Origin: a virus
IMG/VR virus record: IMGVR_UViG_3300014501_000010
Span: 1 to 38,091 of that record
Direction: 5' to 3' (one strand)
Length of the DNA: 38,091 bases
Part shown: in pieces, positions 1-38,091 of the stretch
Position numbering within the stretch: the first letter of the stretch is position 1
How the letters are laid out: each line of letters begins with the position of its first letter
Translations under genes and position numbers: made by a program
Notes under the pieces: model-generated
The model's database searches: none
Seen by the model: only the letters and a program-made list of their open reading frames with translations
Told to the model about the DNA's origin: nothing

Positions 1-112
1 CATGTGAGAAGCAGCAGTCATAGCACATCCACTTTCTATCGCATGTGCCACACCATCCAGAGGCTTCCTTGACGAAGTTATGTGGCTTTTTGCAATATTC
101 GCATTCATCCAT
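1..112 (-). CDS. Small Cys-rich zinc-ribbon protein, N-terminal part (duplicate of 37877..38080)
   Basis: This is the first 37 codons of the zinc-ribbon gene described at 37877..38080, present here only because the contig ends overlap. The upstream context of the gene is visible only here: on the minus strand GAGAGG stands 7 bases before the ATG at 112, a good ribosome-binding site. The reading frame runs off the left edge and continues at the right end of the window. Confidence 0.85.
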   Translation of the reverse strand, partial: MDECEYCKKPHNFVKEASGWCGTCDRKWMCYDCCFSH

Positions 113-123
113 CGCCAAACCTC
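1..123. repeat. Terminal direct repeat, left copy (circular contig overlap)
   Basis: Bases 1..123 are identical to 37969..38091. The repeat ends abruptly inside coding sequence, as expected when a circular molecule is assembled and cut at random. It should be counted once when the genome is closed. Confidence 0.95.
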
Positions 124-147
124 TCAAATCTTTTGAATCGAATTGTT

Positions 148-510
148 TTACCCACAGGGTTTAGAAATACGTCTTCGGTCATTAAGTTTTTCAAATGAAC
201 GTTGATCATTGATATTAGCAAGTCGAGGTCGGTAGAATGGCGCATTAGCTTTGATGTTCGTTTTGTTTTTATTTTCCCCTTCTTTTGTCTTGGCGCGCTC
301 ATAAAGCTCCATGAATTGCTGTTGCTGCTGTTTTAGTTTTTGTATTGTATTTGGGAATTTTCGATATTCAGCGGAATGTACCTTTTTTTCTATCCATTCC
401 GCTATTTTGCGAAAATAATCCGCATCAAAGCTGAATATAGGGGCTGAAAGCAGGTTGCTATCATATTGCATGAGTATTGGTAGTGGTGGGAAATGAGTTG
501 TGGTTTGCAT
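148..510 (-). CDS. Hypothetical phage protein, 120 aa
   Basis: I do not recognise this protein. It has a Pro/Leu-rich N-terminus, a middle section with a five-glutamine run at about residues 61-65, and a basic, Asn/Arg-rich C-terminus. The middle (about 30-75) looks helical and charged. It sits 3 bases after the stop of the gene at 514..693 in the same leftward unit. Its ribosome-binding site is weak, so translational coupling to the gene before it is likely. It has no signal peptide or membrane segment. Confidence 0.7.
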   Translation of the reverse strand: MQTTTHFPPLPILMQYDSNLLSAPIFSFDADYFRKIAEWIEKKVHSAEYRKFPNTIQKLKQQQQQFMELYERAKTKEGENKNKTNIKANAPFYRPRLANINDQRSFEKLNDRRRISKPCG

Positions 511-513
511 TAC

Positions 514-693
514 TTAGTTTTTTATAAATTTTTTAAATGATTTAGACGCTTTTTCATGTCTTGCAATATTTTTTTCTGTTTCTTTTTTTTGTTTTTCTTT
601 AACCTCTACTTCTGATTTTTTTCTGAAATAATCAGTTTTCTGTTTCAGATTCATTTTAGCTGTATCCTTTTTTTCTTGTGCGGTTATTTTCAT
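514..693 (-). CDS. Small, very basic coiled-coil protein, 59 aa
   Basis: This short gene is read directly from the minus strand. The ATG at 693 is preceded by AAAGGA with about 7 bases between, and the reading frame stops at 514. The product is almost entirely Lys, Glu, Gln and Ala (repeated EKK/KQK patterns) and is expected to be a highly charged helix. It follows the methyltransferase stop at 697 by 3 bases, so the two are probably translated from one message. Function unknown. Confidence 0.6.
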   Translation of the reverse strand: MKITAQEKKDTAKMNLKQKTDYFRKKSEVEVKEKQKKETEKNIARHEKASKSFKKFIKN

Positions 694-696
694 TTT

Positions 697-1959
697 CTAA
701 TCCTTTGTTAAGTCATTCATTATAAGATCATTGCGCTTATATTCGCAACTCATATTCTGTTTTTTTCTGTAATTAATCCATCTATTTACGATCACATCAC
801 AATATGCAGGCGACAATTCTATGCCAAGACATTTACGTCCGAGTTTCTCAGCAGCGATTAAAGTGGTGCCGGAGCCTAAGAATGGATCATAGACGTAATC
901 CCCTTCTTTTGAGTTGTTTGTAATAGGCTTTGCCATGCACATAATCGGTTTTTGTGTGCTATGCGATGTCCTTTCGTCTCCTTCGGAAGACTTGCCACCA
1001 AAGGCATTAAGATTAGATATTTCCCAAACAGTGCTTTCTTTTCGAGATCCCTGCCAATTGTGTTGATGGCCTTTTCTGATGGCGTACCAACACGGCTCGT
1101 GATGCCAATGGTAATCGCCTCGGGAAAGGGCAAAATGTTGCTTTACCCAAATAATCTGTGAAACGATTTCAAATTCTGCTTCCTCAAGGCTTTTCTGTAC
1201 CTCGGAACAGTATTTTCCGGCATGCCAAACATAAGCAACTGACCCTTTAAATAAAGACCAAGCTAAAGCCCAATTAACTTGGCCATCATTTTGCACTTTT
1301 CCTGTAGCTCTACAAGCAACACCTTTTTTTCCTTTAATATCTTTTCTCCATGCCGGATCATATTCCACACCATAGGGCGGATCCGTCACCATTAGGATAA
1401 CTTCTTTGCCATCCAATACACGAGCCACATCATCAGGATTAGTGCTATCGCCACATATAAGTAAATGATCGCCGAGTTCATAGAGATCTCCTAGTTTGGT
1501 TATTGCATCTTCGTCTTTGCAAGGTTCGAGGACCTCTGAATCATCTTCGTCATCCCCTAAAATCGTTTTTGCGTCCGCATCAGCCCCAAGTAGCTGTTGC
1601 TCTGTGAAGCCCCATTTAAGCAAGTCTAGCGGATCCCACTGGTTTGCTAGGATGTCGTCGTCCCAAGCGCCTTGATTGAGATTTAAGCCTATGCATAGGT
1701 GGTCTATGTCGGCCTCGGAGATCTGTTGGTCCGGGACCCAGCATTCAACTTCTTTTACTTTCATTTTCTTAAGGATTTTGATGCGCTGGTGGCCCCCGAT
1801 GATTGTGCGGTCGAGATTTATGATCGGCTTCTCAATTAACCCAAACTTAGCAATCAGGTTGGTCAAGTGCTCGTTTTGTTCTTTTGTTATGTACCGGGGA
1901 TTTTTGGGGTGCTCTTTCAACTCTTTGAGAGGAATTGTCTCTAATTTCCAGTTTATCAT
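697..1959 (-). CDS. ParB-like domain fused to a DNA adenine/cytosine-N4 methyltransferase
   Basis: This is an S-adenosylmethionine-dependent DNA methyltransferase of the DPPY class. Residues about 5-95 form a ParB/Srx-like domain with the IIGGHQR motif (53-59). The methylase follows: DPPYG at 193-197 is the catalytic motif IV, and FLGSGT at 360-365 is the SAM-binding motif I, giving the beta-class order (catalytic motif first). The length of 420 aa is normal for such phage fusions. Its ATG directly follows the stop of the 35-aa membrane protein gene, with GGAG 8 bases upstream. The likely role is protection of phage DNA from host restriction. No cognate endonuclease is seen, so it looks like an orphan enzyme. 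The target base and site cannot be read from sequence. Confidence 0.93.
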   Translation of the reverse strand: MINWKLETIPLKELKEHPKNPRYITKEQNEHLTNLIAKFGLIEKPIINLDRTIIGGHQRIKILKKMKVKEVECWVPDQQISEADIDHLCIGLNLNQGAWDDDILANQWDPLDLLKWGFTEQQLLGADADAKTILGDDEDDSEVLEPCKDEDAITKLGDLYELGDHLLICGDSTNPDDVARVLDGKEVILMVTDPPYGVEYDPAWRKDIKGKKGVACRATGKVQNDGQVNWALAWSLFKGSVAYVWHAGKYCSEVQKSLEEAEFEIVSQIIWVKQHFALSRGDYHWHHEPCWYAIRKGHQHNWQGSRKESTVWEISNLNAFGGKSSEGDERTSHSTQKPIMCMAKPITNNSKEGDYVYDPFLGSGTTLIAAEKLGRKCLGIELSPAYCDVIVNRWINYRKKQNMSCEYKRNDLIMNDLTKD

Positions 1960-2067
1960 TTAATATTCTCCATAAAAATTTATTGCAATCATAAAAGCGC
2001 ATAAACCCATCAAAAACCCAAATAAAACTCCACCAAGAATTAAAAATACTAGAGGAACCTCGATCAT
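1960..2067 (-). CDS. Single-pass membrane microprotein, 35 aa
   Basis: The ATG at 2067 has AAGGA about 8 bases upstream. The reading frame encodes one hydrophobic helix (about residues 5-29) ending in a short polar tail, NFYGEY. The stop codon is directly followed by the ATG of the methyltransferase gene, so this is the first gene of the leftward unit here. Function unknown. A holin-like role cannot be excluded but has no direct support. Confidence 0.6.
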   Translation of the reverse strand: MIEVPLVFLILGGVLFGFLMGLCAFMIAINFYGEY

Positions 2068-2170
2068 AAGATTTTCCTTGTTAAGAAATTCCTTATATAA
2101 CATATGTACATTTTATTTTAGTTGATTTTTTTTGTGCTGCTGTGAGATTTTTTTCTTTTTTAGGAGAAAT

Positions 2171-2458
2171 ATGAACGCAATCCAATTAGAATTTAACGTT
2201 GAAAATGAATGCTATACAGACTTGAAAGTCTCCCTTATGCAAAGGCAGTTGATTGCTATGGAGGATAGCGTCGGCAAAGTACGGCGCAAGCTCTTTGCTG
2301 AGATGGGCGAGATCAAAAAGATGTATGGCGAAATGAAAATCGAAAACGAAAAGCTAAAAGATGCTTTAAGGTTGTTGAATGACGAAAAGACTGAATGGGA
2401 CTATGGACAAGACGGTTATCTCTTTGATGTGTGCGAACGTGCGAAAACAGGCCATTGA
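2171..2458 (+). CDS. Hypothetical coiled-coil protein, 95 aa
   Basis: I do not recognise this protein. The start at 2171 is chosen because AGGAG lies 4 bases before this ATG; upstream in-frame codons have no such site. Residues about 35-80 are a strongly charged heptad-like helix (Lys/Glu/Met-rich), suggesting a coiled coil. It is the first of two rightward genes between two leftward blocks, and diverges from the membrane gene at 2067 across about 100 AT-rich bases in which I see no convincing sigma70 promoter. Confidence 0.7.
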   Translation: MNAIQLEFNVENECYTDLKVSLMQRQLIAMEDSVGKVRRKLFAEMGEIKKMYGEMKIENEKLKDALRLLNDEKTEWDYGQDGYLFDVCERAKTGH

Positions 2459-2603
2459 CCTAAACAAGTTGGCAGTTGACGACCCGGAAAAGGTTATAAC
2501 CATCATCCATGGGGAATATCGCAAGGCTCTAAGGAAGATTCGCAATAAATCTCAATGCGAACAGAAAGAGTCCGCGCCTTCTCCTGCCCATACTCCCATT
2601 TGA
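2427..2603 (+). CDS. Hypothetical small protein, 58 aa
   Basis: The product is basic and helical (about residues 5-40), with a polar Ser/Pro/Ala tail. It overlaps the end of the gene before it by 32 bases and overlaps the 3' end of the converging resolvase gene (2503..2937) by about 100 bases. The ribosome-binding site is poor, so the exact start is uncertain; a longer frame opens at 2379. It could be translated only by coupling, or could be spurious. Confidence 0.4.
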   Translation: MCANVRKQAIDLNKLAVDDPEKVITIIHGEYRKALRKIRNKSQCEQKESAPSPAHTPI

Positions 2604-2937
2604 TACGCTTGTCGCCGTCGGCGTGCCCCTTGTTCTCTCTGGTTTTGCCTTTCTTTGTGACGTATACTACAGATTTACTAGGACATAGGCATGCCCCTAT
2701 CTCGTCTTTGATCCATTTGAATGCCATGCGCAGGTTATCTTCCTCATCCATCGTGCCCGGGGATAGGCGTACCATCTTAACGGTGCATGGCAATTCTATA
2801 GGCCTAGATTCGTGCAGGAAGAGCTGGCGTATGAAGAACTGCTGCTGCCTATGCCTTCGCGTTTTAACGGCCCTATGCTCATATGCGTTCGTTTCATCGC
2901 AGGTCCGAAGTGGTAGTTGCCAGACTATTTTGTTCAT
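2503..2937 (-). CDS. RusA-like Holliday junction resolvase (candidate)
   Basis: RusA-family nucleases cut four-way junctions in phage recombination or replication intermediates. The 144-aa product shows the family layout: DEEDNLRMAFKWIKDEIG at about 64-81 supplies acidic residues (D64, D67) on the family's Asp-Asn-Leu helix, and GDKRIKWEYGQ at about 108-118 follows a second acidic cluster and leads into the final strand SVRIEI. Its ATG overlaps the stop of the replication gene (ATGA). Its 3' end overlaps the converging gene 2427..2603. The match is to the pattern of the family; sequence identity is low, so this remains a candidate. Confidence 0.65.
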   Translation of the reverse strand: MNKIVWQLPLRTCDETNAYEHRAVKTRRHRQQQFFIRQLFLHESRPIELPCTVKMVRLSPGTMDEEDNLRMAFKWIKDEIGACLCPSKSVVYVTKKGKTRENKGHADGDKRIKWEYGQEKARTLSVRIEIYCESSLEPCDIPHG

Positions 2938-3779
2938 AGGGGCTTGATATTAACGCTCTTTAATGCTTTATGCAATATTTCTTTGAAAGTTATCTCTGTG
3001 TAAACGATTGCCAATGGCGTTTTGTATGGGGTTCCGTAGTCAATCTCGACGCATGCGTTTAGCACTGTAACTGTTCCTGTGCTAGATTTCATTCCGTCGT
3101 ACTGCTTGGCATAGGCTTTATTGGAGGCCACTAGGTCGATTTCGTTTTTTGGTACTTCCGGCTTGTTCTGGCAAGCCCATTTGATCGCAGGCGATAACCC
3201 CTTGTTTATCTTGGTTTGTGGGTTTGTAGCCCACTCTATTGCGTTTTTAACGGTATCCGCGTCATAACGCTGCGTGATCTCGATCTTGTCAGAATCCGGG
3301 ATGTCTACATTTTGAAGACATCCGTAAATTCTTGGAAGAGTTTCTTTTTTTGATGGATTTGAAAAAGCAGCAGCAGCACTTTGCTGTTGCTGTTCTTTTA
3401 TATCTTCTTTACTCTCTATATAATGAGAGGGGTGCGGATTTCGACAGGTCTGGGGTGCGGATTTCAGCACCTCAGAGGTGCTAAATAATGATTTGTCATT
3501 TTTTGGAGAAAGGTTTGATTTTAAAACACGTGTTCTACCATCAAAGGATTCTACATAAATGAATCCTAGCTCTTTTAACTTGGAAATACCTTCTTGTATT
3601 TTCCTTTCCCTTTCGTTAAAGAATTCGCATAGATATTCATTTGATGCATAGCAACCATCATCGCCACATAGCGAATGTATTTCTGCCAATAAACAACGCT
3701 CAAAATACGTCAAACGCTTGTCGAGCCAAATTTCTTTTGGGATCCAAATACCGATAAATTTTCTGGATATTTCTACCAT
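2934..3779 (-). CDS. Replication-initiator-like protein with winged helix-turn-helix
   Basis: Residues about 20-95 form a winged helix typical of phage O/DnaD/HTH_36-type replication proteins: CYASNEYLCEFF, a recognition-helix region, then LKELGFIYVE as the wing. A low-complexity linker with Gln and Ala runs (about 130-140) joins it to a C-terminal helical domain (about 150-215). It is followed by a resolvase gene with an ATGA overlap, and a wHTH protein lies upstream. The leader between them is highly structured (see 3781..3893), with AAAGGATAGAG close to the ATG. Probable role: binding the origin and loading a host helicase. No helicase or polymerase is encoded, so replication must use host enzymes. 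Confidence 0.7.
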   Translation of the reverse strand: MVEISRKFIGIWIPKEIWLDKRLTYFERCLLAEIHSLCGDDGCYASNEYLCEFFNERERKIQEGISKLKELGFIYVESFDGRTRVLKSNLSPKNDKSLFSTSEVLKSAPQTCRNPHPSHYIESKEDIKEQQQQSAAAAFSNPSKKETLPRIYGCLQNVDIPDSDKIEITQRYDADTVKNAIEWATNPQTKINKGLSPAIKWACQNKPEVPKNEIDLVASNKAYAKQYDGMKSSTGTVTVLNACVEIDYGTPYKTPLAIVYTEITFKEILHKALKSVNIKPL

Positions 3780-3780
3780 G

Positions 3781-3893
3781 ATTTTCTCTATCCTTTGTTA
3801 AGTGTTTATTTTTATAACAAAAGGATAGACAGAAAATCGCCTTTTTTGCGATCATGCGACTGCATGATAAGTTTGTTCTGTCTATCCTTTTGT
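3781..3893 (-). promoter_or_regulatory. Structured leader with alternative pairings before the replication gene
   Basis: An 18-bp perfect inverted repeat pairs 3817..3834 with 3876..3893. The 41 bases between the arms hold two further hairpins: ATCGC/GCGAT (3836..3840 with 3848..3852, T-rich loop) and CATGC/GCATG (3853..3857 with 3862..3866, 4-base loop). The ribosome-binding site of the replication gene (minus strand ACAAAGGATAGAGAA, 3799..3785) is nearly a third copy of the distal arm. The proximal arm could therefore pair with either the distal arm or the ribosome-binding site. This fits an RNA switch, but it could also be a two-site protein operator or an origin. Confidence 0.55.
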
Positions 3894-3912
3894 ACGAGCA
3901 AAAGGGACCAAT

Positions 3913-3948
3913 TAAGGCCACATCGAAAGGTGTGGCCTTATTTTATTC
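3913..3948 (+). terminator. Hairpin with T-rich tail, probable rightward terminator
   Basis: TAAGGCCACA (3913..3922) pairs perfectly with TGTGGCCTTA (3931..3940) around an 8-base loop. On the plus strand it is followed by TTTTATT, so it would stop rightward transcription, for example read-through from the genes at 2171..2603. Leftward it has no T tract and lies just past the stop at 3943. Confidence 0.5.
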
Positions 3949-4224
3949 AGCGATATCATCCCAACCCGTCATATCAATAATGACCTGTTCATCGTTCTCG
4001 CTGTAGTTCAACAAGCCTTCATTACATAGCTTCCGCAAAGCTGTTCTGAAAGCATTTTTGTTGTAGTATTTTGTTAGATCTTTCCAAGTGATTATCACCC
4101 GGTTAAGATCGTCTTTTTTTTCCCAAAGAAAACAGTACGTTTTAGGGAGCTTATCTAGTATTTGCATCAGAAACATTTTCGGGGGCAATGTTTCTCGCGC
4201 CTCAAAGTCTTGGCGGATCATCAT
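3943..4224 (-). CDS. Small winged-helix protein, 93 aa
   Basis: The ATG at 4224 has AGGA 7 bases upstream; a second ATG follows directly. Residues about 45-88 read as a winged helix: ITWKDLTKYYNKNAFRTAL gives the helix-turn-helix and LCNEGLLNYSENDEQVIID the wing. It is probably a DNA-binding replication or regulatory protein. It lies between the repressor-like gene and the replication gene in the leftward control block, which fits a regulatory or replication-accessory role. It is not assigned to a named family. Confidence 0.7.
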   Translation of the reverse strand: MMIRQDFEARETLPPKMFLMQILDKLPKTYCFLWEKKDDLNRVIITWKDLTKYYNKNAFRTALRKLCNEGLLNYSENDEQVIIDMTGWDDIAE

Positions 4225-4329
4225 CTTGTCGTCCTAAAATACCCTTATTTCAATAAGATATTTTTAATAAAATATTTACTTGACAATAGGGATGATAGCT
4301 ATACCTTTTATTTTTGGGAACAGTTATTT

Positions 4330-4527
4330 TTATTGGACAATCTTTTGAGGTTCTTCTAAAACGTCCACTTCCCCTTGAGTAAATGCCATAATATCTTTTG
4401 CCAATCTCTTGCCCGGTTTTTTACGGCCATGCATGATCAATGACATATAATTACGGTTGCACCCCAGCTGTTTACTGAAGTCAGTAATGCTCAAATCCTT
4501 AATCGCCAAATATACCTTTAGTCTCAT
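4330..4527 (-). CDS. Cro/CI-type helix-turn-helix repressor, 65 aa
   Basis: Residues about 12-45 form a classic Cro/XRE helix-turn-helix: SITDFSKQLGCNRNYMSLIM with the recognition helix at about 22-32, followed by a basic segment GRKKPGKRL. The ATG at 4527 is set by AGGAGG 4 bases upstream. Longer in-frame starts would cross the promoter. The gene is served by a strong promoter (4553..4581) and faces the rightward early block, the usual place for a phage Cro or short repressor. At 65 aa it has no room for an oligomerisation or cleavage domain, so it resembles Cro more than a full CI. Confidence 0.85.
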   Translation of the reverse strand: MRLKVYLAIKDLSITDFSKQLGCNRNYMSLIMHGRKKPGKRLAKDIMAFTQGEVDVLEEPQKIVQ

Positions 4528-4552
4528 AATACCTCCTATGTGGTTTGAATCC

Positions 4553-4581
4553 ATTATAGAGGAAGGGTAAATTTTTGTAAA
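4553..4581 (-). promoter_or_regulatory. Leftward sigma70-type promoter for the repressor-like gene
   Basis: On the minus strand, a -35 TTTACA (4576..4581) is separated by 17 bases from a perfect -10 TATAAT (4553..4558). The start codon of the repressor-like gene is about 25 bases beyond the -10. Confidence 0.8.
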
Positions 4582-4635
4582 GTCTGCTTTATTTTGCATG
4601 TTTTGCACATTTCGCTTTATCTTTAATGTTGCATC

Positions 4636-4644
4636 TGTTATATT
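4636..4644 (+). promoter_or_regulatory. Rightward extended -10 promoter for the early block
   Basis: TGTTATATT matches an extended -10 (TGn followed by TATATT at 4639..4644). The -35 region is poor (TTTATC, 17 bases upstream), which an extended -10 tolerates. TTTTGCA occurs twice between the two divergent promoters (about 4593..4609) and TTGCAT again at about 4629; these are possible operator half-sites. Confidence 0.5.
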
Positions 4645-4645
4645 A

Positions 4646-4751
4646 GGGAGTATCAAAGCAAACATGTCTCCCTGGTGACTGCCCACCAAAGCAGCAGGTT
4701 GTAGCGGTAAGCCTAGATAACCATAACCAAAACACGGGGGCGCAAGCCCCC
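4646..4751 (+). promoter_or_regulatory. Structured 5' leader of the early transcript
   Basis: About 120 untranslated bases separate the predicted start from the first early gene. GGGAG (about 4646) can pair with CTCCC (about 4669). GGTG and CACC can pair across a short loop just after it. GGGGGC-GCAA-GCCCCC (4736..4751) is a 6-bp stem with a GNRA tetraloop directly before the ribosome-binding site. There is no T tract, so this is not a simple terminator. Confidence 0.45.
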
Positions 4752-4769
4752 AACCTAACAGGAGTCAAA

Positions 4770-4961
4770 ATGACTAAATATTATGTGTATGTAAGAAATA
4801 AAAATGAATGGGGCAATTGGTTGCCGTGGGAATATGTCGGTGGCGATGCTTGCGATACTATTGACGAAGCCGAAGGTTTAATAGATCACTGCAAAAAAGA
4901 GTGGGCTAAAATTGAAGAAGATTACCGTAATACTCAATATGAAATTCGGGAGGAAAACTAA
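4770..4961 (+). CDS. Hypothetical early protein, 63 aa
   Basis: This is the first gene of the rightward early block, with AGGAG 6 bases before its ATG. The product is small, acidic and rich in aromatic residues: an N-terminal strand (TKYYVYVRNKNEWG), WLPWEYVGG, then an acidic helix (about 30-60). I do not recognise a family. First-expressed genes in this position often inhibit or redirect host functions, but nothing in this sequence shows that. Confidence 0.75.
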   Translation: MTKYYVYVRNKNEWGNWLPWEYVGGDACDTIDEAEGLIDHCKKEWAKIEEDYRNTQYEIREEN

Positions 4962-5057
4962 ATGAAATGGTTTGCCACTTATATATTACTGCCGTTTGCA
5001 ATGGGTGCAATCGCAGGTTGGATAACAACAAACATACGCTTAAGGAGAAAACCATGA
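4962..5057 (+). CDS. Membrane microprotein, 31 aa
   Basis: The ATG directly follows the stop of the gene before it and is preceded by GGAGG with 8 bases between. Residues about 4-22 (FATYILLPFAMGAIAGWIT) form one membrane helix, followed by a basic tail RLRRKP that should face the cytoplasm. The stop overlaps the next start (ATGA). Function unknown. Confidence 0.65.
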   Translation: MKWFATYILLPFAMGAIAGWITTNIRLRRKP

Positions 5058-5248
5058 AACTAGAATACATCGCTACAAAATGCGACATATGCCAGACACT
5101 AGATGCCACGGTAGACGGCAAAACACAAATGGGTCCTTGGGCCAGCATGTGTGATATGTGCCACTGCCTTTTTGGACGTGGGTTTGGTCCCGGCAAAGGT
5201 CAGAAACTAAAAATAATGACTTTGAAAAACGAAGAAAAGGTAATATGA
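5054..5248 (+). CDS. Small zinc-binding protein, 64 aa
   Basis: Two CxxC knuckles (CDIC at about 12-15 and CDMC at about 37-40) frame a short strand, followed by LFGRGFGPGKGQKL. This pattern, 'GPWA.MC..C' then a glycine-rich 'GxGxGKGQKL', recurs in small phage and plasmid proteins. The start is set by AAGGAG 6 bases before the ATG and by ATGA coupling with the gene before it. Probably a metal-binding nucleic-acid or protein adaptor; the role is unknown. Confidence 0.75.
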   Translation: MKLEYIATKCDICQTLDATVDGKTQMGPWASMCDMCHCLFGRGFGPGKGQKLKIMTLKNEEKVI

Positions 5249-5397
5249 GAATCTTGAAAGACGCAGCGTCAAGAGTAAAACGTCCGCCAAGACAAAATGA
5301 ATCGAGTCGCTGCGCCAGCAATCTTACTGGTGTCGGTGGTTTTATTCAATCCGATTTATATTTAAATAACGAATTTAACACACAGGAGACACTATGA
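5245..5397 (+). CDS. Hypothetical basic protein, 50 aa
   Basis: A short gene joined at both ends by ATGA overlaps with its neighbours. AAAGG lies 4 bases before the start. The N-terminal half is basic (KDAASRVKRPPRQNESSR) and the C-terminal half polar. No family is recognised. Its tight coupling upstream of the recombination protein suggests co-translation. Confidence 0.6.
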   Translation: MRILKDAASRVKRPPRQNESSRCASNLTGVGGFIQSDLYLNNEFNTQETL

Positions 5398-6245
5398 ATA
5401 AGGTTCAGGCACTAGCTACGATTGACGAATCACACAACATTCCAGCGCAAAGTTTTACAAATAAGCAAATCGAAATCCTTAAAAATTCGATCTGCAAGGG
5501 CGTAAGCAACGAGGAATTCGAGATCTTTTTGATGGCTTGTCAAAAGACTCAACTCGATCCTTTTATGAGACAGATATACGCAGTAAAGCGTAAAGCGAAA
5601 AAGCCCGATGGCACATGGGGCGAGACAATGACTATACAAACCGGCATTGACGGCTACCGCCTCATTGCTGAACGTACAGGTTGCTATGCCCCGGGGCCAG
5701 AGCCAACTTATACACAAGATACACAGGGAAATCTATTGTCCGCGTCGGCCTATATTAAGAAACAGACCCGGGATGGCACTTGGCATACAGTATCGGCAAG
5801 CGCATATGCGGACGAATTTGTCCAGACATATACCGATAAAAGCAACGGCGAGAAAAGGCCGATGGGAATGTGGGCTAACATGCCTAGGACGATGCTGGCA
5901 AAGTGTGCAGAAGCACAAGCTCTAAGAAAGGCGTTCCCGGCTGAAATGTCAGGAGTCTACACAAAAGAGGAAATGCAACAAGCCGATCCCGTTGATGTGA
6001 CTCCTAAGATCACCTTAGAGCAGGCTTCAGAGCTTGCCATGATTCTGGGTGATTGCGACGATAAATATAAATCTTGGGTTTACAACTATATTCTAAAGAC
6101 CTACAAAACTGACAATCTATCGGACTTGCCGGCTGATATTTACCAACGCATGAAAGATGCAGCTCTTAAGCAAATGGAAGACAATTACTCCCGACAGACG
6201 GCAGAAAGTAAGTCCCCAGAACTTTTGATGGCCGAGGTAAAATAA
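5394..6245 (+). CDS. bet: Bet/RecT-family single-strand annealing protein
   Basis: Redbeta/RecT proteins coat single-stranded DNA and anneal complementary strands in phage recombination, paired with a 5'-3' exonuclease. The 283-aa product carries the family core: EFEIFLMACQKTQLDPFMRQ (about 41-60), IYAVKR, then MTIQTGIDGYRLIAERTGCY (about 79-98) and the later AKCAEAQALRKAFP segment. The length is normal. AGGAG is 5 bases before the ATG. The partner exonuclease is two genes downstream (6749..7615), giving a standard phage recombination pair. The C-terminal 80 residues are divergent and acidic. Confidence 0.93.
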   Translation: MNKVQALATIDESHNIPAQSFTNKQIEILKNSICKGVSNEEFEIFLMACQKTQLDPFMRQIYAVKRKAKKPDGTWGETMTIQTGIDGYRLIAERTGCYAPGPEPTYTQDTQGNLLSASAYIKKQTRDGTWHTVSASAYADEFVQTYTDKSNGEKRPMGMWANMPRTMLAKCAEAQALRKAFPAEMSGVYTKEEMQQADPVDVTPKITLEQASELAMILGDCDDKYKSWVYNYILKTYKTDNLSDLPADIYQRMKDAALKQMEDNYSRQTAESKSPELLMAEVK

Positions 6246-6424
6246 TGCAATACAACCCAGCACAATTATTTGTCATCAGCCAGTTTGAGGACAAGTGCTC
6301 TGAATATACCGAAATGGTAAAGCACCCCGAGGAGTTAATCCTCGGGGCAATGGCAAGCAAAATATTAGAACTTTATGAAAAGATTGAATACCTAGAAAGG
6401 AGACTGCACCATGTTTCACGATAA
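6245..6424 (+). CDS. Hypothetical helical protein, 59 aa
   Basis: This short gene lies between the annealing protein and 6411..6752, with TAATG overlap at its start and a 14-base overlap at its end. The product is mostly helical, with a coiled-coil-like end (ILELYEKIEYLERRLHHV). Its coding sequence contains a 9-bp perfect hairpin, CCCCGAGGA/TCCTCGGGG (6325..6347), which may be chance or may slow translation. No family is recognised. Confidence 0.6.
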   Translation: MQYNPAQLFVISQFEDKCSEYTEMVKHPEELILGAMASKILELYEKIEYLERRLHHVSR

Positions 6425-6752
6425 CAAATTGAATACTTTAGAATCTGAATTTAAAGAAAATATCGAATCTTATCACATGCGGTTGGATAAAATATCCGAG
6501 GACATTAAAAAATTGGAAAAGATGCTAAAAGATTCGGGTATTGGTGAATTTGAAGTAGAGATTTCTCCCACCCAATCCTTAAGATTTGAAGGATTAAGAA
6601 TCAGATTTTTAGACATGAATACCAATCCTTGTATTAATAGACCTCTTCCTCTAATTGAACAGAAATCTGCTGTTCGCATAGAGGTAGCGCCATACCTTCC
6701 AGATCTTTTCGAAGCCTGTTTAAACCTTGTGAAAAAAGGAGCTAAAAAATGA
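6411..6752 (+). CDS. Hypothetical coiled-coil protein, 113 aa
   Basis: AAGGAG lies 8 bases before the ATG, and the stop overlaps the start of the exonuclease gene (ATGA). Residues about 10-45 are a charged coiled coil; the rest alternates strands (EFEVEISPTQSLRFEGLRIRF) and ends in a Leu-rich helix with a Lys tail. Its place between the annealing protein and the exonuclease suggests a recombination accessory, but no known family is visible. Confidence 0.75.
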   Translation: MFHDNKLNTLESEFKENIESYHMRLDKISEDIKKLEKMLKDSGIGEFEVEISPTQSLRFEGLRIRFLDMNTNPCINRPLPLIEQKSAVRIEVAPYLPDLFEACLNLVKKGAKK

Positions 6753-7615
6753 ATTCATTAGCATTCGAAATTAATCCGGAATACGTTCAGGGGACAGCCG
6801 AATGGCTGGCCCTGCGTAAAACAAAGATAACTGCAACTGACGCTTCCATAATCATGGGCGTCTCACCATGGAAGACAAAACTGCAACTGTACCATGAGAA
6901 GACCGGGGACGATGTCAAGCCGCTTTACATGAACGATGCGATGCAACGAGGGAACGATCTTGAGCCTATAGCTCGGGATCTTTTTAACCTGCGGACTGGA
7001 TGGAACATGGAGCCAGAGGTTATAGTTCGCGACTGGGCCATGGCCTCATTAGACGGCCGTGATAGGGATTCTGGCGCCATCCTTGAGATTAAGTGCCCGG
7101 GTGAAAAAGACCATGCCCTAGCTGTCGCAGGGAAAGTACCAGACCATTATTACCCACAACTTCAACATCAAATGTGGATAGCCGGCACCTGTATGGCATA
7201 TTACTACAGCTTTGATGGTATGGATGGTGTAATTGTAAAAGTAAACCGCGATAATGAATACATCGAAAAGATGGTAGCCGAGGAATTCAAATTCTACGAA
7301 TGCATGCAATCTAAAATAGCACCAGAACCCTCAGAAAACGACTACATCGAAAGGAATGACTCACTATGGCAAGAATGTGCTTCGAAATGGAAAACCCTTA
7401 CAGAGAGAATAAAAACGCTAGAGAAAGACGAGGAAGAGCTACGGAAGCAGCTTATATTCTTAAGTGGCGAATCAAACACGAAGGGGGGAGGTATATCACT
7501 TTGCAAGGTGAACAGAAAGGGCAATGTGGATTACTCAAAGATTCCAGAACTTAAAAATATAGATTTGGAAAAATATAGGAAACCGGGAATAAATAGCTGG
7601 AGGATCAATTCATAG
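6749..7615 (+). CDS. YqaJ/lambda-exonuclease-type recombination nuclease
   Basis: This PD-(D/E)XK exonuclease resects double-strand ends to give the 3' tails used by the annealing protein. The N-terminal EWLALRKTKITATDASIIMG (about 18-37) is the family signature. Catalytic candidates are E72 (RGNDLEP), D102 (ASLDG) and E113-x-K115 (LEIKCPG), followed by YPQLQHQMWIAG (about 134-145), the usual Gln-rich helix. The C-terminus has a coiled-coil extension (about 205-235). At 288 aa it is slightly longer than lambda Exo. ATGA overlap with the gene before it. Confidence 0.93.
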   Translation: MNSLAFEINPEYVQGTAEWLALRKTKITATDASIIMGVSPWKTKLQLYHEKTGDDVKPLYMNDAMQRGNDLEPIARDLFNLRTGWNMEPEVIVRDWAMASLDGRDRDSGAILEIKCPGEKDHALAVAGKVPDHYYPQLQHQMWIAGTCMAYYYSFDGMDGVIVKVNRDNEYIEKMVAEEFKFYECMQSKIAPEPSENDYIERNDSLWQECASKWKTLTERIKTLEKDEEELRKQLIFLSGESNTKGGGISLCKVNRKGNVDYSKIPELKNIDLEKYRKPGINSWRINS

Positions 7616-7842
7616 TGGGTGAGTTCACCGACTTGATCTTTACCGTTCTTGGAAAGACGGCGCGGTGGTTTAATATTAGAGGCCAAAGGATATGTTTTAT
7701 CCTTTGGTCCTTGTGTTTGGTCTACTGGATGTATAGAAACGCGTCTATGGGCCTAATGGTGCAAACTGGAGGCTGTTTAATTAGTCTAGGCTTCCATATT
7801 TATGGTTACTGGAATTGGAAAAACAAAGGAATTGGAAAATGA
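7615..7842 (+). CDS. PnuC-like small membrane protein, 75 aa
   Basis: A GTG start overlaps the exonuclease stop (TAGTG), with GGAGG about 11 bases upstream. Two hydrophobic helices (about 25-45 and 48-65) end in HIYGYWNWKNKG. The IYGYWNWKK ending after a paired helix resembles the repeat unit of PnuC, the nicotinamide riboside transporter, and small phage proteins annotated as PnuC-like. At 75 aa it is only a fragment of a full transporter and would need to oligomerise. The function is inferred from this motif only. Confidence 0.6.
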   Translation: MGEFTDLIFTVLGKTARWFNIRGQRICFILWSLCLVYWMYRNASMGLMVQTGGCLISLGFHIYGYWNWKNKGIGK

Positions 7843-8183
7843 AAGTGAGTTTTCCCGGACTTGATATAGATAGCGATGATTGCATTTTAATAAGACTTGA
7901 AGATTTTGGTCATGAAGATAAAACTGCTAAAATAATCGCTAGGATGAATTGGATTGATGTATCAGAAAAATTGCCTGAAGAATTCATTGATGTTTTGACT
8001 TGTTGTGTTAGTCATGGACGATCTACAGAATATGGGCTAAATACTTATCCTGAAGATGAGAAGTACATGGCTATTGATAGATTGTGTGTATGGAGTGATG
8101 GATATCCACCATCGTTTAGATGTGATAGATTTTTCGGTAAAGTTATTGCATGGATGCCACTACCTAGAATGCCGGAGGAATGA
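7839..8183 (+). CDS. DUF551-domain protein, 114 aa
   Basis: The C-terminal part has the DUF551 pattern found in many phages: WIDVSEKLPEEFIDVLT near the middle, then VIAWMPLPRMPEE at the end. The N-terminal 45 residues are extra relative to the short paralogues downstream. The ATG at 7839 overlaps the stop of the gene before it. The final Pro-Glu-Glu codons (CCGGAGGAA) also form the ribosome-binding site of the next gene. The molecular function of DUF551 is unknown. Confidence 0.8.
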   Translation: MKVSFPGLDIDSDDCILIRLEDFGHEDKTAKIIARMNWIDVSEKLPEEFIDVLTCCVSHGRSTEYGLNTYPEDEKYMAIDRLCVWSDGYPPSFRCDRFFGKVIAWMPLPRMPEE

Positions 8184-8386
8184 TGGAATGGATTAAATGT
8201 TGCGAGGAAATGCCAAAAAAAGAATGTTATAGTTATCTTGTTTGGATTCCTAAATTTATTGATAAAAAAGATTGTGGTTATGCAGAAGTTGGTTTTTTTA
8301 TAAAACCTGATTATTTTTTAGAAGACAATAAGGAAAATTCCAAAATTACTCATTGGATGCCATTACCCAAACCCCCGGAGGAATGA
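8183..8386 (+). CDS. DUF551-domain protein, 67 aa (paralogue 2)
   Basis: A minimal DUF551 protein: MEWIKCCEEMP at the N-terminus and ITHWMPLPKPPEE at the C-terminus. Two adjacent ATGs occur (8180 and 8183). GGAGG is 1 base before the first and 4 before the second, so 8183 is preferred. It is probably a tandem duplicate of the genes at 7839 and 8583, since the junctions share the 16-mer CCGGAGGAATGATGGA. Its Cys/Trp content differs from the others, so divergence is old. Confidence 0.8.
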   Translation: MEWIKCCEEMPKKECYSYLVWIPKFIDKKDCGYAEVGFFIKPDYFLEDNKENSKITHWMPLPKPPEE

Positions 8387-8571
8387 TGGAATGTGATGAA
8401 TTAAAAAATTACAATATAAGTTGGCCGACGTTCATAAACGTTACTTGCACTGACTTTTGCATGTTTTGTGCAATGAATTTTACTGAAGATATGAATGTGA
8501 ATCTCATTCATTGTAGTTTTACAACATGCGACAAACATTTTGAAATGTTGACTAAAAATGCAATTAAATAA
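8386..8571 (+). CDS. Cys-rich small protein, 61 aa
   Basis: It starts within the same CCGGAGGAATGATGGA cassette as the DUF551 genes (GGAGG 4 bases before the ATG at 8386), but the body is unrelated. It carries CTDFCMFC, then two further Cys (HCSFTTC), a likely zinc knuckle. It may have been inserted between DUF551 duplicates by recombination at the cassette. Function unknown. Confidence 0.7.
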   Translation: MECDELKNYNISWPTFINVTCTDFCMFCAMNFTEDMNVNLIHCSFTTCDKHFEMLTKNAIK

Positions 8572-8582
8572 CCGGAGGAATG

Positions 8583-8762
8583 ATGGAGTGGATTAAATCT
8601 TCTAATGAATTGCCCCCTGAGAATGAATTTGTAGTGACCTTTGGAAAAGGTGGTGTAGGTTTAGATCGTATCACTTATCCCAAAGATGGAAATTTATGGG
8701 CATGTACTAATCTTGATTGCGTGACTCATTGGTGTAGAATACCCGAATGGCCGGAGGAATAA
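8583..8762 (+). CDS. DUF551-domain protein, 59 aa (paralogue 3)
   Basis: A minimal DUF551 protein with MEWIKSSNELPPENEFVVT at the start and VTHWCRIPEWPEE at the end. The preceding gene does not end in Pro-Glu-Glu, yet the full cassette ACCGGAGGAATGATGGA is kept in the 11-base gap. This suggests the cassette was copied together with the gene. Its own Pro-Glu-Glu end again supplies the ribosome-binding site for the gene at 8763. Confidence 0.8.
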   Translation: MEWIKSSNELPPENEFVVTFGKGGVGLDRITYPKDGNLWACTNLDCVTHWCRIPEWPEE

Positions 8763-8933
8763 ATGGTTGATTTCTTTTACAAGTGTCTGATCGTTTTTGT
8801 GTTTGCATGGCTTTTAATGTATTGCTCTTATCCAAAGTATGAATTTCCTGAATATGGGAAAAGATGTAATAAGATAACAGGTAAATGCGAGACTTATTCT
8901 ACGGCCAGCTATAATAGGGGTTGGCATGAATAA
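8763..8933 (+). CDS. Membrane-anchored or secreted small protein, 56 aa
   Basis: The ATG follows the upstream stop directly, with GGAGG 7 bases before it. Residues about 8-21 (LIVFVFAWLLMYCSY) are hydrophobic, and LLMYC could serve as a weak lipobox. The rest is polar with two further Cys. It is the last gene of the rightward block; its stop codon overlaps the T-tract side of the terminator at 8931..8963. Function unknown. Confidence 0.65.
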   Translation: MVDFFYKCLIVFVFAWLLMYCSYPKYEFPEYGKRCNKITGKCETYSTASYNRGWHE

Positions 8934-8963
8934 AAAAGAGAGGGATGATATGCCATCCCTCTC
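8931..8963 (-). terminator. Strong rho-independent terminator of the late leftward block
   Basis: A perfect 10-bp stem, GAGAGGGATG (8938..8947) with CATCCCTCTC (8954..8963), 6-base loop. On the minus strand it is followed by TTTTTTA, a full intrinsic terminator for leftward transcription. Rightward there is no T tract after the stem, so early transcripts may pass or stop poorly. It marks the meeting point of the two convergent blocks. Confidence 0.88.
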
Positions 8964-9008
8964 ACCATAACAAATGAAAAATGCAGGAGTTTACTATGCA
9001 ACATTAAT

Positions 9009-9188
9009 TTAGAACTCGTGGGCTTTTTTGGCGAGCTTTTTCATAACCTTAGCTCCCTTTTTAGCCTCTTTCTCCTCGATGCGATCATGCTTTTTCTTTA
9101 CAGGTTTGGCATGTTTCGCATCCTTCTCATAATGCTTAGCATCTTTAGCAAGTGCCTTAGATGCCTTGGACATGATCTTCTTGTGCAT
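9009..9188 (-). CDS. Lys/Ala-rich basic protein, 59 aa
   Basis: The ATG at 9188 overlaps the stop of the gene before it (TAATG). The product is built from short Lys-rich helical units (KASKALAKDAKHYEKDAKH, later KKGAKVMKKLAKKAH), giving a histone H1-like composition. It is the last gene of the late block, 46 bases before the terminator. A DNA-coating or packaged basic protein is possible, but composition alone supports this. Confidence 0.7.
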   Translation of the reverse strand: MHKKIMSKASKALAKDAKHYEKDAKHAKPVKKKHDRIEEKEAKKGAKVMKKLAKKAHEF

Positions 9189-9427
9189 TACTTTTTTTTG
9201 CCTTTCTTAACTTCTTTCTTTTTCATGCCGGGAGCCATTTTTGCGCCTTTGCAGGACATTTCCATTTTCTTAGCCATTTTATTTTCCTTTTTTTGTTTTT
9301 TTTCTTTAGCTTCGCTATACGCAATTGCGACACTTTGTTTAACTGGCTTCCCGGCATGAACTTCACGCCTGACATTCTCTGAGAAGCCCTTTTTACTTTT
9401 AGCTGCTTTGCCTTTAACTAGGGGCAT
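9188..9427 (-). CDS. DUF6496-like basic protein, 79 aa
   Basis: The N-terminus MPLVKGKAAKSKKGFSENVR, followed by AGKPVKQSVAIAYSEA, matches the pattern of DUF6496-type small phage proteins (MPLVKG..K..S.N...E...GKP.KQAVAIA). GAGGG is 5 bases before the ATG. The C-terminal 29 residues begin with an internal ATG (9277) that has its own AGGA site, so a short Lys/Met-rich product could also be made. The function of the family is unknown. Confidence 0.8.
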   Translation of the reverse strand: MPLVKGKAAKSKKGFSENVRREVHAGKPVKQSVAIAYSEAKEKKQKKENKMAKKMEMSCKGAKMAPGMKKKEVKKGKKK

Positions 9428-9486
9428 ATTTCCCTCTTTGTGAAAACATTTTCTTCAATCTAAAGAAAATAAATATTTTACACAAT

Positions 9487-9678
9487 TCATTTTGTCGTAG
9501 TTGTCGAATTATTTTTTACATCGATCGATACACTTACGTCAGTCTGCTTGCTAATAGCTTCACGGGACACTTGCACCTTAATTGCATCGTCGTCGGCAAT
9601 GTCTTCTGCCGCTTGGTATAGCTGTGGAAGGCTGCTGCACGCTGTCAAGAACATGATGGGTACTACTAGAAATTTCAT
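9487..9678 (-). CDS. Small lipoprotein, 63 aa
   Basis: Residues 1-14 (MKFLVVPIMFLTAC) form a type II signal peptide with lipobox LTAC, so C14 is the likely lipidated residue. The mature part is a short helix followed by a strand and a Thr-rich tail. The start at 9678 is set by AAAAGG 6 bases upstream; a longer in-frame start lacks a site. Its place at the end of the late block, after the tail genes, is where outer-membrane spanin subunits often sit, but it is not Pro-rich and no inner-membrane partner is seen. Confidence 0.75.
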   Translation of the reverse strand: MKFLVVPIMFLTACSSLPQLYQAAEDIADDDAIKVQVSREAISKQTDVSVSIDVKNNSTTTTK

Positions 9679-9786
9679 AAATGGCCTTTTGTTGTTGTTG
9701 TTTAATATGGTTTCTTTTACCAATCATGTTCGTAAGCGTTATTTTTGCGGTATCTCTTTATCAAAATATTTTTACAACGAGGCTCT

Positions 9787-9870
9787 ATGAAGTTAAAGAT
9801 GTTAAAAACTTGTCCACATTGTGGATTGCTGTATGACCATGAATTAGATCATTGCACAGGATGTTATTAG
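9787..9870 (+). CDS. Zinc-ribbon microprotein, 27 aa (candidate)
   Basis: A plus-strand frame opposite the late block encodes a 27-aa peptide with CPHC and CTGC knuckles 12 residues apart, a plausible minimal zinc ribbon. GAGG lies 4 bases before the ATG. It ends 4 bases from the converging stop of the hydrolase gene. No promoter is obvious, so it is a candidate only. Confidence 0.4.
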   Translation: MKLKMLKTCPHCGLLYDHELDHCTGCY

Positions 9871-9874
9871 AAAG

Positions 9875-10477
9875 TTATTTCGATATCCAAATACTTTCCA
9901 TTTTGGAAATCTCTTCTGCAATGATCGCATGACCAGACGCATTAGGATGAAAATGATCTTCGAAACAGTAATTTGATTCGATATCATAAGTCATAAATGG
10001 GAAAAGCTTTAATTTGCCCTTGAAGGATGTTTTAAGAGTGTAATATACTTGTCTGAAGTTCTTGCTATACTCGATACCATAATCTTCACAATGCCATCCT
10101 AAATACGAAATATCGACTATTCCCATCAAAACTTGAATATTATTTTTAATGCAGTAAGAAATAGCTTTTTGTAAATTTTGTCGTGTGCGATCCATTGGAT
10201 ACCCATAGAGAGCGTCACATATACCTAGTGTGATTATAACCATATCAGGCGCATGACCATCATGTAAGTCAACCAAACGAGTCATAAGGCTATCGGTAGT
10301 TGATGCACCGACAGAACAATTAATAACATGCCAATTATATCGTTTTTCAAGAAGATAAGGCCATCCCTCTTCTTTTGAAACAGGAGATGGCATACTTATG
10401 CTATCCCCAATGATTCCCACTGTATATGCTGATAAACTCGAAGAAACGAAAAGAAGAAAAGCAAAAATATAAATCAT
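9875..10477 (-). CDS. Secreted SGNH/GDSL-family hydrolase, 200 aa
   Basis: SGNH hydrolases remove acyl groups from lipids, sugars or cell-wall polymers. Residues 1-17 are a signal peptide (IYIFAFLLFVSSSLSA). GDSIS gives the catalytic Ser26; the Gly block is in INCSVGAST; the third block is LGICDAL, with Cys where Asn is usual; DHFH near the end gives D174 and H177. The ATG at 10477 overlaps the stop of the tailspike-like gene (TAATG), which fixes the start. Placed directly after the tail fibres, it may deacetylate surface polysaccharide during adsorption or act on the envelope at lysis. The signal peptide favours export. Confidence 0.85.
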   Translation of the reverse strand: MIYIFAFLLFVSSSLSAYTVGIIGDSISMPSPVSKEEGWPYLLEKRYNWHVINCSVGASTTDSLMTRLVDLHDGHAPDMVIITLGICDALYGYPMDRTRQNLQKAISYCIKNNIQVLMGIVDISYLGWHCEDYGIEYSKNFRQVYYTLKTSFKGKLKLFPFMTYDIESNYCFEDHFHPNASGHAIIAEEISKMESIWISK

Positions 10478-11817
10478 TAACCCACTCTGGTTGCCGTGAT
10501 AGTGCCATAAGCCGTACAAGTTGATACAGTGAAAACCGCTTGCATTACAAGGTAAACGTTTGTAGTGGCAGATAATGTTATGCGATAACTTGGAACCGTT
10601 AGAGATGTTTGTACTCCAACTGCAGGAGGATTATAATTTGCAAAAGCAGAATCATCACTAGGAGTTGGTCCTAAAGTATTATTTGATGTTGAAACACCTA
10701 CGACTTGATTTGTAAAACTTGTTGTTCCTGTACTTACCAATGTCCCCAAGGCACTTACATTCCATATACCTGGAGTTAAAGAAACACTGGTTATAGTTTT
10801 AGGTGTATTAGTTGTTAATGATGTTGCTGAAGCATTTCCAAGAGTTGCCTTGATTTGCTCACCAATCATGCCAGCAGATGGGGCTGTACCTTGAGTTAGT
10901 CCAGAAGCTGCACCACCTGTTTGCGTTGTCACATTGCTTAAATGAGATGATCCACCAAAAACATTACCAAAAGTATTAAGAGTTCCTGCGCCCGTCCATG
11001 CATTCGTGTTAGAGCTAATTATGTTACAAAGTTGCATATTAAACGTGACACCAGTACCAACACTAACACCTGATGCTGTTCCGCTGGCTAAATATGCACT
11101 AAAAGCAGTTCCGTTCCCCGAGCCGTTAACCAATAAAGCTGTGGCATTAATAGCACTGCAATCAATTAAACTATTGCTTACTGACATATTAGCTGTAGAA
11201 GTTGTCGAAAAAGGAAAATTAAACGTTGAATTATATATTTGCCATGAACCTGCTGACATAGTTGTTGCAGTGGTAGAAGCACCAGAATTGGTCATATTAC
11301 TTTGATAAATTGCTAGTGTACCCGTTGAAGCTCCGCTAAAAAGTCCGATGCCCGTTGTACCTAAATTTCCAAAACAAAATGAAATATTTAATTTCGCAGA
11401 TGTGTTTGTGGCTGCAAAGGAAATTCCAGTATTGTTTAGGCAGTTAAGAAAACAATTATTTAGGTTAACAATAGATGCGTTTGTGCCTGACACCACAAGG
11501 AAAAAGTCGCTATTCGTATTTAGCTGAATACCCGAAATTGAAACAGTGCCTGCGCCTGTAAAAGTAAGTTTACCCGTGATTTGAACATTACCAGTATTAT
11601 TGAGAGATGAATCAGATGGGAAAGCTACTAAATTAATCCCTGCCGTCAGAGTCAGATTCTCGGAATATGCAGTTGCAGGCATGATGACAATCGTATCACC
11701 TGCACTAGCAGAGGTAATGGCGCTTCCAATAGTAGTATGAGTGCCTTCTCCTAAATTCTTACTTACAACCCACCTTGCAGGTGAGAAATAGTTTGTTGCG
11801 TTTGTATTTGTTGCCAT
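10477..11817 (-). CDS. Tailspike-like parallel beta-helix protein, 446 aa
   Basis: Residues about 25-320 read as a right-handed beta-helix: TIGSAITSASAGDTIVIMPA at the entry, a phrase typical of pectate-lyase-fold proteins, followed by many short strand repeats rich in Asn, Ser, Thr and Gly (for example SIVNLNNCFLNCLNN). The C-terminal 120 residues form a separate strand-rich domain (TPGIWNVSALGTLVSTG) of the kind seen at receptor-binding tips. No catalytic acidic pair can be assigned. It is followed by the hydrolase gene. Confidence 0.75.
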   Translation of the reverse strand: MATNTNATNYFSPARWVVSKNLGEGTHTTIGSAITSASAGDTIVIMPATAYSENLTLTAGINLVAFPSDSSLNNTGNVQITGKLTFTGAGTVSISGIQLNTNSDFFLVVSGTNASIVNLNNCFLNCLNNTGISFAATNTSAKLNISFCFGNLGTTGIGLFSGASTGTLAIYQSNMTNSGASTTATTMSAGSWQIYNSTFNFPFSTTSTANMSVSNSLIDCSAINATALLVNGSGNGTAFSAYLASGTASGVSVGTGVTFNMQLCNIISSNTNAWTGAGTLNTFGNVFGGSSHLSNVTTQTGGAASGLTQGTAPSAGMIGEQIKATLGNASATSLTTNTPKTITSVSLTPGIWNVSALGTLVSTGTTSFTNQVVGVSTSNNTLGPTPSDDSAFANYNPPAVGVQTSLTVPSYRITLSATTNVYLVMQAVFTVSTCTAYGTITATRVG

Positions 11818-11825
11818 TATCTACC

Positions 11826-12320
11826 TTATGTCAATGTCCATGTTCCGACAACTGAATCCGACCTCCAGACACTACTCGCACCTGCGGTGATACATACTAG
11901 TTCGATGCAGTCTCCAACGTTGTTTGAAACCGCTGTGCCAGTGACTCCAACGGAACCTGATGTTTGACCGATGCAAATCTGCTGGTTGGCATTAGGAGTG
12001 ATTGTTGCAAGGCCGAGCTTACCGACGATCTTAATGACATCGCCAAGTGTGCCAGAGGCAGGAAGCGTATAAACAACAGTCGTACTATGGTCAGTGACAT
12101 ATCCCGTTTGAGCTGCCAATGTTTGCGTGGCTGTTGTTACGTCAACCCAAGTGAAACCGCCGCCTGTCGCTGAAATTGTGGTATTTCCAGCAACGCCAGA
12201 GGCATTCGTCAAAGCGACCCCTGTACCTGCTTGGAACGTACGTCCCGTAAAAGTGGCTGTTCCGTCAAATACGACGTAACCTGCTTGTGTGATGTTCAGG
12301 TCATTGGCTGGTGTAGGCAT
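11826..12320 (-). CDS. Tail fibre-associated protein, 164 aa (paralogue A)
   Basis: A beta-rich Thr/Gly/Ala protein. Its last 95 residues (VDVTTATQTLAAQTGYVT through VGTWTLT) align by eye with the protein encoded at 12330..12836, which ends LGVWTVT. The shared part includes YTLPASGTLGDVIKIVG versus ATLPASGTLIIGNSIIF. The N-terminal half (GTATFTGRTFQAGTGVALTN) is the usual phage fibre repeat style. It probably forms a trimeric fibre or cap near the tailspike. Confidence 0.65.
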   Translation of the reverse strand: MPTPANDLNITQAGYVVFDGTATFTGRTFQAGTGVALTNASGVAGNTTISATGGGFTWVDVTTATQTLAAQTGYVTDHSTTVVYTLPASGTLGDVIKIVGKLGLATITPNANQQICIGQTSGSVGVTGTAVSNNVGDCIELVCITAGASSVWRSDSVVGTWTLT

Positions 12321-12329
12321 AAAAAACCC

Positions 12330-12836
12330 TTATGTGACGGTCCAGACACCAAGTGACGAAATAGTATGCCACGTAAGGTCTGTAGGTTTAAAAACTAATT
12401 CGAGGGTAGCCCCTGAGATACCACTAGGGCTTGTGGCAATACCACCAGGACCCGAGATAGCGGAGCCTATCTGGATCATTTCACCCGTGCCGGCCTGAAT
12501 GGTCACAACAGAGGTTGTATCGACGAAGAATATGATGGAATTGCCTATAATAAGAGTACCAGAAGCCGGGAGGGTGGCTGTAAGCAACGCATTGCAGAAA
12601 TAACCATTCTGGACAGCGGCATTGAAGTTTGCGCTTTTCTCGGACCATACAAACCCATCATTGACAACAGTGATAACAATTTCATTAGATGCACCAAGAG
12701 ATGTTGCAGAGCCAACACCATGTACTTGGATTACATTGGCCGCCGGAACTGCGCTATTACCGTCATCGAGTAAGAATGATGTCGGAACATCTGGAGGGAC
12801 TGGGCCAGTCGCGCGATTCTTTATAATTTGGCTCAT
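12330..12836 (-). CDS. Tail fibre-associated protein, 168 aa (paralogue B)
   Basis: A beta-rich protein with an N-terminal Pro-rich linker (GPVPPDVPTSFLLDDG), a central segment NVIQVHGVGSATSLGASN, and a C-terminal module shared with the next gene downstream (11826..12320). The start overlaps the gene before it by ATGA. Two adjacent copies of one module with different N-termini suggest duplication in a host-range cassette. Confidence 0.65.
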   Translation of the reverse strand: MSQIIKNRATGPVPPDVPTSFLLDDGNSAVPAANVIQVHGVGSATSLGASNEIVITVVNDGFVWSEKSANFNAAVQNGYFCNALLTATLPASGTLIIGNSIIFFVDTTSVVTIQAGTGEMIQIGSAISGPGGIATSPSGISGATLELVFKPTDLTWHTISSLGVWTVT

Positions 12837-13162
12837 GTGATACCCGGATATTGAATGTAAGTATATGCGATTGAAAAACTACCATTGGCTGCACCATTGC
12901 CATAAAATGTTGTGCCCTTTGGGAATGTATAAAGATCATCATCTAATACAAGAGCCTCACCACCAGAAAAAGTTTTCCACGAAACTTGTGTGTCGCTACC
13001 ACCCAAAGCGATAGAAAGCACAACCGGAGTTGTGCTTTGATTGTCCAATATCAACTTTACTGGTGTTTGTAGCAACGTTCCTATTGAAATGTTGCTTCCC
13101 GTCATAGCTGTAATCAACTCTGCTGCAGGAAGCATTTGTTGATATAAAATATAATCAGACAC
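12833..13162 (-). CDS. Hypothetical virion-associated protein, 109 aa
   Basis: A GTG start overlaps the stop of the gene before it (TAGTG). The product is predicted all-beta: LLQTPVKLILDNQSTTPVVL, WKTFSGGEALVLDDDLY, FPKGTTFYGN, SFSIAYTYIQYPG. This resembles a compact jelly-roll or fibre-head subunit. Its place between two fibre genes suggests a virion role; no family is recognised. Confidence 0.65.
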   Translation of the reverse strand: MSDYILYQQMLPAAELITAMTGSNISIGTLLQTPVKLILDNQSTTPVVLSIALGGSDTQVSWKTFSGGEALVLDDDLYTFPKGTTFYGNGAANGSFSIAYTYIQYPGIT

Positions 13163-13392
13163 TATTCCGCCTTCGGAGCCTCTATAGGTTCCACTTTAGA
13201 TTCTTCTGCAGCCTTTGCTGCTGCTGCTTGGGCTTCAAGTTGAGCTTTTCCATTATCTTCAACTTGACCGATCCATTTCAGACATTCTAGCAATGCCTCT
13301 TTTGCTGTAGCAATAGAACAGTTTTGATCAAAATGAAAAAGTGTTTCAATACCGTTAATGACAGACTTGAATTGAGTAATATTTTTCAACAT
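13162..13392 (-). CDS. Small helical protein, 76 aa
   Basis: AGGA lies 6 bases before the ATG. The product has an N-terminal strand-helix segment (FKSVINGIETLFHFDQNC), then a Cys/Leu helix and a charged Ala/Glu-rich tail (QLEAQAAAAKAAEESKVE). It could be a fibre chaperone given its place just after the long fibre gene, but this is inference only. Confidence 0.65.
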   Translation of the reverse strand: MLKNITQFKSVINGIETLFHFDQNCSIATAKEALLECLKWIGQVEDNGKAQLEAQAAAAKAAEESKVEPIEAPKAE

Positions 13393-13403
13393 TTTTTTCC
13401 TAT

Positions 13404-13440
13404 GGGTTGATTGTTAAAAAATACATATTAACAACCAACC
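13404..13440. repeat. Inverted repeat between fibre genes
   Basis: GGTTGATTGTTAA (13404..) pairs with TTAACAACCAACC (..13440), 12 of 13 positions plus a G-T wobble, with an 11-base AT-rich loop. It sits in the 63-base gap after the long fibre gene and has no T tract on the minus strand, so it looks more like a message-processing or translation-control hairpin than a terminator. Confidence 0.55.
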
Positions 13441-13455
13441 TAAATATTTTCTATC

Positions 13456-15567
13456 TTAGTTTACGATCATATAACTAATGACTGAAACATCTGTCGTTGC
13501 AAGGGATGTCGCGTTTGCTGTCAACCATGAATTTATCACAAAGGAAGTACCTGCGATGATTGTACCAACACTCAATATACCCAAGGCTGCGGCTCCAGTT
13601 GATCCAACAGATTGACGTGACAGATAGATCAATGAACTTGCAGTAACGGCAGTCGTTGCGATAGTAACAGTTCCGCCAACAAGAACGGCTGATCCAAAAC
13701 TATTTGCTCCTGCTGCTGCAACTGTACCAACGTTTGCACTCAAGATCTTATTGCCTGATGTAACAAAGTTAAGGTTACCTGTGACGTTTACGCCACCTGA
13801 TCCAGCTCTAAGATTAACGGCAGACGTTGTATTTACTTGGCCAATGGTGACAGATCCTGATGTAATAGCTGTTCCAATTGATACCGATCCAGTTGTTATG
13901 CCCGTACCGATTGCAATAGTTGAACTTGTGCCACCTGTTACGCTAAATGCTTGCCCCGCTACAACAGAAAGAGCAAGACCAGCTCCTGATGCAATTGTAA
14001 TTAAGCCAGATGTTGCGCTTCCGATATTTACGACATGTGCTGCAGCACCCGTTCCTAGATTTATAGTCCCAGCCGTTGTAGCTGCTACTGACCCAAATAT
14101 ATTCGCTACCAGCGTGCCACCTGAAGCATTACCATTGAATAGGTTATAAGTATGAGTTCCACCAGAAATAGTGCCAGAAAAAAAGTCAACAAGACCTGTT
14201 GATCCTGCTGCTAAAGTTCCATTAAGAACTTCAAAGGTTGCTGTATTGCTAGCATTTGCCCCACCCATAATATTTATGGTTTGTGCAAAGTTTCCTGAAG
14301 CTACACCATTCATAATATTAAGTGACTGAGTTGCCCCTGGAGTAGCACCAGACAAAATGTTAACAACTGCAGTTCCTGCTACGCCGGATGACGCACCATT
14401 TGCAATACTAGTGATTTGAGCGCCTGCTGGAACACCGTTTTGAATAAGGACACTATTTGCCGCTGTGCTTGATCCTAAAGTAATCGTTCCTGTCTGTGCA
14501 GCAGTGCCTATGGTTATAATCGCTGCGGCTGTGGCTGTTGTAAGGCCTCCTGTCAAGATTGTATTTCCAGAGGCGTTTCCTAGTGCCAACGTGCCTGTTC
14601 CTGCTAACCCTGCGATTGTAGTTGCTGCTGCTCCTGTAGTATTAATTAGAGTAATTCCTACTTGTGTCAAAGCTCCCAATGTGGAAGTTCCGGTTACTCC
14701 AAGAGTAGTGCTAAATGATCCTGAGGTAAATGTAGATGCCCCAGTTACTCCTAGGGTTGTGCTAAATGTACCCGAACTGAATGTAGAAGCTCCTGTCACA
14801 CCCAAGGTTGTACTAAATGTTCCTGAACTGAATGTGGATGCACCTGTTACACCTAATGTTGTGCTAAATGTACCCGCAGTTGCATTTACAGCAGCTAATG
14901 TTGTCGTTCCTGTTACTCCGAGAGTTGTAGAAAATAGACCTGATGTAGCACTAAGAGCTGCAATGGTGGAAGCGCCTGTTACACCTAATGTTGTGCTAAA
15001 TGTTCCTGAGGTAAACGTTGAGGCTCCGGATGCTGAAAGTGTAGTGAATGCACCTGCGGCAGGAGATGTACCCCCAATCGGAAGACCATTAGCAAGGGCA
15101 AATTGCAAAGTGCCCGGATTGATTGCAAAGTTTGTAGTTAATGGAACCGCAGCAATTGATTCAGCATTCGTTGCAAGGAAAACATACCCTTGTTGTGCTA
15201 CAGTAGCAGGAACTCCAGCACCGACAACAATTGCAGCCAAAGCAGTCGCTACATCGTTAGCCGAAGAAACGTAGTCCGCACTTGGTGCGCCACCGGATTC
15301 AGTTTGCGCAAGGGTGGCTAGGAAAACAGTTCCTGCCGTAGTTGTGGTGGCTAATGCCCCACCTGCTGGATTCCAAATACCTGCACCCGTGGTTTCGTAT
15401 ATAATTGCAGGATTGACTGCATTATTTTGCCATCTTGTGCCTGGATTATAAATATCTTGTGTTGTAGGGGCACGTTGAGCGTAACCGATGAATTGAGGGT
15501 ATACAAACGCATCCACACCCGTTGCAAAAGGTGTTCCCCCTGCGGTATTTCCTAGAGCTGCTGTCAT
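13456..15567 (-). CDS. Long tail fibre protein with tandem repeats, 703 aa
   Basis: A Gly/Ala/Ser/Thr-rich fibre. Residues about 30-70 hold a phage fibre attachment-like segment (TTQDIYNPGTRWQN), and about 80-145 hold two 'GTVFLATLAQ / GYVFLATNAE' repeats typical of tail fibre stalks. Residues about 172-300 carry six exact copies of FSTTLGVTG spaced 17 or 22 residues apart. After that come further Gly/Thr-rich strand repeats and a C-terminal knob (about 600-703). AGGAG is 6 bases before the ATG. It is the longest fibre in the genome and the best candidate for the main receptor-contact shaft. Confidence 0.85.
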   Translation of the reverse strand: MTAALGNTAGGTPFATGVDAFVYPQFIGYAQRAPTTQDIYNPGTRWQNNAVNPAIIYETTGAGIWNPAGGALATTTTAGTVFLATLAQTESGGAPSADYVSSANDVATALAAIVVGAGVPATVAQQGYVFLATNAESIAAVPLTTNFAINPGTLQFALANGLPIGGTSPAAGAFTTLSASGASTFTSGTFSTTLGVTGASTIAALSATSGLFSTTLGVTGTTTLAAVNATAGTFSTTLGVTGASTFSSGTFSTTLGVTGASTFSSGTFSTTLGVTGASTFTSGSFSTTLGVTGTSTLGALTQVGITLINTTGAAATTIAGLAGTGTLALGNASGNTILTGGLTTATAAAIITIGTAAQTGTITLGSSTAANSVLIQNGVPAGAQITSIANGASSGVAGTAVVNILSGATPGATQSLNIMNGVASGNFAQTINIMGGANASNTATFEVLNGTLAAGSTGLVDFFSGTISGGTHTYNLFNGNASGGTLVANIFGSVAATTAGTINLGTGAAAHVVNIGSATSGLITIASGAGLALSVVAGQAFSVTGGTSSTIAIGTGITTGSVSIGTAITSGSVTIGQVNTTSAVNLRAGSGGVNVTGNLNFVTSGNKILSANVGTVAAAGANSFGSAVLVGGTVTIATTAVTASSLIYLSRQSVGSTGAAALGILSVGTIIAGTSFVINSWLTANATSLATTDVSVISYMIVN
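14668..15054 (-). repeat. Tandem coding repeat in the fibre gene
   Basis: Six copies of the FSTTLGVTG coding unit in register, at residues 190, 212, 234, 251, 268 and 285. The last three spacings are 51 bp, the first two 66 bp. Base-level differences are mostly synonymous, so the repeat is old but the protein pattern is kept. The repeat count may vary by slippage or recombination. Confidence 0.85.
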
Positions 15568-15620
15568 AATATTCTCCTTTTTGATCTATCGAAACATTAT
15601 CAAACAATTTATTTAATCAC

Positions 15621-15642
15621 TAGGAAATACAAATATTTCCTA
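15621..15642. repeat. Short perfect inverted repeat after the KTSC gene
   Basis: TAGGAAATA and TATTTCCTA form a 9-bp perfect stem with a CAAA loop (plus strand). The stop codon of the KTSC-domain gene is within the stem. Without a T tract on either strand, it may stabilise the 3' end of the message rather than terminate. Confidence 0.5.
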
Positions 15643-16107
15643 CGTCAGTCTTTGGTAGGGATAACCACCTGCCCTGATTAGGTGGTACATAGCAGCTCCA
15701 ATCGATGGATATTTGCCCTGCCACCATGATCCCCATTTATTCCTACCATTAGTCTTTGCCGGGATGCCTCCCTTCTGGAATATGTCAAATATGTTCTTAG
15801 GAATTCCTGAATAGGCGTAAATTGGACCTTCACGATCGGGATGTTTTCCTAAAAATCTTACTAGCATTCGTCCTGTCTTATCATCATAAGCAAAGCCTTC
15901 TACATTACTTGAAGGCATCGCTGGCGTTAGATCTGATGTTGTTGGCCCACCAATTGGCCCCTCTAGTTCTTGCTCCATCTGCGTTAAACGCTCACTGGCA
16001 GCATTTATAAGTTCTGCAAGGGCTTCCATAGCTTGATCGTCCAATTCGTCTATCATCTGGCCTGCCAATTCGAGGACGGTGGCTATAGCTTCTCGCAGAT
16101 CATTCAT
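15640..16107 (-). CDS. KTSC-domain protein, 155 aa
   Basis: Residues about 67-115 fit the KTSC fold, a short strand-rich module first described at the C-terminus of lysyl-tRNA synthetases and common in phages: SSNVEGFAYDDKTGRMLVRF, then GPIYAYSGIPKNIFDIFQKG. It is preceded by an acidic helical N-terminus (about 1-55) and followed by a Trp/Gly-rich tail (KWGSWWQGKYPSIGAAMYHL). The start overlaps the stop of the upstream gene (ATGA). It follows the ejection-type proteins, so a virion or injection role is possible; the function of phage KTSC proteins is unknown. Confidence 0.7.
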   Translation of the reverse strand: MNDLREAIATVLELAGQMIDELDDQAMEALAELINAASERLTQMEQELEGPIGGPTTSDLTPAMPSSNVEGFAYDDKTGRMLVRFLGKHPDREGPIYAYSGIPKNIFDIFQKGGIPAKTNGRNKWGSWWQGKYPSIGAAMYHLIRAGGYPYQRLT

Positions 16108-16733
16108 GTTCTAAGCTTTTGTGTAAGTGCTTGCATCGCTTGCAAGAGCTGTTGTTTAGCAGGGGGGGATCCTTGTTGGGGCAGTTGTCCGGGATTTCCG
16201 GTAGACTGATCCAGTGGTTGTTGAGGTTGTGCTGTTTGACCGGATCCATAGACATTTTTCAATATCGAATCCCACGAAGTTTTGTGGTCTTTAATCATTT
16301 TATCGATAGCATTTTTGAATCTCCCATGTCCTAAAGCTTTTTTACCAGCCTCAAAAAGTGGAACACCTTTTTTAATATAGTCGCTAATATATGTGTCTAG
16401 CTCGGGATCATATTGTTGGATTATGTTTCGATTGTCTTTGGCATTCGTTTGAATCTTTTCGCCAATAAAGTTTTTTGCTTCTTCAATCGTTTGTCCACCT
16501 GCCAATGCTTTATCGATAAATTTTCCATATCTCGGATCTACTTTTGTCAAACCCTTTTTTACAAGATCTTCAGGGATGTATTGACTAAGAAATGGTAAAA
16601 CGCGATTGATAGCACCTCCTCCTAAAAATCCTGCAGCTGCGGATGCACCTAAAGCACCCACTTTCTGAGCTCCTCTTAGTGGTTCTTCACCTTGTCGATT
16701 TATTTCTTCTGTTGCTGATTGATATGGCTGCAT
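16104..16733 (-). CDS. Ejection/internal virion protein candidate, 209 aa
   Basis: Residues about 25-45 are small-residue rich (GALGASAAAGFLGGGAINR), a glycine-zipper-like stretch able to insert in membrane. The middle is helical and basic; the C-terminus is Gln/Pro-rich (about 165-200) with a final amphipathic helix. It is one of three consecutive genes with this composition (16104..18792), as in the DNA-ejection proteins of P22- and T7-like phages. Identification rests on composition and place. Confidence 0.6.
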   Translation of the reverse strand: MQPYQSATEEINRQGEEPLRGAQKVGALGASAAAGFLGGGAINRVLPFLSQYIPEDLVKKGLTKVDPRYGKFIDKALAGGQTIEEAKNFIGEKIQTNAKDNRNIIQQYDPELDTYISDYIKKGVPLFEAGKKALGHGRFKNAIDKMIKDHKTSWDSILKNVYGSGQTAQPQQPLDQSTGNPGQLPQQGSPPAKQQLLQAMQALTQKLRT

Positions 16734-16741
16734 ATTATCTC

Positions 16742-18004
16742 CTATTCAATACCTGAAAAAGATTGTAACCACCAATCATTCCAAGGCGCGATGGTATTCA
16801 GGGGTGTTGTTGCTTGTTCTGATTGTCTTTGTCTCATATTTAATTCATTAGAATGATCTGCCAGATATTGCAGCCAAGTGGACGCGTCATATCCTTTTTT
16901 TTCTATTTCATGTGCAATTGCCATAGGACTGGCCTTTTCATTCTCTTTCACAAATTTTGCCAATTGAGGAGCAATTCTTAATGTTCCCGGGACATCGTAA
17001 ACAGTTTCTGCAATCGTACTTTCAGAGTTCCCTTCCGGAAGATTTTTGATAAACGAATTCACACTTGGTACTCTTGAAACAGGTTCTGCAATCGCATAAG
17101 CCATTTTTGGTGATAATTTGTTTTCCGATATTAATTGCTTTGCATAATTATCTGTCTGATCCAGCGCTTCCATTTTATTTTGCAATTCCTTCATTGACCT
17201 TAATGTTTCACTAGCTGGACGTTGAGTAATACCCCAATTGCCTATTTCTCCTATTTTTGCAAAGTCTCTAGAAGCATCATTTAATTTGTCTCCATATAGC
17301 TTCATTGCTTGCTGTTCGGTTAATCCCCCACCACCGTCTTTTTTTGGTTTTGTGGCTTGAATAGCTTCATCTTCAATCGTACTATATAATTCAGCAGGAA
17401 CTCTAGTATTTAGCCTGTCAGATTGACCTTTCAATCTACTGACAACGTTATCCTGAATTTTTGAAAGATTCTCGTGTTTGGCTTGGTATGCCTGTGCGAT
17501 TTTCTCTTCTTGTGCAATCTTTTGATCTGCCCATGCTATTGCTTGTTGAGGATCATTTTGAAAACGTGCAGGATTAGCATTGTAGGCTTCCCCTGCAAAA
17601 GCATCTCTATCTTCTATTGTAGGAGGGATATAACCCTGTTGAGTTTTTTCCAGTACATCCGCTTGTGTCAATGAAGGGATATCGCTATCTGATTGTCCTC
17701 TTGCTTGTTGTGGTGGAAATGGCGAAGGTTTAGGAGAATTTTGTTGTGCTAATGCCTGTCCTTGTGCTTGTTGACGAAGCAATTCTGATCCACTCTGTAT
17801 CATTTGTGGAGTAACTCCGGGAATAGAAGACAATTGAGCAAATTGTTGGAATGGATTTAGACCTTGTTGTTGTCCTAATTCTTTTAATCCTCCGGCAAGA
17901 CGTGAACGTTCAATCTCTTTAGGAACTGTTTCAGATAATCCCCGTGCAATTCCTTTCCCAAGTCTCCCAAAAACAGTCGGTTGTGTAGTTAATTCTTGTA
18001 CCAT
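16742..18004 (-). CDS. Ejection/internal virion protein candidate, 420 aa
   Basis: A long, mostly helical, Gln-rich protein: QQQ-containing segments at about 45-105 and charged helices from about 130 to 400. There is no signal peptide or enzyme motif. AGGAGA stands 6 bases before the ATG. Its place between two glycine-zipper proteins suggests it is part of the trans-envelope DNA-delivery complex. No transglycosylase motif can be seen, so it would not replace a lytic ejection protein. Confidence 0.6.
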   Translation of the reverse strand: MVQELTTQPTVFGRLGKGIARGLSETVPKEIERSRLAGGLKELGQQQGLNPFQQFAQLSSIPGVTPQMIQSGSELLRQQAQGQALAQQNSPKPSPFPPQQARGQSDSDIPSLTQADVLEKTQQGYIPPTIEDRDAFAGEAYNANPARFQNDPQQAIAWADQKIAQEEKIAQAYQAKHENLSKIQDNVVSRLKGQSDRLNTRVPAELYSTIEDEAIQATKPKKDGGGGLTEQQAMKLYGDKLNDASRDFAKIGEIGNWGITQRPASETLRSMKELQNKMEALDQTDNYAKQLISENKLSPKMAYAIAEPVSRVPSVNSFIKNLPEGNSESTIAETVYDVPGTLRIAPQLAKFVKENEKASPMAIAHEIEKKGYDASTWLQYLADHSNELNMRQRQSEQATTPLNTIAPWNDWWLQSFSGIE

Positions 18005-18012
18005 TTTGTCTC

Positions 18013-18792
18013 CTAAAATGTTCGTCCGGGTAAGTTATATCCATTTGATGCCATCGGCTTGGCACTCGCAGAAGGCGCTGCACCACCATAGGGACTACTA
18101 TTTTGCCCCACTTTATTGCCTCCAGCGATTTTTGATTTATTTTCATTGTTTGCCCATAATGTTGCTATAGAAGGCAAAACTTCTCCTACCCCTTCTGCTA
18201 TATTTTCCCATCCAGAGGCTTGAGGAGTATTCCTAACATTTTCACTATAGTTCCCAAGTCCTACTTTTCCAATATTGTATAAACCTTGTGCACCTGATTG
18301 TCTTAAATTAGCTCGGATTTGTCCCAAACGTTCTGCCAAGTCCGTTGCACCCTGCACTTGAGCGTTTCTGAAACCGGAACTAGAAAGTCCACCTGATCCC
18401 ATACCAGCAAATTGCTCGGATATACCTGGGACTATATCTTGAGTATATTGTCTTATTGCTGGCGCTGAAAAAGCATTCATGTCAGATGGATTTTCGCTTA
18501 TAAGATTCCGATAATAATCCGCTGAATCACCAAAGGCACCCCCAGCTCCTGGAGCTAACCCAGCATTTACGGCTTGCTCAAAAAGTGGTTCTTGCTCAGG
18601 TCTTAGGGTTGATTGAGGACGTATCTTTTCTTTCTTTTGTCCACCACCAAATAATCCTGCAACCCCTCCTATCAAAGCACCACCAACTGTACCTATCGCT
18701 GTCCCAATACCCGGCACAACAGATCCAATTGCTCCACCGGATGCCCCCCCTGATAACGCTCCTGTGGCTCCAGACCCCCAATTTACTGCCAT
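18013..18792 (-). CDS. Ejection protein candidate with glycine-zipper N-terminus, 259 aa
   Basis: Residues about 8-52 are strongly Gly/Ala/Ser/Ile-rich (GALSGGASGGAIGSVVPGIG, then GTVGGALIGGVAGLFGGG), a glycine zipper typical of proteins that form membrane channels. A basic patch KKEKIRP follows, then helices with small-residue repeats (GMGSGGLSSSGFRNAQVQGA). This layout is frequent in podovirus DNA-transfer proteins. The start at 18792 has AGGAG 7 bases upstream; the upstream gene stops within the same stretch. Confidence 0.65.
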   Translation of the reverse strand: MAVNWGSGATGALSGGASGGAIGSVVPGIGTAIGTVGGALIGGVAGLFGGGQKKEKIRPQSTLRPEQEPLFEQAVNAGLAPGAGGAFGDSADYYRNLISENPSDMNAFSAPAIRQYTQDIVPGISEQFAGMGSGGLSSSGFRNAQVQGATDLAERLGQIRANLRQSGAQGLYNIGKVGLGNYSENVRNTPQASGWENIAEGVGEVLPSIATLWANNENKSKIAGGNKVGQNSSPYGGAAPSASAKPMASNGYNLPGRTF

Positions 18793-18793
18793 T

Positions 18794-19282
18794 TTAAAGC
18801 TCCTGTATGTACTCAATAACAGCCCATGCCCTTGTATAGGCAGCAGCGACTGTTATAATGATTTGTGTTGATGTATAGCTAATGGTGTCGACACCATTAG
18901 GAATAGGCTCGCCGGTCAAAGTTGATGCATTTGTCGCTGCACCAAAAAGCTGAATCAAACTAAAGTTTGCATCAATATTAATTCCGTGGTTCTGTGCGTT
19001 TGCACCAATGGATAGTCCTGGAAACACTATAACTTTTCTTAAAATCGTTCTAAACTGCTGCGAGGATCCACCATCGGAAACAATATTCACGCCCGGAATA
19101 AAAGCTTTTCCCGAAAGCAATTCCTGATCTAAGAAAAAACCTATTTCGCGCGCGTTAACACCATTAGCAAGCTTTTTTAATTGCTCAACAATGAAAGGTT
19201 TTGCATCTTCCCATTTTTCTGGAACTGCATCATATACGGGGACGTAACTTTCTAAATTCTGACTATCTAATCCGAGTGTCAT
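18794..19282 (-). CDS. Tail protein, 162 aa
   Basis: The ATG overlaps the stop of the receptor-tip-like gene (TAATG). Residues about 35-65 are helical (EQLKKLANGVNAREIGFFLD), then strands LRKVIVFPGLSIGANAQNHG and a C-terminal TQIIITVAAAYTRAWAVIEY. The 'IGANAQNHGI' phrase is common in tail proteins that sit next to fibre genes. Probably a virion protein that pairs with the product of 19282..19872; no named family assigned. Confidence 0.65.
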   Translation of the reverse strand: MTLGLDSQNLESYVPVYDAVPEKWEDAKPFIVEQLKKLANGVNAREIGFFLDQELLSGKAFIPGVNIVSDGGSSQQFRTILRKVIVFPGLSIGANAQNHGINIDANFSLIQLFGAATNASTLTGEPIPNGVDTISYTSTQIIITVAAAYTRAWAVIEYIQEL

Positions 19283-19872
19283 TATATACCTATTGCTATC
19301 CATGAATAATTTTGTACGGATCCAGATGTATTATAATATGTAAATCCGGTTGCATTTCTTACTTTTATATTTAGATTTCCATCTGACACACTATTATTCA
19401 TATTAGCTAAAACAATAAAACAATTGCCTGGAAATGCAATGCCTCCTAATGTCGTGAAAAGTATTGGTGTGTCTGTTTGAGAAACTGCACTAAAACTTCC
19501 CCATTGTAAGATGATACCACCAGGTAAAAATGTCCGACCATTTCCTGAACCTACCGGTAGAAAGTTTCTGGTCAAAGGGATGTTAAGGGTTGCTGGGGTG
19601 CCTGTAATTATTTGATAAAAAAGTTGTTGAGATGTATTTATTCCGTCATTAGTTGTTTGAGAATAAAGTTCAGCAATCCCTGTCACTGCAATTGGAGTAG
19701 CTTGAGGAATTAAATGAATCGCAGTATGGTAACCATTATTTATTGCTTGGGAAAAGGCTACGTGATCAGTACCGTAAGTCGTGTCCAATTGCTGGAAGTT
19801 GTTCTGAAGATTTTGATAATCCACATCCAGATTAACTGTCCCTGTAGGGATTCCCGGTTGATAACTTGTCAT
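19282..19872 (-). CDS. Tail fibre/receptor-binding tip with gp53-like C-terminal domain, 196 aa
   Basis: The C-terminal 75 residues match the gp53-like tail fibre tip: GGIILQWGSFSAV, a central strand pair ending AFPGNCFIVLANMNN, then NATGFTYYNTSGS and the closing YSWIAIGI. The N-terminal part is a short helix (LDVDYQNLQNNFQQLDTTYG) followed by HVAFSQAINNGYH, a phrase typical of fibre attachment. The start at 19872 is set by AGGAG 5 bases upstream. It probably sits at a tail tip and contacts the host surface. Confidence 0.8.
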   Translation of the reverse strand: MTSYQPGIPTGTVNLDVDYQNLQNNFQQLDTTYGTDHVAFSQAINNGYHTAIHLIPQATPIAVTGIAELYSQTTNDGINTSQQLFYQIITGTPATLNIPLTRNFLPVGSGNGRTFLPGGIILQWGSFSAVSQTDTPILFTTLGGIAFPGNCFIVLANMNNSVSDGNLNIKVRNATGFTYYNTSGSVQNYSWIAIGI

Positions 19873-19880
19873 AAAATCTC

Positions 19881-22259
19881 CTAAAGTTGGGTCATGCGTC
19901 CGCCCTTGCGGATCCATAATATTTGGGCATCTATCTGAACCGGTAATTGCTGTTCTATTCCAGCCATTTGTGCGTTGCTAAAAGTATATTGCAGAGTAAG
20001 GAAGTTCGCTCTAGTGGCGCAATAAACACGTTGCCAGAATTTTGCTCCTTCTGAAGCAACCGCATATGTAGACGGTGATGTTGGTATGATCGAGTTAAAG
20101 AATGTATCTGGCGTAGGCGGCACAACGCCATTAATTTGATTCTTAGGAAGTGTATTTGAAGAATTTATATCATCATAATCAAGATATACGTTTAGGGATA
20201 TGGCCCCGGGATTGTCTTGACCTGTGGCAGACATGAGGATGTCCAAATAACCTAATTGGATGTTTTGTCCTTCATCTAAGAAATTAAACTTTTTGCTTAC
20301 GATAGAAAAGTTTTCCCGGATGTTAATCAAACCACTTCCGACATATATACCAGATGGAGATCCTGTCACATCGATATTAAATGCATTTGCTGTTGCATTA
20401 AACGTATAAATAGAAAATTGATTGGCGTTAGATACAATGATTCCGTAGATACCACCATTTAGGCTTGAAAAGGGTGTTCCGGCTGGGATGCCACTTATCC
20501 CAATAACAAAACCTGTACTCATATTGTGATTTGGACTTGTAATTACAATAGAGGCACTTTGAGTGATGGCCGAAATATACATGCTGACATCATTGGTCGT
20601 CTTATCGGCATAATTAAGATACTCAATAAATCCTTGCTGATTTCCACCAACAATTGAGGGGTATTCTTGAGGTTGATTGATCCAAGGGAAGTCGCATTCA
20701 ATCCAAGGAATTTTGGTATTGATCCACGTCCTGCTTGATTGAGTTTGATAGGTTCCTAATGCGGTTAATGAATCGTTGAAAAAAGCCCATGAGTCATTTT
20801 CATAGTTGTATACGAGCCTTTGGTTTGGGAAAATCCATGAAGCTGATGGCACTGTAGCTGCAAAAGATGAAGCAAGGGGAATCGTCCAATAAGCCAGCCT
20901 GTTAGGAAAATCTCTGATACCCTGAACACGTGATACACCATTATTCAATGAATTTAAATTGAAAACAAGATCGGGTATTTTTATGTCTATGCGCTCCGAT
21001 TTATAACTATCGCATTCGACAATGCCTTTATCTCCTATCCCCACCAGAGACGTATCAAATTGAACGGATGAGAAGGTACTTTCAGTACCCAATTCTGAAT
21101 TGACTTTCTCAATCTGAAATGGGCTAGTCGAGCGCCCTGTATAGCGTAACTGCCAAGTCGAACGCTCACAATAAATAACGAGATTATCGCGTACAAAACC
21201 AATAGATATGATATCTTCAGAAGTTGAAATATCAAGAAAACCTCCTTGTCCTCTAATGTCATCTCGCCACGATCCAACGCTTGGATCTGTAGGCCCTGTG
21301 GTATTATGGTATGGGATAAACGGATTGCCTATCGTTGACCATCTAATTCTATTTGAAAAACTCTTAGCTCCACCTTTAGTTGTGCCCTCGTAAGTCCCAC
21401 ATACAACCATTCTTCCTCGATAGGGTAAATTGCAAAGCCAGTTATAAAGAAATGTGGTAGCATCAATCTGATTCCATGTGCTTGAATCAAAATTCACCCA
21501 AGATATCCCATCGGTAATTCTTGGAGGGTCTGCATTATTGCCAGCAGCACCACTTCCATTTGTTTCCCAAAATAGTTTTGTCCCTACAGTAGTCCCTGCA
21601 CCAAATGTTGCGACATCACTAGTCCAGTAATTAGTAGACCAAAAGAAATTAGTGCCGGATACATTAAGATTAGCAGCATTCCAAGTGGTTCCGGGGATGA
21701 ATTCTTCAAAGGTGTTTGTTCCTGAATTGAAATCATAAGCATATTTTTGATCGAAGAATATTGTCTGGTCATTGGCGCTGTTTTGAAGCTCGCGTATTCT
21801 TATCCCCATCACGGGCAAGCCGGGATAGTATTGTATTGTGCCTGTAATCGCTTCTGCGCCGCCGGCTGTGATCGTTAAAAGACCTGTGGCATAGTTTATA
21901 CTGCCGCCGGTTCCTGAACCGCCTGTGGCCGTTAAAACGCCATTTAGACCTGGATCTGTATATGTGGTGCTGTCAGTTCCGCCAACTAAATTTATACTGC
22001 CCGGTACGATCGTCGACGTTGATTCTAAACCGAGGGCGGAAATCAAGTTCACAGAGTTCGAACTCAGGCTGGTGCTTACAGTAAACGATCTTTGCAGCCT
22101 TCCGAGAAGTTGATAGCCTCTTTTTCTCAAAATCCTTTCGCGCCAAACATATGCATTCTGTAAAACCGGATAGGCGTCGTCTGGTAAAAGAAAGTTTTCT
22201 CTTTCTTGTACGAGTCCGGTTGCCATCCCTGTAATCTTGAGTGGTGAGTATCCAGCCAT
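19881..22259 (-). CDS. Tail nozzle/hub-like protein, 792 aa
   Basis: The N-terminus (LVQERENFLLPDDAYPVLQN then RERILRKRGYQLLG) has the layout of podovirus tail nozzle/stabilisation proteins, which begin with 'L..D....L.N......G.L.KR.GY'. The body is all-beta with repeated Trp/Asn-rich blades (about 250-520), including YENDSWAFFNDSLTALGTY, suggesting a propeller. About 550-640 holds an FCCH-like insertion (ITSPNHNMSTGFVIGISG). Large size and position next to the adaptor candidate support a tail-tube assignment. Confidence 0.65.
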   Translation of the reverse strand: MAGYSPLKITGMATGLVQERENFLLPDDAYPVLQNAYVWRERILRKRGYQLLGRLQRSFTVSTSLSSNSVNLISALGLESTSTIVPGSINLVGGTDSTTYTDPGLNGVLTATGGSGTGGSINYATGLLTITAGGAEAITGTIQYYPGLPVMGIRIRELQNSANDQTIFFDQKYAYDFNSGTNTFEEFIPGTTWNAANLNVSGTNFFWSTNYWTSDVATFGAGTTVGTKLFWETNGSGAAGNNADPPRITDGISWVNFDSSTWNQIDATTFLYNWLCNLPYRGRMVVCGTYEGTTKGGAKSFSNRIRWSTIGNPFIPYHNTTGPTDPSVGSWRDDIRGQGGFLDISTSEDIISIGFVRDNLVIYCERSTWQLRYTGRSTSPFQIEKVNSELGTESTFSSVQFDTSLVGIGDKGIVECDSYKSERIDIKIPDLVFNLNSLNNGVSRVQGIRDFPNRLAYWTIPLASSFAATVPSASWIFPNQRLVYNYENDSWAFFNDSLTALGTYQTQSSRTWINTKIPWIECDFPWINQPQEYPSIVGGNQQGFIEYLNYADKTTNDVSMYISAITQSASIVITSPNHNMSTGFVIGISGIPAGTPFSSLNGGIYGIIVSNANQFSIYTFNATANAFNIDVTGSPSGIYVGSGLINIRENFSIVSKKFNFLDEGQNIQLGYLDILMSATGQDNPGAISLNVYLDYDDINSSNTLPKNQINGVVPPTPDTFFNSIIPTSPSTYAVASEGAKFWQRVYCATRANFLTLQYTFSNAQMAGIEQQLPVQIDAQILWIRKGGRMTQL

Positions 22260-23626
22260 TAGAAACCACCGCAGCCATATCCATTTCCAACGCCAACGCC
22301 AAAGCCTAGTTGTGTGCTATTAAAAGTTGTAATATTAGGTTGACCTATTTCCTCTACGGCCTGTCTTTCTAACACAAGCCCCTCTTGACGCGTAAAACCT
22401 TCCTTAAGGTTTTCTACACCTTCCATATCCTGACGATCCCTTAATATCTCAGAAGCCGCCCCATAAGCTATATACTGCGCCCATTGATTCAGTATCGGAT
22501 TGTCTGTAGTAGCCATGAATTGCGCCGGCGTTTGGAAAACCTCGACCTCGCATAAATAGACATTATCCGGGACCGGACGGATTGTTAACTCGTTATTCCA
22601 AAAAAGAAGGTTATACGGCCTCCCCACTTGATAAGTAGCAGCCCAGATATTGAGTTGGCTGCCGGCTTGCAATGGGACAGGGATAAGCAAATTTATTTGA
22701 GTCGTCACATAGTTCACGGTGCCACAATATTGTTGTGTCAATGAAAGTGGTGGCGACGGAATTGGCAATGGCGAAAGTGGTGGTATTGCTGGCTTCTGCT
22801 GGTTCAGTGAATTAAGATAGACATTATTGCCAACATTGTTTTGAGTGAGGAATAGGAGTTGTCCATTGGTTGTGTTGGAGCCAATTCCGTAGGCATTAAC
22901 AACTGCTCCGCCATCGTCAATAATCCGAACAGGATCTCCATTATCATCAATACCTCCAATGACAAGTTGGGTACTTAATATTCCGAAATTAGGTTGTGGA
23001 AATGGATTTTGATTATTCCCGAAAAGGGTAAATGAAAATGTATTGTTAGAAAACCATGAACCTCCTCCTGTGTATGCAGAAAATCCGGTATTATCAATTC
23101 CATTAAGAGTAAAGTTGTTTGCATCGATGACAGTGACAGTATATGTATTGCCATTGAGTTGGACCATTCCGCCGACATTGTTTATTGTAATGATGGATCC
23201 AGTTTGTAGTCCGTGGTTAGGGTCTACAATCTGAGTTGGGTTTGTCGGTTGAATAATATTTGTTATACTACCCCCTAATCCACCTTTCTGAAACTGTGTA
23301 GGATATCGAGGGTAAAGATTAAAAAGTTGATCCCTATTTTTAAAGAAATTCCCTTGAATTCCTTCAAAATAAACTGGGGCACGAAAGCCTTGTAAATTGT
23401 TGACGTCGACGGGGTATCGATCAACATTTGGGATCGTTAGAAATTTATAAACGCTGCGCTGCTGATCTATCTTGATTGCATAAGGGAAATCATTATTATA
23501 GAAAGTATTCACAGCCTGCTGAATGTCATTGCTACTTAGCGATGCTTCACTGGCAGAGGCGGTCAAATGCCTAACCTTCTTTTCTATGAAGGTGTAGGTC
23601 GAATCAGCTTGAGCAACGGAAGTCAT
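22259..23626 (-). CDS. Head-tail adaptor or tail tube candidate with FCCH-like insertion, 455 aa
   Basis: The N-terminal 85 residues (IQQAVNTFYNNDFPYAIKID then PNVDRYPVDVNN) and the C-terminal 110 residues (NQWAQYIAYGAASEILRDRQ) look like one domain interrupted by an insertion. The insertion at about 125-185 is an FCCH-like module: IITINNVGGMVQLNGNTYTV, then NNFTLNGIDNTGFSAYTGGG. A Pro-rich loop occurs at about 285-300. The C-terminus ends in a Gly-rich tail with Cys. Position just before the nozzle gene fits an adaptor, but no direct family match is claimed. Confidence 0.6.
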   Translation of the reverse strand: MTSVAQADSTYTFIEKKVRHLTASASEASLSSNDIQQAVNTFYNNDFPYAIKIDQQRSVYKFLTIPNVDRYPVDVNNLQGFRAPVYFEGIQGNFFKNRDQLFNLYPRYPTQFQKGGLGGSITNIIQPTNPTQIVDPNHGLQTGSIITINNVGGMVQLNGNTYTVTVIDANNFTLNGIDNTGFSAYTGGGSWFSNNTFSFTLFGNNQNPFPQPNFGILSTQLVIGGIDDNGDPVRIIDDGGAVVNAYGIGSNTTNGQLLFLTQNNVGNNVYLNSLNQQKPAIPPLSPLPIPSPPLSLTQQYCGTVNYVTTQINLLIPVPLQAGSQLNIWAATYQVGRPYNLLFWNNELTIRPVPDNVYLCEVEVFQTPAQFMATTDNPILNQWAQYIAYGAASEILRDRQDMEGVENLKEGFTRQEGLVLERQAVEEIGQPNITTFNSTQLGFGVGVGNGYGCGGF

Positions 23627-23654
23627 AAATTAATCCTTGTACAGCAGCTTTACA

Positions 23655-24089
23655 TTAGAAACCGGCAGCCACAAATTTGTGAAGCCACTCGCCTTCTTCG
23701 TCTTTGTCAAGAGGCGATTCATCTTTACGCAAAGCTTGCCCATCAACGCTGACTAATCCGGATCTTTTGGGTATATGCTTTGTTGCGTCATTGACTTCTT
23801 TGACAAGACCCAGTGGTACTTTGTATGTTTTGCCGGGAATGAAATGCCAGATCTGTATAGGGTCACCTGCATAACGACAATATGGCTTTGTGAGGCGCTC
23901 ATGCCGACCACGGGAGTTCATGTATTCAGCCTCAACTATTTTGGAGTCTTCCTTTCTCTGGGCTTCCAGCTCTTTCTTATGTTCTGGTTTGAATGTCTTA
24001 AAATCATCGTTAGGAACGCTATTGGTAAGTGTATTAATCAAGCCGTGAAGTTCACCGCCTGCTGTGGACATCATCATTGAAGCTGTCAT
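23655..24089 (-). CDS. Hypothetical head protein, 144 aa
   Basis: AGGA lies about 8 bases before the ATG. The product is mixed alpha/beta and charged: a Lys/Glu helix (EHKKELEAQRKEDSKIVEAE) then a compact segment YCRYAGDPIQIWHFIPGKTY leading to EVNDATKHIPKRSGL. The 'F.PGKTY.VP..LV...N' phrase is seen in head-completion-type phage proteins. It lies between two FCCH-bearing virion genes. Function inferred from place only. Confidence 0.6.
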   Translation of the reverse strand: MTASMMMSTAGGELHGLINTLTNSVPNDDFKTFKPEHKKELEAQRKEDSKIVEAEYMNSRGRHERLTKPYCRYAGDPIQIWHFIPGKTYKVPLGLVKEVNDATKHIPKRSGLVSVDGQALRKDESPLDKDEEGEWLHKFVAAGF

Positions 24090-24090
24090 G

Positions 24091-24480
24091 TTAATTTCCT
24101 ATGTTATTGAGGCTCTGGAAAGGAACCTCGTTTGTTTGATTGTTATATTGCAAATTCCTTGAGCCATTGGGGGCTATAGTTGCCGGTTGTTCAACATTTC
24201 CCGAAGGCACCACAAAAGGATCAAACAAAGAGGAGTCAATATTGAGAGTAAAATTTGATCCATTAATAGCTGTAATTGTCCCAATCAGGTTATTGGCCTG
24301 ATACATTCTATAAGTTTGAGGAACCATCAATCTAATGGCCATACCAACAATGTAGGTATTAGCCTCTGTGGACGCGTTTTGTATTGCCACCCCTACCACC
24401 ATAGGGGATGACTGCGAAATGCTCGTAATAGCCAAGCTAGAGGGTATCTGGATAACTGGAGGTAAATACTGATTGACCAT
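24091..24480 (-). CDS. Virion protein with FCCH-like domain, 129 aa
   Basis: Residues about 45-95 carry the FCCH-like pattern shared with the protein at 24560..25621: AIRLMVPQTYRMYQANNLIG then ITAINGSNFTLNIDSSLFDPF. A polar Asn/Gln-rich tail follows. The start at 24480 (GGAG 4 bases upstream) is just past the terminator hairpin; an in-frame ATG at 24507 lies inside that hairpin and is rejected. Probably a small structural or decoration protein. Confidence 0.65.
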   Translation of the reverse strand: MVNQYLPPVIQIPSSLAITSISQSSPMVVGVAIQNASTEANTYIVGMAIRLMVPQTYRMYQANNLIGTITAINGSNFTLNIDSSLFDPFVVPSGNVEQPATIAPNGSRNLQYNNQTNEVPFQSLNNIGN

Positions 24481-24489
24481 GTTTCTCCA

Positions 24490-24521
24490 ATAAAAGGAGA
24501 GAGACAATATGTCTCTCTCCT
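24490..24521 (-). terminator. Rho-independent terminator after the capsid unit
   Basis: AGGAGAGAGACA (24495..24506) pairs perfectly with TGTCTCTCTCCT (24510..24521): a 12-bp stem with a 3-base loop. On the minus strand it is followed by TTTATT. It separates the capsid/decoration pair from the head-tail genes, so it probably raises capsid output relative to the genes beyond, with partial read-through. Confidence 0.85.
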
Positions 24522-24559
24522 ATGTGTTTACCATTTTCCCAGCGTCGGGAATATTGTCG

Positions 24560-25621
24560 TTAACTTGGGACTGGCGCGTTGATCGTTCCTGTTTCCATTT
24601 TAAATGCCTGCCAAATAATCACATCTCCTGTCTGACCACCCGGAGCATATTGACCCGCAGCAACCAACATGCAAGGTACAAAAATACCTGATCTGAAAGG
24701 TGCTTGAGTGAAATTGTAACCAGTAGTCACGTTAGTGATTGGATTAAATGTTGTTGCTTGACCAGCAGGTGCACAAGTCGCAAACAACTGAGTTGTTGGC
24801 GATCCGGAACTTGCAGGCAATGCAAAAGCAGTATAATTGGTAGTGTCGATATTGATCGTAAAGTTATACGCATCAACAATCGAAGCAACTATAATCGGCT
24901 TGCTGGATGTCTGGTAGAAGTTATTGAGTTGAACCATTCCATAAGAAGCTGGGACGGTGAACTCTAGTTTCTGACCAACAAACGCTTCATTTGCTTGTGA
25001 AGTTGTTACTTGCGCTCCTACAGCATTGGTTACTGCTGTGATTTGGAACGAAGGCGGCGCCACTGGAGTTGTGATACCAATCGGATTTTGAGTGATACGA
25101 CGTACCAGGAACGATGTCGCTGATGTTGCAAATGCTGACGAATTCAAACCAAGCAGTGTAAAGGAAGACCCTGACACGCTTGAGATTGTGAATGTCATAC
25201 CGCTAATCTGTTCCATTCCTACGGCGTTATAGATGATGACTTGGTCACCATTGCTATAGGTATTTGTAACGGATGCGACGGCAGCACTTGCCTTTGTGAT
25301 GGTAGTACCTGTCAAAGCTGCCTGTGGATCAGGAAACTTTGTAATATAGGTAAAACCAGCAGCTGGGTTAGAAGAAGCATTCAAAAAGTTGTCTACAATA
25401 ACGCTTGTAGATCCAGCTTTTCCCCATCTGATACCATCATTGTTTGCAGTAATACCACCACCAAACCACTCACCCATGAATGCACCTGTTGGAGCATTGG
25501 CGATAGCTTTGGTATAGTTATACGTTTTAAAATAATCAGCACCACTTGGAAGTGGGATGATCTGTGCAGCAGCCGTGGCTGGCTGAGTAAAAGTACCCTG
25601 AGTAATTAGTGTAAAAGCCAT
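24560..25621 (-). CDS. Capsid decoration/structural protein with two FCCH-like modules, 353 aa
   Basis: AAGGAG is 9 bases before the ATG. The product is all-beta, with two copies of an FCCH-like module: about 118-170 (GDQVIIYNAVGMEQISGMTF then SGSSFTLLGLNSSAF) and about 220-275 (FTVPASYGMVQLNNFYQTSS then DAYNFTINIDTTNYTAF). It follows the major capsid gene by 13 bases and shares its promoter and terminator, so it is made in similar amounts. A decoration or major accessory head protein is the simplest reading. The C-terminus (GQTGDVIIWQAFKME) is a compact strand pair. Confidence 0.7.
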   Translation of the reverse strand: MAFTLITQGTFTQPATAAAQIIPLPSGADYFKTYNYTKAIANAPTGAFMGEWFGGGITANNDGIRWGKAGSTSVIVDNFLNASSNPAAGFTYITKFPDPQAALTGTTITKASAAVASVTNTYSNGDQVIIYNAVGMEQISGMTFTISSVSGSSFTLLGLNSSAFATSATSFLVRRITQNPIGITTPVAPPSFQITAVTNAVGAQVTTSQANEAFVGQKLEFTVPASYGMVQLNNFYQTSSKPIIVASIVDAYNFTINIDTTNYTAFALPASSGSPTTQLFATCAPAGQATTFNPITNVTTGYNFTQAPFRSGIFVPCMLVAAGQYAPGGQTGDVIIWQAFKMETGTINAPVPS

Positions 25622-25634
25622 GATAAATATCTCC

Positions 25635-26821
25635 TTATGACGGTTGGAAGGTTGTTACATTCAGACCGCTAATCCAGTTTTGATTTGTGATGGCTCTCGC
25701 AATCGCAAATTTGGCATAGAGTTGGCTGTTTTGAGCGACACTTGATACAACCCAAGGTGGGCGATATCCAATGACGGCGGTAAAGTTGTTTTGCTCAATT
25801 TTTGCAGCAGCTTCCAGACCGTACATTGGAATCGTATAGATCGTATTGCCCTTAAGCGAGATCCCTGGTGTCTTTGCAGCCTTAGAGGATACAAAGAAAC
25901 GGAAACGGCTAATGGAGCAATATTCCTCTGGACGAATACCTTCTTGTGTTGGGTATGCTGATTTCAGCAATACGCCTTGGACTTTCTGAAGGTCTGCCGA
26001 AAGGTTTGTGTTGCAAAGCGCAATAAACGCATCACGAACACCACCAGTCGCAAACTTCAAAGTTGCTTCGAGGCTTGTTAGCATTGAACGTGCGTCATTG
26101 CCCAACAAAATGTTTTCAATGTTGTTCACATCGTTCAAACTTATGTTACTAGGCTGGTCGCCATTCAGGCCGCCAGTCGCATTGATATAAGATCATTTCT
26201 GTTACTTTTATGACCTGGTTTCCCAGGCGGGGCAACCTCTTCGGATCACCCTCACCATATCTCTATGGTGTTCAGACTATCGCACCCCCTTTCGGGGTCT
26301 TCTCACTTAGTCGTTCACGGTGGCTTTCGCCTTCCGCCCTGTCTTCCGTCTGCTTAAGCAGCGAGGAGTTCCAAGTCAATCAGAGAAGATTTAACGTCCG
26401 CATCACATTTTACGGACGAAGAGAATAGATCGCGCATTAGGAGATCTTCTTTTTCACGAAGCCACTGGCCCAAGAGCGCAGTAAATTTCGTAAGAGTCTT
26501 GCTGTTTTCCCACAAGACGACTTGTTCGTTTGTAACGATAGATTTAGCGTAGATTTCCATTGTCGCGTCGATATCGGTACGAACAGGAACTTCAGAAGCT
26601 GGATCGATACCTGAACCATCAAGTTGACCGCCTTCAGTGGACAAGCGTTCGAAACGTGACATACGGGTAGTTTTGCCGATGTAGCTTTCTGCGTGGTGTA
26701 GGTCAACCCCAAATGAGTGGATGAGATTGAACATTGGTGTGGACAATAGGTCTTCCGATGCCTGTACAGGCAATTCGGGAGCCATATTTTGGATGCTAGT
26801 AATACCAGTCGAAAATGACAT
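25635..26821 (-). CDS. Major capsid protein (N4 gp56-like), split by a group I intron; coding join 26821..26412 + 26193..25635
   Basis: The mature message would encode 322 aa: exon 1 is 410 nt (136 codons plus GT), exon 2 is 559 nt (A plus the rest), together exactly 323 codons with stop. Exon 1 carries ESYIGKTTRMSRFERL and PVRTDIDATMEIYAKSIVTN, exon 2 SYINATGGLNGD, NIENILLGNDARSMLTSL and the C-terminal KGNTIYTIPMYGLEAA. The order and phrases match N4 gp56-type HK97-fold capsids, in which the TGG segment follows directly on the MRDL helix, as it does here only after splicing. Without splicing, translation stops at a TAA in the intron (26354) and gives a 155-aa fragment. AAAGAGG 5 bases before the ATG lies within a hairpin. 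Confidence 0.88.
26194..26411 (-). other. Group I self-splicing intron, 218 nt, in the major capsid gene
   Basis: P1: exon end CGTCCGT pairs with intron GCGGACG (26404..26396 region), the last pair being the required U-G wobble. P10: exon 2 start ATC pairs with GAT just 5' of that guide. P3: TCTTCTC with GAGAAGA. P7: GACTA with TAGTC. P8: ACCCC-GAAAG-GGGGT. P9: CACCAT/ATGGTG. Further hairpins are CTGC-TTAA-GCAG, GGC-GAAA-GCC and CCTGG-GAAA-CCAGG. The last intron base is G. The order of elements is the canonical one. There is no open frame for a homing endonuclease, so it is a minimal ribozyme. Confidence 0.88.
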
Positions 26822-26825
26822 GATA

Positions 26826-26878
26826 GCCTCTTTAAAATAAGTTAAAAAAAATCGCTTTTTTACTTACGTTAAAGAGGC
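26826..26878 (-). promoter_or_regulatory. Long hairpin enclosing the capsid ribosome-binding site
   Basis: GCCTCTTTAA and TTAAAGAGGC (plus 26826..26835 and 26869..26878) form a perfect 10-bp stem. Inside it TAAGT/ACTTA and an A6/T6 tract extend the stem to about 20 pairs around a GCGA-like loop. On the minus strand the 3' arm contains AAAGAGG, the ribosome-binding site of the capsid gene. When folded, it would hide that site. Confidence 0.65.
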
Positions 26879-26922
26879 GTAGGCTCTGTGCTTAGGCGCG
26901 ACCTATGCTTTGCGCTAGACCC

Positions 26923-26951
26923 AATCTAACTAGTCAAATATTTATTGACAA
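26923..26951 (-). promoter_or_regulatory. Candidate promoter for the capsid unit
   Basis: On the minus strand, TTGTCA (26946..26951) is 17 bases from TAGATT (26923..26928). It lies just past the stop of the gene before it and about 100 bases upstream of the capsid start, which leaves room for the hairpin leader. With the terminator at 24490..24521 it would define a separate capsid transcript. Confidence 0.55.
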
Positions 26952-27160
26952 CTGCTTTTGTATTTAATATTTACAATTTCAGATGCCATCTCGCTTAATG
27001 CACGTGATAGATTAAAAGGATTTTCCAAATGCAAAGGTAAGTCAGATCCTGGATAACTTTTTTTGAAAGATTCAATATTATTTTTTTGCATTTCATCTAA
27101 ATCATCAGCATGTTTGGCAAACGTTAATACCAGATCTTCTATCAAATAGCTCGTCTCCAT
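26942..27160 (-). CDS. Hypothetical helical protein, 72 aa
   Basis: The ATG overlaps the stop of the scaffold-like gene (TAATG). The product is helical and acidic at first (LIEDLVLTFAKHADDLDEMQ), then a short Pro/Gly loop and a second helix (LSRALSEMASEIVNI). Its place between scaffold and capsid suggests a head-assembly accessory. No family recognised. Confidence 0.65.
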   Translation of the reverse strand: METSYLIEDLVLTFAKHADDLDEMQKNNIESFKKSYPGSDLPLHLENPFNLSRALSEMASEIVNIKYKSSCQ

Positions 27161-27945
27161 TAGCCCACCCCTTTAAGGATACGTTGCATTCTGGCCCAAT
27201 TTTCGGCGCGTTTGTCTTCAGTTAATCTATGACTTCCGACAGCCTCTCCCGGCTGAGTGATACTAGCGCTCGACATTGACCTTGGTTTGTTTTGGTTGGC
27301 CTCTGCTTTTGCTGCGTCCTTTTTTGCCGATGCGCTGTTGGGGACTAGCTTCTTTATCACTTTGTAAATGTCGGACCATTTGTCAAACCCATCTGGCAGT
27401 CTCTGCATTGCTCTGCTAATATCTTGGTAGTGAAAGTCTAGATAGTCCAGGTTTTCCTGAGATATCGTTTGGTGGAAATCATTATACGTGCTTACTAATC
27501 GCTGGGGATATTCCTGTTGCTCTCTCAGAATGCGTTGCTGTTCTGCCTGTGCTTCCCGCGCAGTAATAGCTGCTTGCACCTTTTTCTCTATACGCTCATC
27601 TTCTGTTTCTGCTTCGGGATAGTGATCGGTTCCTCCTCCAGAAACTTGCGTGAAATTGGCAGGTTTTTGATTTGCAAATGCTGCTTCCATTGCTGCTTTT
27701 AAAGCGTTAGCTTCTGCTTCTTTTTCCGCAGCCATTTTTTGTGCTGCTTCTTTTTCTGCCCTATCTTGTTTTCTAGCTTCCCTAAAGGCTCTCCAATTTG
27801 GGTCTTCTGTTTCTGCTTCGGGTGCTTTATTTTCGGGAGGTTTTTGTGCTAAAGATACATCAGGTTTTTTTTGCGCTAGAGATACATCAACTTTGTCTTG
27901 AGGTAAAGTCGCTTCTGTTTTATTTTCTGCTGTAACACTTGTCAT
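27160..27945 (-). CDS. Scaffolding protein candidate, 261 aa
   Basis: A highly charged, mainly helical protein. It has an N-terminal disordered Pro/Lys/Glu part with a repeated VSLAQK(K)PDVSLAQK phrase (about 20-35), a long Ala/Glu/Lys coiled coil (about 50-90), a second (about 115-150), and a basic C-terminal helix ENWARMQRILKG. No Cys. Composition, length and its position between portal and capsid genes are those of phage scaffolds, whose basic C-terminal helix binds the coat protein. Scaffold sequences diverge quickly, so the call rests on these traits. Confidence 0.65.
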   Translation of the reverse strand: MTSVTAENKTEATLPQDKVDVSLAQKKPDVSLAQKPPENKAPEAETEDPNWRAFREARKQDRAEKEAAQKMAAEKEAEANALKAAMEAAFANQKPANFTQVSGGGTDHYPEAETEDERIEKKVQAAITAREAQAEQQRILREQQEYPQRLVSTYNDFHQTISQENLDYLDFHYQDISRAMQRLPDGFDKWSDIYKVIKKLVPNSASAKKDAAKAEANQNKPRSMSSASITQPGEAVGSHRLTEDKRAENWARMQRILKGVG

Positions 27946-27958
27946 ATTGGAGTTCCTT

Positions 27959-28276
27959 ATGGTTGTTAATGATAAATTAATTGAAGATCCCGATATTGTA
28001 AATAATAAAATTGAATACGATCGGCAAATGAAGGAGATTCAGGAACAGATAGTTAAAAAATTTAAGGACTATAGAAATACCATAAATTATATGGCAGCGG
28101 ATGCACCAATTGAGACACTATGTTTAGCGCCGGCAATTGAAAAAGCACTACTTGATCACGGCTTGCTCAGAATCTATGATCTTCTCGATTGCGACCTTAC
28201 TAAAGTCAAAAGGCTCGGAGTACGTAGAATCGATCTCCTTACAACCAGCTTGAATCAGTTCTTCTCGATGCTTTAG
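27959..28276 (+). CDS. Protein with RNA polymerase alpha-CTD-like helix-hairpin-helix, 105 aa, antisense in the late block
   Basis: A plus-strand gene within the leftward late block. GGAG is 6 bases before the ATG at 27959. The C-terminal 55 residues follow the alpha-CTD pattern: APIETLCLAPAIEKALLDHG, then LLRIYDLLDCDLTKVKRLG and RRIDLLTTSLNQF. The N-terminus is a charged helix. Its 3' end overlaps the converging gene 28148..28795 by 129 bases, and its start is 13 bases from the scaffold-like gene start. It may bind DNA or touch transcription; this is inferred from the fold pattern only. Confidence 0.6.
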   Translation: MVVNDKLIEDPDIVNNKIEYDRQMKEIQEQIVKKFKDYRNTINYMAADAPIETLCLAPAIEKALLDHGLLRIYDLLDCDLTKVKRLGVRRIDLLTTSLNQFFSML

Positions 28277-28795
28277 AAAATATTCGTGTTCCGATGGCAT
28301 ATCTATCTTTTGATCTGCGCGAACATACTTCCAAAAGTAAAAGGGATCAGAATTGAAAAACTTCTTAGAAACTTTATCATATTTCCATCCTTTATAAAAG
28401 GCGTCTGACCATGCTTTCATTGTTTTATAGCGTTTATCTACTGTGGTCAATTCGTGTAGCTCAGCCATTGCCATATCGGATGGGAGTATCCATAGCCTAT
28501 GTGTTATGGCATCTTTTGCTTTGTTATACAGGAATACAGATTGGTTGGGTCTGGGTTTAGGCAGGTATGGCCATGCGTAGAATTTACGTCGCATTAGATT
28601 GGTGATTAAGGGGTCTTTTGAAATGAGCATCACAATGCAGAATTCATTTTCATTGATGATGGTTTTGTGATTCTCAATGCATTTACGAAGTTGTGGCATA
28701 ATTTCGTCGGCTAGGGCGTGTCCCACTTCCAAGGCATCATATTTTGTTTTGTCTGCAAAAGCTTTCTTAGATAGTTCACCAGCAGACTTTCTCAT
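28148..28795 (-). CDS. Hypothetical protein, 215 aa
   Basis: I do not recognise this protein. The N-terminus (about 1-50) is helical and basic; a central segment FYAWPYLPKPRPNQSVFLYN then HRLWILPSDMAMAEL is rich in aromatic residues and Pro; the C-terminus (about 120-215) is helical with many Lys and Tyr. The start overlaps the gene before it (ATGA). Its last 43 codons lie opposite the alpha-CTD-like gene. Similar-sized proteins near the portal of other podophages suggest a head-related or packaging-accessory role, not demonstrated here. Confidence 0.7.
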   Translation of the reverse strand: MRKSAGELSKKAFADKTKYDALEVGHALADEIMPQLRKCIENHKTIINENEFCIVMLISKDPLITNLMRRKFYAWPYLPKPRPNQSVFLYNKAKDAITHRLWILPSDMAMAELHELTTVDKRYKTMKAWSDAFYKGWKYDKVSKKFFNSDPFYFWKYVRADQKIDMPSEHEYFLKHREELIQAGCKEIDSTYSEPFDFSKVAIEKIIDSEQAVIK

Positions 28796-28983
28796 GATTT
28801 TGAAAACACTTTTTTAATAGTTACATCAACTTCAGGATTATATTCTCTTGAGATTTCATATATACCATCTTCACATTCAATATGCATAAAATCTTCAAAA
28901 ATGCTTACTTGAAGTATGGAAGATGGAAGTTCAATGAATCCAAAATGAGTGTTTATGGTTTTACCCATTGGAAGTTTTGTCAT
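28792..28983 (-). CDS. Hypothetical protein, 63 aa
   Basis: Overlaps both neighbours by ATGA. Predicted as a small beta sheet (INTHFGFIELPSSILQVSIF, then FMHIECEDGIYEISREY) with a basic end. It is similar in size and strand pattern to the gene just upstream (28980..29243), so they may act together. Family unknown. Confidence 0.65.
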   Translation of the reverse strand: MTKLPMGKTINTHFGFIELPSSILQVSIFEDFMHIECEDGIYEISREYNPEVDVTIKKVFSKS

Positions 28984-29243
28984 TTAAATTTTATCCCAAG
29001 CGTTGCTGGCTGACCATTCTCTGCTGGTCTAAAAATCATTTGAAAGTCTTCATGAAACGATAGTGGATTAAAGCATCTACGAAGATGTTCGAAATATTTA
29101 TCAATCAACTTTTCGGATATTTCTGTGAATGTTTCATCCTGAATAGTAAATTCTAAAGGTTTATCTAAAACCACGCCTGCATAAAACCATTCTGATGGGT
29201 ATTCGAAACGATGAACTTCTCCATCCAAGATATACTCTTCCAT
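28980..29243 (-). CDS. Hypothetical protein, 87 aa
   Basis: AGGA is about 9 bases before the ATG at 29243; a TTG one codon upstream is less likely. The product has an N-terminal beta hairpin (YILDGEVHRFEYP), an acidic helix (FTEISEKLIDKYFEHLRRC) and a C-terminal strand pair ending TLGIKFK. Stop overlaps the next start. No family recognised. Confidence 0.65.
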   Translation of the reverse strand: MEEYILDGEVHRFEYPSEWFYAGVVLDKPLEFTIQDETFTEISEKLIDKYFEHLRRCFNPLSFHEDFQMIFRPAENGQPATLGIKFK

Positions 29244-29270
29244 CAAACCAATCCTGCCAAGTAGTTCTTT

Positions 29271-29537
29271 TTATACTTTCGCCATTGCTGTTTTGTTGGA
29301 TTTGGCAGGAACTTTTTTATGCTTTCCTTTAGGGCTTTTACTCTTGTCTTTCGCATTTACTTTTCCTAAAAGTTCTTCACTAATACCTGAACGTTTTTTA
29401 TTAAAATCAACTTCTTCATTTACAAGTTTTTGTATTTCTGGGGGAATAGGAGGCGCTTTGATGGGATAAAAATCCTCTGGGGATTTTTCCCTTTTCTCAT
29501 CTCTTTCTCTTGGCGGATCGCTAAGGTGATACTTCAA
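29271..29537 (-). CDS. Hypothetical basic, Pro-rich protein, 88 aa
   Basis: A TTG start overlaps the stop of the gene before it (CATTGA). The N-terminal half is Pro/Glu-rich (DPPRERDEKREKSPEDF then APPIPPEIQKLVNEE), and the C-terminal half is a Lys-rich tail (KSKSPKGKHKKVPAKSNKTA). It is probably disordered. Location near the portal suggests a DNA-contacting or packaging-associated role, not shown. Confidence 0.6.
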   Translation of the reverse strand: MKYHLSDPPRERDEKREKSPEDFYPIKAPPIPPEIQKLVNEEVDFNKKRSGISEELLGKVNAKDKSKSPKGKHKKVPAKSNKTAMAKV

Positions 29538-29746
29538 TGGTCACACTCATTAGTCTTAGGATATACTGTAGGGCGATGTCGGCCGGCTCGTGGGTTGAAT
29601 GCGCCATAGCCATCGTCGGATCCTTCTGGTGTTAAATCTCTGTTAACTTCCCATTGCTTATTTGGAACGGCTTCCCCCCATCCTTTCGGAATGACGTCTG
29701 CAGTTACATCCTTAGAATAATCAGGGGCGTGGTGTTTTTTTGACAT
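29534..29746 (-). CDS. Hypothetical protein, 70 aa
   Basis: A hydrophilic protein with no predicted membrane segment: DYSKDVTADVIPKGWGEAVP, WEVNRDLTPEGSDDGYG, and a C-terminal His/Cys end. It begins just after three 10-bp direct repeats (29747..29776), part of which supplies AGG before the ATG. Family unknown. Confidence 0.65.
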   Translation of the reverse strand: MSKKHHAPDYSKDVTADVIPKGWGEAVPNKQWEVNRDLTPEGSDDGYGAFNPRAGRHRPTVYPKTNECDH

Positions 29747-29776
29747 AGTTATACCTAGTTATACACGGTTATACTC
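29747..29776. repeat. Three 10-bp direct repeats
   Basis: AGTTATACCT, AGTTATACAC and GGTTATACTC follow each other without a gap (plus strand). They sit between the tRNA-like gene and the start at 29746. The 10-bp period places each copy on the same face of the helix. They may be a protein-binding site, or chance in AT-rich DNA. Confidence 0.5.
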
Positions 29777-29793
29777 GATTTCTGCTATAACTT

Positions 29794-29881
29794 GGCTCTT
29801 AGTGGGATTCGAACCCACAACCGTCTGGGCTGAGCTTTACCCCATAACCTAGATGCTCTTCCAGTTGAGTCTATAAGAGCC
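29794..29881 (-). tRNA. tRNA-like gene, enlarged anticodon loop, identity unresolved (possibly His-like or degenerate)
   Basis: The acceptor stem GGCTCTTA/TAAGAGCC has 8 pairs including G-1:C73, a tRNA-His hallmark. T8 A9, the A14, G18-G19 and A21 positions, and a perfect T arm (GTGGG-TTCGAAT-CCCAC) are all canonical. Two defects stand out: an extra A in the 5' D-stem strand (G-A-CTC against GAGC), and 20 bases between TCTAG and CCAGA where 7 are expected, with an A-C mismatch in that stem. No anticodon can be assigned with confidence; TTATGGG in the loop would give ATG (His). It may be a decaying or a non-translational tRNA. Confidence 0.6.
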
Positions 29882-29887
29882 AAATTA

Positions 29888-30079
29888 TTAATGTTCTGCT
29901 TTATGTTTCTTGCAATAAGCAGCTTGCTTGTCAACCATAGTCTTATACTCGGCTGCTTGGCTAAAATCGCCACCGGAATACTTGCCGTCTGCTACGTTGG
30001 AATCTTCCATTTTCTTTTCCCAATGGCCTTCGTTAAACTTGGACATTGCTTTTACTGAGCCGTGTTTGTCTTCTTTCAT
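29888..30079 (-). CDS. Hypothetical protein, 63 aa
   Basis: AGGAGA is 4 bases before the ATG. The product is hydrophilic and helical with many Lys, Gly and Asp (SKFNEGHWEKKMEDSNVADG then FSQAAEYKTMVDKQAAYCKK). It lies directly after the portal gene. It could be a small head protein; no family is recognised. Confidence 0.65.
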   Translation of the reverse strand: MKEDKHGSVKAMSKFNEGHWEKKMEDSNVADGKYSGGDFSQAAEYKTMVDKQAAYCKKHKAEH

Positions 30080-30087
30080 TTTGTCTC

Positions 30088-32103
30088 CTAGCCGGTTAAT
30101 GCCGGTTGTTGTTGTGATGCTTTATTAACACCTTTGATATATTCTGCCAACTCTAAATTGCTACGGAAATTTTGTAAATCCATATCTTCAAGTTCAATCA
30201 TTGTCTTAACCATATCTAGATCAGCCTGCGATTGTTTGTGGTTAGCGCCTGCATGTAGGTCTTCGATCTTGGCGTACGTTTCCGCTTCTTTAGCAACGTC
30301 TAAGCGCACTTTAGCCATGCTTTCCATCATCTTGGCTTGATCTACTTGAGCGGCTTGCTGGGCTTGTTGCTGTTGCTGCTGGGCTTGTTGCTGATTCTGC
30401 TCTTCCATATCAGCAATGACTTGACGTTTGTTTGTGATAAATGCAGCCCTGATGATAGATTTATCGGCCACCTGTATCCCGAGCTCTTTAAAATGTAACA
30501 GCTGTTGTAGCTCCATCTGCCGTTGAGACGTGCTATAATTGCCCTCTTCGACAGATACCGCGTACTTTTGGCTATGGCTTGTAAAGAATCGTGGATCTGC
30601 TTCATGGCCCAATATGTTACGGATTTTCCCTTTGCTGAAATTCTTTCGAATCGCTTGAAATCTGATTTTCCCGTATAATCGTTGAGTATAATCCAGCTTG
30701 TCAAATATCGTTTGCAGCGTGGTGAGACCTGCACCTTGCCTAAGCATAGATAGTATTCCACTCTTATCATCGGTTGCTGCTCCAAGTAGTTCTTCATTTA
30801 CACCGCTAATCTTTGTAATATCTTCTGCAAGACTATTTGATAATTCAAGTAGAGACTGAGGTATAGCCACAGGCTCAATTCTTTGTATCTCACTTGGGTT
30901 TCTACCTGCTTTTAGCGGAATTAAGAAGCCATCGCCACCACTTGATTGTCTAAAGCATTTTGTGTCTGGAACCACATCTACAGGGTATATCCAGCCAGCA
31001 TTTAAAGAACTTTGTAGCAGCTGGAGTTCTATAACTTTTCGCATATTATAAAGGAACTGCGAATCACGAAGATTTCTGATGATCCCCTGTTTCCTCCACG
31101 CGTATGCCTGGATATCTTGCTCTATATAACATTGTGTAGGGATGAAAGGGTAGGAATCTATAGAAAGAAGGTTTTTTCCGTGATAAACTACTTTACCTGA
31201 AAGACTTATAACAAGCTTAACAGTAGGGATGTCAACCTCTTTAACCTTTAGCCAAGGTTGTTGGAACATCACACGGTCTAGTTCGTCATCTTCTGCTGTT
31301 TCGTCTTCTTCCCATTCAACCGCCTCTCCGGACATTGGGTCGAGTATGATCTTACCTTTCCGTGACGTACGATAATAAAATTCGTCATAGGTGAAAAGAT
31401 TATTGATAGCAACGTTTTGCAATTCCGCTTGCAAAGGGAAACGACCATCTTTCATGCCTCCCGGTTTCATCTTATCGATCTCTTTAGAATAACCGGGAAG
31501 TAGCATTTTCGCCATTTCTTTTGATGTCCAGCGTCTCCGCCATATACCATTACAGTCACTTAAGTCTTGCTTACGGCTATAACTATCTATCAAATAATTA
31601 TTCCACGAGACCGAGTCGGTAAAAAGATCTCCAGATATAGGATCAAAAGTAAAGTCGGGATATAGATGTAGAAGCGTTTCTCCGCAATCCACAGCGCCCT
31701 CGAAGCTTTGTGAGAGGTATTCTTGGAACCCGTCCCTATCATCGCACCAACGCATAACTTTGTTATAGTCGTCAGCAAGGGGATCGTCGGTGTCACTCAA
31801 TGGAATAGTGATTGTGGATTTCCTATTCTTCCTCTGGAATCCGCAGATCATATTTACATGGCGTCGAATTAAGTTAAAAAAGAACTTCTGAACGTTCTGC
31901 GAGTTTTGACCGTATACTTGATTGTAAAGTTGCTGATCGCCAACTTTGAAGCGCTTATCGATAGCGCCTTGGAGCCAATATGTGGAGTTTGTGGTGTAGT
32001 TTGACTGGTAGAACCAGTCTTGCATTTGCTTTAAATCTTTAGCCTGAACATCCGATGGATCGATGTATCCCAGACTATAATTTCCCGACTCGTAGGAACC
32101 CAT
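30088..32103 (-). CDS. Portal protein (P22/podovirus type), 671 aa
   Basis: The portal forms the dodecameric ring through which DNA enters and leaves the capsid. Supporting features: the N-terminal QNVQKFFFNLIRRHVNMICG then KNRKSTITIPLSD (about 70-100), the usual portal wing helix and strand; DYNKVMRWCDDRDGFQEYLS; a WEEDETAEDDELDRV acidic insertion; a long central region with SLLELSNSLAEDITKISGVN then EELLGAATDDKSGILSML (about 420-460), the canonical portal 'G...E.LG......SG.......Q' segment; and a Gln-rich C-terminal helix for the barrel (about 570-590). Position after TerL confirms it. Confidence 0.9.
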   Translation of the reverse strand: MGSYESGNYSLGYIDPSDVQAKDLKQMQDWFYQSNYTTNSTYWLQGAIDKRFKVGDQQLYNQVYGQNSQNVQKFFFNLIRRHVNMICGFQRKNRKSTITIPLSDTDDPLADDYNKVMRWCDDRDGFQEYLSQSFEGAVDCGETLLHLYPDFTFDPISGDLFTDSVSWNNYLIDSYSRKQDLSDCNGIWRRRWTSKEMAKMLLPGYSKEIDKMKPGGMKDGRFPLQAELQNVAINNLFTYDEFYYRTSRKGKIILDPMSGEAVEWEEDETAEDDELDRVMFQQPWLKVKEVDIPTVKLVISLSGKVVYHGKNLLSIDSYPFIPTQCYIEQDIQAYAWRKQGIIRNLRDSQFLYNMRKVIELQLLQSSLNAGWIYPVDVVPDTKCFRQSSGGDGFLIPLKAGRNPSEIQRIEPVAIPQSLLELSNSLAEDITKISGVNEELLGAATDDKSGILSMLRQGAGLTTLQTIFDKLDYTQRLYGKIRFQAIRKNFSKGKIRNILGHEADPRFFTSHSQKYAVSVEEGNYSTSQRQMELQQLLHFKELGIQVADKSIIRAAFITNKRQVIADMEEQNQQQAQQQQQQAQQAAQVDQAKMMESMAKVRLDVAKEAETYAKIEDLHAGANHKQSQADLDMVKTMIELEDMDLQNFRSNLELAEYIKGVNKASQQQPALTG

Positions 32104-32112
32104 GTTAACTCG

Positions 32113-32146
32113 ATGGTAAATTAAAGTTTTAACTTACCATAAGTTA
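32113..32146 (-). promoter_or_regulatory. Two mutually exclusive hairpins before the portal gene
   Basis: Bases 32113..32140 fold into a stem of about 12 pairs (ATGGTAA.. with ..TTACCAT, one G-T). Bases 32130..32146 fold as TAACTTA-CCA-TAAGTTA, a 7-bp perfect stem. The two share bases, so only one can form. They occupy the leader of the portal gene, which lacks a strong ribosome-binding site. Confidence 0.45.
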
Positions 32147-32156
32147 TCACAAAGCG

Positions 32157-32420
32157 CTATTCTTTTTCATATATTCGTTTCCAATATTTTATTACGTCGG
32201 TTTCTTTTACTTTCATGCCGTCCCAAATAGCACCAGTATACCATCCCATTAAAGACTTATTATCATCAGTTTTTAGATAGCATAATTCAAACTCCATAGG
32301 CAGGAAATCATCTACGCAAGCCCAACCACATTCATCATATTTGACATCTCTATAACTCCAATAGACACCGTGTTTTTGGTTCTTTACTTTGATCTTTCCG
32401 ACTGTTATTGGGGATGGCAT
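32157..32420 (-). CDS. Hypothetical protein, 87 aa
   Basis: Its ATG overlaps the TerL stop (TAATG). The product is compact with many Trp, Tyr and Asp: VYWSYRDVKYDECGWACVDD, FELCYLKTDDNKSLMGWYTG, and a C-terminal helix ETDVIKYWKRIYEKE. Three Cys are present but no zinc pattern. It lies between terminase and portal, a place where small packaging accessories occur. Family unknown. Confidence 0.65.
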   Translation of the reverse strand: MPSPITVGKIKVKNQKHGVYWSYRDVKYDECGWACVDDFLPMEFELCYLKTDDNKSLMGWYTGAIWDGMKVKETDVIKYWKRIYEKE

Positions 32421-33694
32421 TAAAAATACCCACCTACCGGTTGACCAATAAATCCTATATCATTATCTCCAAATACTTGCCGGCGTAATTGGTCATAGCT
32501 AATGTTCTCATCAGGATGGCTGAATTCTGCGTGTGGGAAGGCGCTACAGACCGCATATCTAAGTGCGTCGCATATATGGTCGTCTTTCTTTACTGGCTTG
32601 TCTTCGCCCCTATCCGCTGCTTTGCTGTCCCATGCATAGGATTGGAGGTGTTCACGGAGGATTGTGCAGCCTTTTTGAATGACGATGTTTTTTCCTCCAA
32701 TAAATTTTGAGCAGATTTTAATGCCAAGTAGTACGTCATTATTTGCGTCGAGGACAGGTAACTCGGCCTGCCGGAGGGCAATTTTGAGAGAGGCTGCTGC
32801 CGGGTCCACATAAATAGCAGAAACGTTTTTATATCCGATGAAATCCTTGATATCTCTGACAAGCTCCTGATCCGTCTTCGACCGTCCTTTTTTAGCTGAA
32901 TCGTAGTAATATTCGGCTTCCACTCTGATCTGAGGCCATTTATTCGGCGTAATTGCCAATAAGACGGCTGCTGTCGCGTTTGTTGTACCGTAGTCAACTC
33001 CAACCACGTAGTAGTTAGGCTGAGGGAACGGATTTTCAAATTCGTTGTCTTTATCATAGTTGTCATAGATGGCACCGTGCGCCAACGCCCATTCGCCGAG
33101 GATGTAGCGGTTATACCACATACCCGAGTAGGAAGCCTTAAGCTGCTGTTTGTATTTTTCATCTAATGTAGGGTTGTCCTCTAGTGAAAAGTTCCAACAA
33201 ACTAGGTCTAGACCGGGCTTGTCAATGTAATCTTTCTTAAGCCAATGGGCTGGGCCTTCAGGGTTGCACGTCGCTATAAGCTTTGCACCAGGAACACGTA
33301 AACGGCTCTCTAGCATCTTCCAAAATGGCTCGGGAAGGTTCGTTGCTTCGTCCACATACGCAAGAGCTAAAGTGGAGCCCTGTATAGTAGCAACAGCCGA
33401 AACATCGGGTGCTCCTACAAACCACACATCTCGTCCGTACAATTTGCTCATCTGCGCTTTCTCCGTCGGACATGGAAAACCTAGCCTTCTATATAAATGT
33501 GTGAGGATATTACGTTGTATTGATGTCCTGTTGACTCCGATGATCATTGCATCGCCGGGAGGACCATTCTTTAAGTCATATATTAAGCGTTCGATACTTG
33601 AATAGGTCTTTCCCGAAGACACCGCCCCAACCCATATGTTAAAGCGGTGCGTGGCTTCACAAAAGCTTTTATTCTGTTTTGGGCTTGTTGGCAT
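32420..33694 (-). CDS. terL: Large terminase subunit (TerL), 424 aa
   Basis: The DNA-packaging motor. ATPase: Walker A GAVSSGKT at 23-30, Walker B LALAYVDEAT with D115/E116, and the coupling motif ATCNPEGPAHW at 141-151. RNase H-like nuclease: GVDYGTTN (D234), IYVDPAAASLK (D297), and KKDDHICDALRYAV (D371/D372, D376). All catalytic residues are present and the length is normal. It overlaps the small subunit gene by 26 bases. The motif set fits the Terminase_3/6 group; the packaging mode (headful versus cohesive ends) cannot be told from sequence. Confidence 0.95.
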   Translation of the reverse strand: MPTSPKQNKSFCEATHRFNIWVGAVSSGKTYSSIERLIYDLKNGPPGDAMIIGVNRTSIQRNILTHLYRRLGFPCPTEKAQMSKLYGRDVWFVGAPDVSAVATIQGSTLALAYVDEATNLPEPFWKMLESRLRVPGAKLIATCNPEGPAHWLKKDYIDKPGLDLVCWNFSLEDNPTLDEKYKQQLKASYSGMWYNRYILGEWALAHGAIYDNYDKDNEFENPFPQPNYYVVGVDYGTTNATAAVLLAITPNKWPQIRVEAEYYYDSAKKGRSKTDQELVRDIKDFIGYKNVSAIYVDPAAASLKIALRQAELPVLDANNDVLLGIKICSKFIGGKNIVIQKGCTILREHLQSYAWDSKAADRGEDKPVKKDDHICDALRYAVCSAFPHAEFSHPDENISYDQLRRQVFGDNDIGFIGQPVGGYF

Positions 33695-34061
33695 TGGCTT
33701 TCAGTTCTGCAAGTTCATGTTCCAATTGCATAATCCTATGTGACTGATCAAGAGATGATTGGTTTGTCGCCAATGTATTGACAAACTCCTCTTTTTGACC
33801 ACAACGAATCTTTCCAAGCCATTGCAAAGCAGGCCAGTAATCTTTCATAGCCTTTTGATACTGTTTGGCTTCGATCATCATCTCCCCCTCACAGCGTAAC
33901 TTGTCCGAAAACTCCGACCACCTTAAACCATATTTTTCTTTGACTCTTGAACATAACGTTTCTTCGTCAATATTTAAATATTTGCAAAGATTAACCTGCT
34001 TTGAACCAGCTTTTACATAAAGCTCTACAATGTCCCAATTGATTTCTTTTTTTAATCCCAT
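33669..34061 (-). CDS. terS: Small terminase subunit (TerS), 130 aa
   Basis: TerS binds phage DNA and delivers it to TerL. The N-terminal helix-turn-helix is visible (WDIVELYVKAGSKQVNLCKY then LNIDEETLCSRVKEKYG). The middle has AMKDYWPALQWLGKIRCGQKE (about 80-100), the 'WLGK..LGQ' phrase found in many small terminases. The C-terminus is a coiled coil ending in Lys-rich sequence. The ATG at 34061 is preferred over an in-frame TTG at 34094, which lacks a site. Directly upstream of TerL. Confidence 0.82.
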   Translation of the reverse strand: MGLKKEINWDIVELYVKAGSKQVNLCKYLNIDEETLCSRVKEKYGLRWSEFSDKLRCEGEMMIEAKQYQKAMKDYWPALQWLGKIRCGQKEEFVNTLATNQSSLDQSHRIMQLEHELAELKANANKPKTE

Positions 34062-34129
34062 AGCTTTATCGTTTTTATTTTGAATATAACTCAAAACGAA
34101 AAGGCGTTCAAGATATTATGTTACAACTT

Positions 34130-34360
34130 CTACTTTTCATCGAAAATGCCCTTGTAATGATCAAAGGCGTTATTCATATCTTCTTTAAAATCCTTGAAGG
34201 AAACTTTAGATTGACTATATCCATTTGCCAATACAAATACACATGCGGACGACCATAATGTAGATTCAATTTTGTTTAGCGACATAAGTTCAAAGATAAG
34301 ATCAATCGCTTTGTTTATGTTGTCATTATCGTCAGGCTTCCGGGGGCGCTGTTTTTTCAT
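34130..34360 (-). CDS. Hypothetical protein, 76 aa
   Basis: GGA is 8 bases before the ATG at 34360, and the start lies 29 bases inside the YkgJ-like gene. The product begins with a basic Pro patch (KKQRPRKPDDND) and is then helical: INKAIDLIFELMSLNKIEST, LWSSACVFVLANGYSQSKVS, and an aromatic acidic C-terminus. A longer frame opening at 34441 is possible but overlaps more. Function unknown. Confidence 0.65.
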   Translation of the reverse strand: MKKQRPRKPDDNDNINKAIDLIFELMSLNKIESTLWSSACVFVLANGYSQSKVSFKDFKEDMNNAFDHYKGIFDEK

Positions 34361-34727
34361 GGTACATTCCAAGTTTTGATATGATTTTGCTTTGTTCTTC
34401 AAATAGTTTAAGTCTGTTTTGCCTGCTTCTTTCCTTACCATTCTTGTCTAATACTGGACAGCAAAGCATTGGGTGAGATTCATCCCCAAACTTTCGACAA
34501 ATGTCCGGGCGATCCTCATAAATATTACAAGACAGATCTGTGTTAAGAAAGACACAATATGCATCCTCAGTGATCGGTATATAAGCATCATCTGTCTCAA
34601 GAATATCTATAGGTTTTCTAACGATATTTGGAATGTTACTTTCATAAGTTTTCTTTGGTATAGGAACAACTCCACAACATTCGGCTTTACATTTATGGTG
34701 CATCTTTTTGCAGTTAAAGCAACTCAT
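34332..34727 (-). CDS. YkgJ-family cysteine-cluster protein, 131 aa
   Basis: The YkgJ/CxxCxxCC family carries a Cys-rich metal site. Here, CFNCKKMHHKC then CCGVVPIP at the N-terminus and YCVFLNTDLSCNIYEDRPDI then CRKFGDESHPMLCCP in the middle supply about nine Cys. The 'C.FL..D.SC.IY..RP..CR.F' phrase is diagnostic. The start overlaps the upstream membrane microprotein (ATGA). The biochemical role of the family is not settled; in a phage it may act in modification or metal handling. Confidence 0.85.
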   Translation of the reverse strand: MSCFNCKKMHHKCKAECCGVVPIPKKTYESNIPNIVRKPIDILETDDAYIPITEDAYCVFLNTDLSCNIYEDRPDICRKFGDESHPMLCCPVLDKNGKERSRQNRLKLFEEQSKIISKLGMYHEKTAPPEA

Positions 34728-34876
34728 AGCTTAAGGTTCCTCGATAAAAAGAAAAAGGTTGCACTACCAAGAAAAATGCCTGCTGAAATACTCTTAAGGC
34801 AATTTAAATTCATTATCCATCCTAGAATAAGAATGCCGATTGCAAAGTAAACTAGTGATTTTTCTCTACTGCTCAT
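34724..34876 (-). CDS. Two-helix membrane microprotein, 50 aa
   Basis: AAGGAG is 7 bases before the ATG at 34876, and the stop overlaps the next start (ATGA). The product has two hydrophobic segments: VYFAIGILILGWIMNL (about 9-24) and ISAGIFLGSATFFFLSR (about 30-46), separated by a short polar turn. This topology is shared by many small holins, but also by other phage membrane proteins; no lysis partner is adjacent. Confidence 0.7.
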   Translation of the reverse strand: MSSREKSLVYFAIGILILGWIMNLNCLKSISAGIFLGSATFFFLSRNLKL

Positions 34877-34910
34877 ATATTTTCTCCTTTACGTACATCA
34901 AAAGATTTCA

Positions 34911-35894
34911 TCATTTCTCATAGTTTAGATTGATTACTTTGAAGCTAAGGGGTTTTCCATTAAAATTGTGTTGTGAGCGTACGACAACACCTTCACGCTG
35001 TTTGCCATTCCTGTATGTACCTTCTCCTAATAATAGGATTTTTTCAAATGGTATATCATATGAATTCCCAAGATCAATCGGTTTACACATACCTATTCCG
35101 ATTAATACACATAAATCGATTAATTCTCTTACTTCAAGATAACGATGTTCGTCAATCTTATATCCCGAGAATACAAGGCCTATAATATGAGGCCACCCCA
35201 TAGGGTTGCTTTGAATGCCGGGTCCACAAGTTTCCCATTGGATAGCAATCCCCTCGGGTAGTTTTTCCTCTAGTTCGTATTGTATAGCTATTTTCCAATA
35301 GCCGTTATCCGGATTGCGTTCAATCTCCCAATTACGACTGCATACTCCGAATTGACTTTTGTATTTGTATGCTGTTGTGCTGCTGCCATCTGCTTTTTCT
35401 GTTATGTAATAGGGTTGTCCTTGTAGTCTTTCTATTGCCTCTTGGCCTTCAATGTTTTGGTAATTTGGCTCGTCGGTTTTAGGAATAAAGCTGGGGAATG
35501 GGCCTTTGGCAATGCCGTTGAGATGCGCCGGAATAGGTTTGTGGTATTTTTTAACGCCTGTCCAGCTTGTTAAGTCAAACCCTACATTTTCAGGTCCTTC
35601 ATATGGCATAATTAGTACTTCAGACGGTGCTCCCCTGAAGCGTCGCATCTTCACGCGCCAATTGCTTGATTCCATGAATTTCATGTCCTCATTAGGTGGT
35701 ATTAGGGAGTCTGGAAGATAAACAAGACATAGGTTTCCGACAGAGAAATCCTGCTTACGGACAATACCCCTCCACTTGCCACCGGCACCACATACCACGG
35801 TTGCGCATACAATGAAGTCTGCGCCCTCTATGACGTCTATAGCGACGATCTTGCCGACATAGACCAAACCTTTATCTTCGTTCTTATTCAACAT
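34911..35894 (-). CDS. Rnl5-type (DRB0094-like) RNA ligase, 327 aa
   Basis: This ATP-dependent ligase seals RNA nicks. The N-terminal OB-fold domain (about 10-70: GKIVAIDVIEGADFIVCATV, then KQDFSVGNLCLVYLPDSLIP) before the nucleotidyltransferase core is specific to the Rnl5 family of Deinococcus DRB0094. Motif I is EKADGSS with K167 as the AMP-accepting lysine; motif III is around AIQWETCGPG; motif IV is EGVVVRS (301-307); motif V is SFKVINL (317-323). All key residues are present. The start has GGAGG 4 bases upstream and overlaps the gene before it by 11 bases. It probably repairs RNA, perhaps tRNA cleaved by host defences. Confidence 0.9.
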   Translation of the reverse strand: MLNKNEDKGLVYVGKIVAIDVIEGADFIVCATVVCGAGGKWRGIVRKQDFSVGNLCLVYLPDSLIPPNEDMKFMESSNWRVKMRRFRGAPSEVLIMPYEGPENVGFDLTSWTGVKKYHKPIPAHLNGIAKGPFPSFIPKTDEPNYQNIEGQEAIERLQGQPYYITEKADGSSTTAYKYKSQFGVCSRNWEIERNPDNGYWKIAIQYELEEKLPEGIAIQWETCGPGIQSNPMGWPHIIGLVFSGYKIDEHRYLEVRELIDLCVLIGIGMCKPIDLGNSYDIPFEKILLLGEGTYRNGKQREGVVVRSQHNFNGKPLSFKVINLNYEK

Positions 35895-36099
35895 CGACCT
35901 CCTCTTCTATACGTTTCGTGGGTTGATAAGCATATTTACATGTATATTCTTTAAATGAATGACATCTTGGGCAGAAAAATAGAAATGAGTTAAATTCAGA
36001 CATTGGCATTGTCCCTTCTTTTTCCCATTCATTTATCGTTATTACTCCTTGCTGTTTCCAGTTATGACCCATAAACCAGCAAATTATTCGATTAATCAT
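35884..36099 (-). CDS. DUF1660-like small zinc-binding protein, 71 aa
   Basis: The N-terminus IICWFMGHNWKQQG followed after a spacer by FFCPRCHSFKEY resembles DUF1660-type prophage proteins ('C...GH.W ... C.RCG'). One Cys-His pair and one CPRC knuckle could bind one zinc. ATGA overlap with the recombinase gene. The family function is unknown. Confidence 0.7.
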   Translation of the reverse strand: MINRIICWFMGHNWKQQGVITINEWEKEGTMPMSEFNSFLFFCPRCHSFKEYTCKYAYQPTKRIEEEVDVE

Positions 36100-36683
36100 A
36101 GTTGTATCGGTGTTCGTAAGGCTGTCTTGTCTAAGTATCGATATAAAGTAAAACGTGAAATTCCAAGCTCTCTTGCCATTTTACTTTTGGGTAATCGTGT
36201 CTTAAGTAGCTCCTCAAGCTTGGTCATTCGTTCGAAAGTCATTTTACTTTTTCCGCCTTTGTATTTCCCCTCTTTTTTCGCTTTGTTGATACCGATACGC
36301 TGTCTTTCTTTTGCAAGTTGGGAAAAGAAGTGAATAAAGCTTTTCATCATGTCGTATGCAAGCTTTGACATGAGGTCATTCTTTTTACCTAGGATTATGC
36401 CTTCTCGGACGAAATGAATCTGTACGCCCTTCTTAAGCAGGAATTCGACTATTTCATCCAAGTCGTAGCCATTACGCCCCAGGCGGTCCATACATTCTAC
36501 ATAAACAATATCATCTTCTCGGACGTATGCCTTAAGACTTTGAAGCTGCTGCCGATTTACGGCACTGTAACCAGACTCGATGTCAACGAATGTTTTATCA
36601 AGTTCGATCCCTATAAGCTGACTCTCCGGGTTCTGTTCGTTTGTGCTTACTCTTTTGTAGCCGACTCGTTTTCCAATTCCCAT
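36096..36683 (-). CDS. Serine recombinase (resolvase/invertase family), 195 aa
   Basis: A small serine recombinase that cuts and rejoins DNA at two short sites. YKRVSTNEQNPESQL contains the nucleophile S13; VYVECMDRLGRNGYDL supplies R67 and R70; ERQRIGINKAKKEGKYKGGK is the standard hinge; and the C-terminal helix-turn-helix KSKMARELGISRFTLYRYL (about 166-184) binds the site. The length matches resolvases and Hin-like invertases, not large integrases. It could invert a tail segment, resolve genome multimers or drive integration; no inverted pair of sites was found by eye. Confidence 0.93.
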   Translation of the reverse strand: MGIGKRVGYKRVSTNEQNPESQLIGIELDKTFVDIESGYSAVNRQQLQSLKAYVREDDIVYVECMDRLGRNGYDLDEIVEFLLKKGVQIHFVREGIILGKKNDLMSKLAYDMMKSFIHFFSQLAKERQRIGINKAKKEGKYKGGKSKMTFERMTKLEELLKTRLPKSKMARELGISRFTLYRYLDKTALRTPIQL

Positions 36684-36841
36684 TTATCTTTTTTCCTTTT
36701 TCCTAATAGTTCTTCTAGATCAAACGGAAATTCCTCACCATCAGGAGTTTTCCAATATGGAGAGCCGTCAGGGTAACATCGTAAAATGCTTCCATTGGGC
36801 ACAGTCTTAACTTCTCGTGTTTTAGGGTTGATCACTTGCAT
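36647..36841 (-). CDS. Hypothetical protein, 64 aa
   Basis: GGGAGC is 4-6 bases before the ATG. A small domain of strands (MQVINPKTREVKTVPNGSIL then CYPDGSPYWKTPDGEEFPFD) and a C-terminal charged helix. It overlaps its neighbours at both ends, including the start of the recombinase gene. Family unknown. Confidence 0.65.
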   Translation of the reverse strand: MQVINPKTREVKTVPNGSILRCYPDGSPYWKTPDGEEFPFDLEELLGKRKKDKWELENESATKE

Positions 36842-37058
36842 GTTGCTCCCTTTTATAATTTACGTGATTTTCTGGATTATTCATGTATGCATCCATAGCA
36901 TCATGTTTTATTTTGATGGATTCTAGAAACTTGAGAAGTTCGAGTAATTTTTGGGTTGGTTTAATCATAATCTTTGTGTGTTCATAATCAGTAGGATGTT
37001 TAGGTATATATATTTCCGTTTTTAAGTATTCTCCGTCGCCGATGAAATTAATTTCCAT
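36822..37058 (-). CDS. Hypothetical protein, 78 aa
   Basis: GGAAGG is 7 bases before the ATG. An N-terminal beta hairpin (INFIGDGEYLKTEIYIPK) is followed by a helix (KIMIKPTQKLLELLKFLESI) and a polar His/Asn-rich end. Overlaps neighbours at both ends. Function unknown. Confidence 0.7.
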   Translation of the reverse strand: MEINFIGDGEYLKTEIYIPKHPTDYEHTKIMIKPTQKLLELLKFLESIKIKHDAMDAYMNNPENHVNYKREQHASDQP

Positions 37059-37272
37059 TATTTAACCTTCCTGTTTCACCTAATTTCATTTTTTTTAACT
37101 CTTCATTTGTAAAATCAAAATTTCTCAATCCCATACCGTTAAGTTCTTGCTCAAGGTATGAAATTCTTTTTTTTAACTGATAGAGTTCATTTTTTCGATC
37201 AAATATAATATTTTCTTTGTGTTGTTGCATAATCTTTTGATGATAATATCTTGTTTCGATTTTTTTTACCAA
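37048..37272 (-). CDS. Hypothetical coiled-coil protein, 74 aa
   Basis: A TTG start at 37272, with GGAGG 4 bases upstream, is the best available; an ATG 14 codons further in has no site. Residues about 20-50 form a charged coiled coil (KNELYQLKKRISYLEQELNG), then FTNEELKKMKLGETGRLN. It is the first gene after the promoter at 37297..37325. Function unknown. Confidence 0.65.
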   Translation of the reverse strand: MVKKIETRYYHQKIMQQHKENIIFDRKNELYQLKKRISYLEQELNGMGLRNFDFTNEELKKMKLGETGRLNNGN

Positions 37273-37296
37273 AACACCTCCGAATGTAGAATAGAG

Positions 37297-37325
37297 ATGT
37301 TAGACTATGTGATACTAAATGTCAA
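37297..37325 (-). promoter_or_regulatory. Sigma70-type promoter heading the recombinase/ligase/terminase unit
   Basis: On the minus strand a perfect -35 TTGACA (37320..37325) is 17 bases from TAACAT (37297..37302, four of six). It lies in the only sizeable gap (37273..37393) of this part of the leftward block, and the first start codon follows about 25 bases later. Confidence 0.75.
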
Positions 37326-37393
37326 TCGGAAAAATACAACACCTTGGTGATACATATACTTTTTTTGAGACTAGGCTGTTATAGGGGAGTACC

Positions 37394-37579
37394 CTAAGTT
37401 GACACTGTTTTTCTTTGTAAAATGTATGCTTGTTCTTTTAAATAACATTTTGGACATAAAGCTACATATTCATCAAAAACAAAATATGCTTCACATTCAT
37501 TAAAATTATGTCCACATAGACTACAAAAATATTCATTTACATTATTTTTGCAATATTGACATTCACAATCTCTATTCAT
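37394..37579 (-). CDS. Zinc-ribbon protein, 61 aa
   Basis: Cys pairs CECQYC, CSLCGHNFNEC and CPKC give at least four CxxC-type ligands, enough for two zinc sites. The ATG at 37579 overlaps the stop of the gene before it by 8 bases; an earlier in-frame start at 37615 would overlap by 44 bases and has no better site. One of three consecutive zinc-ribbon genes (with 37572..37781 and 37877..38080). Function unknown. Confidence 0.7.
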   Translation of the reverse strand: MNRDCECQYCKNNVNEYFCSLCGHNFNECEAYFVFDEYVALCPKCYLKEQAYILQRKTVST

Positions 37580-37781
37580 TTTCTGAAACCAAAAAGTGAA
37601 TGATGATGTCACCACATTTTAGCTTTCCAATTTCATGTGGTTCTGTGCATGCATATTGATAAGGAGTAGCCCAAGTATCCAAATATTGGAGTTCTTGTAT
37701 TTTTTGGAGTTCTTCTTTATGAAAATATACGTTCACATGTTCAGAGTGAGTTAGCTTTTGACAGTGTTGGCAACGTCCCAT
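37572..37781 (-). CDS. Zinc-knuckle protein, 69 aa
   Basis: Begins MGRCQHCQKLTHSEHVNVYF, with a CxxC knuckle and nearby His ligands, and has a later Cys pair (YACTEPHEIGKLKC), so one zinc site is plausible. The ATG at 37781 is chosen because the CxxC then lies at the N-terminus, as in its neighbours; a GTG start at 37850 would add a 23-residue basic extension. Function unknown. Confidence 0.6.
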   Translation of the reverse strand: MGRCQHCQKLTHSEHVNVYFHKEELQKIQELQYLDTWATPYQYACTEPHEIGKLKCGDIIIHFLVSENE

Positions 37782-37890
37782 ATTTCTTTTTGTCCTTTTT
37801 GTCCAGCAATCTTTGAATCCTTGCGCGTGATGGGGCTTTTTTAGAAACACGAAGTTGTAGTCCTAATCTGGGGTCTTTAAGGTTTGTCAT
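37741..37890 (-). CDS. Small basic protein, 49 aa (alternative overlapping frame)
   Basis: An ATG at 37890 (AAAGG about 9 bases upstream) opens a 49-codon frame that overlaps the zinc-ribbon stop by 14 bases and the next gene by 41 bases. The product is very basic: DPRLGLQLRVSKKAPSRARI, then LLDKKDKKKYGTL. It fills what would otherwise be a 95-base gap, which favours it, but overlap with 37572..37781 makes it uncertain. Confidence 0.4.
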   Translation of the reverse strand: MTNLKDPRLGLQLRVSKKAPSRARIQRLLDKKDKKKYGTLPTLSKANSL

Positions 37891-38080
37891 TGATTTTAAC
37901 CTTTAAGTTAGCAATCCATTCCGGATTTGTGATGATTCGCAATTGCCGCGCCTTTCCCGGAATGCATTCATGTGAGAAGCAGCAGTCATAGCACATCCAC
38001 TTTCTATCGCATGTGCCACACCATCCAGAGGCTTCCTTGACGAAGTTATGTGGCTTTTTGCAATATTCGCATTCATCCAT
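37877..38080 (-). CDS. Small Cys-rich zinc-ribbon protein, 67 aa
   Basis: Cys/His ligands: CEYC, a His, CGTC, then CYDCCFSHEC, enough for two zinc sites. The C-terminus is a basic amphipathic segment. The ATG at 38080 is chosen over a TTG two codons upstream because GAGAGG lies 7 bases before it (the upstream bases are visible at the left end of the window). The gene is cut by the contig ends, so bases 1..112 repeat its first 37 codons. Function unknown. Confidence 0.75.
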   Translation of the reverse strand: MDECEYCKKPHNFVKEASGWCGTCDRKWMCYDCCFSHECIPGKARQLRIITNPEWIANLKVKINDKP

Positions 38081-38091
38081 CGCCAAACCTC
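37969..38091. repeat. Terminal direct repeat, right copy (circular contig overlap)
   Basis: Identical to 1..123. See the left copy. Confidence 0.95.

Follow-up and report, generated by a model that had tools for sequence, protein, structure and literature searches.

The window analyzed here, a viral stretch of 38,091 nt from an IMG/VR record, contains a major capsid gene in two pieces lying in different frames, raising the question of whether the gene is broken or whether the 218 nt between the pieces are removed from its RNA. This gene runs on the minus strand, with exon 1 at 26821..26412 (codons 1–136 and the first two nucleotides of the junction codon), the 218-nt insert at 26411..26194, and exon 2 at 26193..25635 (the rest of residue 137, residues 138–322 and the stop). 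These exons were assigned from their ORFs, a splice test and comparison with uninterrupted relatives, to the N-terminal part of which exon 1 is homologous. The insert starts with AAAAUGUGAU, ends with ...GUAACAGAAAUG and has no ORF of its own. In the unspliced frame a stop is reached 18 codons inside it, and excision of 26194..26411 fuses 410 nt and 559 nt to a 969-nt ORF, giving the in-frame product of 322 aa that had been predicted. Scanning all length-keeping boundary pairs within 40 nt revealed that only offsets 0 and +1 give the sequence of the relatives (DLFSSSVSYINATGG). The two offsets yield an identical mRNA; of the two, offset 0 alone has a U before the intron and a G at its end, as the group I rule requires. 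The insertion point is in codon 137, between bases 2 and 3 (GT, then A), and the last intron nucleotide, placed by empty-site comparison, is a G (omega-G, 26194). Based on the boundary scan and frame restoration, the predicted coordinates 26194–26411 are exact.

A search of IMG/VR with the spliced protein gave 248 matching loci. In the best 80 of these, the gene is an unbroken 966-bp ORF with 88–98% amino acid identity, and all 80 lack a gap at the junction, with a DNA identity of about 71–82%. This shows that the 218 nt were inserted precisely, and that the gene they entered is strongly constrained at the protein level. The possibility that homologous capsids translate the segment was also checked, and none of the 80 relatives contains it.

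The identity of the protein as a major head protein came through its relatives, 11 of 29 close ones matching phrog_1357 'major head protein' (best 1.4e-9). The spliced window protein itself had no direct PHROG or Pfam match at threshold, and nothing beyond phrog_1357 was retrieved when it or its relatives were searched by sequence against PDB, Pfam and PHROG. The genes come in the order terminase, portal, other ORFs and capsid, in keeping with this identity. The closest known phage capsid is the 'major capsid protein' of MW202426 (23%, E = 6e-4), which is the sole such similarity. No fold evidence is claimed, because an AlphaFold model from 29 close relatives had a pLDDT of 31 and was unusable. 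The label of major head protein thus stands, and the 'N4 gp56-like' part of the earlier description is unconfirmed.

We conclude that 26194..26411 is almost certainly a group I self-splicing intron, free of a homing endonuclease gene (HEG), in this phage major head gene. The explanation takes in three observations: the precise insertion, the restored frame and a conserved, covarying ribozyme core. All coordinates below are on the minus strand. P1 (26395..26418) pairs exon CGUCCGU (26418–26412) with the guide GCGGACG (26401–26395) and places a U.G pair at the 5' splice site. The other helices follow the order of group I, with a P3/P7 pseudoknot, P4–P6 enclosed and P8 between P3 and P7. P3 (26298..26389) pairs 26389–26383 with 26304–26298, and P4 (26338..26375) pairs 26375–26372 with 26341–26338 and has P5 inside. 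P6 (26317..26337) pairs 26337–26334 with 26320–26317. The guanosine-binding helix P7 (26273..26313) is formed by CGACUA (26313–26308) and UAGUC(U)G (26279–26273) across P3, and P8 (26286..26297) by 26297–26294 and 26289–26286. J8/7 (26280..26285), assessed with alignment A1 and the L217 and L222 sequences, is GUGCGA; the family form is A/G-U/A-G-C-G-A, mostly A(U/A)GCGA, so the window intron has a G for the first A of the A-N-G-N-N-A form. Toward the 3' end are the P9 hairpin (26253..26270), the P9.1 hairpin with a conserved GAAGA loop (26230..26251), and a P9.2 hairpin (26214..26227) that is read from sequence and folding and is poorly aligned. At UGAUUGA, J3/4 is longer than usual, P4 is short, and 3 nt (AGU) separate the P7 5' strand from the P3 3' strand, about the same as in aligned members. 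The folding energy is below that of all 200 shuffles (z = -3.65). All of P1 (with the U-G at the 5' splice site), P3, P7, P8 and P9 were thus found in the sequence as originally proposed. P10 is present as well, as AUC in exon 2 (26191..26193) with GAU (26404–26402), yet with 3 bp, as judged from sequence, it is weak as the element that fixes the 3' site.

By this anatomy, P1 would present a U.G pair at the site of 5' cleavage, a guanosine held in P7 would attack 3' of that U, and the freed exon 1 would attack after omega-G 26194, joining GU to AUCUUAU to give the 322-aa capsid. Splicing is only predicted, as are self-catalysis, its dependence on GTP and an effect on capsid output.

Covariation was evaluated with 48 dereplicated family introns. 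In this alignment, pairing reaches 93.7% in the proposed helices, compared to 37–47% for slid pairings, and 263 double-sided compensatory cells are seen, versus 83 ± 8 in shuffles and 32–82 in slid pairings. Covariation backs P3 (3 of 7 pairs covary strongly, with both sides changed in 16–23 of the 48 sequences), P6 (3 of 4 pairs, 100% paired), P8 (all 4 pairs), P9 (3 of the 4 pairs tested) and P9.1 (double-sided change in 7 of 8 pairs, 80% of cells paired), and also P5 in a second alignment (A2). P4 is paired in 48/48 with a U-G/U-A change at one pair. P7 is likewise paired in 48/48 and nearly invariant, with one compensatory A-U to U-A change among the 48 sequences, so its pairing rests on this change and its fixed position. 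The column alignment cannot judge P1, because every intron copy has its own guide. The guides can be compared at one shared site: the window, L027 and L077 have introns at the same amino acid position, their exon codons differ, and the guide matches each coding (exon/guide CGUCCGU/GCGGACG, UUCGGU/GCCGAA and CGAGCGU/GCGCUCG, respectively).

A translational bypass like that of T4 gene 60, with ribosomes hopping the 218 nt and no RNA splicing, would likewise yield a continuous protein from the interrupted gene. We consider it barely credible here, as bypass needs no covarying group I core, P3/P7 pseudoknot, U.G at the 5' site or omega-G, all of which are present, and the same RNA family occurs in unrelated genes with differing flanking codons.

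For the intron itself, a search with the Rfam model RF00028 had been suggested, and lack of a match had been named as a refutation. The outcome was negative: RF00028 had no match in the window, including a search over 301 bases with E allowed up to 10 and a loose genome search. The model gave 59–106 bits to the introns of Twortvirinae, CRP-7 and JCL1032 and 105 bits to that of T4 nrdD. In the same runs as these controls it missed family members in CRP-118, Lak-B1, L005, L028, L052, L061 and L077, and six more family loci scanned beside T4. A sub-threshold match of 23 bits, perhaps to the intron, was detected on the contig of L027. Given that RF00028 is blind to the scanned family loci while the T4 and Twort-type controls are found, its negative result reflects a lack of model sensitivity and not the absence of an intron.

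We built a covariance model (R1) from 42 introns, most of them in unrelated genes, leaving out those of the window, L026, L027 and L099. R1 detected these four at 139–146 bits, the window intron scoring 144 bits (E = 1.7e-32) over 26229–26392, and found nothing when run on 10 empty-site loci. Its best matches beyond the family were weak (15–22 bits, E = 0.004–0.2; introns of Staphylococcus phages, JCL1032 and CRP-7), and the T4 nrdD intron was given 12 bits. A capsid gene that is truly split or broken (two proteins, a pseudogene or an assembly error), with the 218 nt as filler, would be in line with each half being open alone (ORFs of 155 and 167 aa) and with splicing being predicted only. Such a gene is very improbable, given the score of the insert against a model from other introns, the related introns at the same site on other contigs (L027 and L077), the exact residues of 80 relatives restored by excision, and the covarying structure. 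The empty-site alleles, the covariation and the independent covariance model together bear out the proposal of a group I intron in a phage major head gene.

The window intron belongs to a large family. DNA similarity led to a split P22-type coat gene in MW202674; a gene with a like sequence in Desulfovibrio phage 7757 looks, on reading, like one for an intein-containing anaerobic ribonucleotide reductase. The core pattern GTGAACGACTAANTGAGA was found in at least 120 IMG/VR stretches, which identified the family independently of RF00028, and two further patterns brought the count by motif to at least 338 introns (near-duplicates included). Host genes were assigned by clustering the flanking proteins and matching representatives to PHROG. 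The hosts were P22-type coat (phrog_283; at least 61 introns), another major head family (phrog_9953; at least 45), the window-type capsid (phrog_1357), portal (phrog_156; at least 14), tape measure (at least 10), a family without PHROG match (at least 26), and ribonucleotide reductase and tail genes (a few). The family is thus concentrated in virion head genes, mainly unrelated major head genes. With an iterated profile, at least 129 of the at least 338 introns adjoin window-type capsid coding, at 15 or more profile positions, and intron gain in this gene is therefore a recurrent event. Single genes or contigs with at least three family introns were also observed (L061, L287, L334, L367 and L275).

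Outside viral contigs, a comparison with plasmids gave no DNA match. The exact core motif was detected at 11 loci in bacterial genomes (84,980 species), of which only L208 scored well with R1 (114 bits). As the bacterial motif loci are mostly unconfirmed by the family model, a bacterial reservoir is not claimed. Four contigs from one KSB1 bacterial MAG (L205, L206, L211 and L212) have the exact 17-base core motif and no family-model score, and perhaps represent another intron type.

Among known introns, a blastn search with a family-like consensus matched Twortvirinae, JCL1032 and Lak phages over J8/7-P7-P9. The introns of Twortvirinae (Staphylococcus phages 110 and phiSA_BS1) and of the tape measure gene of Lactobacillus phage JCL1032, which we take to be of subgroup IA2, have a near-identical J8/7-P7-P9 (AUG..AUAGUCUGAAC..AUGGAAACAU). 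Like the window family they have the P3–P9 order and are sited in phage protein genes, and the Twortvirinae introns share its 3' end GUAACAAAAUUG. They differ in the P7.1/P7.2 region, which follows the 5' strand of P7 and precedes the 3' strand of P3 and in which they have a long extra sequence where the window family has 3 nt, and in J8/7, which is AUGAUA in the Twort-type introns versus (A/G)(U/A)GCGA. Unlike them, the window family has a conserved UGAUUGA J3/4 and no RF00028 match. P7.1 and P7.2 are class-defining features of IA introns (PMC3984707), and the window intron lacks the P7.1 (and P7.2) between P7 and P3 by which subgroup IA is recognized. Because of the Twort-like J8/7-P7-P9, without P7.1/P7.2 and with GCGA for GAUA, we label the window element a group I intron that appears IA-related from its sequence. 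The family as a whole is a large set of compact phage introns that appear related to subgroup IA2 and are without P7.1/P7.2. The T4 nrdD intron has a group I core with P7 GACUA/UAGUC, as in the window; it is of group IA and carries I-TevII, whereas the window intron has no HEG.

Two further sets of introns were compared by description. The first is in mycobacteriophages of cluster J, in the major capsid gene of LittleE, as in the window, and a tail gene of BAKA (PMC3706429). These also have a U before and a G at the end of the intron, and the BAKA copy is without HEG; their splicing was demonstrated by RT-PCR, and the intron type was inferred loosely (PMC3706429). The second, from the Jug huge phages (PMC12363816), consists of small group I introns that average ~206 nt, are many per genome and are in phage protein genes. 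Those were found with subtype models, not Rfam, and their splicing was seen in metatranscriptomes (PMC12363816). The host genes named for them are terL, nrdD and DNA polymerase, that of the window being a major head gene. Introns of this kind are known; as a variant of them, the family is distinct, abundant and poorly modelled.

No HEG was recognized in the window proteins scanned, so the absence of a homing endonuclease holds true of the window copy; relatives do carry such genes. LAGLIDADG-like genes antisense to the capsid gene were recognized by motif, by eye, in the P5/P6-side loop of L059, L318, L043, L344, L013, L028 and L272, and one sense-strand LAGLIDADG in the family was confirmed by Pfam. 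Other relatives have a GIY-YIG gene in P8 or an HNH gene 3' of P7. Long P5/P6-side gaps were found in ~60 motif-defined members, some being neighbouring introns and some real insertions. These genes in relatives, and the introns at the same site in the window, L027 and L077, are consistent with an intron whose endonuclease was lost, leaving it either immobile or dependent on a relative's nuclease for homing in trans; the chances of this appear about even. The family nevertheless occupies at least 15 positions in the capsid family and several unrelated genes. The nearest core relative of the capsid introns (n = 72) is usually at another site of the gene (48), otherwise at the same site (13) or in another gene (11), and site-specific homing alone cannot account for the spread.

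If the family reached new sites through reverse splicing into late mRNAs, which are abundant, its bias to head genes, most of the hosts, would be explained. Such a route would also predict what is seen in L011, where two introns of one gene with 93% alike cores are at different sites whose exon flanks share little beyond the 7-nt target AGACGCU. Across unrelated genes, however, introns sharing the target hexamer are no more alike in their cores (364 of 500 permutations reach the observed value), and other close pairs, such as that of L069, have entirely different guides, making this route rather doubtful. In L069 (6866–7538), the two introns of one gene have cores 89% alike and P1 guides that are wholly unlike, each pairing along its full length with its own exon; the guide would have changed fast. 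A broader proposal, which we offer tentatively as a possibility, is that the family is an unrecognized group I subgroup from the IA line that lost P7.1/P7.2, escapes the Rfam model, specializes in head genes and is colonizing further positions in them, with reverse splicing into abundant late mRNA perhaps acting alongside endonuclease homing.

Phage group I introns have been described as mostly located in genes of nucleotide and DNA metabolism, with reliance on Rfam/GISSD models given by the authors as the main limit (PMC11878797), and a large 2025 intron database likewise started from the Rfam model (PMC11835236). As the family is abundant, unseen by the Rfam model and chiefly in major head genes, many 'broken' capsid calls in viral contigs are likely intact genes, the annotation of which a new covariance model would mend. 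The many insertion points, with intronless and intron-bearing close relatives, make the spread to new sites directly testable, and the same gene family makes testable how splicing copes with very high expression.

Several other features were detected in the record, all on the minus strand. A tRNA-like gene at 29794–29880 (RF00005, 37.9 bits), missed by ARAGORN, has acceptor, D and T arms that look normal and an anticodon arm that is ~13 nt over-long. At 8926–9031, a strong hairpin followed by a U run, with a weak L20 leader match (E = 0.05, below gathering), is probably a terminator. An RNA ligase (PF09414) with a PHA02142 OB-fold domain is encoded at 34911–35894, and a DNA invertase/resolvase gene (phrog_125, PF00239) is at 36096–36683, close to the end of the record.
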